From positions 1 through 64,000 of the forward strand of contig NZ_SHKI01000003.1 of NCBI RefSeq assembly GCF_004217175.1: 64,000 nt of DNA. Direction: 5' to 3'. Position numbers and translations under genes: made by a program. Within the stretch, counting starts at the first letter, position 1, and every line of letters begins with the position of its first letter. The stretch comes from Leucobacter luti (GTDB taxonomy: Bacteria > Actinomycetota > Actinomycetes > Actinomycetales > Microbacteriaceae). Shown here piece by piece: positions 1 through 64,000 of this stretch. The notes beneath the pieces were generated by a model. That model did no database searches. It was not told the DNA's origin and saw only the letters and a program-made list of their open reading frames with translations.

Positions 1-1665
1 GGCCACTTCTGCGACTACGTGCAGCGCTACATCAAGCAGGATCCAAACTTCGGCGAGACCGCCGCCGAGCGCGAGTTCAACTTCAGCCGCGGCGGGTACC
101 AGATCTACACCACCATCGACCTCGACATGCAGGCCGCCGGCAACGAGGCAACCCGCAACAACGTCCCGGCAGCGATGGACGGCATCGACGTGGGCTCCGC
201 GTCGAGCAGCGTCGAGGTGGGCACCGGCCGCGTACTCACCATGGTGCAGAACAAGCCGTTCAGCAATGTGCCCGAGGTGCTTGAGTCTGATCCCGGGTAC
301 TCCGCGATCAACTACAACACCGACTACGATCTCGGTGGGTCCGGCGGGTTCCAGGTCGGCTCCACATTCAAGGCAGTGACCCTCGCCGAGTGGATCCGCA
401 CCGGGCACTCCGTGCGCGACATCGTCGACGTGAACAGCCGCACGGTGCAGGAGAGCTCAATTAAGGCCTCGTGCATGCCCGACGGCGTCTACGGCTTCGG
501 CTCGTTCCCGTTCACGAACGACAACGAGGGCACCCGCGGCAACCAGACCGTGCTCACCGCCATGGCGAAGTCGATCAACGGCGGCCTCGTGTCGATGCAG
601 CAGAAGATGGACCTCTGCGAGACGTTCGACACCGCGAAGAAGCTCGGTATCCACCGCGCCGCAAACCAGACCAACGAGGAACTGCCCACGTACGGCACCC
701 AGGAGCTGTCGATGGTGCCCTCGAACGTGTACGGCGGCATCGACGAGATCGCCCCGATCACCATGGCCGCCGCGTACGCCGCGTTCGCGGGCGACGGCAC
801 CGTGTGCACGCCCGTGCCGATCGACAGCATCACCGGGCCTGATGGCAAGGAAGTACCGTTCACCAAGAGCAAGTGCACGGAGGCGCTCGCCCCAGAGGTG
901 GCCGCGGGCGTCGCGTACGCCCTGCAGTACGCCGTGACCAACGGGCTCGCGGACCACGCGGCCTCCGCCTACGGCACACCGCACCTCGCGAAGACCGGCA
1001 CCACCGACGACGTCGTGGACAACTGGACGGTGGGCGCGAGCACCCGTGTCGCGACCGCGACCTGGGTGGGCAACGCCGGCCCCGTGCAGCTCTGGGACGG
1101 CTCCTGGGGCCGCGTCTCCACCCAGGGGTTCGGCGGGCTCATGTACGCCGACCAGTCGATCTGGCCCGCGATCATGAACACGGCCGACGCCAAGTACGGC
1201 GGCGACGCGTTCCCCGAGCCCTCGGCCGCGTCCGTGCAGCAGACCATGGTGGCCGTGCCGGACGTCAAGGGCAAGGCGTTCGACGAGGCCGTCTCGATGC
1301 TCACGCAGCTCGGCTTCAACGTGAGCGACGGCGGCGAGATCGATTCGTCCGTGGCGAAGGGGCTCGTGGCGGCCTCCGACCCGGCCGCCGGATCGTCGAT
1401 CGGCCAGGGCTCCGGCGTCACCGTGTACCGCAGCAACGGCGAGGCCTCGCCGATCCCCGACGGCCTGGTCGGCGCCACGGGCAACGCCGCAAAGTCCACC
1501 CTGAACGGGGCCGGCTTCTCGAACGTCGACTTCACGTGTGAGGCCGGCGGCAAGGCTGACGGCAAGAAGCACCGCGTGGTCGCGTCGAACCCGGAGTCCG
1601 GCGCGGAGGCTCGCGTGACGGGCACCGTGACGCTCACGCTCGACTGCGGAAAGAACCGGGACTAG
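1..1665 (+). CDS. Bifunctional penicillin-binding protein, C-terminal part (5' end outside window)
   Basis: The reading frame is open from the first base, so the start and the glycosyltransferase domain lie upstream of the window. The visible 554 residues hold the transpeptidase domain, which cross-links peptidoglycan stem peptides outside the membrane. The three penicillin-binding motifs are all present: STFK with the nucleophilic serine near visible residue 121, SIN near 191 and KTGT near 331. Two PASTA domains follow, roughly 416-485 (starting VPDVKGKAFDEAV) and 487 to the end. PASTA domains in this family bind muropeptides or beta-lactams. The last residues include a cysteine (LDCGKNRD), and other cysteines lie in the second PASTA domain, so a disulfide is possible. 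The metallophosphoesterase gene starts 5 bases after the stop and is probably co-transcribed. A class A PBP (PonA-like) is the most likely identity; the missing N-terminus prevents proof. Confidence 0.9.
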   Translation, partial: GHFCDYVQRYIKQDPNFGETAAEREFNFSRGGYQIYTTIDLDMQAAGNEATRNNVPAAMDGIDVGSASSSVEVGTGRVLTMVQNKPFSNVPEVLESDPGYSAINYNTDYDLGGSGGFQVGSTFKAVTLAEWIRTGHSVRDIVDVNSRTVQESSIKASCMPDGVYGFGSFPFTNDNEGTRGNQTVLTAMAKSINGGLVSMQQKMDLCETFDTAKKLGIHRAANQTNEELPTYGTQELSMVPSNVYGGIDEIAPITMAAAYAAFAGDGTVCTPVPIDSITGPDGKEVPFTKSKCTEALAPEVAAGVAYALQYAVTNGLADHAASAYGTPHLAKTGTTDDVVDNWTVGASTRVATATWVGNAGPVQLWDGSWGRVSTQGFGGLMYADQSIWPAIMNTADAKYGGDAFPEPSAASVQQTMVAVPDVKGKAFDEAVSMLTQLGFNVSDGGEIDSSVAKGLVAASDPAAGSSIGQGSGVTVYRSNGEASPIPDGLVGATGNAAKSTLNGAGFSNVDFTCEAGGKADGKKHRVVASNPESGAEARVTGTVTLTLDCGKNRD

Positions 1666-1670
1666 TCCCC

Positions 1671-2591
1671 GTGTCACGCAGCCCGCACCCCGCCGCGGTC
1701 GCTCTCGGAGCGGCCGCGGCGGGCGTTGCCGTCTGGTCGACGCTGATCGAGCGCCGGCTGTTCACGGTGCGCAGGCACACGCTGCCACTGCTCGCTGACG
1801 GGGCCGCACCGATCCGGATCCTGCAGCTCTCAGACCTGCACCTCGCGCCGTGGCAGGCGAACAAGATCGACTGGGTGCGCGCCCTCGCCGAGCTGCGCCC
1901 GGACCTCGTGGTCCTCACGGGCGACCTCATGGGCCACGTTGGCGCACGGCACGCGCTGCTGCACGCGCTGCGCCCGCTCGTGGAGCAGACGCCCACCGTG
2001 TTCGTGCACGGCTCGAACGACTACTACGGGCCGCGCCGCAAGAACCCGATCAAGTACCTGCGTGAGCCGAGCCGACTGAGCACGCGGCCCCCCGACATCG
2101 ACAACGCAGCGCTCACCGAGGGACTCCTCGGCCTCGGCGGGATCGACCTCAACAACACCGCGCTCCGGATGGAGCTCCGCGGCACCACCGTGGAGCTTTT
2201 CGGGGTGAACGACCCGCACATTCGGTTCAACGACGTGGACGCGATGCGCGCCGCGCGCACCGCGCTCGGCGACGCCCCGGACGATTCGCTGCGGCTCGGT
2301 GTGCTGCACGCGCCCTATCAGGAGGTGCTCGGCGCACTGCTTGCCGACGAGGCCGACCTCATCCTCGCGGGGCACACGCACGGCGGCCAGGTGCGCGTTC
2401 CCGGGGTTGGGGCGCTCACCGCAAACTGCGACCTGCCAAACGCGCAGGCACGCGGGCTCAGCGTGTGGCACGACGCCCACCGCGCAGCGTTCCTGAACGT
2501 GAGCGCCGGGCTCGGAAACTCAATCTACGCGCCCGTGCGCTTCGCGTGCCGGCCGGAGGCCTCGCTCATCACGCTCGAGGCCGCCCGCTAA
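1671..2591 (+). CDS. Calcineurin-like metallophosphoesterase
   Basis: This 306-residue protein carries the full set of metal-binding motifs of the calcineurin-like phosphoesterases: SDLHLAP (D-x-H), LTGDLMGH (GD), GSNDYYG (the GNHD box with Ser replacing the usual first residues) and AGHTHGGQ near residue 235. These coordinate a di-metal centre that hydrolyses phosphomonoesters or phosphodiesters. An N-terminal hydrophobic stretch (residues 8-24, rich in Ala/Val) suggests membrane association or a signal anchor, as in YkuE/YaeI-type proteins, whose substrates have been reported to be lipid-linked or envelope-related. The GTG start lies 5 bases after the stop of the penicillin-binding protein, so the pair is probably one transcript, which fits an envelope role. 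The substrate cannot be read from sequence. A strong hairpin follows the gene. Confidence 0.88.
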   Translation: MSRSPHPAAVALGAAAAGVAVWSTLIERRLFTVRRHTLPLLADGAAPIRILQLSDLHLAPWQANKIDWVRALAELRPDLVVLTGDLMGHVGARHALLHALRPLVEQTPTVFVHGSNDYYGPRRKNPIKYLREPSRLSTRPPDIDNAALTEGLLGLGGIDLNNTALRMELRGTTVELFGVNDPHIRFNDVDAMRAARTALGDAPDDSLRLGVLHAPYQEVLGALLADEADLILAGHTHGGQVRVPGVGALTANCDLPNAQARGLSVWHDAHRAAFLNVSAGLGNSIYAPVRFACRPEASLITLEAAR

Positions 2592-2604
2592 CGCGCGCAA
2601 CGAA

Positions 2605-2640
2605 ACGGGGGCGGGGATCCGATTGGATCCCCGCCCCCGT
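2605..2640. terminator. Bidirectional terminator hairpin between convergent genes
   Basis: A perfect 16-bp stem (ACGGGGGCGGGGATCC and its complement) closes a 4-base GATT loop. It lies between the ends of the rightward phosphoesterase gene and the leftward asd gene, so it can serve both. There is no T-tract on either side, a common situation in high-GC actinobacteria. Confidence 0.75.
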
Positions 2641-2656
2641 CGCGTTCTGCGGGACG

Positions 2657-5039
<2,383 letters not shown>

Positions 5040-5201
5040 GCGGGTCCTCCTCAAATGCGAACGGGAATCACCAGTCTACCGCGTTGTATATGTCGCACTC
5101 GCTCTGAGCGTCATACGCCGTAGGGAGCGATTCGGCGGTGGCGGCCGGTGCCGCGCTGTGGGCCCCGGCGTCGGTCGCGGCGGGACCGCGCCCCGGGAGG
5201 A

Positions 5202-5798
5202 CTATTCCACCCGGCGCCGGCCCTCGAACGCGCGCCCGAGCGTGACCTCGTCGGCGAACTCGAGGTCGCCGCCCACCGGGAGCCCGGATGCGAGCCGCGA
5301 CACCGGCACCTCGATGCTGGTGAGCAGCCGCGACAGGTAGGCAGCGGTCGCCTCGCCCTCAAGGTTCGGGTCGGTCGCGATGATGACCTCGCGGATCTCG
5401 GACTCCCCCAGGCGCCGCATGAGGGCGGGGATCGCGAGATCGTCCGGGCCGATGCCGTCGATCGGGCTGATCGCGCCGCCGAGCACGTGGTAGACGCCGC
5501 GGAACTGGCGGGTGCGCTCGATGGCCACCACGTCCTTCGGCTCCTCGACCACGCAGATGAGGCTGCGGTCACGGCGCGGGTCGCGGCAGATCGAGCACTC
5601 TTCCTGCTCGGTGATGTTGCCACACACCGCGCAGAACCGCACCTTCTCGCGCACCTCGCTCAGCAGCTCGGCGAGCCGGCTCACGTCGAAGTGCTGCGTC
5701 TGCAGGATGTGAAACGCGATGCGCTGCGCCGATTTCGGGCCGATGCCGGGCAGGCGCCCGAACTCGTCGATCAGGTCTTGAACGATGCCGTCGTACAC
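5202..5798 (-). CDS. recR: Recombination mediator protein RecR
   Basis: RecR, with RecO and RecF, loads RecA onto SSB-coated single-stranded gaps. The 198-residue length is standard. From the N-terminus one sees the helix-hairpin-helix ([15 protein letters not shown], residues 17-31), the four-cysteine zinc finger (CAVCGN, then CSIC) at about residues 56-71, and a Toprim domain beginning [10 protein letters not shown]. The GTG start has GGAGG 8 bases upstream. It lies 73 bases after dnaX, the common bacterial linkage, but the small ybaB gene that often sits between dnaX and recR is absent here. Confidence 0.97.
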
Positions 5799-5871
5799 GG
5801 GGCGTGCCTCCAGGGGTGTGATGCGTGGGTCGCCGCTGTCCGCGTGCGCGGGTCGGTCTCAGTGTACGCCG

Positions 5872-8800
5872 TTAGCGCGGCGGGAGCGGGCGCTCCTCAA
5901 CGAAGCGGGCGCCGAGCACCTCGCGCACCACGGCCTCGCCGTAGCGGGTGAACGTGGGCGCCGAGCGCTTGGCCTCGGGCTCCCCCGCGGCGTCCGACGC
6001 GGAGCCGCCGGTGGGCCCGGATCCGGGTGCCGCGGGTGCGGTCTGCGCTCCCGCAGCCGGGCTCGCGGACTCGCGGCTCGCGGGCTCGGGCGCGGGCGGC
6101 TGGGGTGCGGCGGCCTGCGTCGCGGCGTTCTGTGCCTGCGCGCGCGCCCGGCCCTCCGACGCGGCGATCGCAGCGGCGGCACGCGCCTCGGCCGCCGGGT
6201 CGAGCGCGGGAGACAGCTCGGGATCCGCGGGCGCGCTGTACGGGTCGACGTCACCGTAGTGGTCGTCGTCTGCGCCGCCGCTCGGAGCCGCGTCGGCCTC
6301 GCTGTACGGGTCACCGTGCGCGAACGGATCGGCGGGGTCGGCGGGCTCGGGCGCCTGAGTCGGGGCCTGAGCCTGAGCCGGGGCCGGGGCCGGGGCCATG
6401 GGTGCGGCGGGCGCCGCTGACTCGGCTGACTCCGGTGCGACCGGCACCGCGGGCGCGGGGGGCGCGGGTGACGCCGGTTCGGGCGCAGCGGGTGCGCCCG
6501 CGTCGGGGACCGGTTCGGGCGCAGCGACGGGCGGTGCGGCCTGCGCAACCACGCGGGCGACGGCCTCGCCGGCGGGTGCCGGATCGGCCCAGGCCGGGGC
6601 CGTGAGCGCCGGGCCCAGCCCGTTCAGGCGCGCGGTCGCGCGAGCGACCGGGTCGTCTGCAGCCGCTCGATGGGGCTCCTCTGCGTCGGCGTCGGGCCGC
6701 GGCTCGCGCGGCGCCCCCTGCCCGGCCGGGGCCGCGCCGGCGGGGAGCCGGGTGGGCTTGTACTTCACGCTGATCCCGACCGCGGAGAGGATCGTCTCCC
6801 GCAGCGGGCCCGCGCCCGTGGTCTTGAACGCGGCGAGGTCCGACTCGGAGGCGAGGCCTACCGTGAGCACGTCGCCGTCGAGCCCGAGCGGGGACACCGG
6901 GCTCACGGCGTTCCAGGCGTCCCGGTCGCTCTCGAGGAGCTCCTCAAGTAGATCCGGCCACAGCTCAAGCAGGTCGTCGAAGCCCGCGGCCTGAGCCTCG
7001 CCCTCGCTATCGTCGGTGTCTGGCACTCCTGCTGCCTCCGGCTGCGCGGGAGCACCCTGTTCGGCGGCGGGCGCAGCAGCCGCCGCGGCGGTGGCGGGCG
7101 CAGGCTCGGCCGGCCCTGCCGGGGCCGTGTCCGCTGCGGCCGGCGGGGTGGGTGCCGGCGTGGGCGATTCGCCAATGCTCGCGATCTGGGCCGGGCTGAG
7201 CACGTCCGAGATCGGTCGTCCGAAGGTGGCGGCGCCCGCGTTCGGGTGCGGGTCGCCCGCAGCGGGCGCGGCCGCCGCGGCGCCGGCCGCAGCCGGAGCG
7301 GACTCGCCGGCCGGAGCCTGGGCGGGCTCGGCAACCGCGGCCGGAGCAGGCTCAGCGGCCGGAGCCTGGACCTCGGCTGGCGCGACCGGTGGCGCCTGGA
7401 CCGCGGGCGCGCTGGACCCGGAGGCCGGGGCGGCGGACGCCGCAGCACCGCCAGCGTCTTCGTCTCGCAGGAACTCGCGAATCGACGCCGCGGTCTGCGC
7501 GGCATTCTGCGCACCGGCGTCAGCCTGCTGCGGGGAGTTCGCCGCCGCCGTGCCCGGCGCGAGCGCGGTGGCCTGCGCGGGCGCAGCGGGCGGGGTGGCC
7601 GCCGCGGTGCGCGCCGCTGCGACCGCCGAGAGCGGATTCGCTGCGGGAGCTGCGGGAGCCTGCGGCGCACGGGCGGGCGGGGCGCTGCCCTGCGGCGCGG
7701 CCGGGCGGGCGGCAGCCTGCGGCGCGGCGGCCGGAGCGACCGCGGCTGGCGGCGCTGTCTGCGCGGCGGCGGGCTGCACCATGACCCTGGCGATCATCAG
7801 TTCGAGCTGCAGGCGCGGCGCGGTCGCGCCCGCCATCTGGTCGAGGGCGGCGCTCACCACATCGGCGATCCGGGACAGCTCGCCGCGGCCGAAGCTCTGC
7901 GACTGCTCGAACATGCGCGTGAGCTGGTCCTGCGGCACCCCGCGGAACACCGCGGCGGCGCCATCGACGGTCGTGGCGCTCACCACGATGAGGTCGCGCA
8001 GGCGCTCAAGCAGATCCTCCACGAAGCGTCGCGGATCCTGCCCCGTCTGCACCACGCGGTCGGTCGCGGTAAACGCCGCCGCCGGGTCGTGTGCGCCAAA
8101 CGCCACCACCACGTCGTCGAGCAGCTCCGTGTGCGTGAAGCCGAGCAGCCCGGCCGCGCGTTCAGCGGTCACGAGGGCCTCCTCGGAGCCGGCGATGAGC
8201 TGGTCAAGGATCGAGAGCGTGTCGCGTACCGAGCCGCCACCCGAGCGCACCACGAGCGGCAGCACGCCGGGCTCCACCTGCACACCCTCGCTGTCGCAGA
8301 GGGTCTGCACGTAATCGATGAGCGTGCCCGGCGCGATGAGGCGGAACGGGTAGTGGTGCGTGCGCGAGCGAATCGTGCCGATCACCTTGTCTGGCTCGGT
8401 GGTGGCGAAGACAAACTTGACGTGCGGCGGCGGCTCCTCAACGATCTTGAGCAGCGCGTTGAAGCCGCCCGGCGTCACCATGTGCGCCTCGTCGATGATG
8501 AAAATCTTGAAGCGATCGCGTGCCGGGGCGAACACGGCGCGCTCGCGCAGGTCGCGCGCGTCGTCAACACCGCCGTGACTCGCCGCGTCGATCTCGACCA
8601 CGTCGAGTGAGCCGCCGCCGTCGCGGCTGAGCTCGACGCAGCTGGGGCACACGCCGCACGGGGTGTCCGTGGGGCCCTCCGCGCAGTTGAGGCAGCGCGC
8701 GAGAATTCGCGCAGACGTGGTCTTGCCACAGCCGCGCGGTCCGCTGAACAGGTACGCGTGACCGATGCGCCCCGTTCTGAGCGCGGTCATCAGCGGATCG

Positions 8801-8901
8801 GTCACCTGAGACTGACCGATCATCTCGGCAAAGGCTTCTGGCCGGTAACGGCGATAGAGTGCGGCAACCACGAGGTCCATGCTACCCGGGGCGTCCGACA
8901 T
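5872..8901 (-). CDS. dnaX: DNA polymerase III subunit gamma/tau
   Basis: This is the AAA+ clamp-loader subunit of the replicative polymerase. The N-terminal third has ALYRRYRPEAF, Walker A GPRGCGKTTSA, a zinc module with cysteines in CLNCAEG and CGVCPSC, Walker B IIDEAHMV and the SRC box TIRSRTHH. Residues from about 375 to the end are dominated by Ala/Pro, with low-complexity segments separating short conserved blocks (for example LLELWPDLLEELLESDRDAWNAV), which probably correspond to the polymerase- and helicase-binding tau region. At 1009 residues it is long for the family because of this linker. I see no A-rich slippery site for the E. coli type frameshift that makes gamma. The start is uncertain: ATG at 8901 lacks a clear ribosome binding site, and ATG at 8880 is an alternative seven codons in. 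Confidence 0.95.
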   Translation of the reverse strand: MSDAPGSMDLVVAALYRRYRPEAFAEMIGQSQVTDPLMTALRTGRIGHAYLFSGPRGCGKTTSARILARCLNCAEGPTDTPCGVCPSCVELSRDGGGSLDVVEIDAASHGGVDDARDLRERAVFAPARDRFKIFIIDEAHMVTPGGFNALLKIVEEPPPHVKFVFATTEPDKVIGTIRSRTHHYPFRLIAPGTLIDYVQTLCDSEGVQVEPGVLPLVVRSGGGSVRDTLSILDQLIAGSEEALVTAERAAGLLGFTHTELLDDVVVAFGAHDPAAAFTATDRVVQTGQDPRRFVEDLLERLRDLIVVSATTVDGAAAVFRGVPQDQLTRMFEQSQSFGRGELSRIADVVSAALDQMAGATAPRLQLELMIARVMVQPAAAQTAPPAAVAPAAAPQAAARPAAPQGSAPPARAPQAPAAPAANPLSAVAAARTAAATPPAAPAQATALAPGTAAANSPQQADAGAQNAAQTAASIREFLRDEDAGGAAASAAPASGSSAPAVQAPPVAPAEVQAPAAEPAPAAVAEPAQAPAGESAPAAAGAAAAAPAAGDPHPNAGAATFGRPISDVLSPAQIASIGESPTPAPTPPAAADTAPAGPAEPAPATAAAAAAPAAEQGAPAQPEAAGVPDTDDSEGEAQAAGFDDLLELWPDLLEELLESDRDAWNAVSPVSPLGLDGDVLTVGLASESDLAAFKTTGAGPLRETILSAVGISVKYKPTRLPAGAAPAGQGAPREPRPDADAEEPHRAAADDPVARATARLNGLGPALTAPAWADPAPAGEAVARVVAQAAPPVAAPEPVPDAGAPAAPEPASPAPPAPAVPVAPESAESAAPAAPMAPAPAPAQAQAPTQAPEPADPADPFAHGDPYSEADAAPSGGADDDHYGDVDPYSAPADPELSPALDPAAEARAAAAIAASEGRARAQAQNAATQAAAPQPPAPEPASRESASPAAGAQTAPAAPGSGPTGGSASDAAGEPEAKRSAPTFTRYGEAVVREVLGARFVEERPLPPR

Positions 8902-8935
8902 TCAGCCCGGGAAGGCACCGATCCTGCGCACCTCC

Positions 8936-9025
8936 GCGCGAGCTCGCGCAGGAAATCCGAAGTCAGGCGGGCAGAATCGCGGGATTCGCCCTGCGCGAGT
9001 TCGGATCTCCTGCGCGAGCTCGCGC
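8936..9025. repeat. Large imperfect inverted repeat between ackA and dnaX
   Basis: Two 26-base arms (8936-8961 and 9000-9025) are complementary at all but one position, where a T/C change leaves a G-U pair in one strand's RNA. The arms contain the self-complementary core GCGCGAGCTCGCGC. The 38-base loop has its own small stem, GAATC-GCGG-GATTC. The structure fills most of the gap between the ackA stop and the dnaX start, so it may terminate pta-ackA transcription or be a REP-like element. Confidence 0.75.
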
Positions 9026-9063
9026 GCGGGTCGTGCGGGACGGGCCCGCCGAACCCCACGCCC

Positions 9064-10248
9064 CTAGGCCGCGACGAGCTCCCAGGTCTGCCGCGCGATT
9101 TCAGCTTCCTCGTCGGTGGGCACCACGAGCACCTCGACGCGCGACGAGTCGGCGCTGATGCGGCGCGCGGCACCGGCCGGCGCCTCGTTGCGCTCCGGAT
9201 CGAGCTGCACGCCGAACCACTCGAGGCCGGCGCACACCTCGGCGCGCAGCGCGGCGTTGTTCTCGCCCACCCCGGCGGTGAACACGATCGCGTCGCCGCC
9301 GCCGAGGGTGACCAGGTACGCCCCGAGGTAGTGCCTGATCCGGTGCACGGCGATGTCGATCGCGAGCCGCGCGGCCGGGTCGCCCGCGTCGGCCGCGGCG
9401 CGCACGTCGCGGAAATCGTTGGTGCGCGCCACACCGAGCAGCCCGGAGCGCTGGTTGAGGAGTTCGTCAAGCTGCTCGGGGCTGTAGCCAGCGCGCAGCA
9501 GGTGGAGCATGGCGCCGGGGTCGATGTCGCCGCTGCGAGTGCCCATCACGAGCCCCTCCAGCGGCGTGAGCCCCATCGAGGTGTCAACCGAGCGCCCGCC
9601 GTCGACCGCGCACGCCGACGCCCCGTTGCCGAGGTGGAGCACGACCTGCCGCAGCGATTCGAGCGGCCGGCCGAGGAACTCCGCGGCGCGGCGCGACACG
9701 ACCTGGTGCGAGACGCCGTGGAAGCCGTAGCGCCGGATGCCGTACTCCGCGGCCACCTCGGTATCGATCGCGTAGGTGTATGCACTCGGCGGCATGGATT
9801 GGTGGAACGCCGTGTCGAAGACCGCGACGTGCGGCACGGTCGCGAACAGCGCCCGGGCCGCGATGATCGCCTGGTAGTGCCCGGGGTTGTGGAGCGGGGC
9901 GAGCTCGCTGAGCTGGTTGATCCGCTCCGTCACGTAGTCGTCGAGCAGCGTGGGCGCGATGAACTCGCCACCGCCCTGCACCACGCGGTGGCCGAGCGCC
10001 GCAATGTCGAGTGAGTCGACGGGCGTGCCGTGGCGCTCGAACTCGGCGACCATCGCGGCAAAGCCCGCGGTGTGATCCGGAACCGCGAGTTCGCGCTCGC
10101 TGCGCTCGATGCCCTGGTGCACGATGCGCCCCACGGGGTCGCCGATGCGCTCAACGAGCCCGGAGGCGAGACGCGCGCCCGTGCCCGCGGCGATGAGCTG
10201 GTATTTGATTGACGAGGATCCGGCGTTCACTACGAGGACATTGCTCAC
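9064..10248 (-). CDS. ackA: Acetate kinase
   Basis: Acetate kinase interconverts acetyl phosphate plus ADP with acetate plus ATP in the cytoplasm. The 394-residue length is typical. Family motifs are present in order: the N-terminal phosphate loop NAGSSSIKYQLI, VFDTAFHQSMP near residue 158, HLGNGASACAVDGGRSVDTS near residue 205, and FTAGVGENNAALR near residue 315. Its ATG overlaps the last codon of pta by 4 bases (ATGA), so the two are translationally coupled and form the Pta-AckA overflow and acetate-assimilation pathway. A large inverted repeat follows. Confidence 0.97.
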   Translation of the reverse strand: MSNVLVVNAGSSSIKYQLIAAGTGARLASGLVERIGDPVGRIVHQGIERSERELAVPDHTAGFAAMVAEFERHGTPVDSLDIAALGHRVVQGGGEFIAPTLLDDYVTERINQLSELAPLHNPGHYQAIIAARALFATVPHVAVFDTAFHQSMPPSAYTYAIDTEVAAEYGIRRYGFHGVSHQVVSRRAAEFLGRPLESLRQVVLHLGNGASACAVDGGRSVDTSMGLTPLEGLVMGTRSGDIDPGAMLHLLRAGYSPEQLDELLNQRSGLLGVARTNDFRDVRAAADAGDPAARLAIDIAVHRIRHYLGAYLVTLGGGDAIVFTAGVGENNAALRAEVCAGLEWFGVQLDPERNEAPAGAARRISADSSRVEVLVVPTDEEAEIARQTWELVAA

Positions 10249-12368
10249 CGATTCGCCTCACTCCGCGCGAGTCCCGCCTGCACTGCGGTGATCGCCACGG
10301 TGTTGAGGATGTCTTCGATGGTCGCGCCGCGCGACAGATCGTTGACCGGCTTCGCGAGCCCCTGGAGCACGGGCCCCACGGCGATCGCGCCGGCGGAGCG
10401 CTGCACGGCCTTGTACGTGTTGTTGCCAGTATTCAGATCCGGGAATATGAAGACGGTCGCGTGACCGGCAACCTGTGAGCCTGGCAGCTTCGCGGCGCCG
10501 GTGGCCGGATCGCTCGCGGCGTCGTACTGGATGGGCCCCTCGATGAGCAGATCCGGCCGAGCTTCCCGAGCGATACGGGTTGCCTCGCGCACCTTGTCAA
10601 CGTCGGCGCCGGTCCCCGACTCCCCCGTCGAGTACGAGAGCATCGCGACACGCGGTTCCACGCCGAACTGCGCGGCCGTCTCTGCCGAGCTCACGGCGAT
10701 GTCGGCGAGCTGGCCCGCGTTTGGGTCGGGGTTCACTGCGCAGTCCCCGTACACCAGCACGCGGTCGGAGAGCGCCATGAAGAACACGCTCGACACGACC
10801 GAGACCCCCTGCCGCGTCTTGATGATCTCGAGGCTGGGCCGGATCGTGTGCGCGGTCGTGTGCGTGGCCCCCGACACCATTCCGTCGGCGAGGCCGAAGT
10901 GCACCATCATCGTGCCGAAATAGCTCACGTCGGTGACCACGTCGCGCGCCTGCTCGATCGTGACCCCCTTGTGCCCACGGAGCCGCGCGTACTCGACGGC
11001 GAAGCGCTCGCGCAGCGGCGATGCCGTGGGATCGATGGTTTCCGCGGCGTCGATCCCGAGCCCGAGCTCGCCCCCGCGCTTGCGGATCGCGTCCGGGTTT
11101 CCGAGGATAGTGAGCCGCGCGGTGCCGCGGGAGAGCAGCGTGCTCGCCGCGCGCAGGATGCGATCGTCGTCGCCCTCGGGGAGCACAATGTGCGCACCGG
11201 CGGCCGCGGCGCGCTCGAACAGCTCGTAGGCGAACATGACGGGTGTGCGCACGCCGCCGCGGTGCAGCCGCAGACGCTCGCGCAGGGTGACCCCGTCGAC
11301 GTGCTGCGCGAAGAGCGACAGCGCCGTATCGAGCTTGGCGGGAGACTCCTCGGTGATGAGGCCGCGCGCGCGGGAGATTCGGCGCACCGTGTCGAACGTG
11401 CCGAAGCGCGTGCGCACGACGGGCACGGTCGAGTCGATGCCGTCGAGCAGCCTGACCACGTCGACCGGCAGCGGGAACTCTCCGTTGAGCACGATCGCGG
11501 CGATCGTGGGGAAGGTGGGGGCCTCGTGCGCCATGGTCACCGCGAGCAGGGTCTCCGAGCGGTCGGCGGCGATGACCACGACCGAGCCCTCGAGCAGGCG
11601 CGGCAGCACGTTTTCCATCGACATTCCCGCGACGACCACGTCGCGCACCTCGCGCGCGAGCAGCTCGGAGGAGCCGCGCACCAGCTCGCCGTCGACGGCG
11701 GCGATCACCTCGGACACCGGCGGCGCGACGAGCAGCAGCTCCTCCGGGATCGACCACACCGGCACGCCGTCTGGGAGCACGCCGGACACCGCACGCTGGG
11801 TCTCGGGCAGCCGGTCCGGGTCGGCGCGGTTGACGAGCGCCGCGAGCACCGTGGCGTGTTCTGAGCGGAGCTCGGCGAGGCCCATCTCCGCGAGCTGCGC
11901 GAGCTCACCCGGTGTGCGTGCCGACTGCTGGCCCAGGTGCTCAGCGTCCTCATTAGAGCGGCCCCCGAGCACGAGCAGCACCGGGGTGTCGAGGTTCGCG
12001 GCCACGCGCGCGTTAAACGCGAGCTCCGTGGGAGCCGCCACGTCGGTAAAGTCTGAGCCCACCACCACCACCGCGTCACACTCGGCACGGAGGGCCTGGT
12101 ACGCGGCAACGATCCGCACCATCGCAGCGTCGGGATCCGCGTGCGCGTCGTCGTATGTCACGCCGACGCACGCCTCGTAGGGGACCTCGGCCGTGGCGCG
12201 GTGCCGTAGCAGCTCGAGCACGCGATCCCGCTCGCTCGCCGAGCGGATGAGCGGCCGGAACACGCCAACGCGCGGGGCATCGGCGAGGAGCGTGCTGAGG
12301 ACGCCGAGCGCGACGGCGCTCTTGCCCGTTCGGCCTTCGGCGGAGGTCACGTAGATACTTGCAGCCAC
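10245..12368 (-). CDS. pta: Phosphate acetyltransferase, long form with BioD-like N-terminus
   Basis: The enzyme transfers acetyl from acetyl-CoA to phosphate. The 707 residues have the long-form layout: an N-terminal BioD/dethiobiotin synthetase-like P-loop region (TSAEGRTGKSAVALGVL, residues 8-24), a middle DRTGG-like regulatory domain, and the C-terminal catalytic PTA domain from about residue 385. The last contains DGMVSGATHTTAHTIRPSL and YSTGESGTGADVDKV, both characteristic. The GTG start at 12368 has no ribosome binding site; TAGACT lies 6 bases before it, which suggests a leaderless mRNA. ackA overlaps the 3' end. Confidence 0.96.
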   Translation of the reverse strand: MAASIYVTSAEGRTGKSAVALGVLSTLLADAPRVGVFRPLIRSASERDRVLELLRHRATAEVPYEACVGVTYDDAHADPDAAMVRIVAAYQALRAECDAVVVVGSDFTDVAAPTELAFNARVAANLDTPVLLVLGGRSNEDAEHLGQQSARTPGELAQLAEMGLAELRSEHATVLAALVNRADPDRLPETQRAVSGVLPDGVPVWSIPEELLLVAPPVSEVIAAVDGELVRGSSELLAREVRDVVVAGMSMENVLPRLLEGSVVVIAADRSETLLAVTMAHEAPTFPTIAAIVLNGEFPLPVDVVRLLDGIDSTVPVVRTRFGTFDTVRRISRARGLITEESPAKLDTALSLFAQHVDGVTLRERLRLHRGGVRTPVMFAYELFERAAAAGAHIVLPEGDDDRILRAASTLLSRGTARLTILGNPDAIRKRGGELGLGIDAAETIDPTASPLRERFAVEYARLRGHKGVTIEQARDVVTDVSYFGTMMVHFGLADGMVSGATHTTAHTIRPSLEIIKTRQGVSVVSSVFFMALSDRVLVYGDCAVNPDPNAGQLADIAVSSAETAAQFGVEPRVAMLSYSTGESGTGADVDKVREATRIAREARPDLLIEGPIQYDAASDPATGAAKLPGSQVAGHATVFIFPDLNTGNNTYKAVQRSAGAIAVGPVLQGLAKPVNDLSRGATIEDILNTVAITAVQAGLARSEANR

Positions 12369-12397
12369 CTGATCAGTCTAATTCGTTCGACAGACAG

Positions 12398-12436
12398 CGG
12401 GACCCCGGAACGCAGTTTCTGCGATCCGGGGTCCCG
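12398..12436 (-). terminator. Terminator hairpin after the leftward MarR gene
   Basis: A 12-bp stem (CGGGACCCCGGA with TCCGGGGTCCCG) is followed by an inner CGCAG/CTGCG stem closing a TTT loop. It lies between the stop of the MarR-type gene at 12468 and the start of pta at 12368, both leftward, so it separates these transcripts. Confidence 0.65.
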
Positions 12437-12467
12437 GGTGCGTGCGGCGGCCACCGCGGCGCGGCGG

Positions 12468-13328
12468 TTAGCGGGTCTCGGCGTCACGTGCGGCGCTGAT
12501 TCCGGCCGCGAATCCGCGCTCGAACGCCGCCTCGCGGCCGCGGCCGCGGCCACGGCCACGCCCGTGGCTGTGGGGCCCGAAACGGTGGGCGTCGTACCCA
12601 CCGCGGCCGCGGCCGCGGCCGGCGCCACCGTGGTGGTCGGAACCGGAGCCAGCGCCCGGACCGGAGCCGAACGGAGCACCGCGGTGGTACTCACGCTCCC
12701 CCTGCCAGCGCTCGTCTCGCTCTGAGCCGCGGTCGAACTCGCGACCCGCGCCGCGCTCGAACCCGGGGTGCGGTGCGCAGGCGCCGGGCCAGCCGCGGGC
12801 GCCGAATCCCCCGAACCCCTGCCCGGGGTGCGGTGGCATGTGGGGGTGCATCCGCCGTCCATGTGGCCCGCGGGGGCCGTGCGAGCGCCGCGGCAACCGC
12901 GTGTCCTCGGTCCAGCCAAATTCGCGAGCGATCGTTTCGAGCGCGGCGCGCGTGGTGGCGAGGTCGTCCTCGGAAACCGCGCCAGCGACGCGGTCGCGCA
13001 CGCTCTGCACGCTGACGGTGAGGCGCTCGTTCGCGGCCTCCCCCTCGGGAGTGAGGGCCCAGCCCGTGTCGGTCCGCGCGATCAGGCCGCGCTCCGCGAG
13101 GGCTCGCAGGTGCTTGCCGCCGCGCTCGAGCCGGGCGCGCAGGCGCTCCGGAAGCTCGGCGTCGCTGGCGATCGCCGAGAGGATGCGCCACTCGCGGCGC
13201 GTGATCCCGACCTTGGCGAACTCCTGCGCGTATGCATCGCGCAGCAGTGCGTCGTTCGCCCGGAGCCAGTAGCCCAGCGAGCGCTCGGTCGGAGGTGTGG
13301 TCTGTGTGGTGTCGTGTGTCGACGTCAT
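12468..13328 (-). CDS. MarR-type regulator with Gly/Arg/His-rich C-terminal tail
   Basis: Residues about 15-140 form a MarR-like winged helix-turn-helix: SLGYWLRANDALLRDAYAQE, then GITRREWRILSAIA, RLRARLERGGKHLRALAERG (recognition region) and WALTPEGEAANERL (wing). MarR proteins are dimeric DNA-binding repressors or activators that respond to ligands, metals or oxidation. From about residue 145 the protein becomes a 140-residue low-complexity tail rich in Gly, Arg and His (HPHMPPHPGQ, HSHGRGRGRGRGR), ending in a short helical segment FERGFAAGISAARDAE. Such a tail is not part of the usual MarR fold; histidine density suggests metal binding, but this is inference. The ATG has AAAGGA 6 bases upstream. 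The gene is divergent from another tailed MarR gene. Confidence 0.8.
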   Translation of the reverse strand: MTSTHDTTQTTPPTERSLGYWLRANDALLRDAYAQEFAKVGITRREWRILSAIASDAELPERLRARLERGGKHLRALAERGLIARTDTGWALTPEGEAANERLTVSVQSVRDRVAGAVSEDDLATTRAALETIAREFGWTEDTRLPRRSHGPRGPHGRRMHPHMPPHPGQGFGGFGARGWPGACAPHPGFERGAGREFDRGSERDERWQGEREYHRGAPFGSGPGAGSGSDHHGGAGRGRGRGGYDAHRFGPHSHGRGRGRGRGREAAFERGFAAGISAARDAETR

Positions 13329-13344
13329 GAGAAGTCCTTTCTAC

Positions 13345-13428
13345 GGTGGAACCCGTTTCCACCAGATGCATGTCACCATGCATGTATATGTATCATGACA
13401 TGGGTTTCATTCCATGTCAAGTGTCATG
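13345..13428. promoter_or_regulatory. Shared operator/promoter region of the divergent MarR pair
   Basis: Three inverted repeats are packed here. GGTGGAA-5-TTCCACC spans 13345-13363. ATGCATG-4-CATGCAT spans 13366-13383. TGACATGG-8-CCATGTCA spans 13396-13419 and is nested in an outer CATGACA (13394-13400) / TGTCATG (13422-13428) pair. On the minus strand TTGACA within the third repeat is followed 18-19 bases later by ATGATA/TGATAC, a plausible promoter for the leftward gene. On the plus strand TAAAAT, just before the rightward ATG, is a plausible -10. The repeats therefore overlap both promoters, as expected for auto- and cross-repression. Confidence 0.65.
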
Positions 13429-13441
13429 TAAAATTCTCTGC

Positions 13442-14101
13442 ATGGACACTTCCCCCTCGGACCCGGACGCGGCGCAGACCGACGCCATCGTCGACGCGCT
13501 CGCCCGTATCCGAGGCAGGCGCGGCGGGCCGCGGGGGGCCGGGTTCCCCTGGGGTCCCGGGTTCCCGGGCGGACCGGGCGGAATGTGGGGGCCGGGCGGT
13601 CCGGGTGGGCCGGGTGGGCCGTGGGACCCGCGCGGCGGGGACCGCGACGGGCACGGGCGCGACTGGCCAGGAGCGGGCACCCCGGGACACGGCGAACAGC
13701 CAAGCGACGAGCACGGCCACGGCGGCCGAGGCCGCGGCGGGCGCGGCGGGCGCGAGCGCTTCGGCGGCCCGGCACAGCTGCGACTTTTGGGCACACTCGC
13801 TCAGTCAGCTGAGCCGCTGACCGTCAGCGAGCTTGCTGAGCGGATCGGCGTGGACCAGCCCCGCGCTTCTCGCCTCGTGCAGCAGTCAATCGAGCGCGGC
13901 TTCGCGCTCCGCGAGGCGGATCCGCGCGACGCGCGACGCACGCTCGTGCGCCTCACCGACGCCGGGCTCCACGCGGTGCGCGGCTTCCACGGGCGGCAGC
14001 GGGAAGACATGAGCGCCGCGCTCACCGCTCTCGCACCCGAGGAGCGCGCGGAGCTCGCGCGCCTGCTCACCAAGCTCGCTGCCGCCTGGCCCGAACACTA
14101 G
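13442..14101 (+). CDS. MarR-type regulator with collagen-like Gly-rich N-terminal tail
   Basis: The C-terminal half (from about residue 110) is a MarR winged helix: QLRLLGTLAQSAEPLTVSEL, then ERIGVDQPRASRLVQQSIER (recognition helix region), the wing ALREADPRDARRTLVRLTD and a dimerisation helix LTALAPEERAELARLLTKL. The N-terminal 105 residues are low complexity, with runs such as GFPGGPGGMWGPGGPGGPGG and then HGHGGRGRGGRGG. I start at ATG 13442 (MDTSPSDPD), giving 219 residues; no ribosome binding site is visible, but TAAAAT sits 7 bases upstream, suggesting a leaderless mRNA. An upstream in-frame start at 13346 would run through the operators and gives an unlikely Cys/Met-rich leader. The mirrored architecture with the divergent neighbour (tail C-terminal there, N-terminal here) is unusual. 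Confidence 0.8.
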   Translation: MDTSPSDPDAAQTDAIVDALARIRGRRGGPRGAGFPWGPGFPGGPGGMWGPGGPGGPGGPWDPRGGDRDGHGRDWPGAGTPGHGEQPSDEHGHGGRGRGGRGGRERFGGPAQLRLLGTLAQSAEPLTVSELAERIGVDQPRASRLVQQSIERGFALREADPRDARRTLVRLTDAGLHAVRGFHGRQREDMSAALTALAPEERAELARLLTKLAAAWPEH

Positions 14102-14131
14102 GGGCGCGGCCGCGCGGCACCGCCCGGGCAA

Positions 14132-14223
14132 AGAAATACTCCCTACGTACCCGCTAGAGCCCGAGTACCCTTGCTTCGTTTCCGACCTGGGGGAGTTCCT
14201 CGAGATAGCGCCACGTAGGGAGC
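14132..14223 (-). ncRNA. ffs: Signal recognition particle RNA, small bacterial (4.5S) type
   Basis: Read on the minus strand, the segment contains CAGGTCGGAAACGAAGCAAG, the conserved Ffh-binding helix and loop of SRP RNA. The ends pair perfectly: CTCCCTACGT (14222-14213) with ACGTAGGGAG (14148-14139), giving the expected long hairpin with internal pairs such as CGAG/CTCG. The 3' end runs into TATTTCTTT, a T-rich termination tail. A -10-like TAGACT lies at 14235-14230, which would start transcription near 14223. The RNA is about 90 nt and, with Ffh, targets nascent membrane proteins. It sits just after the stop of the protease gene on the same strand. Confidence 0.88.
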
Positions 14224-14240
14224 GTTTCTAGTCTAGCGGA

Positions 14241-16832
14241 CTATTGCGGGCCCTCCGCGCCACGCTCACTCACGGCGTCGTCCGTCGCAGCGGCTGCGGC
14301 GGCCCGCCGCCGCCGAATCGCGACCGCGGTGACCACCCCGGCACCGACGAGCAGCAGCGCCACGCCGGCCAGCACGAGCGGAAGCGACCCCGAGCCACCC
14401 GTCTGCGCGAGCGGCGCCTGCGCCACCTGCGTCACGGGCGGGTCCACCGGCGTCACCGTGGGAGGTGGCGTCACGGGAGCCGCGGCCGTGGTGACCTCGA
14501 TCGTGGCGGCGGGGCTCTCCCCCACCGGGTTTACCGCGGTCAGGCTGATCGCGTACACCGTGCTCGCGGAGAGCTTGGCAAACCGGTAGGAGGTCGCGCC
14601 CGCGTCGAGCTCCACGGCCACCACCCCGGGCGCGTCGTCGGCTGCGCGGGCCGCTGCGGCACTCGCCCCATCCGCGTCAGCGACCGCGGTGGCCAGCGGC
14701 ACGAGCTGGAGCCGCAGGCCGCTCGCGTCGGCCACCGGGTCCCAGGCGAGCTCAACACTGTCTGAGGTGACCGTGCCGCTGCGCAGCCCCTGCGGGGTGA
14801 CCGGAAGCGAGGTCAGCCCCTCGAGCAGCGCGGTCGCGTCGACAATGCCGGCACCGAACACGTCGGCGTCCGAGTGCCCCACGGCCAGGTATGGGTTGAC
14901 CGGGCCGCCCGCCGCGGTGCCGCGGGCGGTGTCCTGGATTCGGGTGCTCAGCTCCGCGCCGGTGAGCTGCGGCCGGTACGACAGCGCGAGCGCAGCGACC
15001 GCGGCCGTGTTGGGAGCCGCCGCCGAGGTGCCGAAGAAGCGGTACTCGGGCTCGCCCGGCTCGCCGGTGTCGTCCCCGAAGAACGTGGTCTGCGTGCCAT
15101 CAACCGCCGCGATGTTCGGGGTAGCCGGGGTCACGGGCGCCGCGAGCGGACCCGCGGGAGCGGGCGCCTCGCGCGACACCGGCTCGAAGAGCAGCGTGGC
15201 CGGGCCGAGCGAGCTGTACGAGCGCACCTCCGCGGGGTCCTCCCAGTCGAGCGAGGCGACGCTAAGCCCCGAACCGTCCCCGGCGTGCCCAAAGGTGGTG
15301 GGGCCGACACGGTCGGTGACCCCGTCGCCGAGGTGGGCGCGCTCGGCGATCACGTCGCCGCCGCGGATGAAGTTGAGCAGTACGGCGGGATCCGGAGCCG
15401 CGGGGTCGTGCCCCGTGCGCACCATGACGGCGCGAATCTCGGAGCCCGTCGGCACCGTGACCTGCCCGGTGCTTCCCGGGAGAACGTCGGCAATCTGCGA
15501 CGCCTGTCCGATGAGCTGGGGCGTGGGAACGCCGGGCTCGACCGCGTAGAACCGCCACTCGTACGAGGTCGTGACGCCAAACGCTGGCTCCCCGATCGAG
15601 CCGATCACGTTGAGCCCCACGCTGGGCACCGTGGCCGAGTCGCGCGTCACGAGCGTGTCGTACGGGGTCTCGGTCGCTGGATCCGTGTCGAAATCGAGGC
15701 AGTCGATATCGGTCGCCCCGGCCAGCGGATCGTCGGGCCCGGTGACGAGCCAGTCCGGGCAGACGGCGGCGCGGTACGCGGTGGTGCTCCACGACGACAG
15801 TGGGCGGCCGGTGCTGGCACCGACCGTGCCGACCCCGGTCGAGTTGCCCGCCGAGGTGAAGTACGCGACCCCCTGCGCCTTCGCCGCCTCGATCGCTACC
15901 GAGATGAAGCCCTGCTGGTACGCGGTCTCCTGCGGCCAAGTGATGTCGTCGACGATGATGTCGGCGCCGGCCGCGACGAGCGCGTCAATGTTGTTCGCCA
16001 TACCAAAATCGTTGCTTCCGGCGTCCGCAAACATGAGCGTGGCGCCGGGCGCGATGCCGTGCACGAGCTGCGCCATCGCGCGCCCCTCATCGCCCGCGAC
16101 GTTCGCGTCCGAGACGATGTGCACCGGCGTCTCATAACCGCACGGGTTGCCGGGTCCCGGCAGGGCGCCCGAGGCTACGTCGTCGGCCCAGGACGTGGGG
16201 CTCGCGAGGCTCGCGAACGAGTCGGAGATGATGCCGACCGTCACGCCGGCCCCGTCGACACCGAAGCGTTCCCGCGCCTCGTCGGAGCGCAGCGGGCCGT
16301 CGGCCTCGATCGGGATCGGGCCGCACGCGTCGGCCTCGGCGACGGCGGCGCGGGGCGCGGCAGCGACGGGCCCGGCTGCCAGCGTGGTGGCGGCCACACC
16401 GCCGGCGAACGGGCGCAGCGCGGGGGTGACGCTCACCACGCCGGGCAGCGTCGCAAGCGCCTGCAGTTCGGCCGGCGCCACGCGCACGAGCGCCGCGGGG
16501 AACGGGCTCTGCAGCTCGTCGATCTCAGCGATCGCGCCCACCGCGGCGAGCACGGCGTCGTCCGGGGCCGCCGCAAACATCACGGTCGCCGTGATGCGCT
16601 CGGCCGCGTCGAAGGTGAGGCTGCCACCCCCGTCCGCCGGCAGCGATGCCTCCTCGGAGAGTTCCGCGGGAGCGGTTGCCCCGGCCTCGGCCGCTTCGAC
16701 GATCCGGTCCACGAGCGTCGATCCTGGGGTCGCCGCCGGGGCGTCCTCGGCGTGAGCCGCAGGGCCCACCAGCATGAGGAGGAGCGGGATGGCGGCGCAG
16801 ACCGCGACCCCCGAGAGCGCAGCTCTGCGCAT
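14241..16832 (-). CDS. Secreted, cell-wall-anchored subtilisin-like (S8) serine protease
   Basis: The 863-residue protein starts with a signal peptide (MRRAALSGVAVCAAIPLLLM to AHAED, about residues 1-29). The S8 catalytic elements are visible: VGIISDSFASL (Asp), QLVHGIAPGA (His), FTSAGNSTG (oxyanion Asn) and FFGTSAAAPNTAAVAAL (Ser, near residue 625). A fibronectin type III-like domain follows at about 690-790. The C-terminus has a sorting signal: LAQTG at 808-812, a hydrophobic helix and an RRRR tail. LAXTG is the motif recognised by class E sortases of high-GC Gram-positives, so the enzyme is probably linked to peptidoglycan. GGAAGG precedes the ATG by 7 bases, and a -10-like TAGGAT is at 16890-16885 (minus). 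No sortase is in the window. The protease substrate is unknown. Confidence 0.88.
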   Translation of the reverse strand: MRRAALSGVAVCAAIPLLLMLVGPAAHAEDAPAATPGSTLVDRIVEAAEAGATAPAELSEEASLPADGGGSLTFDAAERITATVMFAAAPDDAVLAAVGAIAEIDELQSPFPAALVRVAPAELQALATLPGVVSVTPALRPFAGGVAATTLAAGPVAAAPRAAVAEADACGPIPIEADGPLRSDEARERFGVDGAGVTVGIISDSFASLASPTSWADDVASGALPGPGNPCGYETPVHIVSDANVAGDEGRAMAQLVHGIAPGATLMFADAGSNDFGMANNIDALVAAGADIIVDDITWPQETAYQQGFISVAIEAAKAQGVAYFTSAGNSTGVGTVGASTGRPLSSWSTTAYRAAVCPDWLVTGPDDPLAGATDIDCLDFDTDPATETPYDTLVTRDSATVPSVGLNVIGSIGEPAFGVTTSYEWRFYAVEPGVPTPQLIGQASQIADVLPGSTGQVTVPTGSEIRAVMVRTGHDPAAPDPAVLLNFIRGGDVIAERAHLGDGVTDRVGPTTFGHAGDGSGLSVASLDWEDPAEVRSYSSLGPATLLFEPVSREAPAPAGPLAAPVTPATPNIAAVDGTQTTFFGDDTGEPGEPEYRFFGTSAAAPNTAAVAALALSYRPQLTGAELSTRIQDTARGTAAGGPVNPYLAVGHSDADVFGAGIVDATALLEGLTSLPVTPQGLRSGTVTSDSVELAWDPVADASGLRLQLVPLATAVADADGASAAAARAADDAPGVVAVELDAGATSYRFAKLSASTVYAISLTAVNPVGESPAATIEVTTAAAPVTPPPTVTPVDPPVTQVAQAPLAQTGGSGSLPLVLAGVALLLVGAGVVTAVAIRRRRAAAAAATDDAVSERGAEGPQ

Positions 16833-16935
16833 GTCAACACCTTCCGGGTCAGTGAGGCGGGTCGGAGCGACCGCACACTGAGCGATCCTACCGAAATTGC
16901 TGGATGAGGTCCATGTTTACCTTCGTCCCGAACAC

Positions 16936-16973
16936 GAAAAGCGCCCCGGTCGGCGGGTGCCGATCGGGGCGCT
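16936..16973 (-). terminator. Intrinsic terminator of the ABC exporter operon
   Basis: On the minus strand, 12 bases after the ABC stop codon, AGCGCCCCG pairs with CGGGGCGCT around an inner TCGGC/GCCGA stem, followed by TTTT (complement of 16940-16937). Confidence 0.8.
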
Positions 16974-16985
16974 CTCGGTGCATCG

Positions 16986-19073
16986 CTAGGGCGCGGGATC
17001 CGGATCCGGTATCGCGGCCCGACCCGCCGCACCCGCGACGGGGACGGCCCCGGTCACGGTCGCGATCTCGCCGGTCAGCAGCTCCTCAGCCTGCGCCTCG
17101 TCGATCTCCCCGGCGAACTGCGCGCGGTAGAGCGCGGCGTACGCGCCGCCCCGCGCGAGCAGTTCCTCGTGGTTGCCCTGCTCCACGATCTGGCCGCTCT
17201 CCATCATGAGAATGGTATCGGCGTCGCGGATCGTCGAGAGCCGGTGCGCGATCACAAACGACGTTCGGTCGGAGCGGAGCGCGCTCATCGCCTGCTGCAC
17301 GAGCACCTCGGTGCGCGTGTCAACCGACGAGGTCGCCTCGTCGAGGATCAGCAGCGACGGGTTGGCGATGAACGCGCGCGCGATCGTCAGCAGCTGCCGC
17401 TCGCCCGCGGACAGCGACGAGCCGTTCTCGGAGATCTCGGTGTCGTAGCCGTCTGGCAGCTGTCGCACAAAGCGATCGACCATCGTGGCCTGCGCCGCGG
17501 CGGTCACCTCCTCGTCGGTCGCGTCGAGGCGCCCGTAGCGAATGTTCTCCCGGATCGTGCCGTCGAAGAGCCACGCGTCCTGGAGCACCATGCCCACGTG
17601 CCCGCGCAGCTCGGCGCGGGAGAGCTTGGTGATGTCCACGCCGTCGAGCAGGATCCGACCGGAGTCGAGCTCGTAGAAGCGCATCACCAGGTTGACGAGC
17701 GTGGTCTTTCCGGCCCCGGTCGGGCCCACGATCGCGACCGTGTGCCCCGGCGTAGCCTCAAGGTTGAGCCCCGCGATCAGCGGCCGCTCCGGGTCATAGC
17801 TGAAGCTGACGTCCTCGAACACGACGTGGCCGTCGGTCCGGTCCGGCAGGTCCGCCACCTCGGTGTCAGGATCCTGCTCGTCCGCGTCGAGCAGCTCGAA
17901 GGTTCGCTCCGCCGAGGCGACGCCCGACTGCAGCATGTTTGCCATGCCCGCCATCTCGCCGATCGGCTGCGCAAACTCGCGCGAGTACTGAATGAACGCG
18001 GTCACGTCGCCCAGGGTCATCTGTCCGGCCGTCACCCGCAGCGCACCTGCCACGGCGATGAGCACGTAGCTGAGGTACTGCACGAACTGCATGGCCGGCA
18101 TGATGGTCCCCGAGAGCGCCTGCGCCCGGTACGCGGCGCCAAACAGCCCCTCGTTGCGGCGGTCAAACTCCTCGGTCATCTCTGTGTCGCGGTTGAAGAT
18201 CCGCACGAGCTCGTGACCCGTGAACGATTCTTCAATGTGCCCATTCAGATCGCCCGTGAACTTCCACTGCGCCACAAACAGCTTCTGCGCGCGCACGCCG
18301 ACTACGCCGGCGATGATCCCGGAGAGCGGGAGCGCGATCAGGGCGATCAGGGCGAGCTGCCACGACACCGCGAACATCATCGCGGTGATACCGATCACCA
18401 TGAGCAGCGACTGCACCAGCTGCGACAGCGCCTGCTGCAGCGCCTGCTGAATGTTGTCCACGTCGTTCGTGACGCGCGAGAGCACGTCGCCACGCTGCCG
18501 GCCATCGAAATAGCTGAGCGGCAGGCGGTTGATCTTCGACTCGATATCGCGGCGCAGCGTGTACACGACGCGCATGACCAGCTTGTTGAGCAGGAATCCC
18601 TGCAGCCACATCAGGAACGACGCGACGAGGTAGAGTCCCAGCACGATCAGGATCAGGCGCCCGAGCAGCGGGAAATCGATGCCCTGTCCGGGCACTACGC
18701 CCGATCCCGCGAGCATCTCCGCGTACTGGCCCTGGCCGGCGTCGCGCGCCGCCTGGACGATCGATTCGAGCGGCACCCCGGCGGGGAGATCCTTGCCGAG
18801 CACGCCGTTGAAGATCACGTCCATCGCCTGACCCAGGATCTTCGGCGCGATGACCGTGAGGACCACCGAGCCGATCACGAACACCACGACAAGCGCGAAC
18901 AGCCACTTCTCGGGGGCCAGCAGGCCCACAAGTCGCTTCGCGGCCGGCCAGAAGTGCTTCGCCTTCTTCGCAGCCTGGCCGCCCCAGTCGTCAGGGTCCG
19001 GCTGATAGTCGTCGGGAAGTTCGAACTCCTCGACGGCCGCCTTCTTGGCGGACTTGCGTTCGGTCCGTGCCAT
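16986..19073 (-). CDS. Heterodimeric ABC exporter subunit, canonical ATP site
   Basis: The 695 residues have the half-transporter layout: a charged N-terminal cytoplasmic segment (residues 1-50), a six-helix type I exporter membrane domain (about 55-365, longer than in its partner because of an extracytoplasmic loop at about 90-135), and an ATPase domain. The ATPase has Walker A GPTGAGKTTLV, signature LSAGERQLLTIARA, Walker B LLILDEATSSVDT with an intact catalytic Glu, and the H-loop VIAHRLST. With the partner encoded immediately upstream it would form a multidrug- or lipid-type exporter in the cytoplasmic membrane. Start and upstream stop share a base (TAATG), so translation is coupled. Substrate is unknown. 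Confidence 0.92.
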   Translation of the reverse strand: MARTERKSAKKAAVEEFELPDDYQPDPDDWGGQAAKKAKHFWPAAKRLVGLLAPEKWLFALVVVFVIGSVVLTVIAPKILGQAMDVIFNGVLGKDLPAGVPLESIVQAARDAGQGQYAEMLAGSGVVPGQGIDFPLLGRLILIVLGLYLVASFLMWLQGFLLNKLVMRVVYTLRRDIESKINRLPLSYFDGRQRGDVLSRVTNDVDNIQQALQQALSQLVQSLLMVIGITAMMFAVSWQLALIALIALPLSGIIAGVVGVRAQKLFVAQWKFTGDLNGHIEESFTGHELVRIFNRDTEMTEEFDRRNEGLFGAAYRAQALSGTIMPAMQFVQYLSYVLIAVAGALRVTAGQMTLGDVTAFIQYSREFAQPIGEMAGMANMLQSGVASAERTFELLDADEQDPDTEVADLPDRTDGHVVFEDVSFSYDPERPLIAGLNLEATPGHTVAIVGPTGAGKTTLVNLVMRFYELDSGRILLDGVDITKLSRAELRGHVGMVLQDAWLFDGTIRENIRYGRLDATDEEVTAAAQATMVDRFVRQLPDGYDTEISENGSSLSAGERQLLTIARAFIANPSLLILDEATSSVDTRTEVLVQQAMSALRSDRTSFVIAHRLSTIRDADTILMMESGQIVEQGNHEELLARGGAYAALYRAQFAGEIDEAQAEELLTGEIATVTGAVPVAGAAGRAAIPDPDPAP

Positions 19074-20809
19074 TAGGCTGCCTCCGCCTCTTCGAGCTGT
19101 GAACGAACAATTTCCTGGTAGACCGCGTTCGTCTCCAGCAGTTCAGCGTGGGTGCCGCGGCCAACGATCTCGCCGGCTTCGACCACGAGGATCTGGTCGG
19201 CCTCGGTGATCGTGGACACGCGCTGCGCAACGATAATCGTGGTCGCGCCGGCCGTCGCCTCCGGAAGTGCCGCGCGCAGCCGCGCATCGGTGGCAACGTC
19301 GAGCGCGGAGAACGAGTCGTCGAACAGGTACACGCGCGGCTTCGCAATGAGCGCGCGAGCGATTGAGAGCCGCTGCCGCTGGCCGCCGGACACGCTGGTG
19401 CCGCCCTGCGACACCGGTTCCTCCAGCCCGAGCTCCTTGGCCCGCACGAAGTCATCGCCCTGCGCAACGCGCAGCGCCTCCCACAGCTCCTCATCACTCG
19501 CGTCGGCACGGCCGAAGCGCAGGTTCGAGGCGATCGTGCCGGAGAACAGGTAGGGGCGCTGCGGTACGAGGCTGATGGTGCTCGCGAGCTGCCCGCGAGT
19601 GAGCGCGGCGACCGGCTCACCGTCGATCGTGATCGTGCCCTGCTGGGCGTCGTAGAGCCGCAGCATCAAGTTGAGCAGCACCGTCTTGCCCGCGCCGGTC
19701 GAGCCGATGATTGCCGTGGTCTGGCCGGGCTCGGCGACGAAACTGACGTCGCTGATCACTGACTGCTCGGCGCCCGGGAACCCGAAGGACACCCCGGAGA
19801 ACTCGACGCGCCCCGCGGCGGGGGTCGGGACGCTCTCGGTCTTCGGGAACGTGAGCGTCGACTCGGTGTCGAGCAGCTCGCGGATGCGCTCCGCGCAGAC
19901 CACCGCGCGCGGAATCATCATGGTCATGAACACGCCCATCATCACGGCGCCCAGGATCTGCAGCAGGTACTGCAGGAACGCGGTGAGCGAGCCCACCTGC
20001 ACGAGGCCGTCATCGACCCGGTGCCCGCCAAACCACAGCACTGCCGCGGTGGCAACATGCAGCACCATCATGATGATCGGGAACATCAGCACGAAGATGT
20101 TGCCCACCTTCACGGAGATCTCGGTGATCCCGCGGTTCGCTTTCTCGTACCGGTTTTCCTCGAAGTTCTCGCGCACGAACGCGCGCACCACGCGGATGCC
20201 CATGATCTGCTCACGGAGCACCCCGTTGATCGTGTCAACGCGATCCTGCATCTTGCGGAACAGCGGCAGGAGCAGCCACACGAGGAAGCTGACGATCACT
20301 GCAAGCACCGCCACCGAGGCCCACACGAGCCACGACATGCCCGCGTCCTCGCGCAGCGCCATGATGACGCCGCCGATCGCCATAATCGGCGCCGACACCA
20401 TGAAATTCAGGGTCATCAGCACGAGCATCTGGATCTGCTGCACGTCGTTCGTGCCGCGCGTGATCAGCGTGCCGGCCCCAAACTTGGTGGCCTCGAGCGT
20501 GCTCAGCGAATCGACCTTGCGGTAGACCTCGCGACGCAGGTCGCGGCCCATGCCCATTGAGGTGCGCGCCGAGAAGTAGACGGCCACGACCGCGGTGAGC
20601 AGCTGGCCGAGGGCGACGATCAGCATGAAGCCGCCCGTGCGCCAGATGAAATCGGTGTCGCCCTGCGTGATCCCCTGGTCGATGATCTGGGCGTTGAGGC
20701 TGGGGAGCCAGAGCGCCGCGATCGTGGAGAGAAGTTGCAACACGAACACCGCGAGCACGAACGGCCAGTACCGTTTCGCGTGCCGCAGCGCGAGTGAGAT
20801 GAGGGCCAC
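19073..20809 (-). CDS. Heterodimeric ABC exporter subunit, degenerate ATP site
   Basis: I start at GTG 20809 (VALISLALRHAKRYWPF) because AAAGGAG lies 4 bases upstream; an upstream in-frame ATG at 20842 would place that site inside the gene. This gives 578 residues: a six-helix membrane domain (about 10-310) and an ATPase domain with Walker A GSTGAGKTVLL, signature VSGGQRQRLSIARAL and H-loop replaced by VAQRVST. Walker B reads VYLFDDSFSALD: the catalytic Glu is Asp and the switch His is Gln. These two changes are those known in the degenerate-site subunits of heterodimeric exporters such as TM287/288 and BmrCD. The partner gene with the intact site follows directly. Confidence 0.92.
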   Translation of the reverse strand: MALISLALRHAKRYWPFVLAVFVLQLLSTIAALWLPSLNAQIIDQGITQGDTDFIWRTGGFMLIVALGQLLTAVVAVYFSARTSMGMGRDLRREVYRKVDSLSTLEATKFGAGTLITRGTNDVQQIQMLVLMTLNFMVSAPIMAIGGVIMALREDAGMSWLVWASVAVLAVIVSFLVWLLLPLFRKMQDRVDTINGVLREQIMGIRVVRAFVRENFEENRYEKANRGITEISVKVGNIFVLMFPIIMMVLHVATAAVLWFGGHRVDDGLVQVGSLTAFLQYLLQILGAVMMGVFMTMMIPRAVVCAERIRELLDTESTLTFPKTESVPTPAAGRVEFSGVSFGFPGAEQSVISDVSFVAEPGQTTAIIGSTGAGKTVLLNLMLRLYDAQQGTITIDGEPVAALTRGQLASTISLVPQRPYLFSGTIASNLRFGRADASDEELWEALRVAQGDDFVRAKELGLEEPVSQGGTSVSGGQRQRLSIARALIAKPRVYLFDDSFSALDVATDARLRAALPEATAGATTIIVAQRVSTITEADQILVVEAGEIVGRGTHAELLETNAVYQEIVRSQLEEAEAA

Positions 20810-20927
20810 GAGGCTCCTTTCGTTGCGCGCCGATCGCGTCAACTTCCCGCGGGGCAGGCGGCAATCGAACGACGGAGCAGAGCGAAAACACTACCACCCC
20901 GACGCCCGAAGATCGAGCATTACTCCC

Positions 20928-20952
20928 GATTCACGCGAGAATTGCGTGAATC
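20928..20952. promoter_or_regulatory. Perfect inverted repeat upstream of the ABC exporter
   Basis: GATTCACGC and its complement GCGTGAATC flank a 7-base loop. It lies after the GH18 gene stop (20995) and before the exporter start (20809), both leftward. It could terminate the first transcript (no T-tract) or be an operator for the second. Confidence 0.45.
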
Positions 20953-20994
20953 CCACTCACTTGCGGAGTTCGGCCTCAGTCCGTCGGTGCGGGC

Positions 20995-22545
20995 TCAGGC
21001 CGTCGGTTCGGCCTCCACCCGCGACAGGACCTCCGCGACCTCTGAATCAGTGAGCAGTCTCCACGGCGAGTTTTGCGGGAGCACGAGCGCCGCGTCGGGG
21101 CTCTCCCCCTGCGTCCACCACCGCGCCTCGTAGCCGAGTCCGTCGAACAGCACCCGGTCGCCCTGGCGGTACTCCGTCTCTTTCACCCAGTCAGGGTAGC
21201 TGCCGGCCGGGAGCTGCGGGCGCTCGAACGGCTTTTCGCCGGGGAGCACGGGACCGAGCAGGCGCCACGGCTGCGCGCCGCTCTCGAGCGTCTCGTCGGG
21301 CTGCTCGTTCTGGGTCCACCACTTCGCCTCGTAGACGTTGCGGCGCCACACGACCTTCGTCTCCGCCGGGTACGCGGCCTCCGGGTTCCATACCGGGTAC
21401 GGGCTCGTCTCCGGGTCGTCGACCACTGGGCCAGCATCAGGCTCCAGCGGATCGACCTCGGCCACCTGGGAGATCTCCCCCGTGCGGCCGGCGCCGAGCA
21501 GCGCGGCGAACCGGGTGTCGCCCTGGTCCACGCCGCTGCAGGAGTCCGAGACCTGCTTGGGATCCGGCCAGTTCGCGTCGCAGCTGCGATCGCGGTTGAG
21601 TGACCACATCGACACGCGCACCATGCCGCGGTCGTTCGCGAATTCGGCGAGCGCGCGGGCATCGTCGAGCGAGAACACCTCGCTGCGAACGTCGTTCTGC
21701 CCGATCATCGGCGTCGCCGAGACGCGGCTCCACGCGGTGGCGTCCCCGATCGGGGCCCCGCCCTCCTGCGCGACCGCGCGCAGCTGCATCTGCAGGGCGC
21801 TCAGGCTGCTGCGGACCCGGTCGATGAGTTTGACGTCGTCGCCGGAGTTGTAGTTCATCGTCATCGCGTTCACGCCGGCGACCACCACCCCGGCGGCCTG
21901 GTAGCTGCGGAGCACGTGCAGCCCATCCGCGGTGAGCCCGTCGGGGGCAACCGGCAGCGTCAGCCACACGTCGAGCCCGTCCTCGGTACTCTGCTGCACT
22001 TCGGCGATCGCCTCGGCCTGCCGCACCACTGCGTCGTGGTTCGCGAGCAGCTCGCCCTCCAGGTCCATGTCAATGCTGCCGAGTTCGTAGCGGTCGACCA
22101 CGCTCTGGTAGCCGGCGACCAGCTTCGCCTGGTCCGTGCACTTCAGGGCCAGGTCCGAGTTCGCCTGCCCACCGAAGGAGACCATCGCCGAGCCGCCAAG
22201 GTTCCGGAGCCGCGCCAGGCGGCGGTCAAGATCCAGCGTCGCCTCCGCCTCGTCGAGGCCGTACGCGCCACCCCAGGTCGGTGCGCACGCGTCGCCGGGG
22301 GCGCCGACCACGAACGCGAGCACCACGTTTTTCGGCCCAGTGCTCCCGGGGCTCTCAAACGCGAAGCTCGGCGTCGCAGTGACGTCGACGTAGCCGTCGC
22401 TCCACGGCTGACGCTCGCTCGCCTCCTGCTGGTCCTGCCACGACCCCCACGCGAACACGGCGCCCACCACGAGCGCTGCGACCACCACCAGGAGGGTAGT
22501 CAGGCGAAACCACGACAGTCGGCGCCCCGGAAACCACTTGGACAT
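20995..22545 (-). CDS. Membrane-anchored GH18-like protein with two chitin-binding (CBM5/12) modules
   Basis: The 516-residue protein has a short basic N-terminus and one membrane helix (about residues 16-33) that acts as an uncleaved anchor. A GH18-type barrel spans about 50-365: the strand motif SAMVSFGGQ and the active-site strand IDMDLE, whose glutamate is residue 163, match the D-x-D-x-E pattern of chitinases and endo-N-acetylglucosaminidases. Two CBM5/12-like modules follow at about 386-435 and 450-500, each with the aromatic binding signature (AKWWTQ and ARWWTQ). Such modules bind chitin or related glycans. A run of G before the ATG could serve as ribosome binding site. It is divergent from a membrane glycosyltransferase, suggesting that the two make and trim the same polymer; this is inference. 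Confidence 0.85.
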   Translation of the reverse strand: MSKWFPGRRLSWFRLTTLLVVVAALVVGAVFAWGSWQDQQEASERQPWSDGYVDVTATPSFAFESPGSTGPKNVVLAFVVGAPGDACAPTWGGAYGLDEAEATLDLDRRLARLRNLGGSAMVSFGGQANSDLALKCTDQAKLVAGYQSVVDRYELGSIDMDLEGELLANHDAVVRQAEAIAEVQQSTEDGLDVWLTLPVAPDGLTADGLHVLRSYQAAGVVVAGVNAMTMNYNSGDDVKLIDRVRSSLSALQMQLRAVAQEGGAPIGDATAWSRVSATPMIGQNDVRSEVFSLDDARALAEFANDRGMVRVSMWSLNRDRSCDANWPDPKQVSDSCSGVDQGDTRFAALLGAGRTGEISQVAEVDPLEPDAGPVVDDPETSPYPVWNPEAAYPAETKVVWRRNVYEAKWWTQNEQPDETLESGAQPWRLLGPVLPGEKPFERPQLPAGSYPDWVKETEYRQGDRVLFDGLGYEARWWTQGESPDAALVLPQNSPWRLLTDSEVAEVLSRVEAEPTA

Positions 22546-22577
22546 GACCCCCCAATCACACGTCTCCCATGAGATAT

Positions 22578-22635
22578 GCGGAGATCCGCCTCACTCTAGC
22601 TATGATAATCGTGTCACACACTAGGGAATCTCCGC
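22578..22635. promoter_or_regulatory. Inverted repeat in the GH18/glycosyltransferase intergenic region
   Basis: GCGGAGAT (22578-22585) and ATCTCCGC (22628-22635) are perfect complements 42 bases apart. Between them lies the AT-richest stretch of the region, including TATGAT/TATCAT boxes that could serve as -10 elements in either direction. The arms may be operator half-sites bracketing two divergent promoters. Confidence 0.4.
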
Positions 22636-22700
22636 AGCGCATTCGTGGGGAAAACGGCGCGCGAAATGCGCGGCGTGCCCACCGGGGATGGGAGAAGCGC

Positions 22701-25109
22701 GTGACCGACATTTCGCAACAGACCGTTCGACGGCGCCAGTGGGGCGCGGAACGCCGCTCAGAACCGCTCGCGATCGTGCCCACCAGGCCGAGTCCAGCGG
22801 CGATCGTGTGGGCGCGACTCGCGATCGTGATCACGGTGCTGTCCTGGTTCCTGTACATGCTCACGACCATCATCAGGATGATCATCGAGGGCCCGCAGGA
22901 GTCGTTCACGTTCCACCTCCAAACCTGGATCTACGGGCTCACGGTGACCGCGCTCACGTTCTCCGCGGTGATGTATCTCACCGCCAGGTACGGCGCGCTC
23001 GTGCGGTTCCGCGAGCACCGCCGTGTTGAGCGCGCGCTGCTCGACGAGCATTTCGCCCGCTCGGACGACCGCGTCACCGTGCTCATTCCGAGCTACGACG
23101 AGGAACCTGACGTGGTGCGGTACACGCTGTGGTCGGCGGCGCTGCAGGAGTTCCCAGACATCCGGATCGTGCTCCTCATCGACGACCGCGCCGCCGGGCT
23201 CACCGGGGAGGCGCTCGAGCGGCTCGAACGCACGCGCGGGCTACTCGGCGAGATCTCGGAGCAGCTGCAGCGCCCCCGCCAGGCCGCGCAGGAGGCCCTG
23301 GACGCGTTCATGTCCGGCGCGTCCGAGAAGCCGACGCCCGCCGACGCCAAGCGCGCGGCCGACGCCTACGCTGCCGCAGCGCAGTGGCTCGACGACTTCG
23401 TTGGCGGCGAGAACGTCACCGACCACATGGCCGAGTTCTTCGCCGAGTACGTGCTCCTCGGCCTCTCGAACGATCTGCGCCTCACCCGGCTCGCGCTCGA
23501 GGCCGCCCACGACCAGGGCAGCGCGCCCGACTGGGAGCGGCTGCGGCAGCTGCACCAGCGACTCGTGTGGATCTTCAGCGCCGAGCTCGGCTCGTTCGAG
23601 CGCAAACAGTACGCCTCGCTCTCGCAGGAGCCGAACAAGGCGATGAACCTCAACTCGTACATCTCACTCATGGGCGGGAGCTACCGGGTGGTGCGCGACA
23701 CCGGCGAGCAGATCCTTGAGGAGCTCGGCGCCGACGACGATCCGGCCACCGCCGACCTGGTGATCCCGGACTCGCGCTACCTCCTCACGCTCGACGCCGA
23801 CTCGCAGCTGCTGCGCGAGTACTGCCTGCGCCTCGTCTACCTCCTGGAGCAGCCGGAGAACGAGCGGGTCGCCGTGACCCAGACCCCGTACTCGTCGTTC
23901 CGCGGTGCGAGCACCCGAATCGAGCGCATCGCCGGCGCAACCACCGATCTGCAGCACATTCAGCACCAGGGCCTCAGCTACTTCAACGCCACGTTCTGGG
24001 TGGGCGCGAACGCGGTGATCCGCACCGCAGCCCTCGACGATATCGCGGTGACGCAAACCGTCGGCGGCTTCGAGATCACCACGTACGTGCAAGACCGCAC
24101 CGTGATCGAGGACACCGAGTCGAGCATCGACCTCGGGCTGCACGGCTGGACGCTCGAGAACTACCCGGAGCGCCTCAGCTACAGCGCCACCCCGCCAGAT
24201 TTCGGCTCCCTCGTGGTGCAGCGCCGCCGCTGGGCGAACGGCGGCCTCCTGATCATGCCGAAGTTCTTCGAGATGATCCGGGCCAAGCGCGGCACCCAGG
24301 ATCGGGTGCGATTCACCGAGAAGATGCTGCGCAGCAACTACATGTCATCGCTCGCCTGGGCGAGCTTCGGCCTCCTGTTCCTGCTGTTCTTCCCGTTCGA
24401 CTCGCGGCTCCTGAGCCCCCTCGTGGTGGCCGCGGCGCTCCCCTACTTCATCTCGATGGGCCTCGACCTGCGCGCGAGCGGCCACCGCTTCAGCGACATC
24501 TTCAGGATCTACGGGTTCAACCTGATCCTGCTCCCGGTCAACCTCGCTGGAGTGCTGAAGTCGATCCAGCAGGGCGCCACGGGCGCGAAAATTCCGTTCG
24601 CGCGCACCCCGAAGGTAACCGGGCGCACCGCGGCGCCCGCGATCTACGTCACCCTGCCGTTCGTGATCGTGGTGTTCTCAGTGTTCACCGCCGTGCGCGA
24701 CTACTCGGTCGGCAACTGGGGCAACGCCGCGTTCGCCGCGTTCAACGCGTTCATGGCGGCCTGGGCGATCGTCTCCTACATCGGGATCCGCGCCTCGATC
24801 ACCGACGCGGCGCTCGGCCTGGTGAGCTGGCTGTATGTGCCCGTGAAATCGAAGCGTGAAAAGGCGAAGTCGCTGGTTGATCCGACCGCGACCGTCAACT
24901 GGCAGGCGATCCTGTACCACGGCGATCGGCGCCTGAGCCGTGACCTGGCTCGCACGAGCGACCGCCGGCGGCGCCTGAGCCGCGTGCTCGCCGAGGCCCG
25001 CGAGGACACCGAGCCCGTGCTCGTCCCTGTCCAGGCCCGCACCGGTCGCGCCCGCCGACGGGCCGCGCGGCACGCACCCGCCGCCGCGCCCACGAGCCCC
25101 CCGGACTGA
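22701..25109 (+). CDS. Processive-type membrane glycosyltransferase, family 2
   Basis: I start at GTG 22701 because GGGAG lies 6 bases upstream; the open frame extends further back without another good site. The 802-residue protein has two N-terminal helices (about 30-90), a GT2 catalytic domain and about five C-terminal helices with a basic tail. Catalytic motifs are TVLIPSYDEE, LLIDDR, TLDADSQ (DxD), VIEDTES (the ED base) and QRRRW, which together are typical of cellulose/chitin/poly-GlcNAc synthases. Between the first and second motifs there is an insertion of roughly 170 residues, largely helical and rich in Ala and charge, not seen in ordinary synthases. The product is probably an extracellular polysaccharide; the chitin-binding neighbour hints at an N-acetylhexosamine polymer. 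A good terminator follows. Confidence 0.88.
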   Translation: MTDISQQTVRRRQWGAERRSEPLAIVPTRPSPAAIVWARLAIVITVLSWFLYMLTTIIRMIIEGPQESFTFHLQTWIYGLTVTALTFSAVMYLTARYGALVRFREHRRVERALLDEHFARSDDRVTVLIPSYDEEPDVVRYTLWSAALQEFPDIRIVLLIDDRAAGLTGEALERLERTRGLLGEISEQLQRPRQAAQEALDAFMSGASEKPTPADAKRAADAYAAAAQWLDDFVGGENVTDHMAEFFAEYVLLGLSNDLRLTRLALEAAHDQGSAPDWERLRQLHQRLVWIFSAELGSFERKQYASLSQEPNKAMNLNSYISLMGGSYRVVRDTGEQILEELGADDDPATADLVIPDSRYLLTLDADSQLLREYCLRLVYLLEQPENERVAVTQTPYSSFRGASTRIERIAGATTDLQHIQHQGLSYFNATFWVGANAVIRTAALDDIAVTQTVGGFEITTYVQDRTVIEDTESSIDLGLHGWTLENYPERLSYSATPPDFGSLVVQRRRWANGGLLIMPKFFEMIRAKRGTQDRVRFTEKMLRSNYMSSLAWASFGLLFLLFFPFDSRLLSPLVVAAALPYFISMGLDLRASGHRFSDIFRIYGFNLILLPVNLAGVLKSIQQGATGAKIPFARTPKVTGRTAAPAIYVTLPFVIVVFSVFTAVRDYSVGNWGNAAFAAFNAFMAAWAIVSYIGIRASITDAALGLVSWLYVPVKSKREKAKSLVDPTATVNWQAILYHGDRRLSRDLARTSDRRRRLSRVLAEAREDTEPVLVPVQARTGRARRRAARHAPAAAPTSPPD

Positions 25110-25137
25110 TCCCGAAATACCCAGATCTCCACTCAAG

Positions 25138-25171
25138 AACGCCCCGTTTCGCGCCGGGGCGTTTCTTTTTT
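25138..25171 (+). terminator. Intrinsic terminator of the glycosyltransferase gene
   Basis: AACGCCCCG and CGGGGCGTT close an 8-base loop and are followed by a T-tract interrupted by a single C. This is a textbook Rho-independent terminator 29 bases after the stop codon. Confidence 0.9.
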
Positions 25172-25290
25172 GCGCGCAGTCGGGCAAGGTAGGGACAAGG
25201 CCCCTCCTGGGACTCCTCCGGAGGGGGTTCAGGTGCGGTTGGGCGGCACGAACCACGTCCCCACCGCGACAACGGAAAGGGGGACCTTCG

Positions 25291-26400
25291 GTGCACACTG
25301 ATATCCCGCAACGCTCGGAGATCGAACAGCTCGCAACGCAGTCTCGGCCAAATCTCGTCACGATCGTACTCCGCACAAGCCCGGTGACCACCGAGGCGGA
25401 GGCGAGCCGGATCACGTTCGGCACCCTCGTCAGCCAGGCGGTCAACGCACTCACCGAACTCGGGGGCGACCCCGGCGAGATCGAGGCGACCGAGGCGAGC
25501 CTGCGCGCGCTGCACGACGACAGCCACCTCTGGCGCTACCTCTCGCGCAGCCTCGTGGTGTTCGCGGCGCCGGACCGCACCGTCAGCTACCGCCTCCCCA
25601 ACGAGCTCGAGACCGAGTGGTTCGCGGGCGAGCACTTCAGGATCGTGCCGCTGCTGCGCACGCTCACGTTCCCGCACGAGGCGACCGTCCTGGCGCTGAG
25701 CCAGAACGCGGTTCGCCTGATTGGCATCGGCCCAGACCACCGCGGCGCCGAGCTGCCCGTGCCCGACCTCCCGTCTGACCTCCTCGACGCGTTCAACGTA
25801 GAGGACCCGGGGGTTGAGTCGCACCGCCGCCGCCTGCACGGACCCGAGGGGCAGACGTCTCGACTGCTCGCCTACGCGCGCGCCGTCGACCGCGCGGTCG
25901 CCCCCGTGGTGCGCAGCGCGCGCACCCCCATGATCCTCGCGGCCACACAGCCACTCGAGGGACTGTTTCGCTCTGTCGCGACCCCGGGGCAGCTGCTTGC
26001 GCAAACGATCGAAGGCAACCCCGACGAGCGCACCGCCGCCGAGCTCGACGAGGCCGCACGAAAAATCCTCGACGCCCACTACGCGGCGGAGCTTGCCGCG
26101 GCGGCCGAGCGCTTCGGCAATCGCCGCGCCGGGGGCCGCGCCGTGACCGATCTCAGCGATGTGGCACGCGCCGCGGTCGCCGGAGCGATCTCGGTGCTCT
26201 ACGTTGACGTCGACGCGCACCCCGCCGGGGCCCTCGACCCGGCCACCGGCGCGCTCGGCACCGAGCCAGTCCCCGGCCGCAGCCTCATCGACCAGCTCGC
26301 CGCCCAGGTGCTCGCACACGGCGGGCGCGTGCTCGTGCTGCGCGGCGGGGAGGTTCCTGGCGGCGGGGAGTTGGGCGCCGAACTGCGGTTCACGGTCTAA
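25291..26400 (+). CDS. baeRF-type protein (bacterial relative of archaeo-eukaryotic release factor 1)
   Basis: The 369-residue sequence resembles the bacterial archaeo-eukaryotic release factor families (baeRF): an N-terminal segment with NLVTIVLRTSP, a central FVVFAAPDRTVSYRLP-like strand pattern followed by HFRIVPLLRTL, and a C-terminal domain with LLAYARAVDRAV and a terminal GGRVLVLRGGE strand. Proteins of this group are predicted to act on ribosomes or ribosome-derived structures, often in stress settings; experimental evidence is sparse. GAAAGGGGG precedes the GTG. The gene is monocistronic, with a terminator before it and the rplJL terminator of the opposite strand after it. The family call rests on overall pattern, so the subfamily number is left open. 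Confidence 0.6.
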   Translation: MHTDIPQRSEIEQLATQSRPNLVTIVLRTSPVTTEAEASRITFGTLVSQAVNALTELGGDPGEIEATEASLRALHDDSHLWRYLSRSLVVFAAPDRTVSYRLPNELETEWFAGEHFRIVPLLRTLTFPHEATVLALSQNAVRLIGIGPDHRGAELPVPDLPSDLLDAFNVEDPGVESHRRRLHGPEGQTSRLLAYARAVDRAVAPVVRSARTPMILAATQPLEGLFRSVATPGQLLAQTIEGNPDERTAAELDEAARKILDAHYAAELAAAAERFGNRRAGGRAVTDLSDVARAAVAGAISVLYVDVDAHPAGALDPATGALGTEPVPGRSLIDQLAAQVLAHGGRVLVLRGGEVPGGGELGAELRFTV

Positions 26401-26555
26401 CCGCGGCCGGGGCGACCCGGACCGGGGTGGGCGCCGCCCCGCGCCAGTCCGGGGCGGTGCATGCCGGTAGTCCGCGCCCGTCTGTGGGCGGCGCGTGCCG
26501 CTGATCCGCGATTCCCGTGACATCACCGCCCAAGGCGCCACCACCCGTGGCACTA

Positions 26556-26599
26556 CAAAAAGCAGCAGGGGGCCGCTCGAAACCGAGCGACCCCCTGCT
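26556..26599 (-). terminator. Intrinsic terminator of rplJ-rplL
   Basis: On the minus strand AGCAGGGGGTCGCTCG pairs with CGAGCGGCCCCCTGCT (one internal mismatch) around GTTT. After the stem comes GC and then a run of five T. It lies 22 bases after the rplL stop. Confidence 0.9.
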
Positions 26600-26620
26600 T
26601 TCGCGTGACGCGAAAAGAAC

Positions 26621-26998
26621 TTACGCGAGCTTGACGCCTGCGCCTGCCTCTTCGAGCTTAGCCTTCGCCTCTTCAGCGGCTTCCTTCTTCGCGCCCTCGA
26701 GCACGTTCTTGGGAGCCTCCTCGACGAGAGCCTTCGCCTCGCCCAGGCCCAGGCCGGTGAGCTCGCGCACAACCTTGATGACCTGGATCTTCTTGTCGCC
26801 AGCCGACTCGAGGACGACGTCGAACTCGTCCTTCTCCTCGACGGCCTCAGCAGCAGCAGCCGGAGCAGCAGCAACGGCAACCGGAGCAGCAGCGGAAACG
26901 TCGAAGGTCTCCTCGAAGGCCTTCACGAACTCGGAGAGCTCGATGAGGGTGAGGCCCTTGAACTGCTCAAGCAGCTCTTCAGTCGAAAGCTTAGCCAT
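26621..26998 (-). CDS. rplL: 50S ribosomal protein L7/L12
   Basis: L7/L12 forms the flexible stalk of the large ribosomal subunit and recruits translational GTPases. The 125-residue protein starts at ATG 26998 ([18 protein letters not shown]), with AAGGAG 7 bases upstream. It has the N-terminal dimerisation helix pair, an Ala-rich hinge (about residues 35-52) and the conserved C-terminal domain [20 protein letters not shown]. An in-frame start at 27028 has no ribosome binding site. rplJ lies 80 bases upstream. Confidence 0.99.
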
Positions 26999-27018
26999 GG
27001 TGTATCTCCTTGATGTGT

Positions 27019-27076
27019 GCCTGAGCACGTGCGTGCGTCAGGCGGGGTTGTTGTACGTGTAACGGCGTGAGCCGTT
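27019..27076 (-). other. Hairpins in the rplJ-rplL intercistronic spacer
   Basis: Two short hairpins lie in the 80-base spacer: AACGGC-GTGA-GCCGTT (27061-27076) directly after the rplJ stop and GCCTGA/TCAGGC (27019-27024, 27038-27043). L12 is needed in about fourfold excess over L10, so mRNA processing or a translation-boosting fold here is plausible, but not demonstrated. Confidence 0.45.
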
Positions 27077-27078
27077 GC

Positions 27079-27588
27079 TTACGCGTCCTGCTTCTCCTGC
27101 AGCGCGCCGAAGCCGCGTGCGGCCTTGGCGGGCAGGGCAGCGAACAGCTGTGCAGCACCGACGATCGAAGCCTGCATTGCACCGGCGGCCTTGGCCAGCA
27201 GCACCTCGCGGCTCTCGAGATCGGCGAGCTTGCCTACCTCAGCGGCGGTCAGAGGCTTGCCATCGAAGTAGCCCGCCTTCACCACCAAAAGAGGGTGTGC
27301 CTTGGCGAAGTCACGCAGAGCCTTTGCGACCGCGACGGTGTCACCGTGCACGAAGGCGAGAGCCGAAGGACCGGCGAGCTCGTCATCGAATGCGGTGATC
27401 CCGGCGCCGTTGGCCGCAATCTTGGTCAGCGTGTTCTTCGCCACAGCGTACGTCGCGTGCTCGCGGATGCTGTTGCGGAGTTCCCGCAGTTCAGCAACCG
27501 TAAGACCGCGGTACTCAGTCAGCAGAACGGCGCTCGACTCTTCAAACTTCTGCTGAAGATCGGCGACCGTAGCGTCCTTCGTAGCCAT
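27079..27588 (-). CDS. rplJ: 50S ribosomal protein L10
   Basis: L10 anchors the L7/L12 dimers to 23S rRNA. The start is ATG 27588 (MATKDATVADLQQKFEESSA), with CTAGGGAG 4 bases upstream, giving 169 residues, normal for the family. Upstream in-frame starts read through the leader hairpin and are rejected. The N-terminal RNA-binding domain (TEYRGLTVAELRELRNSIRE) and the C-terminal helix that carries L12 are recognisable. rplL follows. In many bacteria L10, bound to L12, represses its own operon by binding the leader; a terminator-like hairpin in the leader here is consistent with that. Confidence 0.99.
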   Translation of the reverse strand: MATKDATVADLQQKFEESSAVLLTEYRGLTVAELRELRNSIREHATYAVAKNTLTKIAANGAGITAFDDELAGPSALAFVHGDTVAVAKALRDFAKAHPLLVVKAGYFDGKPLTAAEVGKLADLESREVLLAKAAGAMQASIVGAAQLFAALPAKAARGFGALQEKQDA

Positions 27589-27830
27589 GGCGCTCCCTAG
27601 CTTGTTGTACCCGCGCGGCGGATGCCGTGCGAGGGCCGTGCCACTCAGAGCGTTTTTCACAACGAAAAAAGCTCCGGCGCGCACGCACGGAGCTTCGAGA
27701 AGATGGGGACGAATCCGCCATTCAAGGAGTTCTGCACCTGCGCTGGTCTCTGCTTGGATCCTTGCGGATCCGTAATCGCAGACGTTCCGGGATTCTTGCG
27801 AACCCTACCGGCGGTCTTTGGCCAGATCCA
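27589..27830 (-). promoter_or_regulatory. rplJ leader region with transcription attenuator (candidate L10 leader)
   Basis: No leftward gene lies upstream of rplJ, yet on the minus strand AAGCTCCG (27695-27688) and CGGAGCTT (27676-27669) form a hairpin with an 11-base loop, followed by TTTT. That is an intrinsic terminator about 80 bases before the rplJ start, so it can only act on the rplJ leader itself. Further upstream GGATCC-GCAA-GGATCC (near 27755-27770) gives another stem. The arrangement fits autoregulation by L10. The exact promoter was not identified. The remaining bases up to the rightward gene at 27923 hold nothing else recognisable. Confidence 0.65.
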
Positions 27831-27922
27831 ACTGTACCACAGCTCCGGCGATGCGGGTACGCTCGGGCCATGCGGTGCGCGCGAGCGGTGCGCGATGCCG
27901 CCTGAACACGGGAGGCACGGGG

Positions 27923-28561
27923 ATGGCTGAGAAAACCGATTTCAAGACCGCGCTCGACAGCTATCGCGCCGCGCGCGGCGAGTTCCGCGACCTCGTCGTG
28001 CCGCCGCTGCGCTACCTCATGCTCGACGGGGCCGGGGACCCAAACACGGCCCCCGAGTTCGCCACTGCGCTGGCGGCGCTCTATCCGCTCGCCTACAAGC
28101 TCAAGTTCGCGAGCAAGCGCGAGCTCGGCCGCGACTACGTGGTGCCGCCACTCGAGGGGCTCTGGTGGGCTGAGGACATGGCCGCGTTCACCTCGGCGCG
28201 CGACAAGTCGCGGTGGCACTGGACCGTGATGCTCATGGTCCCCGACTGGATCGACGATGCGCGGATCGCGGAGGCCCGCGCGGCCGTTGCCGCGAAGGCG
28301 CCGCCCGCCAGACTCGACGAGGTGCGCGTTGAGACGCTCACCGAGGGCCGGTGTATCCAGACGCTGCACGTCGGCAGCTTCGACGCCGAGGCCCCGGTCC
28401 TCGCCAAGCTACACGACGAGGTAATCCCGGGCGCCGGGCTCCGCATGACGGGCACCCACCACGAGATCTACCTCAGCGATATCCGCAGAACCCCGCCCGA
28501 GAAGCTGCGCACCATCCTGCGGCAGCCCGTGGCGCCCGCCGGGCCGGAGGGCGGGGCGTAG
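27923..28561 (+). CDS. GyrI-like small-molecule-binding domain protein
   Basis: The 212-residue protein matches stand-alone GyrI-like proteins: MAEKTDFKTALDSYRAARG at the N-terminus, then VVPPLRYLMLDGAGDPN, ALYPLAYKLKFASK, PLEGLWWAEDM and a C-terminal half with LHVGSFDAEAP and a THHEIYLSDIRRTPPEKLRT ending. The fold is the effector-binding domain of AraC/BmrR-type regulators without any DNA-binding domain; members bind or hydrolyse cyclic or aromatic small molecules. I start at ATG 27923, 7 bases after GGGAGG. It is divergent from rplJ and convergent with the P-type ATPase gene. The ligand is unknown. Confidence 0.8.
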   Translation: MAEKTDFKTALDSYRAARGEFRDLVVPPLRYLMLDGAGDPNTAPEFATALAALYPLAYKLKFASKRELGRDYVVPPLEGLWWAEDMAAFTSARDKSRWHWTVMLMVPDWIDDARIAEARAAVAAKAPPARLDEVRVETLTEGRCIQTLHVGSFDAEAPVLAKLHDEVIPGAGLRMTGTHHEIYLSDIRRTPPEKLRTILRQPVAPAGPEGGA

Positions 28562-28651
28562 CTCGCCGGGTGAGCGAGCAGGTCGGGCCGTCGGGCTCGC
28601 GCGGTCCTCTCAGCCCGGACCGCCCGGGTCACTCAGCCGGAACCGCCCGGG

Positions 28652-31111
28652 TCACTCAGCCGGAACCGCCACTTCGTCGACCCGCCGCGTGAATCGCAGG
28701 TGCCACGCGCGCAGCAGCTCCACGAGCACGATGCCGCTGACGACCGTGCCGAGCACAAAGAGCCCGAGATCCGCGGGGAGCCAGGTGACCTGGAAGAAGT
28801 CGCGCAGCAGCGGGATCAGCCACACCAGGGCGAGTCCCGCGTACATCGCGAGCACCACGAGCACGCGCAGCGGGCTGACCGGGCGCGCGAGCACCGCGAG
28901 CACCCAGAGCGCGATCCCGGCGAGCGTGAGCGTCGACGCCGACTGGAGCTCGACCTGCGTGAACGAGCCGGCGCGCGAGGCCCACAGCTGCACCCCCACG
29001 ATTGCGAGCATCACGAGCAGACCGGCCGGGATCGAGAACGCGAGGGATCGCTTGAGGAACCCGGAACGGTATCGCGAGGCGTTCGGCATGAGCGCGAGGA
29101 AGAACGCTGGAATGCCGATCGTCAGCCCGTCCGTGATCGACAGCTGTCGCGGCAGGAAGGGGAAGCTCCACGCGAGCAGCCCGAACACGACGGCGATCGC
29201 AAACGCGTACGTCGTCTTCGTGAGGAAGAGCATCGACACGCGCTCGATGTTCGCGATCACGCGGCGCCCCTCGGCAACCACTCCGGGCATCCGGTCGAAC
29301 CTGCCGTCGAGCAGCACGAGCCGGGCCACCGCCTTCGTTGCCTGCGCGGCGGTGTCCATCGCGATCCCGAGGTCGGCCTCCTTGATCGCGAGCGCGTCGT
29401 TCACGCCGTCGCCCGTCATGGCGACAACGTGGCCGCGGCGCTGCAGGGCGTGCACCATCGCGAGCTTCTGGCGCGGGGTCACACGACCGAAGACGCGCTC
29501 GCGGTCGAGGATCTCACCCAGTTCGTCGAGGTCCTCGGGCAGCGTGCGTGCGTCGCGCCCGGTCTCGCACTCGAGCCCGACAGAGCGGGCCACCGCGGCG
29601 ACGGTGCGGGGGTCGTCCCCGGAGATGACGCGCACGTCGACGCCCTGCTCGGCGAAGTAGCTGAGGGTCTGCGCGGCGTCATCGCGCACCCGCTCACTAA
29701 ACGTGAGGAGCGCGACCGGCACGAGCTCGGCCGGGAGCTCGGGGCGCTCGGCGGCGGGCGGGCGGGCGGGGCTGTGCGCGAGCACGAGCGTGCGCGATCC
29801 GGCCTCGGCGAGCCGACCGGCCTCCGCGAGGGCGTGCGCTACCCGCTCGTCGGCGGCGTCGCGGAACACGAATTCGGGGGCGCCGAGCACCCAGGTGCCG
29901 GGCACCGGTGACTGCGCCGGGGCGGCGTCCGCGTCGAGCCGCACTGGGTCGTCCCCGATCACGAGCGCGCTCCACTTTCGCGCCGAGTCGAACGGAATCG
30001 CTTCGGGATCGGCGAGAAGTGCGGCACCAGAGAACGGCTCGGCAAGGCAGCGCGCCGTGCCGTTCGCGTCCGGGGCGGCGCCCATGTGTCCGAGCACGCG
30101 CTCCCAGCCGGCCACCTCGCGCAGCGGCAGCGCGCGGTCAAACACCATCTCGCCGGTGGTGAGCGTGCCCGTCTTGTCGAGGCAGAGCGCGTCCACGCGC
30201 GCGAGCCCCTCAACGGCCGGCAGCTCCTGAATGAGCACCTTGCGCTGGGCGAGTGCCACGCCGCTCACGGCGAACGCGATGCTCGTGACGAGCACCAGTC
30301 CGAGCGGCACCATCGCGATGACGGCCGCGACCGCGCCGACCACCGCCTCGCGCCAGCCACCGCTTTCGATGGCAACTTCCCAGCCGCCCTGGGCCTGCAT
30401 CTGGCCGTTCGCAACGATCAGGATCATCGGCGCGAGCGCCCAGGTAATCCACTTCAGCAGCCGGTCGATACTGCCGCGCAGCTCCGAGCGCACCATCGAG
30501 AACTTGCGCGCCTCAACGGTCAGCTTCGCCGCGTACGAGTCAACTCCCACCCGGATCACCTCGGCGGTGCCGGATCCGCCAACCACGCTCGACCCGGAGA
30601 GCACCTCGTCACCCTCGCGCTTGCGGATAGCGTCGGACTCACCGGTCAGCAGCGACTCGTCAATTTCGAGCCCGCTGGGACCCGCGTGATCCGATTCCAC
30701 GACTCGGGCATCGGCCGTGATCTGGTCCCCGGTGCGCAGCACGAGGAGGTCGCCGATCACCACCCGCTCGGGCGAGATCTCGACCTCGACGCCATCGCGC
30801 AGCACCCGCGCGGTGGGCGCGTTGAGCACCGCGAGCCGGTCGAGCGTGCGCTTTGCGTTGAACTCCTGCACCACGCCGATCACGGTGTTGAACAGGGCCG
30901 GCAGCCCGAAGAGCGCGTCCTGCCACCTGCCGAGCGCGAGCAGCACCCCAAACCCAGCGAACACAATGCCGTTAAACAGCGTGAACACATTCGCGGCCAG
31001 GATCTCCCACAGGGACCGACTCGATCCCGTCGGTGCGGCGTTACCCTGGCCAGATTCGAAGCGTCGTTCGGCCTCGGCGGTGGTCAGACCCCGATCCCCG
31101 GTCAATATCAT
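28652..31111 (-). CDS. P-type ATPase, CtpE-like cation transporter
   Basis: The protein (819 residues from ATG 31111) has the P-type core: actuator motif LLTGES, phosphorylation motif CLDKTGTLT with the aspartate near residue 311, hinge motif MTGDGVNDALAIKEADLGIA, and about ten membrane helices. The segment KVLIQELPAVEGLARVDALC, before the phosphorylation site, resembles mycobacterial CtpE, reported as a calcium-responsive exporter/importer. Unusually, the helix-4 motif is VPLGL where calcium pumps have PEGL, so the acidic ion ligand is replaced by leucine. Ion specificity is therefore open. The ATG has no ribosome binding site but TAGTGT 7 bases upstream; a TTG at 31144 is an alternative start. 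An intrinsic terminator separates it from the response regulator upstream. Confidence 0.85.
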   Translation of the reverse strand: MILTGDRGLTTAEAERRFESGQGNAAPTGSSRSLWEILAANVFTLFNGIVFAGFGVLLALGRWQDALFGLPALFNTVIGVVQEFNAKRTLDRLAVLNAPTARVLRDGVEVEISPERVVIGDLLVLRTGDQITADARVVESDHAGPSGLEIDESLLTGESDAIRKREGDEVLSGSSVVGGSGTAEVIRVGVDSYAAKLTVEARKFSMVRSELRGSIDRLLKWITWALAPMILIVANGQMQAQGGWEVAIESGGWREAVVGAVAAVIAMVPLGLVLVTSIAFAVSGVALAQRKVLIQELPAVEGLARVDALCLDKTGTLTTGEMVFDRALPLREVAGWERVLGHMGAAPDANGTARCLAEPFSGAALLADPEAIPFDSARKWSALVIGDDPVRLDADAAPAQSPVPGTWVLGAPEFVFRDAADERVAHALAEAGRLAEAGSRTLVLAHSPARPPAAERPELPAELVPVALLTFSERVRDDAAQTLSYFAEQGVDVRVISGDDPRTVAAVARSVGLECETGRDARTLPEDLDELGEILDRERVFGRVTPRQKLAMVHALQRRGHVVAMTGDGVNDALAIKEADLGIAMDTAAQATKAVARLVLLDGRFDRMPGVVAEGRRVIANIERVSMLFLTKTTYAFAIAVVFGLLAWSFPFLPRQLSITDGLTIGIPAFFLALMPNASRYRSGFLKRSLAFSIPAGLLVMLAIVGVQLWASRAGSFTQVELQSASTLTLAGIALWVLAVLARPVSPLRVLVVLAMYAGLALVWLIPLLRDFFQVTWLPADLGLFVLGTVVSGIVLVELLRAWHLRFTRRVDEVAVPAE

Positions 31112-31178
31112 GGGTTCAACACTAGGAGATTCGTGCTCGCGCAATCACGAATGACCCGATTATTGAGTGTATTCGTCG

Positions 31179-31201
31179 AAAAACTTCCGGAAACCCCGAA
31201 G
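31179..31201 (-). terminator. Intrinsic terminator of the response regulator gene
   Basis: Minus strand: CTTCGG and CCGGAAG pair with one bulged G around a GGTTT loop and are followed by TTTTT. It starts 20 bases after the regulator stop codon. Confidence 0.7.
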
Positions 31202-31220
31202 CCTGTGCCGTTCGATCGCG

Positions 31221-31955
31221 CTACGCGGAGGCGGGTGCAGCCGCCTTCAGCATGTACCCGGCACCGCGCACGGTGTGGAGCATCGGCGAGCGGCCGGCGT
31301 CGACCTTCTTGCGAAGGTACGAGATGTAGAGTTCGACCACCGTCGACTTGCCGGAGAAGTCGTACGCCCACACGCGATCCAGGATCTGCGCCTTTGAGAG
31401 CACGCGGTTCGGGTTGCGCATCAGGTAACGCAGCAGCTCAAACTCGGTGTTCGTCACCGTGATCGGCTCACCGGCGCGCTCCACCTCGTAGCTGTCCTCG
31501 TTCAACGTCAGATCGCCCACCCGGAGCACCGGATCGGGGTTCTGCGAGAGGGTGAGCTGCGAGCGTCGCACCAGGCCGCGCAGGCGCGCAATGAGCTCCT
31601 CGAGGCTGAACGGCTTCACCACGTAGTCGTCGCCACCGGCGGTGAGCCCGTTGACGCGATCCTCCACCGAGTCAAGCGCGGTGAGGAAGAGCACCGGGAA
31701 CATCTGCCCGGCGGCGCGGATGCGAGAGAGCACCTGCATGCCGTCAAAGTCGGGGAGCATGATGTCGAGCACGGCGACATCGGGGCCGAAGCTGCTGATC
31801 TTCTCGATCGCCTCCTGCCCGGTGGCCGCGGTCTCAACTTCCCAGCCCTCGTAGCGCAGTGCCATCGCTACGAGCTGGGTGATCGACTCTTCGTCGTCTA
31901 CAACGAGCGCCCGGATCTTCCCTCCATCGGCTCGCGTGAGGTTCTGTGCATCCAT
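31221..31955 (-). CDS. OmpR-family response regulator (orphan)
   Basis: The 244-residue protein has a receiver domain and a winged-helix DNA-binding domain. Receiver residues are intact: acidic pocket D20-D21, phospho-acceptor D64 in VAVLDIMLPDFDG, Thr in FLTALD and Lys in VVKPF. The output domain has the OmpR pattern LTNTEFELLRYL-like (here VTNTEFELLRYLMRNPNRVL), DRVWAYDF, VVELYISYLRKKVD and TVRGAGYML. It resembles the actinobacterial TrcR/PrrA type. No histidine kinase gene is adjacent on either side, and a terminator follows directly, so its partner must be encoded elsewhere. Confidence 0.95.
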   Translation of the reverse strand: MDAQNLTRADGGKIRALVVDDEESITQLVAMALRYEGWEVETAATGQEAIEKISSFGPDVAVLDIMLPDFDGMQVLSRIRAAGQMFPVLFLTALDSVEDRVNGLTAGGDDYVVKPFSLEELIARLRGLVRRSQLTLSQNPDPVLRVGDLTLNEDSYEVERAGEPITVTNTEFELLRYLMRNPNRVLSKAQILDRVWAYDFSGKSTVVELYISYLRKKVDAGRSPMLHTVRGAGYMLKAAAPASA

Positions 31956-32317
31956 GGTCTTCTCTATTTCTACTCTTCGTGCTGCGTGGGCCGTAGGATC
32001 ACAAACGCAAAGCGTTCACAGCGGGTGCCCATCCCGGTGATACGTTCTCGCTACCGCGCGACGGGACTCCGGCGAAAACTCTCATGCGAGCATACTGTGG
32101 TTGTCTGACCTCAGTCCCAGGAATCACAGAATAGCGGAAGTCGTTCCCCGCGGCGAGCGCTCGGGAAAGCCCCCAGACGGGCGGGCCCGCGGTTCCCAGA
32201 GGTGGTGGGCTGCCGGGTTTCGGTAGTGCGCGGGTGGGGCTCTGGCGCGCGGGATGGCGGGCGCGCGGGTGGGCACCCTGAGCCCCGAAGCGCGCAGTCC
32301 GTGGGAGACTGGAGGGC
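31956..32317. other. Divergent promoter region without gene
   Basis: This 362-base gap separates the leftward response regulator and the rightward YqaJ-type gene. I see no open reading frame with coding character, no RNA gene and no strong repeat; only a short AACGC-AAA-GCGTT inverted repeat near 32004-32016. It presumably carries both promoters. Confidence 0.5.
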
Positions 32318-32905
32318 GTGACCGATCCGACTCCCGCTTACCTCGCCCGCATGGTCACCGATGGGACCGACCGCAATGCGTGGCTGCGCGCGCGAGCCCA
32401 GGGCATCACCGCGACCGACGTCGCGAAGCTCTCGACGCCGAAGTCGATCCAGAACGCCGCCCACGAAAAACTGCACGGCAGCCGCTTTTCGGGCAACGTC
32501 TACACCGACCACGGGAAGGCCCGCGAGCCCGAGATCGCCTCGTGGGTGCTCCGCGAGTACGGGATCCTGCCCAGCCAGGCGCTCTTCCACGCGGCAGCGG
32601 ACATGCGGCACCTCGCCACCCCCGACGGGCTCGCGCAGCGCCAGACGGGCGCGATCGAGCTGGCCGAGATCAAGACGACGAACAAGGAGTGGCGCACGAT
32701 CCCCCGCCACTACCTGCGCCAGGTGTGGTGGCAGCAGTACGTGCTGGGCGCCGAGCGCACCCTCATGGTGTGGGAGCGGCACGAGAACTTCGTCCCGGTT
32801 GGCGACCCGGAGTGCCGGTGGATCGACCGCGACGAGAACGAGATCGCGCACCTCGTGTCGCTCGCGAGCAACCTGATCGACGTGCTCATCGCTCGCACCA
32901 GCTAG
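32318..32905 (+). CDS. YqaJ-type recombinase/exonuclease-like protein
   Basis: The 195-residue protein matches the YqaJ/lambda-exonuclease-like nuclease fold: WLRARAQGITATDVAKL (the region around the first acidic loop), YTDHGKAREPEIASWVL, and the catalytic E-x-K strand IELAEIKTTN, followed by PRHYLRQVWWQQYVLGAERT with the conserved Gln/Tyr. Phage members digest double-stranded DNA ends for single-strand annealing, but here no RecT-like annealing protein, phage gene or integrase is nearby. Stand-alone copies are found in actinobacterial chromosomes. GGAGG lies 2 bases before the GTG, which is closer than usual; ATG at 32351 is an alternative start. A repeat-rich gap begins at its stop. Confidence 0.75.
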   Translation: MTDPTPAYLARMVTDGTDRNAWLRARAQGITATDVAKLSTPKSIQNAAHEKLHGSRFSGNVYTDHGKAREPEIASWVLREYGILPSQALFHAAADMRHLATPDGLAQRQTGAIELAEIKTTNKEWRTIPRHYLRQVWWQQYVLGAERTLMVWERHENFVPVGDPECRWIDRDENEIAHLVSLASNLIDVLIARTS

Positions 32906-32925
32906 CTGGCCCCGTGCGTGAGTTG

Positions 32926-33035
32926 GTGCGGGCGGCGGCGTGCGCTAGCTCGCTATCTTGTGCGGGCGGCTGCGCTGTGCGCTAGCTCGCTGGTGCGGGC
33001 GGCTGCGCTGTGCGCTAGCTGGTGCGGGCGTGCGC
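32926..33035. repeat. Tandem repeat, unit about 33 bases
   Basis: Units begin near 32926, 32959 and 32993 with GTGCGGGCGGC and contain TGCGCTAGCT. The second and third are nearly identical over about 28 bases; the first is diverged and a truncated fourth begins near 33023. Confidence 0.75.
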
Positions 33036-33132
33036 CGCCGTGCGCTGTGCCGCCATGCGCTGCCGTGCGCAGCCGTGCGCTGCGGCGCCAGCGCCATTCC
33101 GCGATCCGAGCCGTGCCCCCTCTTCCCCTTCC

Positions 33133-33212
33133 ACGAGCGTGCGGCTCCGTCTCGAGTGTGCGGCTCCGCACCGACAGTCAAGCCGCACGCTCGTCAACGA
33201 AGCCTCCACTCG
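33133..33212. repeat. 80-base hairpin repeat, copy 1
   Basis: The unit has two direct copies of a 14-base arm (33133-33146 and 33152-33165), a 15-base spacer, the inverted arm AGCCGCACGCTCGT (33181-33194) and an 18-base tail ending CCTCCACTCG. The first arm and the inverted arm are perfectly complementary; the second arm pairs with one G-T wobble and one end mismatch. A second copy lies 345 bases to the right. Confidence 0.85.
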
Positions 33213-33477
33213 CGGCGGGCGGGGGGCAGGATGGGGGGGGGGAGCGGCACGGGCGGGAGCGGACGCACGGCACGGCACAGCACAGCGCAGCGCAGCGCAG
33301 CGCAGCGCAGCGCGGACGCACAGCGGAGCGCGGCACGGTGCAGGGCGGACGGGACAGGGTGGGGCGGCGGGACGGGATCGGGGCGGCGCGGGCCGGGGCT
33401 CCTTGCCCGGGGCAGCGCCCATCACGCTCACCACCACGACCAAGCCCGACCCAACCCAACCCAGCCCAGCCCAGCTC

Positions 33478-33557
33478 ACGAGTGTGCGGCTCCGTCACGA
33501 GTGTGCGGCTCCGCACCGACAGTCAAGCCGCACACTCGTCGACGAAGCCTCCACTCG
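33478..33557. repeat. 80-base hairpin repeat, copy 2
   Basis: Same layout as the copy at 33133: arms 33478-33491 and 33497-33510 (identical to each other), inverted arm AGCCGCACACTCGT (33526-33539), then the 18-base tail. Only four of 80 bases differ from copy 1. Two of these, 33483 and 33534, are opposite one another in the stem and change a C:G pair to T:A. Confidence 0.85.
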
Positions 33558-33771
33558 TCGCGGGCTCGGAGGGCTCGAAGAGCGTGCGCGGCGGACGCAC
33601 GGCGCAGCGGACGCACAGCGCAGCGGGCACACGGCGCCGCGGGGCGCGGCAGGCGCGCGCAGACCTCGGGCCGCGGGCGCCACGAGCGCCGCGCCGCACC
33701 AGCGCGCCGCGCCAGCGCGCCCCGGCCCCGGCGCTCAGCGCGGCGCACGCACGCGCAGCCGCTCAGCACCG

Positions 33772-34356
33772 CTACGCGGGCGGGGCGGCGGGGAACGGCG
33801 GGAGGCCCGCGCTCGCCTGGTGCAAGCGACTCTCGTAGGCGAAGTTGCGCTCCACGAGCTCCTGCAGCGCCTCCGCGGTCTCGTCCGTACCCGGCACGTC
33901 GTCGAGGACCATCCGCTCGGCCCCGTGCAGCAGGTCGATGCTTCCCGTGCCCCACAGGCGCTGCCCGATACTGCGCCGCTGCCGCACCTCGCGGACGCGG
34001 GCGAGCGCGAGCTCCCAGCGGTGCCGCACGAACAGCCCGCGGCGCACGATCACGCGGCGCGAGGTGATCGTGGTGCGCCCGGCGAGCCACCCGAGGATCG
34101 GGAGCACCCCGAGCAGGAGCGCCACCAGTCCGGCGCCAGCGGCGGCCGCGAGGTTCATCCAGGCCTCGGGCAGCCGCCCCACCCAGAACCCGGCCGCAGC
34201 GGCGACCGCGATCAGGACGAGCGCCGGCAGCACGATCCGGCGGGCGTGCGCACGGAACCGCAGCACGACCACCTCGGGGTGTGCGTGACTGGCGGGGGCC
34301 GGTCCGAGCACGGAGTCGACCTCCGCCGTCATCGAGCGCGCGGAGCGGGGAACCAT
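33772..34356 (-). CDS. Bacterial PH-domain (DUF304-type) membrane protein
   Basis: The 194-residue protein has two membrane helices in its first half (about residues 42-60 and 67-91) followed by a bacterial PH-like domain: TTITSRRVIVRRGLF, WELALARVREVRQRRS, WGTGSIDLL and MVLDDVPGTDE. The TSRRVIVRRG strand pair and the glycine-rich SIDL turn are typical of the bPH2/DUF304 family. Function in these proteins is poorly known; some take part in envelope or membrane-domain organisation. Its start is 4 bases after the flotillin stop, so it is the last gene of an NfeD-flotillin-PH operon. Confidence 0.85.
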   Translation of the reverse strand: MVPRSARSMTAEVDSVLGPAPASHAHPEVVVLRFRAHARRIVLPALVLIAVAAAAGFWVGRLPEAWMNLAAAAGAGLVALLLGVLPILGWLAGRTTITSRRVIVRRGLFVRHRWELALARVREVRQRRSIGQRLWGTGSIDLLHGAERMVLDDVPGTDETAEALQELVERNFAYESRLHQASAGLPPFPAAPPA

Positions 34357-34360
34357 GCCC

Positions 34361-35971
34361 CTATTCTGCCTGGTTCACCTGCGGCGAGGCCGCAGGTGAC
34401 GCGCCAGCCGGGGGTGTCGCCCCGGCTGCGGAGCCCGCGGGCGCTGCCGACGCAGCGTCGCTGGCGGTGTCTGCCGCGCCGCGCGCGTCCGACTCATCGG
34501 AAGACGCGGGGCCGGCGGTTGCGGCGTCGATCTCCTGCGGGGCAGCGGCGTACGCCGATCCGGCGGCGCTCGCCGCGCGCCCGGCCGCGGCACCCGCCGC
34601 ATTGCCCGTGACCGCGCCGTTGAGCATCCCAACGAGGTCGATTCCCACGGTCTCGCGCGCCATCTCGAGCAGGCCCTTGATGTTCGCCATCGCGTCGCCC
34701 GCCACCTTCGAGGTGCCGTCGGCGGAGACCACGGTCATGTTGTCGATCGCGCCGATCGCCTGCGCGTACTCGCCCGCGATCTGCGGCAGCAGGTGGATGA
34801 GCTCCTGAGCGAGCACCGCCTGCGACTGCGTCTCGAGCGCGCGGGCGCGGGCGTCGATCGCGGCGGCCTCCGCCGTACCCCGCGCCTCGATCGCGGCGGC
34901 CTCTGCCCGGCCCTCGGCCGCAAGTGCCTCAGACGCGGCGATACGGGCGGCTCGGCTCGCGAGGCCCTCGCGCTCAACCGCCTGTGCGCGACCATCGGCC
35001 GCCGACACGGCGGCGATTGCCTCGGCCTTCGCGAGCGCCTCCACGCGGTACGCCTCGGCCTCGGCCACGGCGCGCACGTCGGCGTTCAGCTTCTCCTTGC
35101 GCAGCGAGACCTCGCGCTGCGCGGTGATCTGCTGCTGCTCGACAATCGCCTGCTGCTGGATCGCCTGCTCGAGCGGGTCGGCGGCCTGCGCCTGCGCGTT
35201 CGCCTTGTCGGTCTCGACCTGGATCTCTGCCTGGCGCAGCTTCAGCTCGCGGTTGCGGTCGAGCAGCACGCGCTCGGCGGCGATCTTCGCCTCCTGCGAC
35301 GCCTGGTACGCGTTCGTCTCGGCGATGTCTGCGGCCTGGCGCACCTTCGCGGACTCGGGCCGACCGATGTTCGTGATGTAGTCGGCGCCGTCGCGGATCT
35401 CCTGGATCTGCAGCGTGTCAACGACGAGACCCTGCTTGGTGAGCGCCTCCTCGGCGGCCTCGAGCACGCTCTGCGCCACCACGGCGCGGTCGCGAATGAT
35501 CTGCAGCACCGTGAGCCCGCCGATGATCGAGCGGAGCGAGCCCGAGAGCACCTCCTGCGTCGACTCGTCGATCTCGTCCGAGTTCGAGAGGAAGCGCTGC
35601 GCGGCCGCGCGGATCATTTCCTGGGTGCCGCCGACCTTCACGACCGCCACCGCCTGCGCCTGGATCGTGATGCCGTCGGTCGTCTGCGCCTCGGTGGTGA
35701 TCGACAGGCGCCGCGAGCGCAGCGAGATCGTGAACGACTTCTGCACGAACGGGACCACGAACACGCCGCCGCCGGTGACGACCTTCTGCCCGGAGAGGTC
35801 GCGCGAGCGCTGCCCTGATGCCTCAACGACCTCCTTGCCCTTGCCGCCGGTGACGATGATCGCCTCGTCTGGCTTCGCGATGCGATAGCGCTTGATGATG
35901 ACGAGTGCGATCAGCACCAGAGCGATCACGGCGCCAAAAATGCCGATGATGGCCGGGCTTGCGAACAACAT
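34361..35971 (-). CDS. Flotillin-like SPFH-domain protein
   Basis: From ATG 35971 (GGAG 6 bases upstream) the protein has 536 residues. A membrane helix (about 5-26) is followed by the SPFH domain: KPDEAIIVTGGKGKEV, VPFVQKSFTISLRSRRLSI and a region ending in RPESAKVRQAADIAET. A long coiled coil with Ala/Glu-rich heptads (about 290-450) and a disordered Ala/Pro C-terminus follow. Flotillins scaffold ordered membrane microdomains in bacteria. The open frame extends upstream of the chosen start into the nfeD gene, without a ribosome binding site. The pairing with the NfeD-type gene 16 bases upstream is the classical bacterial arrangement. Confidence 0.92.
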   Translation of the reverse strand: MLFASPAIIGIFGAVIALVLIALVIIKRYRIAKPDEAIIVTGGKGKEVVEASGQRSRDLSGQKVVTGGGVFVVPFVQKSFTISLRSRRLSITTEAQTTDGITIQAQAVAVVKVGGTQEMIRAAAQRFLSNSDEIDESTQEVLSGSLRSIIGGLTVLQIIRDRAVVAQSVLEAAEEALTKQGLVVDTLQIQEIRDGADYITNIGRPESAKVRQAADIAETNAYQASQEAKIAAERVLLDRNRELKLRQAEIQVETDKANAQAQAADPLEQAIQQQAIVEQQQITAQREVSLRKEKLNADVRAVAEAEAYRVEALAKAEAIAAVSAADGRAQAVEREGLASRAARIAASEALAAEGRAEAAAIEARGTAEAAAIDARARALETQSQAVLAQELIHLLPQIAGEYAQAIGAIDNMTVVSADGTSKVAGDAMANIKGLLEMARETVGIDLVGMLNGAVTGNAAGAAAGRAASAAGSAYAAAPQEIDAATAGPASSDESDARGAADTASDAASAAPAGSAAGATPPAGASPAASPQVNQAE

Positions 35972-35987
35972 GTGTGTCTCCGTTCGG

Positions 35988-36599
35988 TCAGGCGGGTGAG
36001 GTGGGCGGAGCGGCGGGATCTGTGGGGCGCGCCGGATCGTCGTGGCCGGCAAGCGGCTCGGCCGGGACTGGCTCGACGCGCACTGAGGTTGAGGTGATCG
36101 TCTGCACGACGCGCACGGCGACGCCGCGCGGGATCGGAGCCTCGGCCGACGCCGCGAGCGACACGCGCTCGCCGTGGCGGGTGATCGCGACCTCGCCGAG
36201 GCCACCGGCCGGAATTGCCAGTACTACGGCGCCGACGCTGCCCACAATGTCGTCGCCGCTGAGCGCCGTCGTCGATTCGGCGCCGCGGATCATGCGCGTC
36301 AGCCACCAGGCGGCCGTGCCGCCGAGAAGGCCGGCGAGCCCACCGACCACGGCCGCGACCGGCGTCGCCATCCCGGCGCCGACCGCGGCGAACGAGGTGA
36401 AGCCAAAGATCGCGGTGAACGCCGCGATGGTGGTGAGGCTCAGCGGGCCGTCGCCGAAGTCGAATGCATCGAAGATGCCGTCGAGGATGAGTGAGAGCAG
36501 CAGGAGCACCGCTCCGATGATCCCGATCAGGAGAAACACGCCGCCGGCGAGCACTGAACCGTCGATGAGCCGGTCGAGCCAGTTCATGATGCCGTCCAC
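35988..36599 (-). CDS. NfeD-like membrane protein with C-terminal OB-fold
   Basis: The 203-residue protein has a short N-terminal amphipathic region, about four membrane helices (residues 17-115) and a C-terminal beta-rich segment (about 125-180: DDIVGSVGAVVLAIPAGGLG, then RGVAVRVVQTITSTSVRVEP) that fits the NfeD OB-fold. NfeD proteins act with flotillins at membrane microdomains; this short type lacks the serine-protease domain of long NfeD. The GTG start has GGAGG 5 bases upstream. First gene of the nfeD-flotillin-PH operon. Confidence 0.85.
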   Translation of the reverse strand: MDGIMNWLDRLIDGSVLAGGVFLLIGIIGAVLLLLSLILDGIFDAFDFGDGPLSLTTIAAFTAIFGFTSFAAVGAGMATPVAAVVGGLAGLLGGTAAWWLTRMIRGAESTTALSGDDIVGSVGAVVLAIPAGGLGEVAITRHGERVSLAASAEAPIPRGVAVRVVQTITSTSVRVEPVPAEPLAGHDDPARPTDPAAPPTSPA

Positions 36600-36712
36600 G
36601 GACGCCTCCGTTCATATTCTTCGTTACTGGGAGCGTAGCAAGCCTGAGCCGCCAGGCGTACTCGGTGTGCACAGTGGAACAGCGGCGGGACACCCGGCGT
36701 CCCGGAAGTGGC

Positions 36713-36735
36713 GGCCGCACGGGAGTGGTGCGGCC
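36713..36735 (-). terminator. Hairpin after the fused ABC transporter gene
   Basis: GGCCGCAC and GTGCGGCC close a 7-base loop 9 bases beyond the stop codon at 36744. No T-tract is present, so this is a probable, not certain, terminator. Confidence 0.45.
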
Positions 36736-36743
36736 ACCGGTCG

Positions 36744-39515
36744 TCACGGGAGCCGGGGCACCGCGGCGATGAGTTCTCGGCCGTACGCGGACGCGGGCGC
36801 GGCAAAGAAATCGCGCCCGGCCGACTCGACGATCGCGCCGGAGCGCATCACGATCACGCGATCGCACAGCTCGTGGACCACGGCGAGGTCGTGCGAGACG
36901 AGCAGGAGAGTGAGCCCGAGCTCACGCTGCAGCTCGCGCAACAGCTCGATGATGCTCGCCTGAACACCAACATCGAGGGCGCTCGTCGGTTCGTCGGCGA
37001 CGAGCACGCGCGGCTCGACGGCGAGCGCACGCGCGAGGGCGACCCGCTGCCGTTGCCCGCCGGAGAGCTCGTGCGGATACGCTGCGGCGAGCGCCGGGTC
37101 GAGGCGAACCCGCTCAAGCAGTTCGCTGATCCGTGCGGCAGCCTCGGTGCGCGGCACCGTGCGGTGCACGCGCAGGAGTTCGCCGAGTGTCTGCCCGACC
37201 GTGCGGCGCGGGTTGAGGGACGAGTACGGATCCTGCGGCATGAGCTGGATCGCGCGGAGCTGCGCCGGAGTGCGGCGGCGGCCCAGCTCGACGCCCGCGA
37301 AGCTGAGTGTCCCGCCGGCGAGGCCGAGCTGTCCGGCGACGGCGCGCGCCAGGGTGGTCTTGCCGGAACCAGACTCACCAACGATTCCGAGCGCGGCCCC
37401 CGCGGGGATAGCGAATGCCGCGTCGCGCACCGCGACGGCGCGGCCGTAAGCGATGCTCGCGTCACGCAGCTCGAGCACAGGGGCGGGCGCGGGGCTGCCG
37501 GGCGGGAGGTGCGAATCGGGTGCCTGATCAGACCCGAGCCGCGGATCGGGTGCCGGGGCGGGAGCGGTTGCCTGCCCGGTTGCGAGCAGCGACCCCACTT
37601 CGGGCGCAGGATCAGTTTCGGGCGGCCGCCCGGCGGTGGGCGCCGGATCAGTGTCGGTCGCGGCGGGGGGCCGGTCGGCGGCGGCGTCGCCCACGAGGCT
37701 CGGGAGCCGCGGCACCGCCGCGAGGAGCCCCCGGGTGTAGTCGCTGCGCGGCGCGCGCACGAGGGCTGCGGTTTCACCGGTCTCGACGACGCGGCCGCGG
37801 TGCATCACCACCACGTCGTCGCACAGTCCGGCAACCACGGCGAGGTCGTGGCTCACGAACACGAGGGTGAGCCCGCGAGTGCGCCGCAGCTCGTCGAGCA
37901 GCGCGAGCACGCCCCGCTGCACGGTGACGTCGAGCGCCGTGGTCGGCTCGTCGCACAGCAGCACCGCCGGGTCCCCGGCGAGCGCGAGCGCGATCACCAC
38001 GCGCTGGCGCTGGCCGCCGGAGAGCTGGTGCGGGTACGAGCGGGCGATGCGCTCGATGTCCGGGAGCTGCACCGCGGCGAGCAGCTCGCGCACGCGCCCG
38101 GCGGGGTCGCTCCCTGCTGCCCCGCGGACGGCTCCCGCCGCGACCGCCTCCCGCAGCTGCGTGCCCACGCGAGTGAGCGGGTCGAGCGCGGTGAGCGGAT
38201 CCTGGAACACCATGCCAACCCTGCCGCCGACGGCGAGTTCTCCGGCGGTGATCGTCACGCCGGTTGGTGGCATGCCGAGCAGCGCGCGCAGCGTGAGGCT
38301 CTTGCCGGATCCGGACTCGCCCACGATCCCGAGGGCCGCGCCGGGCGCGACATCGAGATCGAGGTCCGCGACGAGCGGTGCGGCAGGCTCCCCCGCGGCA
38401 CTGCTCCCCGAGGCGACGATCCGCAGCCCGCGCACGCGCACGGCGCCCGCGGGCAGCACCGCCGCGGGCTCAGCGCCCGCAGACCCGATGCTTCCGGGGC
38501 TGGCGCTTCCGGGGCTTGCACTTCCGGCGCTGGCACTTCCGGGGCTGACACTTCCAGGCCCGGCGCCCGCGGGATCGGCACCCGCCGGCCCGGACACGAC
38601 CGCGGACGCTCGCCCGCGCCGACGCGTGCCCGCACGCTGGCTCGCGCTCGCGCCCGTGCGCCGGGCCGCGCCACCGCGCGGAGCGCGCCGCGGACGCACG
38701 CCCACCCGCAGCGCGTCGCCGATCCCGTCGCCAAGCAGGGAGAGCGCGATCCCGGTCACCACCACGGCGAGACCCGGGAACGTTGGGAGCCACCAGTGCG
38801 TGGTGACGAACTGCTGCGCGTCAGCGATCATCGTGCCCCAGTCCGGGGTGGGCGGTTGGATCCCAAGCCCGAGGTATCCGAGCGTCACAATCGCCACCAT
38901 GATGAGCACGATCTCGGTGGCGAGCAGCACGATCGCCTGCGGCAGCACGTTCGGCAGCACGTGCCGCAGCAGCACCCGCGTGTGCGAGAGCCCACCGCCG
39001 CGCGCGGCCTGCACCCAGCCCGACTCGCGCAGCGCCGCGGTCATGGCGCGCAGCACGCGCGCGTATCCGACCCAGCCGACCAGCGCGAACGCGATCACGA
39101 TCCCGCCGGGTCCCGCGCCGACGGCGAAGACGATCGCGATCACGAGCACATAGAACGGGAACGCGATCACGGTGTCGGTGACCCGCGACGCCACCCAGTC
39201 GGTCGCGCCACCGAAGTACCCCGAGATCATGCCAACGGTGACGCCGATCACGAACGGCGCGAGCGCGGCGATCGCAGCGAGCCCAAGATCGGTGCGCGCG
39301 GCGAACAGCATCCGCGAGAGCACGTCGCGCCCGAGCTGGTCGGTGCCGAACCAGTGCTCCGGGGACGGCGGCAGGAGGCCGCCCGTCAGATCCTGCGCTG
39401 CCGGATCTGCCGGGGCGAGCGCGGGAGCGAACACCGCCACGGCGACGAGCGCCGCGGTGAGGATCGCGCCGGCCACGAACGCCGGCGAGGCGAGTGCCCG
39501 GCGCCACGCATTCAT
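36744..39515 (-). CDS. Peptide-type ABC transporter: DppC permease fused to two ATPases (DppD-DppF)
   Basis: One 923-residue polypeptide combines three proteins that are normally separate. Residues 1 to about 278 are a DppC-type permease with about six helices, HWFGTDQLGRDVLSR and the EAA loop ESGWVQAARGGGLSHTRVLL. A linker with repeated PGSASPGSASPGS units (about 280-352) leads to ATPase 1: Walker A GESGSGKS near 402, LSGGQRQRVVIAL, LLCDEPTTALDVT. A second linker (about 600-665) leads to ATPase 2: GESGSGKTTLA near 715, LSGGQRQRVALARAL, LVADEPTSALDVG. All catalytic motifs are intact. It would pair with the DppB-type permease whose gene overlaps by 4 bases, making a transporter of two instead of four cytoplasmic/membrane chains. 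DppD-DppF fusions are common; the additional permease fusion is rarer. Confidence 0.93.
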   Translation of the reverse strand: MNAWRRALASPAFVAGAILTAALVAVAVFAPALAPADPAAQDLTGGLLPPSPEHWFGTDQLGRDVLSRMLFAARTDLGLAAIAALAPFVIGVTVGMISGYFGGATDWVASRVTDTVIAFPFYVLVIAIVFAVGAGPGGIVIAFALVGWVGYARVLRAMTAALRESGWVQAARGGGLSHTRVLLRHVLPNVLPQAIVLLATEIVLIMVAIVTLGYLGLGIQPPTPDWGTMIADAQQFVTTHWWLPTFPGLAVVVTGIALSLLGDGIGDALRVGVRPRRAPRGGAARRTGASASQRAGTRRRGRASAVVSGPAGADPAGAGPGSVSPGSASAGSASPGSASPGSIGSAGAEPAAVLPAGAVRVRGLRIVASGSSAAGEPAAPLVADLDLDVAPGAALGIVGESGSGKSLTLRALLGMPPTGVTITAGELAVGGRVGMVFQDPLTALDPLTRVGTQLREAVAAGAVRGAAGSDPAGRVRELLAAVQLPDIERIARSYPHQLSGGQRQRVVIALALAGDPAVLLCDEPTTALDVTVQRGVLALLDELRRTRGLTLVFVSHDLAVVAGLCDDVVVMHRGRVVETGETAALVRAPRSDYTRGLLAAVPRLPSLVGDAAADRPPAATDTDPAPTAGRPPETDPAPEVGSLLATGQATAPAPAPDPRLGSDQAPDSHLPPGSPAPAPVLELRDASIAYGRAVAVRDAAFAIPAGAALGIVGESGSGKTTLARAVAGQLGLAGGTLSFAGVELGRRRTPAQLRAIQLMPQDPYSSLNPRRTVGQTLGELLRVHRTVPRTEAAARISELLERVRLDPALAAAYPHELSGGQRQRVALARALAVEPRVLVADEPTSALDVGVQASIIELLRELQRELGLTLLLVSHDLAVVHELCDRVIVMRSGAIVESAGRDFFAAPASAYGRELIAAVPRLP
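38488..38562. repeat. 15-base tandem repeat encoding the permease-ATPase linker
   Basis: About five 15-base units related to CTTCCGGGGCTGGCA lie in the linker of the fused transporter and encode GSASP-type pentapeptides on the minus strand. Because the unit is a multiple of three, copy number can change without breaking the frame. Confidence 0.75.
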
Positions 39516-40525
39516 CGCGCAGCCCCGTCCGTCGAGGTCACCGCGGCGACCGCCATGGCGTCCGCCACGCGCAGGCGCGGGTCGAGGGCCGCGGCGAGCA
39601 CGCCGGCGAGGGTGGTCACAAGCACCACAAGGATCGCGCAGTACAGGGCCACGCCCTGCACCACGGGAAAGTCGCGCGTGCCGATCGATTGGAAGAGCAG
39701 GGTACCCACCCCGTTAATGCCAAACACCTTTTCGACCACGAGTGTCCCGCCGATCAGGTAGGCGGTGTTGACGCTCAGCAGGGTCAGCGTCGGCAGGGCG
39801 GCGCCGCGGAGCACGTGGCGGAACAGGATCCGGCGCTCCGGGATCCTGGCGGCCCGCAGCGTGGTGACGTAGTCGGCGGCGAGCACCTCGATCAACTGCG
39901 CGCGCAGGGAGCGAATCAGCGGGGGCGCCATCCCCAGCGCGACCGCCAGCGCCGGGAGGAACAGGCTGCGCAGCGGCTCCCCCGGCCCCGTCCCCACACC
40001 GCCCACGGGGAACCAGCGCAGTTGCACACCAAAGACCACAATGAGCAGGAGGCCCACCCAGAACAGCGGCATCCCCATCCCCACGGCGGGGATCACACGC
40101 ACCACGTGGTCGATCCAGCCGTCCTGCCGCAGCGCCGCCGCGACGGCGAGCGGCACCGCGATCAGCACCGCGAGCACCACGGCGAGCACCACGATGCCAA
40201 GGCTGACCGGGGCCTTCGCCAGAATCAGCTCGCGGGTGGAGACCCCCGTGACCAGCGAGTCACCCGTGTCGAAGCGGGTCACGAGCCCCCACATGAAGTC
40301 GGTGAACTGCTGCCAGAGCGGCAGGTCGAGGCCGAGCTTCGCGCGCAGGTCGGCAACCGCCTCGGGGGTGGCGCGCTCGCCGAGGATCATCGCCGCCGGA
40401 TCGCCAGGCACCATGCGCAGCAGGAAGAACACCGCGACGACGACGCCGAGCATCACCGGCAGCACGCGCGCGAGCACGCGTCCCACCGCGCGCAGCGCCG
40501 CGCGCCCCGCTGTCGCTTCCCTCAC
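39512..40525 (-). CDS. Peptide-type ABC transporter permease (DppB-like)
   Basis: The 337-residue protein has the DppB pattern: a first helix (VLARVLPVMLGVVVAVFFLL), a periplasmic-side region RMVPGDPAAMILGERATPE, five further helices, and the EAA loop VLAADYVTTLRAARIPERRI that contacts the ATPase. It forms the second half of the membrane channel with the permease domain of the fused downstream gene, which its 3' end overlaps by ATGA. The solute-binding protein gene lies 46 bases upstream. Confidence 0.94.
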   Translation of the reverse strand: MREATAGRAALRAVGRVLARVLPVMLGVVVAVFFLLRMVPGDPAAMILGERATPEAVADLRAKLGLDLPLWQQFTDFMWGLVTRFDTGDSLVTGVSTRELILAKAPVSLGIVVLAVVLAVLIAVPLAVAAALRQDGWIDHVVRVIPAVGMGMPLFWVGLLLIVVFGVQLRWFPVGGVGTGPGEPLRSLFLPALAVALGMAPPLIRSLRAQLIEVLAADYVTTLRAARIPERRILFRHVLRGAALPTLTLLSVNTAYLIGGTLVVEKVFGINGVGTLLFQSIGTRDFPVVQGVALYCAILVVLVTTLAGVLAAALDPRLRVADAMAVAAVTSTDGAAR

Positions 40526-40571
40526 CGTTGTACCCTAACCTCCCCCGCCCCCGCACACGCGGGCGGCGCAC

Positions 40572-42149
40572 CTACGCGGCCGGAGCCAACCAGGCGTCCT
40601 GGAACAGCACGCTGCCGTTTGGCAGCACCGTGAATCCGTGCACCTCGCTCGTCGTCGCCTTGAGGTTCGACGGGAAGAAGAGCGGCACGTAGGGCACGTC
40701 GTCCGCGAGGATCTGCTGAATCTCGGCGTAGATCTCCGTGCGCTCCGGCCCCTCCGGGGTGGTGCGGCCCTCGTGCATCAGCTCCGTGACGCGATCGTTC
40801 GTGTAGTGCGTCCAGTACGACTTGCTGAACCCCTCGGGATCCGCCTGGAACGTGATGAAGCCGTTCGGGTCGGGCGCGTCTGACTGGCCGCTATTGAGCA
40901 TAAAGTCGAAGTCGTACGCGAAGAATCGCTCGCGGAACACCGCGATGTCGAGCTGCTCGATCTCGACGTCAATGCCAATCTTGCCGAGCGACTCCTGCAG
41001 GATCTGCGCGATCTGGGCGCGCTGGGCGTTGCCGCTCGCGAGCAGCAGGGTGGTCGAGAAACCGTCGGGGTACGCCGACTTCGCGAGCTCCGCCTTCGCC
41101 GCCTCGAGGTCGAACTCGAGCGGTTCGACGGTGTCGTTCGCCGAGTCGGTGATCGTGGGCGGGAGCAGGGCGTTCGCCACCTCGGCGGTATCGAAGGTCG
41201 TGGCCGCGGTGATCCCCTCCCGGTCGATTGCGTGTGCGATCGCGCGGCGCACGTTCCGGTCGGCGAACTCCTCGCGCTGCGTGTTGAAGAACACCTGCTC
41301 GGTGGACCAGCCAGGGGTCTGCGAGAGCTCAGTGTCTGCGGCCGCGGCCACCTCGGCAGCGTTGGCCGCCGGAACCGTGTCGATGGCGTCGATCTGCCCG
41401 GCTGCGAGCTGCTGCCGCAGTTGCGTGTCGTCCGCGATCACCCGGTAGACGAGTCCGTCGAGGTAGGGCTTGCCCTCCTGCCAGTAGTGCTCGTTCTTCA
41501 CGAAGCTGAGATCCCCGTTCGGGTCCCACTCGGAGAGCACGAACGGCCCGGTGCCAACGGGCTGGGCGAAGAATTCCTCCTCGCTCGCCCCGCCGAAGTC
41601 GGCGGGGAAGATCCCGTTCGAGAAGCTCGCGAGCTCCGAGATGAACGGCGTGTACGGCTCGGTGAGCGTGATCGTCACCTCGCGGTCGCCGCTCGCAGCA
41701 ATGTCGGCGATCGGTGCCGTGAGCGGGAGCGGGCCGCCGACCTCGCGGTGCCGGTTCAGCGAGAACACCACGTCGGCCGGAGTCACCTCCGAGCCGTCGG
41801 AGAACTGCAGGCCGTCACGCAGCGTGAACACGTACTCGGTCCCGGCGTCGTCGACCGCGAAGTCCGCGAGCCAGGGCACGATCGTGCCGGTCTCGTCGAA
41901 GCTGACGAGCGGCTCGAAGATCTTGTCGATCGCGAACGCGTTGTTCGCGGTGATCTGCTGGTTGAGGTCGAGGTCGTTCGCCGAAGCCGCGCGGCCGAAG
42001 GTGAGCGTGCCGCCCGCGACCGGCGTGGCAGTCTCGCCGCCGGCGTCTGGCGCGGCCCCGCCTGAGCAGGCGGAGAGCAGGAGTGCGGCCGCGAGTGCCG
42101 TCGCGGCGGCGGCGAGGCGGCGGCGCCTCGGTGCGGGTGCAGTGTTCAC
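40572..42149 (-). CDS. Peptide/opine-type ABC transporter solute-binding lipoprotein
   Basis: The 525-residue protein starts with a lipoprotein signal (basic MNTAPAPRRRRLAAAATALA, lipobox LSACSGG with Cys near residue 28) and is a family 5 extracellular solute-binding protein: KIFEPLVSF, VFTLRDGLQFSDGSEVTPAD, VGTGPFVLSEWD, VRRAIAHAIDREGI and a long C-terminal lobe. It captures substrate outside the membrane and delivers it to the DppB/fused permease. The GTG start has AAAGGA 6 bases upstream. The amidohydrolase gene precedes it by 94 bases on the same strand. Confidence 0.94.
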   Translation of the reverse strand: MNTAPAPRRRRLAAAATALAAALLLSACSGGAAPDAGGETATPVAGGTLTFGRAASANDLDLNQQITANNAFAIDKIFEPLVSFDETGTIVPWLADFAVDDAGTEYVFTLRDGLQFSDGSEVTPADVVFSLNRHREVGGPLPLTAPIADIAASGDREVTITLTEPYTPFISELASFSNGIFPADFGGASEEEFFAQPVGTGPFVLSEWDPNGDLSFVKNEHYWQEGKPYLDGLVYRVIADDTQLRQQLAAGQIDAIDTVPAANAAEVAAAADTELSQTPGWSTEQVFFNTQREEFADRNVRRAIAHAIDREGITAATTFDTAEVANALLPPTITDSANDTVEPLEFDLEAAKAELAKSAYPDGFSTTLLLASGNAQRAQIAQILQESLGKIGIDVEIEQLDIAVFRERFFAYDFDFMLNSGQSDAPDPNGFITFQADPEGFSKSYWTHYTNDRVTELMHEGRTTPEGPERTEIYAEIQQILADDVPYVPLFFPSNLKATTSEVHGFTVLPNGSVLFQDAWLAPAA

Positions 42150-42243
42150 TTCGGGTCCTTTCGGGCGGTGGTCTGTGGCGAGTGCGATGGGTCTGGGGCG
42201 GGGCTGGGACGGCGCGGGCGCCGGGGGCTACGTGCGCTGGGGG

Positions 42244-43749
42244 CTACGTGCGCTGGGCCGGATCGCGCCGGGCTTGGCCGCCCGGTGTCGAGTCGCGCCG
42301 AGCCGAGTCAGTCGGGGGCGCGGCGCTCGGGCGCGGATCGCTCGGGTGCGGATCGCTCGGGCTCGGATCGCTCGGGTGCGGATCCGCCGCGTCCGGAAGC
42401 AGTTCGCGGGGGTCGAGCAGCACGCCCGCTCTGAGCACGCGGACCACAGCACCCTGGTCGGAGAGCGCGCCGGGCTCCCGCGGGTCCCGGCGCAGCAGCA
42501 CGGCGTCGGCCAGCGCGCCGGGCGCGAGGGTTCCCGCGGTCGAGGCGGCGCGGCTGGCTTCGGCTGGGCCGGCTGCAGCGGTGTCGGATCCTGCACCGCC
42601 AAATCCTGCACCGCCGGTTTCGGCGCCGCCGGGCTCGGTGCCGCCGGGCTCGGTGCCGCCGGGCTCGGTGCCGCCGGCCGCCCGCGCGAGGAGCGCGGCC
42701 CCGTTCCGGGTCGCGGCGAGGAGCGCCTCCGCGGGATCCAGCCCCGCGGCCACGAGCGCGTCGAACTCCAGCGGAGCGCTGCCGTGCTGGTCAGGAGTGC
42801 CGGAGTCGGTGCCGAGCGCGATCGGCAGGCCGGCGTCCCGCGCGATCCGCACCGCGTTCGGGTGCGCAGCGACCGCCTCGGCGACGCGCGCGTCGAACGC
42901 TGCGGGCAGCTTTCCGGCTGCGATCATGCGCCGCACCAGGTGATAGATCCGGAGTGTTGGCACGAGGGTGAGCCCGGCGGCCGCGGCCCGAGCCGCCTGG
43001 TCGGGGGTGAGAAAGATCCCGTGCTCGATGCTCGTGGCGCCCGCGTCGATCGCGTCGTCGATTGCGGCACCGCCCCAGGCGTGCACCATGACCCCGGCCC
43101 CGGCGTCGCCGGCGCGGCGCACCGCGTCGCGCACCTCGGCCGCGGTGAAGATTGGGTCGAGCCCTGCCCCGGCCGGGGCGGCCACGCCCGCCGTGCCAAC
43201 GAGTTTGACCCACTGCGCGCCGGCCCCGAGCACCGTGTCAACGGCCCGGTCAAGGCCGCCGGCGGCCTCGGCGGCGGCGTGGTCGAGCATCCGCACCGAG
43301 AGCTGAACGGCAGGGCGGCGGGTCGCGGGCACCGCGGCGAGCGCGGCGGAGGTCAGGCCGCCCGCGTCGCGCACCGAGGTGATCCCGGCAGCGAGGGTGC
43401 GGGCGAGGCCCGCGGCGGTCGCCGCGCGGGTGCCGGCGTCCCCCAGCAGCTCGCGGTCGGCGGCATCGAACGCGTGCCAGGAGGCGTGCACGTGCGCGTC
43501 GACAATGCCGGGGATCACCCAGAGGCCGGTGCCGTCGAAGTCGGCGGCTCCGGCGGCGCGGGGTCCCGCAGCTTCCGGGCCCGTCCACTCCACGGCCGGT
43601 TGGCCCTCAAGGAACCGCCCCGCGGACCACGCGAGTGTGGCCGGCGCGGCAAAGTCTCCGGTCGGGCTCATCACCCGAGCGCCCCGAATCACCCCCGCTG
43701 CGGTGAGCCCGCCGTGGGCGCGCGCAGCCGCCGTCGATCCCTGGTCCAT
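42244..43749 (-). CDS. Amidohydrolase-superfamily metal-dependent hydrolase
   Basis: The 501-residue protein has the amidohydrolase barrel: the metal-binding H-x-H strand GIVDAHVHASWH, GITSVRDAGG, later VMVHAWGG and SIEHGIFL histidines, and a final Asp in IALGTDSGTPDQ. It resembles imidazolonepropionase-like/Xaa-Pro dipeptidase-type hydrolases that act on amide or peptide bonds. The C-terminal third carries two runs of 15-base tandem repeats, encoding GGTEP units and D-P-S-P/H-P-S units, so the tail is disordered and of variable length. No ribosome binding site precedes the ATG; TAGCCT lies 6 bases upstream (possible leaderless start). It heads the operon with the binding protein and transporter, so it probably acts on the imported compound. 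Confidence 0.85.
   Translation of the reverse strand: MDQGSTAAARAHGGLTAAGVIRGARVMSPTGDFAAPATLAWSAGRFLEGQPAVEWTGPEAAGPRAAGAADFDGTGLWVIPGIVDAHVHASWHAFDAADRELLGDAGTRAATAAGLARTLAAGITSVRDAGGLTSAALAAVPATRRPAVQLSVRMLDHAAAEAAGGLDRAVDTVLGAGAQWVKLVGTAGVAAPAGAGLDPIFTAAEVRDAVRRAGDAGAGVMVHAWGGAAIDDAIDAGATSIEHGIFLTPDQAARAAAAGLTLVPTLRIYHLVRRMIAAGKLPAAFDARVAEAVAAHPNAVRIARDAGLPIALGTDSGTPDQHGSAPLEFDALVAAGLDPAEALLAATRNGAALLARAAGGTEPGGTEPGGTEPGGAETGGAGFGGAGSDTAAAGPAEASRAASTAGTLAPGALADAVLLRRDPREPGALSDQGAVVRVLRAGVLLDPRELLPDAADPHPSDPSPSDPHPSDPRPSAAPPTDSARRDSTPGGQARRDPAQRT
42338..42400. repeat. 15-base tandem repeat at the amidohydrolase C-terminus
   Basis: About four units related to GGATCGCTCGGGTGC, encoding repeated D-P-S/H-P-S-type residues. 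A second 15-base repeat in the same gene, near 42623-42670 (unit GGCTCGGTGCCGCCG, three near-perfect copies), encodes GTEPG. Confidence 0.8.
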
Positions 43750-43859
43750 GTGATTAGGCTAGACAGTGTAGATCAAATAGACCACTTCTGCTCGGGGTCG
43801 CTGAACCATGCCTCCCCAGCGCGGCGGAACTGCACCCCCGCAGCGGGTACCATGGGAGG

Positions 43860-44225
43860 GTGTCAAGCTCCACCACTCCTCAGCCCACGCGCTCGACCAC
43901 CCCATTGGTCCTCGTCCGCGGCCTCTTCCAGCTCGTCGCCATCGTGGCGATCACCGTGTGGGGGTTCATCTCCTGGCCGCTCCCGTTCCCCGGGATCCTC
44001 ACCGGGCTCGGGCTGCTCGCGCTGTCGGTGCTGCTCTGGGCGCTGTTCCTGTCGCCGCGGCCCGTGCTGCACGTGGACCACTTCGCTGAGGCGCTGTTCG
44101 AGCTGCTGTTGCTCGCCGCCGCGGTTGGGGCGCTCCTGAGCCTCGGGATCTTCTGGCTCTGGCCGGCGCTGTACGGTGTGGCTGGCGCGGTCATCGGCTA
44201 CCTCGCCTCGCGCCGCGGCCGCTAG
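43860..44225 (+). CDS. Small membrane protein, YrdB/DUF2568 type
   Basis: The 121-residue protein has four predicted membrane helices: LVLVRGLFQLVAIVAITVWG, GILTGLGLLALSVLLWALFL, the helix around ALFELLLLAAAVGALLSLGI and ALYGVAGAVIGYLA. The central motif SPRPVLHVDHFAEALFELLL is typical of YrdB/DUF2568 proteins, whose function is unknown. GGGAGG directly abuts the GTG, so it cannot act as a normal ribosome binding site; TACCAT 6 bases upstream suggests a leaderless transcript. The gene is divergent from the amidohydrolase operon. Confidence 0.75.
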   Translation: MSSSTTPQPTRSTTPLVLVRGLFQLVAIVAITVWGFISWPLPFPGILTGLGLLALSVLLWALFLSPRPVLHVDHFAEALFELLLLAAAVGALLSLGIFWLWPALYGVAGAVIGYLASRRGR

Positions 44226-44384
44226 TCCGTAGGGCTCGGCCGGCGCTCGCGGAGCCGCGCGGAGCGCTGCACGGCCGCCGCTTGGACTCCCCTCGGCCCG
44301 ACCCGGCGGTCGGCCGCCGCCTGTCCTCCAGCCGACCGTCGCGCGGCGGTCAGCCGCCGGACCGGCCCTGTGGCCCACACCTTG

Positions 44385-44474
44385 GCGCGCACAGATCCGA
44401 CCCGTTGCACCAGGTCCGCCCCGCTCCGCCGTGCGAGCATCGGGTCGGATGTGACGCAAGGGGTCGGACTTGCG
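44385..44474. repeat. 90-base hairpin-bearing repeat, copy 1
   Basis: Begins GCGCGCACAGATCCGACCC and ends GGTCGGACTTGCG. ATCCGACCC (44395-44403) pairs with GGGTCGGAT (44442-44450). A further GGGTCGGA near 44461-44468 could compete for the same arm. About 90% identical to the copy at 44606. Confidence 0.8.
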
Positions 44475-44605
44475 GGGGCCGGGTCGGGCCTGCCCACACG
44501 CGCCCCGAACGCTGCGCGCCGCGCCTGCGCCACACACTCCGCTACCGGCGCCGGGCCCGCGCAAGCGCTCGGCCTACGCATCTGACCCGCCCACGCACCC
44601 GCCCG

Positions 44606-44695
44606 GCGCGCATAGATCCGACCCGTTGCACCAGGTCCGCCCCGCTCCGCCAGGCGAGAACCGGGTCGGATGTGGCGCAAGGGGTCGGATCTGCG
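44606..44695. repeat. 90-base hairpin-bearing repeat, copy 2
   Basis: Same orientation and layout as copy 1: arm ATCCGACCC near 44616-44624, arm GGGTCGGAT near 44663-44671, and a competing GGGTCGGAT near 44682-44690. Differences from copy 1 cluster in the loop between the arms. Confidence 0.8.
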
Positions 44696-44865
44696 ACACG
44701 AGACACGTAAGACGGCGGATGCGGAGCAGACGGGGCGCCGGGCAAACAGGGGCAGGTGCGGGGCAAACGGGGTGCGGGGCAAACGGGGGGGGCGGGTGCG
44801 GGGCGGCCAGCGCGGCCCCGGGCGAACCGCGGAATAGCCACCGCGATCGGGCGGTTGCACCATGC

Positions 44866-45942
44866 ATGACCTCCCAGCACTCAGGCGGCGACACCCCCGC
44901 CGATCAGCTCATCCTCGGCCTCGACACCTTCGGCGACATCACGATCGCGCCCGACGGCAGCCGCTCCTCCCACGCGCAGGTGCTGCGCGACGTGGTCGCT
45001 CAGGCCGAGCTCGCCGACCGCCTCGGCGTCGACGCGATCACCCTCGGAGAGCACCACCGCGACGACTTCGCGCTGAGCTCCCCCGAGATCGCGCTCGCGG
45101 CAATCGCCGGCAAGACCGAGCGGATCCTGCTCGGCACGGGCGTGACGGTGCTCTCGAGCGACGATCCGGTGCGCGTGTACGAGCGCTTCGCGACGCTCGA
45201 CGCGGTCAGCTCCGGCCGTGCCGAGGTGATCCTGGGCCGCGGCTCGTTCACCGAGTCGTTCCCGCTCTTCGGCTACCGGTTGGAAGACTACGAGACCCTG
45301 TTCTCGGAGAAGCTTGAGCTGTTCGCCCGGCTGCGCGCCGAGGGACCCGTCACCTGGTCGGGCCGGCACCGCACCGCGCTCGTTGAGCAGGAGGTCTACC
45401 CCAAGACGGAGCAGCCACACGGCGTGAACGCCTGGATCGGGGTGGGCGGCAGCCCCCAGTCGGTGCTGCGCAGCGTGCAGATCGGGATCCCCATGATGCT
45501 CGCGATCATCGGCGGGGACCCGGCGCGCTTCCTCCCGTTCGCGGAGCTGTACCGCAGCACCCAGGACGAGCTCGGGCGCGAGCAGATGCCGCTCGGCGTG
45601 CACTCCCCCGGCCACATCGCCGCGAGCGATGAGGAAGCCCGTGAGCAGTTGTGGCCGCACTTCCGCGCGAATCGCGACCGGATCGGCGCCGAGCGCGGCT
45701 GGCCGGCCACCACCCGCGCCGAGTTTGACCGCGAGGCGGACGCCGGATCCCTCTACGTCGGCTCGCCCGAGACGGTCGCACGGCGGATCGCGTCGACCGT
45801 CAGCACGCTGGGCGCCACGCGCTTCGACCTGAAGTACGCGAACGGCACCATGCCGCACGCGCTGCTGATGCAGAGCATCGAACTGTACGGCACCGAAGTG
45901 ATCCCGCGCGTGCGGGAGCTGCTGCGCGACGAGTCGGCCTAG
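44866..45942 (+). CDS. LLM-class flavin-dependent oxidoreductase
   Basis: The 358-residue protein, started at ATG 44866 (MTSQHSGGDTPADQLILGLD), has the bacterial luciferase-like TIM barrel: AELADRLGVDAITLGEHHRD near the N-terminus, ILLGTGVTVLSSDDPVRVYE, GRAEVILGRGSFTESFPLFG and AWIGVGGSPQSVLRS. Such enzymes use reduced FMN or F420 to oxidise or reduce small molecules; which cofactor and substrate apply is not evident. No clear ribosome binding site precedes the ATG. Upstream in-frame extension runs through the repeat region and is rejected. The gene stands alone. Confidence 0.88.
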   Translation: MTSQHSGGDTPADQLILGLDTFGDITIAPDGSRSSHAQVLRDVVAQAELADRLGVDAITLGEHHRDDFALSSPEIALAAIAGKTERILLGTGVTVLSSDDPVRVYERFATLDAVSSGRAEVILGRGSFTESFPLFGYRLEDYETLFSEKLELFARLRAEGPVTWSGRHRTALVEQEVYPKTEQPHGVNAWIGVGGSPQSVLRSVQIGIPMMLAIIGGDPARFLPFAELYRSTQDELGREQMPLGVHSPGHIAASDEEAREQLWPHFRANRDRIGAERGWPATTRAEFDREADAGSLYVGSPETVARRIASTVSTLGATRFDLKYANGTMPHALLMQSIELYGTEVIPRVRELLRDESA

Positions 45943-46088
45943 CGGGCGGACCGGCCTCGCAGGCGGGAAGCGGGCCGGCGGGCCAGCCTCGGGGGCGGTG
46001 AGCGGGCCGGCGCCCCCGGGAGTGGGCCCGCGGCCCGAGCCCCGGGAACGCCCGGGCCGCGCCCGAGTCAGGCCCGGCCGCGCGCGGC

Positions 46089-47045
46089 TCAGGCGGGAGT
46101 GACGATCGCGGCCTCGTGGCGCAGCTGCTCGCCCAGCCCGTCCCCGTCGATCACGCGGAGCAGCAGCTCTGCGGCGGCCCGGCCGTACGCGCGCGGCCGC
46201 AGGTCCACCCCCACCACGCGGGCGGGCCCGGGCTCGGCGGCCATGGTCGCGAGTTCGACGCCCGCTCCCACGCCCTGCGCTTGCAGGGCGAGCGCGTGCG
46301 GCACCACGCTCTGCGCCACCCACAGGAGCGCCCCGCGGCCGGCGGCGGCCGTGTCAGTGAGCACGGCCGCGATCTCCGCGTCGCTCGGCGTCACCGGCAC
46401 CCGGTGCACGAGCGGATCAATGCCGCGCGCCGCGCACCAATCGGTGTAGCCCTCGACCACCTGCTGCGCCCACAGCGGGGCGCGCGCCTCCGAGATCGCG
46501 CCGAGCGCCGGCACCCCCGCGCCGCGGGCGGCGAGCGTGTCGAGCACCTCGGCGGTGAGGCGCCGGTGGTCGGCCGCCACCCAGGCTGCGACGCGCTCGT
46601 GCCCGTCGCCCCGGTACTCGCCCACGGCGACGATCGGCGCGGCGCCGAGGCCGGCGATGGCGGCGGGGAATGTCTTCGGGGTGGGATCGACGACCAGCAG
46701 GCCGTCGACGTGCGGCCGGGTGCCGTTCGCCGCCGCGGCAGTGCGCAGCAGCAGGTCGTGCCCGTGAGCGGCCGCCACGTCGGCGACACCGAACGCGAAC
46801 TCCATGTAGAACGCGAGCTCGCGCAGGTCGGCGGGCAGGTCGAGGCCGATCGCGCCGTGCATGCCGCCGCGCAGGCGCTGGGCGGCGCGGTTGGACACGT
46901 AGCCCATCGCTTCGGCCTGCGCGAGCACGCGCTGCCGCGTCTCATCCGAGACCCGGCCGCGGCCGTGAAGCGCAGATGAGACCGCGGTTTTAGAGATGCC
47001 GAGCGCGTGCGCGATGTCAACGATCGTCACGTCGGAGGAGGCCAT
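46089..47045 (-). CDS. LacI-family transcriptional regulator
   Basis: From ATG 47045 (MASSDVTIVDIAHALGIS) the protein has 318 residues. The N-terminal helix-turn-helix and hinge are clear (DIAHALGISKTAVSSALHGR, then VSDETRQRVLAQAEAMGYVS), followed by a periplasmic-binding-protein-like effector domain. The open frame extends 79 codons upstream through the operator region, without supporting signals. The gene is divergent from an MFS transporter and an amidohydrolase, with a perfect 20-bp palindrome between them, so it probably represses that unit in the absence of its substrate. Confidence 0.93.
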   Translation of the reverse strand: MASSDVTIVDIAHALGISKTAVSSALHGRGRVSDETRQRVLAQAEAMGYVSNRAAQRLRGGMHGAIGLDLPADLRELAFYMEFAFGVADVAAAHGHDLLLRTAAAANGTRPHVDGLLVVDPTPKTFPAAIAGLGAAPIVAVGEYRGDGHERVAAWVAADHRRLTAEVLDTLAARGAGVPALGAISEARAPLWAQQVVEGYTDWCAARGIDPLVHRVPVTPSDAEIAAVLTDTAAAGRGALLWVAQSVVPHALALQAQGVGAGVELATMAAEPGPARVVGVDLRPRAYGRAAAELLLRVIDGDGLGEQLRHEAAIVTPA

Positions 47046-47119
47046 GCGGATCAGTCTAGGGGCCGCGCCCCGCGCGGCCCCAGTTTGCGCGCTCCCCGCG
47101 ATCCGGGTAGGTTTTCCGA

Positions 47120-47139
47120 GTGCGGGAACGTTCCCGCAC
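47120..47139. promoter_or_regulatory. LacI-type operator, perfect palindrome
   Basis: GTGCGGGAACGTTCCCGCAC is identical to its reverse complement and has the central CG typical of LacI-family sites. It lies between the divergent LacI gene (starting at 47045) and the MFS gene (starting at 47298). Confidence 0.8.
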
Positions 47140-47297
47140 CGGGTCGCAGTCGCGTGTACGCGGCGGCACCGCACCGGATCGCAGCCGCCCTCACGCGGCG
47201 GCACCACATCGCAGCCGCGTTCGCACGGCCGCACCGCACCACACCGCAGCGGCACCGCGCCGCTAGCCGGCCCCACCCGCACGACAAAGGAGTCCCC

Positions 47298-48566
47298 GTG
47301 TCCGCAGCCACATCGAAAGCCCCCAGCGGGCTCGCCACACTCACCGCACGCGTTGTCATGGGATTCGTGGGCACCTGGGTCTTCGCCCTCATGGCGGCAA
47401 ACCTCGTGCCAGTGCTCATCGCCGCGATGGTGCAGGATCTCGGCGTCGACATCGCCACCGCGGGCGCCCTCGCCACGGGCATGACCGCCGGATCGGCGAT
47501 CGCCATGTTCGTGACTACCCGCTTCATCGCCAACGCCGACCGCGCGCGCCTCGGCCGCCTCGGCCTCGTCGCGATGATTCTCGGCTACGGCCTCGCCGCC
47601 GCGCTCCTAACCACGCCGGCGGTGATGGGCGGGCTGATGCTCGGCGGAATCGGTGCCGGCATCATGATCGCCACGGGCACCGCTGCCGCGTCCTCCACCC
47701 AGAACCCCGACAAGACCGTCACCACGGTCATGGTGATCAACCGGCTCGGCGCCACCGCACTGCTGGCGATCGCGCCCCTGTTCCACAACGATCTCCGCTC
47801 GGTGCTCATCGTCATCACCGCCCTCGGCGTGCTCGGCCTCATCCTCGCGGGCGGCCTCCCGAACCTCCCCGGCACCGGCGCGAACGCGGCGAGCACCGCG
47901 GCCGCGGCACCGAGCACCGGCAGCAGCACCGCCGAGCGCGCGCTCTCCGCGACCACGATCATCCTCGCGATCTCGATGTGTCTGTGGTCGCTCACCGAGG
48001 ACATGGTCTACTCGATGACCAGCGTGCTCGCCACGCAGGCCGGGATCACCCCCGAGACGTCGAGCGCGCTGCTCGCCGGCAAGGTGGGCGGCGGCCTCAT
48101 CGGCGCGCTCCTCGCACCGCTCGCGCTGCGCTGGATCGGCCGCAGCTGGTCGCTCGTGATCATCATCGCAGTGAGCACGATCACGAAGTTCATCATGATC
48201 ACGAGCGGATCCGCCGTCGCGTACGGCACCTCAATCATCGTGTGGGGCGTGATGTACGGCGCGATCCTCGTGCTCGTCACCGGCCTCGCGGCGGTCATGG
48301 ACGTGACGGGCCGCGTGGGCGTGATCGTCTCCGGCTTCTACCTCGCCGGAGTCGCGTTCGGCCCGCTCATCGGCGGCCAGCTCGTGGGAACCCTCAGCCC
48401 GCTGCAGTACGCGCTCGTGGTCACCGCGCCGAGCGTGCTGTTCGGTGCCGCGCTGTTCGTCATCTCGCGCAGCCGCCGCAAGTTCGAGGACGGCAACACC
48501 ACGGCGGTCGTCGTGGCCGAACCGGCCGCGGCCCACAACGACGCGGCACCGGCCGGGCGCGCATAG
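47298..48566 (+). CDS. MFS transporter
   Basis: From GTG 47298 (AAAGGAG 5 bases upstream) the protein has 422 residues with twelve predicted helices in two halves joined by an Ala/Ser/Thr-rich cytoplasmic loop near residue 200. The motif between helices 2 and 3, RFIANADRARLGRLG, is the MFS loop motif. The substrate is unknown; the amidohydrolase gene 33 bases downstream suggests uptake of an amide-containing or carbamoylated compound. Control by the divergent LacI regulator through the palindrome at 47120 is likely. The frame is open far upstream, but no start there has a ribosome binding site. Confidence 0.9.
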   Translation: MSAATSKAPSGLATLTARVVMGFVGTWVFALMAANLVPVLIAAMVQDLGVDIATAGALATGMTAGSAIAMFVTTRFIANADRARLGRLGLVAMILGYGLAAALLTTPAVMGGLMLGGIGAGIMIATGTAAASSTQNPDKTVTTVMVINRLGATALLAIAPLFHNDLRSVLIVITALGVLGLILAGGLPNLPGTGANAASTAAAAPSTGSSTAERALSATTIILAISMCLWSLTEDMVYSMTSVLATQAGITPETSSALLAGKVGGGLIGALLAPLALRWIGRSWSLVIIIAVSTITKFIMITSGSAVAYGTSIIVWGVMYGAILVLVTGLAAVMDVTGRVGVIVSGFYLAGVAFGPLIGGQLVGTLSPLQYALVVTAPSVLFGAALFVISRSRRKFEDGNTTAVVVAEPAAAHNDAAPAGRA

Positions 48567-48599
48567 CCCGCGAGGGCGCACCGAGAATCAGGAGCACGC

Positions 48600-50216
48600 A
48601 TGCACACACCACAGCTCGCCGAGCGCATCGTCGTCGCGGATCGGGTCCACACCTTCGCCGACGCCCCCTCGGGGGCCAGCCCCGCAACGGCGGTCGCGAT
48701 CGCGGCCGGCCGGGTGATCGCCGTCGGCACCCCGGAATCGCTCACGGACTTCACCGGCCCCGACACGGTCATTGATGCCCACGCCGGCGCGACGATCGTG
48801 CCAGGCCTGGTCGACGGCCACACCCACATCGTGTTTGGCCTTGAGCTGACGCGCGGTGTGCAGCTCACCGACCTCTCGCTCGCGGAGGCGCGCGAACGGC
48901 TCGCGATCGCCGCGGCCGCCGCCGCGCCCGACGAGTGGGTGTTCGGCTGGGGCGTCGATCCGAATATCTTCAGCGCGACTGGCTTTTCCGGCCGGATCTT
49001 CGACGAGGCGACCGGCGGTCGGCCGATGTTCCTCCGGATGCGCGACGCGCACTCGGCGGTGATCAACAGCGCCGCGATCGCCCTGGTCGGCCTCACCGGC
49101 GCCGAGACGTTCAAGGACGAGTCGGCGGTGGGCGTCGACGAGAGCGGCGCCCCCACCGGGTACCTCCTTGAGCTCGCCGCGATGACCCTTGTGCTGGATC
49201 GCGTGCCCGTCGAGCCGCTCGCCGAGCGCGCCGAGCGCCTCGCCGCGGTGCTCGCCGGAATGGCCGCGAGCGGGATCACCGGCACCCACGTGATGGACTT
49301 CCACCCCGGGAGCCAGGAGGTGCTTGAGCTCCTCGAATCGCGGGGCGACCTGCCCGTGCGGCTGCGGTTCTCGCCGATGGTGCCGCCCGGCGCCGACGAC
49401 GCAGTGCTGGCCGAGTACGCCGCGCTGCAGGGGCTGCACGGCCGGCGCTGGCGCGTTGAGGGCGTGAAATTTATGATCGATGGCACCGTCGACAACGGCT
49501 CGGCGTGGCTCGCCGAGCCCGACTGCTACGGGGAGGGAGTCCGCTCGATCTGGACCGATCCCGAGGCGTATCGGCGCGCGCTCCGATTCTTTGCGGAGCG
49601 CGGGATCGCGACGGCAACACACGCGATCGGCGACCGCGGGGTGTCGTTCGTGCTCGATGCGATCGAGTCGCTCGGCGACGTGGCCGGGAAGGCCGCGCAC
49701 CGGATCGAGCACATCGAGACGATCCCGGACGACACCGTGCCGCGCTTCGCCGCGCTCGGCGTCGCCGCGAGCATGCAGCCGATCCACGGTACCCGCCACA
49801 CGCGCGCAGACCGGAGCGACAACTGGTCGATCCGGCTGGGCGCCGAGCGCGCGGGGCACGGCTGGCGCTGTAAGGACCTGCGCGACTCCGGGGCGGTGCT
49901 CGCGCTGGGCAGCGACTGGCCCGTCACCCCCTACGATCCGCGCGAGATGATGGCCGAGACGGTGCTGCGCTTCCCACTGGCCCGCCCCGAACTCGCCCCG
50001 GTGCAGCCCGAGCAGGCGCTCACGGTGCGAGAGGCGCTCGAGGGGTACACCGTGCACGCGGCGCGGGCGATCGGTGCGGTGGACGAGGGCACGCTGACGT
50101 CCGGGGCCCGCGCGGCCATCACGGTGTTCGCCAGGGATCCGCTCGCGCTCACCGCGCAAGAGCTCGCGGCGGTTGCCGTGCGCGCCACCTACGTCGACGG
50201 CGTGCCCGTCAGCTAG
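48600..50216 (+). CDS. YtcJ-type amidohydrolase (amidohydrolase family 3)
   Basis: The 538-residue enzyme has the family 3 pattern: VDGHTHIVFG (metal-binding H-x-H), FMIDGTVDNGSAWL with the modified-Lys/Asp region, THAIGDRGVSFVLDAI, RIEHIETIPDD (His) and LGSDWPVTPYDPREMM (final Asp). Members hydrolyse N-acyl, formamide or carbamate-type bonds. AGGAG lies 5 bases before the ATG. It follows the MFS gene by 33 bases and is surely co-transcribed, so import and hydrolysis of one compound are coupled. A strong hairpin follows the stop. Confidence 0.92.
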   Translation: MHTPQLAERIVVADRVHTFADAPSGASPATAVAIAAGRVIAVGTPESLTDFTGPDTVIDAHAGATIVPGLVDGHTHIVFGLELTRGVQLTDLSLAEARERLAIAAAAAAPDEWVFGWGVDPNIFSATGFSGRIFDEATGGRPMFLRMRDAHSAVINSAAIALVGLTGAETFKDESAVGVDESGAPTGYLLELAAMTLVLDRVPVEPLAERAERLAAVLAGMAASGITGTHVMDFHPGSQEVLELLESRGDLPVRLRFSPMVPPGADDAVLAEYAALQGLHGRRWRVEGVKFMIDGTVDNGSAWLAEPDCYGEGVRSIWTDPEAYRRALRFFAERGIATATHAIGDRGVSFVLDAIESLGDVAGKAAHRIEHIETIPDDTVPRFAALGVAASMQPIHGTRHTRADRSDNWSIRLGAERAGHGWRCKDLRDSGAVLALGSDWPVTPYDPREMMAETVLRFPLARPELAPVQPEQALTVREALEGYTVHAARAIGAVDEGTLTSGARAAITVFARDPLALTAQELAAVAVRATYVDGVPVS

Positions 50217-50254
50217 CAGGGGCGCCTGCGCAGCGCGCGCGAGCAGCACACGCC

Positions 50255-50285
50255 AGGGGCGGGGTGCCAGTGGCACCCCGCCCCT
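50255..50285. terminator. Bidirectional terminator hairpin
   Basis: GGGGCGGGGTGCC pairs perfectly with GGCACCCCGCCCC around AGT (stem about 50256-50284). It lies between the convergent YtcJ-type and C45-type genes. It is followed by TTCCT on the plus strand. Confidence 0.8.
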
Positions 50286-50414
50286 TCCTGTGCGTCACGA
50301 CGCGCAGCCGCGGCCGCCCAGCGCCCAGCGGTTCAGCGGCGGCGCTGAGCAGCCACCCGCACACCGGCGCTCAGCAGCGCAGCAGCGCACCGGCGCCCAG
50401 CGCGCCCGCGTCGG

Positions 50415-51479
50415 CTACGCGGTCAGCGTGCGCCAGGCCCCCGTCGCGGCGTCCGTCGGCATCCCGTCGAGGATGCGGATCGTGTGCGCGTCGGGGTCAG
50501 TGACGATCGTCGCGAGCGTCGCCCAGCGCTCGCCGAACTCCTTCGACATGTCTGCCACGCAGGTGAGCGGCGGCTGCCCCTCCCCCGACACGAGCAGCTC
50601 GATCATCTCGGCGGTCGCGCTCGGCAGCCCGCCACCGAGACGCTCGCGCACCAGCGCGAGGCGCTCGGACGAGTCGGGCTCGTAGACCTCGCTCTTCTGG
50701 CTCGCCAGCGGGGTCTCGTGCTGGAAGTGGTTGGTGCGCTGCACCGATCCGGCAACCTCGGGGATCGGGAAGATCCCCGCCGGGCTGATCTCCACCGACA
50801 CGGCACCGGTCGCGTCGACCATGGTGAACGCCGATGACGAGGTGATCGGCGCGGCGCGGATCAGCTCGATCGCCTCGGCGATCGTGGCGCACTCGGTGAG
50901 CACCACGCTCGACAGCACGTGCATCGGCACGCCCTGCGCGTGGTCCTCGCGGTGTCCCAAGATATTGAAGTGCAGGCCGAGGCCGGCCTCGTTGACGCCG
51001 ATCTTGCTGACGATGCCCTGCTCGGTGAGCCCCACGTAGCGGTAGCCCGGTCCCGTGACCTCGTGCGTGTGCCAGAACGAGTCGAACTCGATGTGCCAGT
51101 CCCAGGTCTGCACCCCGAAGCGGTGCCCATCGATCACGGCGGTCACCGTGGAGCACTCGCTCGATGCCCGCGGGCTCATCGCGATGATCTCGGTGCGCGC
51201 GTTCAGCGACACGATCTGGCTCAGCTTCAGCCCCGCACCCTCGGCGATCCCGGAGAGCTCCTCGACGACCGCGGGGCGCCAGGTGGCGAGAGTCTCGAGC
51301 ACACGCTCCACCCCGGCTTCCTGCTGATCCGCGGTAACGCCGAGCGTGCGGAACAGGCCCTCGTAGTTCGCGTAGGCGTCGGCGAGCGTTGCGCGCAGCG
51401 CGGTTCCGCGCGCAACGCCCAGCTCCCGCCGCGTCGCGCCGCTGAGGTCAAGGTGGAGTCGGGTGGTCTTCTCGGTCAT
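50415..51479 (-). CDS. C45-type autoproteolytic acyltransferase/hydrolase
   Basis: The 354-residue protein resembles the acyl-CoA:6-aminopenicillanate acyltransferase (AAT, peptidase family C45) group: N-terminal helical part, LSQIVSLNARTEI, then ASSECSTVTAV, whose cysteine (near residue 102) is the expected site of self-cleavage and the new N-terminal nucleophile. VQTWDWHIEF, GIVSKIGVNEAGLGLHFN and RTNHFQHETPLAS are further family elements. Such Ntn-hydrolases cleave amide bonds of N-acyl compounds. I start at ATG 51479; GTG 51533 would add 18 residues. It is the last gene of the second peptide-type transporter operon, 57 bases after the OppF-type ATPase, suggesting it acts on the imported amide. 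Confidence 0.83.
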   Translation of the reverse strand: MTEKTTRLHLDLSGATRRELGVARGTALRATLADAYANYEGLFRTLGVTADQQEAGVERVLETLATWRPAVVEELSGIAEGAGLKLSQIVSLNARTEIIAMSPRASSECSTVTAVIDGHRFGVQTWDWHIEFDSFWHTHEVTGPGYRYVGLTEQGIVSKIGVNEAGLGLHFNILGHREDHAQGVPMHVLSSVVLTECATIAEAIELIRAAPITSSSAFTMVDATGAVSVEISPAGIFPIPEVAGSVQRTNHFQHETPLASQKSEVYEPDSSERLALVRERLGGGLPSATAEMIELLVSGEGQPPLTCVADMSKEFGERWATLATIVTDPDAHTIRILDGMPTDAATGAWRTLTA

Positions 51480-51536
51480 CTCTCGTTCTTTCGTGGGTGC
51501 GGGGCTCGCGAGCGAACCCGATCGTTCAGACACGGC

Positions 51537-52367
51537 TTAGCCCTCGGCGCCAAGCAGCGCGTCCCGCAGGCCGCGCTGTGGCTTCCAACCGGGCCGCGGC
51601 GCCGAGGCGATGAGCAGCTTCGTGTACGGTTCCTGCGGGTCGTCGAGCACGGTCGAGACCGGGCCGCGCTCGATGATGCGGCCGTGGCGCATCACCACCA
51701 CATCGTCGGCGATGTCGCGCACCACCGACAGATCGTGGGTGATGAAGAGGTAGGACAGCCCGTGCTCCTCGCGCAGCCGCTTCAGCAGCTCAAGCACCTG
51801 CGCCTGCACCGACACGTCGAGCGCCGAGACGGCCTCGTCGAGCACGATGATCTTCGGCTCGGCCGCCAGCGCCCGGGCGATCGCTACGCGCTGCTTCTGG
51901 CCCCCGGAGAGCGCCGCCGGCTTCGCGTCGGCGTGCCGCTCGGTGAGGCCGACCTCGGCGAAGAGTTCGAGCACGCGAGCGCGGCGACCGGCGGCGTCGA
52001 GGTCCGGGCGGTGCGCGCGGAGCATCTCGTCGATCGTGACGCTCACGGGGAGGGAACGATTCAGCGATCCCTGCGGATCCTGGAACACCATCTGCACCAG
52101 CTTCGCGCGCTCCCGCAGCTGCCGCCGCGCGGTGGTCGGCTTCACCTCGGTGCCCGCGATCCGCACGGTCCCGGCGTCGGCCGATTCGAGGCCCACGATC
52201 ACGCGAGCGAGCGTCGATTTGCCGGAGCCGGACTCGCCGACCACGGCGAGGCAGGTGCCCTCGCGAAGCTCGCAGCGCACGTTGTCGAGCGCGGTCACAC
52301 TCGACTTGCGCCCCAGGTGAAAGGTGCGGGTGAGGCCCTGCGCCTCAATGATCGGGGTGTCGCTCAT
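51537..52367 (-). CDS. Peptide-type ABC transporter ATPase (DppF/OppF-like)
   Basis: The 276-residue ATPase has Walker [12 protein letters not shown], the OppF marker [17 protein letters not shown], signature [15 protein letters not shown], Walker [14 protein letters not shown] and the H-loop THDLSVV. It energises the transporter with its DppD-type partner, whose gene overlaps its start by 4 bases. The C45-type hydrolase follows. Confidence 0.96.
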
Positions 52368-53215
52368 GCGTCCGCCTCCTCGTCGCTGCCGGCACCCGGC
52401 GCGGCGCTCGGCGCGGTGGCCGGGTGCCCGTCCGGATAGAGCATTGGGCGCGCCGCCATGAGCGCGCGGGTGTACTCGGTCTTCGGTCGGTCGCGGATGT
52501 CCTCGGGGGTGCCGATCTCAAGGATCTCCCCGTCCTTCATCACCGCGAGCCGATCGCACACGGCGGCCGCGAGGTCGAGGTCGTGGGTCACGAAGATCAT
52601 CGAGAGGCCGTGCTCGCGACGCATCTCGTCGAGGATCGCGACCACCTCCGCCTGCGTGGTCACGTCGAGCGCGGTGGTCGGCTCGTCGGCGAGCAGCAGC
52701 TTCGGATCGCCCGAGATCGCCCCGGCGATCACCACGCGCTGCAGCATGCCGCCGGAGAGCTGGTGCGGGTACGAGTTCAGCACGCGCTCGGTGTCGGCGA
52801 TCCCCACCTGCCGGAGGAGGTCGGCGGCGCGCTCGCGGGCGTCTGCCCGGCTCATGTTGCGCGCGTCGCTCATCCCCTCGACGAGGTAGCGGCCCACGGG
52901 CAGCACCGGGTTGAGGGTGCCGTGCGGGTTCTGCGCGATCAGCGCGAGGTCGTTCGCCCGGATCCGGCGCAGCTCTTCGCCGCTCGCCGCGAGCATGTCG
53001 GTGCCGTCGAGCTCGATTGCACCCTCGACGCGCGCGCCGGAGGGCTCGATCCCGAGGATGCACTTCAGGGTCATCGACTTTCCGGATCCGGATTCGCCAA
53101 CGAGTCCAATTGCCTCGCCGGCCGCGAGCGTGATCGAGTTCCCGTGCAGGATCTCGGTCTCACGCCCGGTGTCCGGATCGGTGACGGTGAGTACGAGGCC
53201 GTCGATCTTCAGCAT
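52364..53215 (-). CDS. Peptide-type ABC transporter ATPase (DppD/OppD-like)
   Basis: The 283-residue ATPase has Walker [13 protein letters not shown], the DppD-type segment ALIAQNPHGTLNPVLPVG, signature LSGGMLQRVVIAGAI, Walker B LLADEPTTALDV and H-loop THDLDLA. The signature carries M-L in place of the usual Q-R pair, a variation seen in nickel/opine-type members. Its ATG shares one base with the permease stop codon (TGATG). Confidence 0.95.
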   Translation of the reverse strand: MLKIDGLVLTVTDPDTGRETEILHGNSITLAAGEAIGLVGESGSGKSMTLKCILGIEPSGARVEGAIELDGTDMLAASGEELRRIRANDLALIAQNPHGTLNPVLPVGRYLVEGMSDARNMSRADARERAADLLRQVGIADTERVLNSYPHQLSGGMLQRVVIAGAISGDPKLLLADEPTTALDVTTQAEVVAILDEMRREHGLSMIFVTHDLDLAAAVCDRLAVMKDGEILEIGTPEDIRDRPKTEYTRALMAARPMLYPDGHPATAPSAAPGAGSDEEADA

Positions 53216-54150
53216 CAGCGCGTCCTTCCCGCGGCGCGACGGCCGCCCAGCTGCTCACCGACGTACCCGAACGCCGCGACGGTGATGACGATCATGAGGC
53301 CCGCGAAGATGCTCTGCTCCCAGAAGCCCTGCTGCAGCGAGGCCTGCCCGTTCGAGACCATGAGGCCCCAGTCGGGGGTGGGGGGCTGCACGCCGAGGCC
53401 GAGGAACGAGAGCGCGGCGAGCTCGATCATTGCGTACCCGAAGTTGATGGTCATGCCGGTCAGGATCTGTGTGCGCACGTTCGGGAGGATGTGCCGCACC
53501 GTGATGAAGAAGCCGGAGATTCCCTGCAGCTGCGCCGAGGCGACGTAGGGCAGGTTGCGCTCGCGCAGCGCGACCGAGCGGATCACGCGCGCCGAGTACG
53601 GGGTGAAGCCGATCGCGAGCGCCACCGAGGCGGTGAGCAGCGACGGTCCGAAGATCGCGATGGCGAGGATCGCGAGGAGCATGTTGGGGAACGCGAACAG
53701 AATGTCGAGCACCCGGCTGATGATCGCGTCGACCTTGCCGCCGAACCACACCGCGGTGAGTGCCAGCGTCGTGGCGAGCGCAGCCGTGATCACGATCACG
53801 ATCGTGGGGCCGATGAGGCTCGTCCGGGCACCCCAGATGATGCGGGACAGAATGTCGCGGCCCGACTGGTCGGTGCCCATGAGGTGCGCGAGGCTCCACG
53901 CCTCGTGGCGGGCGGTCACGCTGCCCTCAAACGGGTCGTATGGCGCGATCACCGGGGCGAAGATCGCCATGAGCACGACGAGGATGATCACCGCGAGGCT
54001 CACCATCCCCACCGGCCCGAGACGGCGGCGCAGGAGGCGCCACCCCGAGGTGGGCACGTCGTTGCGGTGCTTGCGCAGCAGCTGCACGGAGACCGTGTCC
54101 TGCGCGCGGGTGTTGCGGTCTGGACTCCGCGTGAATCGTTGCTCGGTCAT
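53215..54150 (-). CDS. Peptide-type ABC transporter permease (DppC-like)
   Basis: From ATG 54150 (MTEQRFTRSPDRNTRAQDTV) the protein has 311 residues: a 40-residue cytoplasmic N-terminus, then six helices, with the markers HLMGTDQSGRDILSRIIWGA and the EAA loop YVASAQLQGISGFFITVRHI. The C-terminal FLGLGVQPPTPDWGLM is typical of DppC. ATGA overlap with dppB shows coupling. An upstream in-frame extension reads through the dppB gene and is rejected. Confidence 0.95.
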   Translation of the reverse strand: MTEQRFTRSPDRNTRAQDTVSVQLLRKHRNDVPTSGWRLLRRRLGPVGMVSLAVIILVVLMAIFAPVIAPYDPFEGSVTARHEAWSLAHLMGTDQSGRDILSRIIWGARTSLIGPTIVIVITAALATTLALTAVWFGGKVDAIISRVLDILFAFPNMLLAILAIAIFGPSLLTASVALAIGFTPYSARVIRSVALRERNLPYVASAQLQGISGFFITVRHILPNVRTQILTGMTINFGYAMIELAALSFLGLGVQPPTPDWGLMVSNGQASLQQGFWEQSIFAGLMIVITVAAFGYVGEQLGGRRAAGRTR

Positions 54151-55097
54151 CGCGCTGCCACTCCCTTGCTCAGGCGAACCCTGGGGTCGATCACCGCGTA
54201 CAGCAGGTCGACGATTAGGTTGATGATGCCAAACGCCAGCACCATGATGAGGGCGATCGCCTGGACGACCGCGAAGTCTTTCTTCTGCACGGAGTTCACG
54301 AGCAGGGAGCCGATCCCGTCGAGCGTGAACGCGTACTCGATCACGAACGCGCTCGCGAGCAGGCCCGCGATCTGCGTGCCGATCACCGTGGTGACGGGCA
54401 GCATCGAGTTGCGGATCGTGTGCCGCCACAGCACCAGCTGCTTGGGCACGCCGCGCGCGATCGCCATGATCACGTGCTCGGAGTCTTGCTCCTCACGCAC
54501 GGCGGTGCGCGTGATGCGCGCCACCACGGCGATGCCGGGGAACGCGAGCGCGATCGCCGGCAGGGTGAGGTGCCAGAGCCGGTCGAGGAACCCCTCGCCC
54601 GATCCGGACACCGGGAACCACCCGAGAGTGGATCCGAACAGGAACATCAGCACGAGCGCCGCGAAGAACGTGGGGACGGCGAACCCGAGGTTCGAACCGA
54701 ACACGACGAGCTTCTCGAAGACGCCCGACTTGGTCGCCGCGAGCACCCCGAGCCCCACGCCGAAGACGACGATCAGGATCGCGGCGAACGCTGCGAGGGA
54801 GAGCGTGGTGGGAAGTCGGGAGGCTACGAGGGTACTCACGTCCTGCTGCGTGAGCAGCGAGCGGCCGAGGTCGCCCTGCAGCACCCCCATAAACCAGTCC
54901 CAGTACCGCACGAGGAAGGGATCGTCCAGCCCGTACTGCGCCCGAATCGAGGCGAGTACCTCCGGCGTCACCGTGCGCCCCTGCACGAGGAACTGCTCGG
55001 GGCTTCCCGGGGCCAGGTACATCCCCGAGAACACGATGAAGCTGGACACGATGAGCACGCCGACGAGCGCACCAAGCCGTTTCACTACATAGATCAT
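54147..55097 (-). CDS. Peptide-type ABC transporter permease (DppB-like)
   Basis: The 316-residue permease has six helices, the extracytoplasmic segment YLAPGSPEQFLVQGRTVTPE and the EAA loop IMAIARGVPKQLVLWRHTIR. It forms the channel with the DppC-like protein. The solute-binding protein gene lies 41 bases upstream. Confidence 0.95.
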   Translation of the reverse strand: MIYVVKRLGALVGVLIVSSFIVFSGMYLAPGSPEQFLVQGRTVTPEVLASIRAQYGLDDPFLVRYWDWFMGVLQGDLGRSLLTQQDVSTLVASRLPTTLSLAAFAAILIVVFGVGLGVLAATKSGVFEKLVVFGSNLGFAVPTFFAALVLMFLFGSTLGWFPVSGSGEGFLDRLWHLTLPAIALAFPGIAVVARITRTAVREEQDSEHVIMAIARGVPKQLVLWRHTIRNSMLPVTTVIGTQIAGLLASAFVIEYAFTLDGIGSLLVNSVQKKDFAVVQAIALIMVLAFGIINLIVDLLYAVIDPRVRLSKGVAAR

Positions 55098-55138
55098 TGA
55101 CGATCCCTTCCTGCGCGAGCCGCTACCTGCTCGGCTGC

Positions 55139-56800
55139 TTACTCGGCCGAGCCGAGGTCAGCGGCCCAGGGGTAGTACAGGTAGACGAACGAGGCGGGTG
55201 CGCCGGTGATGCTGTTGTCCATGTACATGCGCACGGCGAGGTCGTTGATCGGCACCCACGGCTGCTCGGCCATGATGAGCGCCTCGGCCTCGACCGTGAG
55301 CTCGGCGCGCTTCTGCGCGTCGGGCTCGGCGATCGCCGCGTCGAGCGCCGCGTCGACCTTCGCGTCGGAGAACTTCGCGTAGTTCTGGTCGCTGCCCGTC
55401 TTCGCCACGCTGATGAGGTGCAGCAGCGGGTCCGGAGCGCTCAGGTAGTTGGTAGTGACGAAGCCGTCGAAGCCCTTGCGCGCCTCGGGGTCCGAGAAGA
55501 ACGCGCCGAACTGTGCGCTGGGCACGCCCGTGGGCTCGAGCGTGATGCCGAGCTCCTTCGCGCCGTTCGCCATCTCGTTCAGGATGTCAGCGTAGAAGCT
55601 GCGCTCGCTCGGGTAGGCGATCTTGATCGGCTGCGTCAGGTCGACATCAGCGGCCTTCAGCTCTTCCTTCGCAGCGTCGATGTCGAAGCTCAGATCGGGC
55701 AGCTCGGTGTCGCGCAGCTCGGCCACGCCGTCGATCGCGTCCCAGGCCGACTGCGGCACGACGGAGCGCGACACGGTGCCGGTGCCCTCGTAGACCGTGT
55801 CGGCGATCGCCTGGCGGTCGGTGGCGCGGGTCAGTGCGCGGCGCACGGCGGGATCCCCGAAGAGGCCCTCACCCGTGGAGATGATCGCCATGTCCTGCAT
55901 GCCCTGGCCGGCGAAGAGCGTGCCGGTGCTGCTCGTCAAGAGCTGGCCGAGCGCCGGAAGCGGCACGTCGTACGAGCCCTGGATCTCGCCCGTAGCGAGG
56001 CCGTTCGCGATCGCGGTCGGGTCGACCACGAAGCCGATCTCCACCTGCTTGGCGCGCGCCTGCTTGTCGGCGTTCCAGTAGCCGTCGTAGCGATCGAGGG
56101 TGATCGACTGCCCCTGCTTCCAGTTGCCCGGGGTGAACTGCAGCGGGCCGGTGCACATCACGCCGGTGTCCGGGTTGCCGTAGTTCTCGCCCGCCGCGAC
56201 GCGCTGGTCCTCCTGCACGACCACGCCGATGATGGTGCTCAGCGATGAGGGAAGCGTGTAGTCGGGGGTCTTCAGCGTGATCGTGACCTCGTTGTCGCCG
56301 GTTGCCTCGACGCTCGCGATGTTCGCGACCACGCCGCCGCCCCAGTAGCTGCCCTCTGCCGGATCGATGTGGCGGTTGATCGAGAAGACCACGTCGTCGA
56401 CGGTCATCGGGGTGCCGTCCCAGAACGTCACGTCGTCGCGGATCCCGAGCTGCCACACCTTGCCGTCGCTGGTGTTCGACTCGGTCGCGAGGTTGGGCTG
56501 CACCGAGAAGTCGGGCTGCATCTGGAACAGCGGCTCGCACAGGTTCGCGACGATCGTGTTCTCGGGGTAGTTGAATGCCTTGATCGGGTCGAGGCTTGCG
56601 AGCTCGCCGTAGGTCGAGTTCCAGCTGACCTTCTCCGCGTCGCTCTTCGCGGCGGGCGTGGTCTGCAGCAGCTCGGTGCCGGCCTCAGCGCCGGACTCGG
56701 CCCCTGCGTCGCCGCCGCGGCTGCCGGATGCGCAGCCGGCGAGCGCGAGGCCCGTGACGGCAAGGAGGGCGATTGCTGCCCTCGTCTGTGCGAGTTTCAC
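55139..56800 (-). CDS. Peptide/opine-type ABC solute-binding lipoprotein
   Basis: I start at GTG 56800 (VKLAQTRAAIALLAVTGLAL), because GGAG lies 6 bases upstream and the resulting N-terminus is a compact lipoprotein signal with lipobox LAGCAS. ATG 56815 and earlier starts are possible. The 553-residue product is a family 5 binding protein: NLCEPLFQM, DVTFWDGTPMTVDDVVFSIN, GPLQFTPGNWKQGQSITLDR and VRRALTRATDRQAIADT. It is the first gene of the operon and shows a promoter with TACTAT (56878-56873) and two LacI-type boxes upstream, so it is probably induced by its substrate via the divergent LacI regulator. Confidence 0.93.
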   Translation of the reverse strand: MKLAQTRAAIALLAVTGLALAGCASGSRGGDAGAESGAEAGTELLQTTPAAKSDAEKVSWNSTYGELASLDPIKAFNYPENTIVANLCEPLFQMQPDFSVQPNLATESNTSDGKVWQLGIRDDVTFWDGTPMTVDDVVFSINRHIDPAEGSYWGGGVVANIASVEATGDNEVTITLKTPDYTLPSSLSTIIGVVVQEDQRVAAGENYGNPDTGVMCTGPLQFTPGNWKQGQSITLDRYDGYWNADKQARAKQVEIGFVVDPTAIANGLATGEIQGSYDVPLPALGQLLTSSTGTLFAGQGMQDMAIISTGEGLFGDPAVRRALTRATDRQAIADTVYEGTGTVSRSVVPQSAWDAIDGVAELRDTELPDLSFDIDAAKEELKAADVDLTQPIKIAYPSERSFYADILNEMANGAKELGITLEPTGVPSAQFGAFFSDPEARKGFDGFVTTNYLSAPDPLLHLISVAKTGSDQNYAKFSDAKVDAALDAAIAEPDAQKRAELTVEAEALIMAEQPWVPINDLAVRMYMDNSITGAPASFVYLYYPWAADLGSAE

Positions 56801-56872
56801 GTTGTTCTCCATTCGAAGTTTCGTCATTGAATCCCCTGGCCCGGTGAGCACCGAGCGAAGACCCTGCGAGCG

Positions 56873-56908
56873 ATAGTAGCACCCAAAACGATTTGTGAAA
56901 AACGGTTT
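56873..56908 (-). promoter_or_regulatory. Promoter of the second transporter operon with two LacI-type boxes
   Basis: Minus strand: -10 TACTAT (56878-56873) and, 17 bases upstream, TTTTCA (56901-56896) as -35. Two plus-strand boxes AAAACGATTT (56885-56894) and AAAACGGTTT (56899-56908), each a near-palindrome around CG, lie 14 bases apart in the spacer and over the -35. Binding would block RNA polymerase. Confidence 0.65.
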
Positions 56909-56993
56909 GGTCTGTCACGTTTCCGTAACAGAACTGGGCTATACCCCCCGGTTTCGCCCCCCGTTCCCCGCCGCATGCAAGTATCCTGGCGAG

Positions 56994-58019
56994 GTGCAGG
57001 GAAGCGTGAGACCAACCATCAAGGACGTGGCCAAGGCGGCCGGGGTCTCTCCGACGACCGTGTCACACGCGCTCAACGGGAAGGGCGTGGTGCGCCGCGA
57101 GACCGTCGAGCGCATCGAGCGCATCGCCGCCGAGGTGGGCTACCGGCCGAGCGCAATTGCCCGCGGCCTCCAGAACTCGCGACTCGGGCTGCTCGCACTC
57201 GTGATCCGCCCGCTGCACAGCCTCGACACGTTCCTCCCGGAGGGCGTCGACTACTTCCTCCGCATGGCCGGCGCGGCATCGCTCGCGGCGCTCGACCGCG
57301 GCTACAGCCTCATGCTGATCGACGATCCGACCCGGCCAGACGCCCCGCTCAGCGCCACAGCGGCCGACGCGTACATCGTCACCGAGCCGTTCGAGAACGA
57401 TCCGGTACTCTCGATGCTCTCGGAGCGCAACATCCCGTTCGTCTCGGTCGGCTCAGACCCCGCCCGGCCCGGCCAGTTCTTCGAGCTCGCCACGCGCGAC
57501 TGGGAGGAGGCGCTCCTCGTGCTCGACCACCTCGCCGCGGCCGGCGGCACCAGGGTCGCGCTCCTCACCGGCACCGACCAGAACGCGTGGAACCGGGAAT
57601 CGCAGGACGCCTACCTCGACTGGTGCGCGCGCCGCGGTCAGACCCCCGACCTCGCGGCGTTTCCCGAGGTCGAGGGTGAGGGTGTCGGCGAGGCCGCGGC
57701 CGAGCGCTTCTTCGGCGCCGCGGGCACGCACCCCGACGCCGTGTTCTGCCTCACCGGCCGCCACGCGGCGGGCCTGAACGCCGCCGTCGCGGCACGCGGG
57801 ATCCGGGTACCCGAAGAGCTACTGATCGCAGCGGGATCCGGCGCTATCCAGAACCGTATGTCGAAGCCGAGCGTCACCACGCTCGACCTGCACCCCGAGG
57901 GCATCGCGGCGCGCGCCGTCGAGGTCGCCGTGCTGCTTGCTGAGGGGCGCCCGCCCGAGGGGCCGCTCGAGGTGCCGACCGCGACGCTCGATATTCGCGA
58001 GTCGACCACCCGCGCCTAG
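56994..58019 (+). CDS. LacI-family transcriptional regulator
   Basis: The protein (341 residues from GTG 56994) begins VQGSVRPTIKDVAKAAGVSP and has a canonical helix-turn-helix (KDVAKAAGVSPTTVSHALNG), hinge helix and a sugar-binding-type effector domain ending with RAVEVAVLLAEGRPPEGP. TATCCT lies 6 bases before the GTG and no ribosome binding site is visible, so the mRNA may be leaderless; GTG 57006 is an alternative. Its divergent position and the AAAACGRTTT boxes make it the probable repressor of the transporter/C45 operon. Confidence 0.92.
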   Translation: MQGSVRPTIKDVAKAAGVSPTTVSHALNGKGVVRRETVERIERIAAEVGYRPSAIARGLQNSRLGLLALVIRPLHSLDTFLPEGVDYFLRMAGAASLAALDRGYSLMLIDDPTRPDAPLSATAADAYIVTEPFENDPVLSMLSERNIPFVSVGSDPARPGQFFELATRDWEEALLVLDHLAAAGGTRVALLTGTDQNAWNRESQDAYLDWCARRGQTPDLAAFPEVEGEGVGEAAAERFFGAAGTHPDAVFCLTGRHAAGLNAAVAARGIRVPEELLIAAGSGAIQNRMSKPSVTTLDLHPEGIAARAVEVAVLLAEGRPPEGPLEVPTATLDIRESTTRA

Positions 58020-58145
58020 CCGCGCGGGCGCTGACGCGCGCGGCTAGGCGCGTCGTGCGCGCCCGCGCGTCGTGCCCGCCCGCCCTGCGACCGCCCGTGT
58101 CTGTCCCGCGCCTCGCGCACCCGCGCCTCGCGCACCCGCGCCTCT

Positions 58146-58218
58146 CACCCCGCCGAGTGAAGCCATAACGCCCTGTCGCGGGGCCCGAAGGGGGCTTTTC
58201 GCTCCACTCGGCGGGGTG
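58146..58218. repeat. CCGAGTGGAG-type hairpin repeat, copy 1
   Basis: CACCCCGCCGAGTG (58146-58159) pairs perfectly with CACTCGGCGGGGTG (58205-58218); after one A/C mismatch the stem continues for three pairs. The loop contains GGGCCCGAAGGGGGC. Confidence 0.8.
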
Positions 58219-58355
58219 TGGCGGGGCACAGGTGGGGCGAGGTGCGGGCGGGGTGTGGCGGGGGCGTGGCACAGCGCAAGCAGGGCGCAGACATGCCACA
58301 GGCGGGGTGCCGCGCCGGGCAGCACGCCGGGCACCACGCGGGAGCGCGGGCGAGA

Positions 58356-58418
58356 CGCCGAGTGGAGCCTTAGTGCCCCGTGCGCGAGCCCGAAGGGGAG
58401 GTTTGGCTCCACTCGGCG
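58356..58418. repeat. CCGAGTGGAG-type hairpin repeat, copy 2
   Basis: CGCCGAGTGGAGCC (58356-58369) and GGCTCCACTCGGCG (58405-58418) are perfect complements. The loop contains GAGCCCGAAGGGGAGG, related to the loop of copy 1. Confidence 0.8.
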
Positions 58419-58429
58419 GGGGTTCGCGC

Positions 58430-58535
58430 GGGCACAGCACGAGGGCACAGCACGCGAGCACAGCACGAGAGCACAGCACGAGAGCACAGCACGCAGGCAC
58501 AGCACGCGGGAGCGCGAGCACAGCACGCGCGCAGG
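58430..58535. repeat. Short tandem repeat, unit GAGCACAGCAC
   Basis: About seven imperfect units of 13-15 bases containing GCACAGCACG follow hairpin copy 2 directly. Confidence 0.75.
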
Positions 58536-58557
58536 GAAGCACGCGCAGAAGCCCGGA

Positions 58558-58600
58558 CACACCACGGGCCCCGGCGCAGTGCGCCGGGGCCCGTGGTGTG
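58558..58600 (-). terminator. Terminator hairpin of icd
   Basis: A perfect 20-bp stem (58558-58577 with 58581-58600; core CCACGGGCCCCGGCGC) closes a 3-base loop, 10 bases after the icd stop. No T-tract. Confidence 0.8.
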
Positions 58601-58610
58601 TGCGAGAAGA

Positions 58611-59825
58611 CTACGCGAGTCGCTGCGCGAGGTTCTCGTCGATCGCGGCGAGGAAGTCCTCGGTCGTGAGGAACGCCTGATCCGGCCCAACGAGCAGCGC
58701 GAGATCCTTGGTCATCTTGCCCGACTCGACGGTCTTGATCACCACGTCCTCGAGCGTGTGCGAGAACTCGATGAGCTCCTGGTTGTTGTCGAGCTTGCCG
58801 CGGTGCGCGAGGCCGCGCGTCCACGCGAAGATCGACGCGATCGGGTTGGTCGACGTCGGCTTGCCCTGCTGGTGCTGACGGTAGTGCCGCGTGACGGTGC
58901 CGTGCGCGGCCTCAGCCTCGACGATCTTCCCGTCCGGCGTCGCGAGCACGGAGGTCATCAGGCCGAGCGAGCCGAAGCCCTGCGCCACGGTGTCCGACTG
59001 CACGTCGCCGTCGTAGTTCTTGCATGCCCAGACGTAGCCGCCCTCCCACTTCATGGCCGAGGCGACCATGTCGTCGATGAGGCGGTGCTCGTAGGTGAGC
59101 CCGGCTGCCTCGAACTGGTCCTTAAACTCGGTGTCGAAGATCTCCTGGAAGATGTCCTTGAAGCGGCCGTCGTAGGCCTTCAGGATCGTGTTCTTCGTGG
59201 AGAGGTACACGGGGTAGTTGCGCGAGAGGCCGTAGTTCAGCGATGCGCGCGCGAAGTCGCGGATCGAGGCGTCGAGGTTGTACTGCACCTGCGCGATGCC
59301 GTCGCCGGGCGACTGGTAGACCTCGAACTTCTGCGGCTCACCGCCGTCCTTCGGCGTGAACTCGACCGTGAGGGTGCCCTCGCCGGCGAAGCGGAAGTCG
59401 GTGGCGCGGTACTGGTCGCCGAACGCGTGGCGGCCGATGATGATCGGCTTGTTCCAGCCGGGCACGAGGCGCGGGATGTTGGAGATGATGATCGGCTCGC
59501 GGAAGATCACGCCGCCGAGGATGTTGCGGATCGTGCCGTTCGGGCTGCGCCACATCTTCTTGAGGCCGAACTCCTCGACGCGGGCCTCGTCGGGGGTGAT
59601 CGTGGCGCACTTGACGCCAACGCCGTGCTTCTGGATCGCGTGTGCGGCATCGATCGTCACCTGATCGTCGGTCGCGTCGCGGTGCTCCATGCCCAGGTCG
59701 TAGTACTCGAGCGTGACGTCGAGATACGGGTGGATCAGGCGATCCTTGATGAACTGCCAGATGATACGAGTCATCTCGTCGCCGTCGAGTTCGACGACGG
59801 TTCCTGCAACCTTGATCTTCGCCAA
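58611..59825 (-). CDS. icd: NADP-dependent isocitrate dehydrogenase, dimeric eukaryote-like type
   Basis: The enzyme oxidises isocitrate to 2-oxoglutarate in the TCA cycle. I start at TTG 59825 (reading [20 protein letters not shown]), because GGGAGAA lies 3 bases upstream; this gives 404 residues, the usual length of the class II (eukaryotic-like) enzyme. Markers are [20 protein letters not shown], the isocitrate loop [28 protein letters not shown] and [16 protein letters not shown]. The open frame extends 32 codons upstream without a ribosome binding site. The promoter was not identified with confidence. Confidence 0.97.
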
Positions 59826-60014
59826 CGCTTCTCCCAGATTCGTGTGTTGATGAGCTCGGAGGCGCGCGGCTTCGTGTGCGCCACGCGCTGAATTCTTTCG
59901 GCCGCGGCGGAGCAATCGCACCGCATGCCAGGTCCGGTAGGACCGGGAACCACTCTACCCGAGTTCTGCAGAGTCTCTCGGCGTCGAGATAATTTTGCTC
60001 GTGCGCGGGGCGCG

Positions 60015-61166
60015 CTATCTGGCGTTCAGGGCCGCGGCGTCGCCGAGGATCTGGCCGACGGCGAACACTGCGGCGACGTGCAGGTCCGGATCGAGCACGA
60101 CCAGATCGGCGACGAGCCCCGGGGCGAGGTCGCCCGCATCAGCCCATCCCACCGCGCGCGCGGGTGTGGTGGAGGTCTTCCGCACGGCGGCGCGCAGCTC
60201 GGCCTCGGATCCGGCGCCGGCGGCGATCCGGAAGAGCACGTCCATGGTCACCGTGCTGCCCGCGATGGTCTCGGTTCCAGCGAGTTTCGCGACGCCCTTG
60301 CGCACCTCCACGGCAAGCTCGCCGAGTCGGTAGTCGCCGTCGCCGCAGGCAGCGGCGCCCATGGCGTCGGTCACGAGCGCGACCCGCTCGTCTCCCACCC
60401 GCTCGGCGATCCAGCGCGCGAGGCTGGGGTGCAGGTGGGTGCCGTCGGCGATGAGCTCGACGGTCACGCGCGAGTCCTCGAGCAGCGCCAGAATCGGGCC
60501 GGGCTCGCGGTGGTGCAGCGCGGGCATCGCGTTGAAGAGGTGGGTGGCGACGGTTGCCCCGGCGGCGAGCGCGGCGCGCGTCTGCTCGTAATCGGCGTCG
60601 GTGTGGCCCAGCGCGACCGTCACGCCCGCGCCAACCAGGCGCTCAATCGCGGCGAGCGCTCCCGGCAGTTCGGGGGCGATCGTCACCATGCGGATGGCGC
60701 CGTCCGCTGCGGCCAGCAGCGCGTCGATCTCTGCCGGATCGGGGGCCCGCAGCTGGGCGACGTCGTGCGCGCCGGCGCGCTTCTGGCTCAGCCACGGCCC
60801 CTCGAGGTGGATCCCACCGAGCTCGCCGGCCGCCACGAGCGGAGCAAGCCGCTCGACCTGCGCCAGCAGGGACGCCCGGTCCGCCGTGACGAGGCTCGCC
60901 ATCGTGCGGGTGGTGCCGCGTGCGCGGTGCGCGTCGCGCGCGGCGAGGGCACCGCCTCGATCCCCGTCGGGGTAGTCGCTGCCGCCTCCGCCGTGGACGT
61001 GAATATCAACAAAACCGGGCACGATCGTGTGCTCGGGGTACGCGCGGTCGGGGGTGCGCGGCGGCGTGCCGGCACCGAGCGCGCGCACGCGGCCCGCGTC
61101 GATCTCCACCCAGCCCGGGCGGTGCACCGTCTCGCTCGTGACGACGCGGCCCGCCGCGATCAGCAT
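60015..61166 (-). CDS. nagA: N-acetylglucosamine-6-phosphate deacetylase
   Basis: NagA removes acetate from GlcNAc-6-phosphate. From ATG 61166 (MLIAAGRVVTSETVHRPG) the protein has 383 residues, standard length. Metal- and substrate-binding motifs are present: GFVDIHVHGGGGSDY, GIHLEGPWLSQKRAGAHD (Glu), VALGHTDADYEQT and ATHLFNAMPALHHREPG (His), and VTDAMGAAACGDG (catalytic Asp). An upstream in-frame extension lies inside nagB and is rejected. Its ATG comes 2 bases after the nagB stop, so both are co-translated; released acetate could feed the acetate pathway encoded at the left end of the window. Confidence 0.97.
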   Translation of the reverse strand: MLIAAGRVVTSETVHRPGWVEIDAGRVRALGAGTPPRTPDRAYPEHTIVPGFVDIHVHGGGGSDYPDGDRGGALAARDAHRARGTTRTMASLVTADRASLLAQVERLAPLVAAGELGGIHLEGPWLSQKRAGAHDVAQLRAPDPAEIDALLAAADGAIRMVTIAPELPGALAAIERLVGAGVTVALGHTDADYEQTRAALAAGATVATHLFNAMPALHHREPGPILALLEDSRVTVELIADGTHLHPSLARWIAERVGDERVALVTDAMGAAACGDGDYRLGELAVEVRKGVAKLAGTETIAGSTVTMDVLFRIAAGAGSEAELRAAVRKTSTTPARAVGWADAGDLAPGLVADLVVLDPDLHVAAVFAVGQILGDAAALNAR

Positions 61167-61168
61167 GG

Positions 61169-61954
61169 CTACCGCGCCCCGGCGCCCGCGGGCCGGTGGC
61201 GTTCGACGTGCTCGTAGTACTCGGTGTGACGCAGCTGGCTCGCGGCCGCGCGGTCGATGATCACGGTGGCGCGGCGGTGCAGTTGGAGCGCGCTTGCCGG
61301 GCACAGGCTCGCGAGCGGCCCCTCGATCATCGCCGCGACCGCGGCGGCCTTCGCCTCGCCCTGCGCCACGAGCAACGCCTCGCGGGCGTCGAGGATCGTG
61401 CCGAGGCCCTGCGTGATGCAGTGCAGGGGCACATCCTCGAGCCGGTCGAAGAAGCGCGCGTTGTCGGCGCGCGTCTGCGGGGCGAGGGTCTTCACCCGGG
61501 TGCGCGAGCCGAGGGACGACATCGGTTCGTTGAAGCCGATGTGTCCGTTTGCGCCGATGCCGAGGAGCTGCAGGTCCACGCCGTCCGCCTCAGCGATCAG
61601 GCGTTCGTAGTCGTCGCCCGCCGCGGTGAGGTCGGCGGCGCCACCGTCGGGGACGTGCACGCGGGCCGGATCGAGGCCGAGCGGCTCGGTGACGGTGCGC
61701 CGGATCACCTCGTGGTAGCTCTCCGGGTGGCGGAGGTCGAGGCCGACGTACTCGTCGAGCGCGAACGCGCTCACCCGTGCGCAGTCGAGGTTGCCGGCGC
61801 GCACGCGCTCGGCGAGGGCCGAGTAGGTGCCAATCGGCGAGGACCCGGTGGCGACCCCCAGCGCCGCCTCCGGCTGTCTGTGGATCAGCTCGGCGATGAG
61901 GTCTGCGGCGCGCTCAGCGACCGCCTCCGCGTCTGCAACGATGACGACGTCCAC
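61169..61954 (-). CDS. nagB: Glucosamine-6-phosphate deaminase
   Basis: NagB converts glucosamine-6-phosphate to fructose-6-phosphate and ammonia. From GTG 61954 (GGAGG 4 bases upstream) it has 261 residues. Motifs: ALGVATGSSPIGTY, AFALDEYVGL (catalytic Asp), GIGANGHIGFNEP and the C-terminal HCITQGLGTILDA. nagA follows directly. A GlcNAc catabolic pair with no PTS or kinase gene adjacent; amino-sugar import and phosphorylation must be encoded elsewhere. Confidence 0.97.
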   Translation of the reverse strand: MDVVIVADAEAVAERAADLIAELIHRQPEAALGVATGSSPIGTYSALAERVRAGNLDCARVSAFALDEYVGLDLRHPESYHEVIRRTVTEPLGLDPARVHVPDGGAADLTAAGDDYERLIAEADGVDLQLLGIGANGHIGFNEPMSSLGSRTRVKTLAPQTRADNARFFDRLEDVPLHCITQGLGTILDAREALLVAQGEAKAAAVAAMIEGPLASLCPASALQLHRRATVIIDRAAASQLRHTEYYEHVERHRPAGAGAR

Positions 61955-62207
61955 GGGTCCTCCAGGGGTTCGATGGTGCTGCGGCGCGCGCCCGGCGGTG
62001 AGCCGGCGAGCCCGCCGCGGGCGCAGTACAGGACCAGGATAGGGCCCCGGCCCGGGTCGCACGCAATGCCGCGGAGGCGCGCGCCCGACGAACGCCCCTG
62101 AGATCCGCCCCCGGGCCGCGTGCGGTCGGGCACCCCGGGCCCCGTCGGATCGGTCGTACCCGACCCCTCGGATCCGGCACCCCGGGCCGCCGGAGCGCGC
62201 ACCCCGC

Positions 62208-64000
62208 CTACGCGGATCCGGCGAGGGCCATCCGACTTGAGAGCTCGGAGCGGGAGTTCACCTCAAGCTTCTTCATCGCGCGGGCAAGGTGGTTCTCCAC
62301 GGTGCGCACGCTGAGCGAGAGGCGATCCGCGATCTCCCGGTTCTGCATGGTGGCCGCCAGCATCGTGACCTCTCGCTCGCGCTTCGTGAGGTGCGCTTCC
62401 TGCCGCTCGACCCCAACCTCAGTGGCAACGATCGTGAGGCCGGAGGCGAGCAGCGCGCGGAGCTCGTGCATGGTCGCGGCGAGCTGCTCAGAGAACGGAT
62501 CACTGGCGCCGGGCACGTCGCGCTGCCGCTGCCGGCACACGGCGTCGAGCAGCGTGATCGCGGTGGCGATTTCCGCGTCGAGGGCGAGGTGCTGCACGTT
62601 GCGCAGGAGCGCCGCGTCCCCGTGGAGCGCGCCGCGCACCAGGTCCATGAGCGGCTGCGAGCCGTAGCCGGAATCGGCGCCCACGCGCTGCAGCTGCGCG
62701 AACACCGTGTCGCTCGGCTGCTCGGTAAACGCCACCGCGGCGTAGGTCCACGCGGCGTCGCTCAGCTCGATCGCATGGCACTGCTCGGAGGTGCGCAGCA
62801 GGAGCGCCACCGCGGCGTCGAGGTCGTCCTCGAGGAGCAGGTGGATCGCCTCCCCAAACGCGGGGTCCATCGCGGGCAGCGGGCCGTAGAACTCCGGGTA
62901 GCGTTCGGTCTCAACGAGCACCGACCGCGCGAGATCCGGTTCGCCGTGTCGGTAGTGCAGGTAGGCGGCCCACCGCAGCTGCGCCACGAAGTACACCGCG
63001 TAGCCCTGATTTGGGGTGCCGAGCGCGAGCGTGACGTTGACGGTCTCCGTGGCGAGCAGGTCCCTGAACGTGGCCGCCTGCTGCTGAGCGAGGAAGTATG
63101 TGCTGACGGTGATCCGACGGTTGTCGGTGCCCGCGCGGGACGCGTCGAACTCAGCGTGGAGCTCCTGCTCGTACACGTCCGGGCTCGCTTCACGGAAGCG
63201 CAACACGGTGTTCGCGACGTTGACCAGGAAGGTTTGGATGTCGAATGCGGGGTCGAGGGTGTCGCCCGGGAGCGGCTTGGTGATTCGGCCGGTGATCACC
63301 CCGATGAAGTGGTGAATCGAACGCGAGAACCCGTCGCGCAGCTTGGCAGCACGCTCCCACCAGCCGAGCACCCACGGTTCCATGCCGTACCGGGAGAACA
63401 CCAGGTACGCGGTGAACGCCGAGTAAGCGGCGAGCGCCGTCTCGTCGGTTTCCGAGGCGAGGATCGCCTCGATCCGCTCGCGAGCCTCCTCAGGGTGCGC
63501 CTGGGTGGCCCAAAACAGCTCGTGCATCCCGAGCCGGATCGAGAGTGGGTCGGCCCCACGGGGGATCGGGTTCGCGAACACGCGCGTCGCTGACTGCGCA
63601 TAGGTGTCCGTGTCGAGGAGCAGGTCGAGGTAGGCCACCGCGGTGGGCACCGACGGCTCCCGGCGCCACTCCCGCGCGCTGCGGGCAAGGAGGTGGGCGG
63701 TCTCGGTGCGGTGGAAGCGTGCGCTGCCCGTGCCCCGGTTGTGCGTGCGATCGAAGGTCTTCGCCCGCGCAACCATCCCGTTCGTGCGGGTGAGCGCGCG
63801 ATCCTTGGCCGCCGGATCCTCAAGCTCGCGCAGCAGGCTCAGCGCCTCGTAGTAGCGGGAGTCGATCGGCATTTCCTGGAAGTAGTCGATGATGAGCGAC
63901 GGCCGTGGCGCGACGTGGGTGTCGCCGTTCGCGCCGGCGAAGGTCGTGAGCAGCCCCTGCTTCGTCAGCCCGAGCAGCTCGTCGCGGGCGAGGTCGCGGA
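62208..64000 (-). CDS. LuxR-type transcriptional regulator, C-terminal part (5' end outside window)
   Basis: The frame remains open to the window edge (upstream residues read DELLGLTKQGLLTTFAGANG), so the ATG at 63872 is unlikely to be the start. The 597 visible residues begin with what may be the end of an ATPase/winged-helix module, continue with a long helical, repeat-like middle region (about 500 residues) and end in a LuxR helix-turn-helix: LTKREREVTMLAATMQNREI, then ADRLSLSVRTVENHLARAMK. This layout fits large ATP-binding LuxR (LAL/MalT-like) regulators, but the nucleotide-binding part is not visible. It sits upstream of nagBA on the same strand, separated by about 250 bases that contain a duplicated GGCACCCCGGGCC motif; a link to amino-sugar control is speculation. 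Confidence 0.8.
   Translation of the reverse strand, partial: RDLARDELLGLTKQGLLTTFAGANGDTHVAPRPSLIIDYFQEMPIDSRYYEALSLLRELEDPAAKDRALTRTNGMVARAKTFDRTHNRGTGSARFHRTETAHLLARSAREWRREPSVPTAVAYLDLLLDTDTYAQSATRVFANPIPRGADPLSIRLGMHELFWATQAHPEEARERIEAILASETDETALAAYSAFTAYLVFSRYGMEPWVLGWWERAAKLRDGFSRSIHHFIGVITGRITKPLPGDTLDPAFDIQTFLVNVANTVLRFREASPDVYEQELHAEFDASRAGTDNRRITVSTYFLAQQQAATFRDLLATETVNVTLALGTPNQGYAVYFVAQLRWAAYLHYRHGEPDLARSVLVETERYPEFYGPLPAMDPAFGEAIHLLLEDDLDAAVALLLRTSEQCHAIELSDAAWTYAAVAFTEQPSDTVFAQLQRVGADSGYGSQPLMDLVRGALHGDAALLRNVQHLALDAEIATAITLLDAVCRQRQRDVPGASDPFSEQLAATMHELRALLASGLTIVATEVGVERQEAHLTKREREVTMLAATMQNREIADRLSLSVRTVENHLARAMKKLEVNSRSELSSRMALAGSA

Follow-up and report, generated by a model that had tools for sequence, protein, structure and literature searches.

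Two interrupted palindromes between convergent genes

The window analyzed here is a 64,000-nt stretch of the Leucobacter luti genome. Within it, a YqaJ-domain gene (32318–32905, + strand; PF09588, E 6.6e-8) and a bacterial PH-domain gene (33772–34332, − strand; PF03703, E 8.3e-9) converge on an 866-bp intergenic region (32906–33771). This region contains two copies of an 84-nt palindromic unit, at 33132–33215 and 33477–33560, both on the + strand, with copy 1 in the orientation used for our alignment of genomic copies (A1, described below). The rest of the enlarged gap (33216–33476 and 33561–33771) is low-complexity DNA of the GCGCAG/GGAC type, and several other repeat-bearing gaps have a similar look. 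Both neighboring genes are syntenic in the genus. A PH match was found in 50 relatives, and in 26 of the 29 that were read the YqaJ and PH genes adjoin, separated by −4 to 291 bp in those 26 as against 866 bp here. A different palindrome, scoring at least 14, follows the PH gene in 4 of the 29. The initial annotation remarked on the YqaJ-type nuclease gene beside the repeat. The adjacency is correct, but a link between the two was rejected: the gene pair is syntenic in relatives, and a DNA search for the unit in 59 other genomes, of which 36 belong to the same genus, gave no match. The YqaJ and PH neighbors therefore look incidental to the repeat.

As annotated, the 80-nt segments at 33133–33212 and 33478–33557 differ at exactly four positions (copy 1/copy 2: C/T at 33138/33483, T/A at 33152/33497, G/A at 33189/33534, and A/G at 33196/33541), each copy holds a fully complementary 14-bp stem, and the left arm is duplicated. 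In copy 1, left arm 1 (ACGAGCGTGCGGCT, 33133–33146) forms this stem with the inner right arm (33181–33194); left arm 2 (CGAGTGTGCGGCT) lies at 33153–33165, and the outer right arm (33196–33213) was placed by alignment with copy 2. In copy 2, ACGAGTGTGCGGCT serves both as left arm 1 (33478–33491), complementary to the inner right arm at 33526–33539, and as left arm 2 (33497–33510), and the outer right arm occupies 33541–33558. All arms are given on the + strand, and 34 nt separate the two arms of the 14-bp stem in each copy. On both strands, 88 nt around each copy fold more stably than every one of 200 shuffled sequences, with z between −5.1 and −8.2, so the hairpin is not a product of chance. 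In the predicted minimum-energy fold, the inner stem joins the second left arm to the inner right arm, and left arm 1 pairs imperfectly with the outer right arm (33196–33213 or 33541–33558). Given this nested pairing of both left arms, the unit extends beyond the 14-bp stem and is best described as one interrupted four-arm hairpin of ~84 nt.

The statement that the element matches no recognized family stands, with no Rfam 15 match at gathering score at the repeat; an Rfam search at E ≤ 10 returned nine matches only, all far under gathering scores. The sole gathering-level Rfam match of the window is the bacterial small SRP RNA at 14131–14227 on the − strand (RF00169, 58.8 bits).

Copy number, sequence, and placement of the repeat

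Searched against its own genome, the 80-base unit proved to be one of a repeat family with at least 45 distinct sites. A covariance model (R1, built from 42 copies) identified at least 45 sites, on both strands, among the 79 matches listed at E ≤ 0.01, and a DNA search of the genome yielded 103 matches, again on both strands. There are 44 near-full copies, 42 of which were aligned (the L055 and L059:8244 copies were omitted); the 45th site, C5:261755, comes from the covariance model only. In the resulting gapless alignment A1 (42 copies, 92 columns), GAG-GTGCGGCT and its mirror are almost invariant and the termini are of the (C/G)ACGAG...CTCGTG type. The 13-mer CGAGYGTGCGGCT occurs 140 times in this genome, whereas none of 393 others from the class has more than 12 occurrences. 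At the end of contig C5 (L065, 9850–10043), a truncated repeat copy enters a long G run, which likely marks an assembly break at the repeat.

Beyond this genome, model R1 matched seven others, and inspection by eye found the double-arm build in five (G009, G447, G018, G016, and G023), with no clear picture in G027 and G451. A plasmid search by DNA gave no repeat match, and the inverted-head pattern ACGAGTG..CACTCGT showed no clear enrichment over a reversed control within the genus. A pattern search of a named genome collection returned four stretches, three mycobacterial and one from Subtercola, the last of which was set aside by eye as a coding repeat.

These copies bear on the proposal that the paired C:G to T:A difference between the two window copies is compensatory. 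At the pair columns 11/62 the 42 aligned copies carry T-G in 13 cases, C-G in 12, C-A in 10, T-A in 6, and T-C in 1, giving Watson-Crick pairs in 18 and other combinations in 24 (Fisher P 0.52, odds below 1). Other copies thus vary without keeping the pair, the outcome that the initial annotation had itself named as refuting, and the compensatory reading is not supported; what the copies show is a transition that toggles freely. In the same 42 copies the alternative inner pair, at columns 30/62, forms Watson-Crick pairs less often than expected (P 0.03), and for neither the nested nor the alternative structure did the number of paired cells or the covariation exceed that of 500 shuffles. The initial annotation had also taken the duplicated left arm, which permits two alternative 13–14-bp pairings, as a possible two-state switch. 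Left arm 1 has a partner of its own in the outer right arm, and the end of that arm is conserved, so this switch is left without positive support. With no covariation among 42 copies, repeats in both orientations relative to co-directional genes, and no matching Rfam family, we consider an RNA switch, or a structured regulatory RNA of another sort, exceedingly improbable, and compensatory pairing and switching were both discarded on the strength of the copy alignment.

All 44 near-full copies lie between genes called by a simple gene caller, in agreement with the annotated non-coding location. The repeat-bearing regions number 28: convergent genes flank 17 of them and co-directional genes the other 11, with no divergent case, a count that includes a gene in L049, from the AbiEi-like family described below, that the gene caller missed; 26 of the 44 copies sit in convergent regions. 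Set against 201 gaps without the repeat from these stretches, convergent regions are in excess (P 1.8e-6) and divergent regions deficient (P 0.002). Copies share one orientation in all 13 multi-copy regions, and for 28 of the 29 copies in such regions the closest relative is found within the same region. This combination of regional relatedness and uniform orientation indicates that local copying or conversion occurs.

The preference for convergent gaps and the great stability of the hairpin on both strands would suit bidirectional transcription terminators, or RNA-stabilizing hairpins, multiplied by gene conversion. Against this, copies inspected by eye together with 8 nt of flank show no T-run after the hairpin in either direction, single gaps hold two to three copies, the corresponding gap of relatives suffices at −4 to 291 bp, and no covariation preserves an RNA fold. 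We therefore judge this explanation improbable, and termination could be a side effect of the repeats.

The same placement recalls REP/REPIN elements of the ordinary kind, mobilized by a RAYT (Y1 tyrosine transposase); these are likewise extragenic, favor convergent or co-directional gaps, and form tandem clusters, as excerpts of the REP literature describe (PMC3733652, PMC3116915). However, Y1_Tnp (PF01797) has 0 matches in this genome, while a control search detected it in 5 of 14 named genomes, and no GTAG or CGTC foot is visible by eye in the 42 copies of A1. The CGTC class of REPs is itself said, in excerpted text, to lack a dedicated transposase (PMC3733652). RAYT is disfavored as mobilizer by the missing Y1_Tnp match, and we hold an origin as ordinary REP/REPIN elements to be very unlikely.

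The AbiEi-like gene family and its flanking palindromes

One cluster of three copies lies upstream of a 376-aa open reading frame at G000:C1:640,809–641,939, the copies ending 230, 436, and 707 bp before it. In this genome the family gene has repeat copies on its 5′ side only, and the chance that one of the two family genes present would lie so near one of the 28 clusters is about 0.03. No such repeat was found in the 5.2 kb read around the second homolog (C1:579,604). The flank of that homolog (L143, G000:C1:577500–582700) carries AGATCCGACCCG direct repeats and a different, perfect hairpin.

Of 54 genomes from the genus, its own included, 44 carry relatives of the family gene, as do 242 of 394 genomes of the class at E ≤ 1e-15, with up to five candidates scored per genome. 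The family is very common yet barely named in Pfam and NCBIfam. Alignment A2 comprises 42 of the 44 open reading frames read (L123 and L138 were omitted). PADLOC AbiEi models match all 42 members and Pfam AbiEi_4 matches 17 of them, each at E ≤ 0.1. A C-terminal block with invariant E, D, D-G, K-Y, and E..R positions can be read as Vsr/PD-(D/E)XK-like; for the 42 members, searches gave no Pfam nuclease model, nothing in NCBIfam, and chance-like PDB matches only. Among nine more distant homologs, two, both mycobacterial, match the MTES_1575-type Vsr REase domain (PF18741) moderately (E 3.9e-8 and 6.9e-8, under the Pfam cut-off), a third matches it at E 0.021, and DUF559 exceeds its cut-off in one of the two mycobacterial proteins. 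An alignment containing the MTES_1575-matching homologs is homologous to the A2 family over its whole length (hhalign E 2.3e-64), and the invariant E, D, and D-G positions are common to both alignments. MTES_1575 is described as a Vsr-type REase in excerpts of PMC3710099. From these sequence comparisons, the family consists of AbiEi-like proteins with a probable Vsr-type (MTES_1575/DUF559-like) nuclease end. No homologs of the family protein were found in viral contigs, plasmids, or phages.

Across genomes, palindromes built like the window unit, with two ~19-nt arms opposite two inverted ones, tend to flank family genes, often on both sides, as statistical comparison shows. From 50 congeneric loci, removal of four duplicates left 46 family genes, which were compared with 295 control genes from 20 random 20-kb stretches. 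A palindrome scoring at least 18 lies within 700 bp of 22 of the 46 family genes and of 28 of the 295 controls; the corresponding counts are 17 and 14 at a score of at least 20, and 30 and 62 at a score of at least 14, with the controls unmatched for intergenic length at every threshold. The 16 family genes without a palindrome of at least 14 within 700 bp include that of the own genome, whose copies score lower or lie farther away. The class search supplied 30 loci, all but one from outside the own genome, and 13 of them reach a score of at least 18, the gene ends being inexact at some contig-end loci. Several, among them L172, L178, and L192, have palindromes on both sides of the family gene with arm periods of ~19 nt. 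A double-arm self-match of at least 10/12 was found in 41 of 67 family-gene palindromes and in 2 of 37 control hairpins, counts in which gene ends are inexact where a contig end truncates the locus, as in L179 and some others.

The arm sequences are mostly particular to their family gene, which is likewise a statistical result. For the 70 of 75 unique genes with 300 nt on both sides, flank-to-flank similarity reaches at least 30 in 31; among control genes 6 of 178 do so, and among mismatched flank pairs 16 of 560. The mismatched pairs are the fairer comparison, since the control genes are unmatched for intergenic length. At a similarity of at least 20 the separation is less sharp (48 of 70, 51 of 178, and 140 of 560, respectively), and part of the high-scoring set consists of long alignments in coding or low-complexity sequence. 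Arm and protein similarity correlate with a Pearson coefficient of 0.19 (2 of 2000 permutations as high) and a Spearman coefficient of 0.05 (461 of 2000), with proteins read crudely, a weak sign of arm-protein coevolution that appears only among close pairs. Genomes of the genus hold up to seven family paralogs with differing arms. One 20-kb stretch of another species (L156, G017:C1:1500000–1519999) contains five palindromes scoring at least 16, at least two of which have ~19-nt double arms of quite different sequences, and this species may carry an amplified family of its own.

Two congeners, G023 and G034, have the family gene between two related palindromes and further dispersed palindrome sites, 11 in G023 and 4 in G034, some of them partial. 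They thus have the REPtron-like layout, in which a (here probable) nuclease gene stands between copies of its own repeat and further copies are dispersed; in the own genome the flanking is one-sided. The search for dispersed copies gave weak matches in G447 and none in three other genomes. Three mycobacterial genomes contain 46, 39, and 42 GTCGAGYGTGCG heads, with 2, 1, and 3 occurrences of a control pattern, and in all three a family gene match lies, by coordinates, within 300 bp of such heads. The chance expectation of this adjacency is ~0.04–0.05 per genome, with cluster counts estimated for two of the genomes. From 22 mycobacterial matches, 12 loci were fetched, and three of the 12 read (L203, L204, and L209) have heads, most homologs being without them. 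L204 and L209 share a neighbor, which from its translation we take to be the end of pknG, and may therefore represent one inherited locus. In Mycobacterium innocens (L068, 850–1033), tandem 20-bp GCGTCGAGCGTGCGGCTGTG-like units are followed by inverted units.

Could the palindromes instead be autoregulatory operators of an AbiEi-type protein, with the dispersed copies selected as regulatory or DNA-binding sites and never mobile? AbiEi binds paired 23-bp inverted repeats in its own promoters, according to excerpts of PMC7319586, many of our palindromes lie 50–400 bp upstream of the family gene, and the lack of the repeat at most mycobacterial homologs raises this explanation slightly. However, related palindromes also occur downstream of the family gene, none of the 28 repeat-bearing regions is a divergent gap of the kind that holds promoters, a poor fit for operators, and the local multiplication of co-oriented units resembles copying. 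On this evidence we regard operators as unlikely, if the least so of the alternatives weighed here.

A proposed gene-repeat partnership and its relation to known systems

We consider it probable, on balance, that the window units are dispersed intergenic REP-like palindromes in a REPtron-like partnership with an AbiEi-like gene encoding a probable Vsr-type nuclease. Among the features of the repeat that enter this reading, the copies, their conserved arms, their placement at gene ends, their co-oriented clustering, and the lack of a DNA match in relatives have been shown directly. The sites bound by AbiEi and by Rv2827c are inverted repeats of 23 bp, and the Rv2827c promoter contains four (excerpts of PMC7319586); by analogy the AbiEi part of the family protein would bind the arms as half-sites. 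The nuclease end may then nick or cut at the bound palindrome, and repair or replication of the cut could place new copies of the palindrome in gaps at gene ends, both close by and far away. The family gene and its palindromes would together form a REPtron-like unit, and the window copies would be non-autonomous offspring of the unit at G000:C1:640,020–641,939.

More tentatively, and with rather less confidence than in the partnership itself, we raise the possibility of a new actinobacterial class of repeat-mobilizing system, in which an AbiEi winged-helix/Vsr fusion would read four ~19-nt half-sites as a palindrome and copy that palindrome genome-wide. Arm sequences specific to each gene variant would then give rise to several rival repeat populations per genome, and the window repeat would be an amplified one. 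A search of freely readable articles, preprints excluded, that included the sequence word CGAGTGTGCG found no description of this gene-repeat link. In the excerpted text of PMC3733652 and the other papers cited here, REP-like repeats are linked with a single kind of enzyme, the RAYT/HUH transposases. If our proposal is true, a second, unrelated nuclease has palindromes of its own, and gene-repeat partnerships arose more than once. It would also provide a candidate role for a widespread AbiEi-like family and could account for the palindromes particular to single lineages that lie between genes of mycobacteria and other actinobacteria.

Among known systems, the likeness is to REP/REPIN-RAYT systems (REPtrons), as portrayed in excerpts of PMC3733652, PMC3116915, PMC8266576, and PMC6006769, with their dispersed extragenic palindromes, doublets as long hairpins, tandem clusters, and mainly convergent or co-directional placement. 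The REPtron layout, with the repeats of a nuclease gene on its two sides (PMC8266576, PMC6006769), also belongs to this likeness. The linked protein here, however, is AbiEi-like with a probable Vsr-type nuclease, whereas theirs is an HUH tyrosine transposase. The arms here are ~19 nt long and doubled, the GTAG/CGTC foot is missing, and a genome can hold up to seven paralogous genes whose arms differ. The AbiEi component of AbiE type IV toxin-antitoxin systems resembles the family in sequence and in its multiple inverted-repeat half-sites of similar length (excerpts of PMC7319586); unlike AbiEi, the family has an extra C-terminal nuclease-like block, and its repeats stand on both sides of many genes and are scattered over the genome. 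The MTES_1575 domain, by contrast, is part of a large HEPN fusion protein in the excerpted account of PMC3710099 and does not lie beside palindromic repeats there. Finally, short, non-coding, dispersed copies that may be fed by one gene resemble MITEs or other insertion-sequence derivatives, from which the unit described here differs in being one interrupted palindrome throughout.
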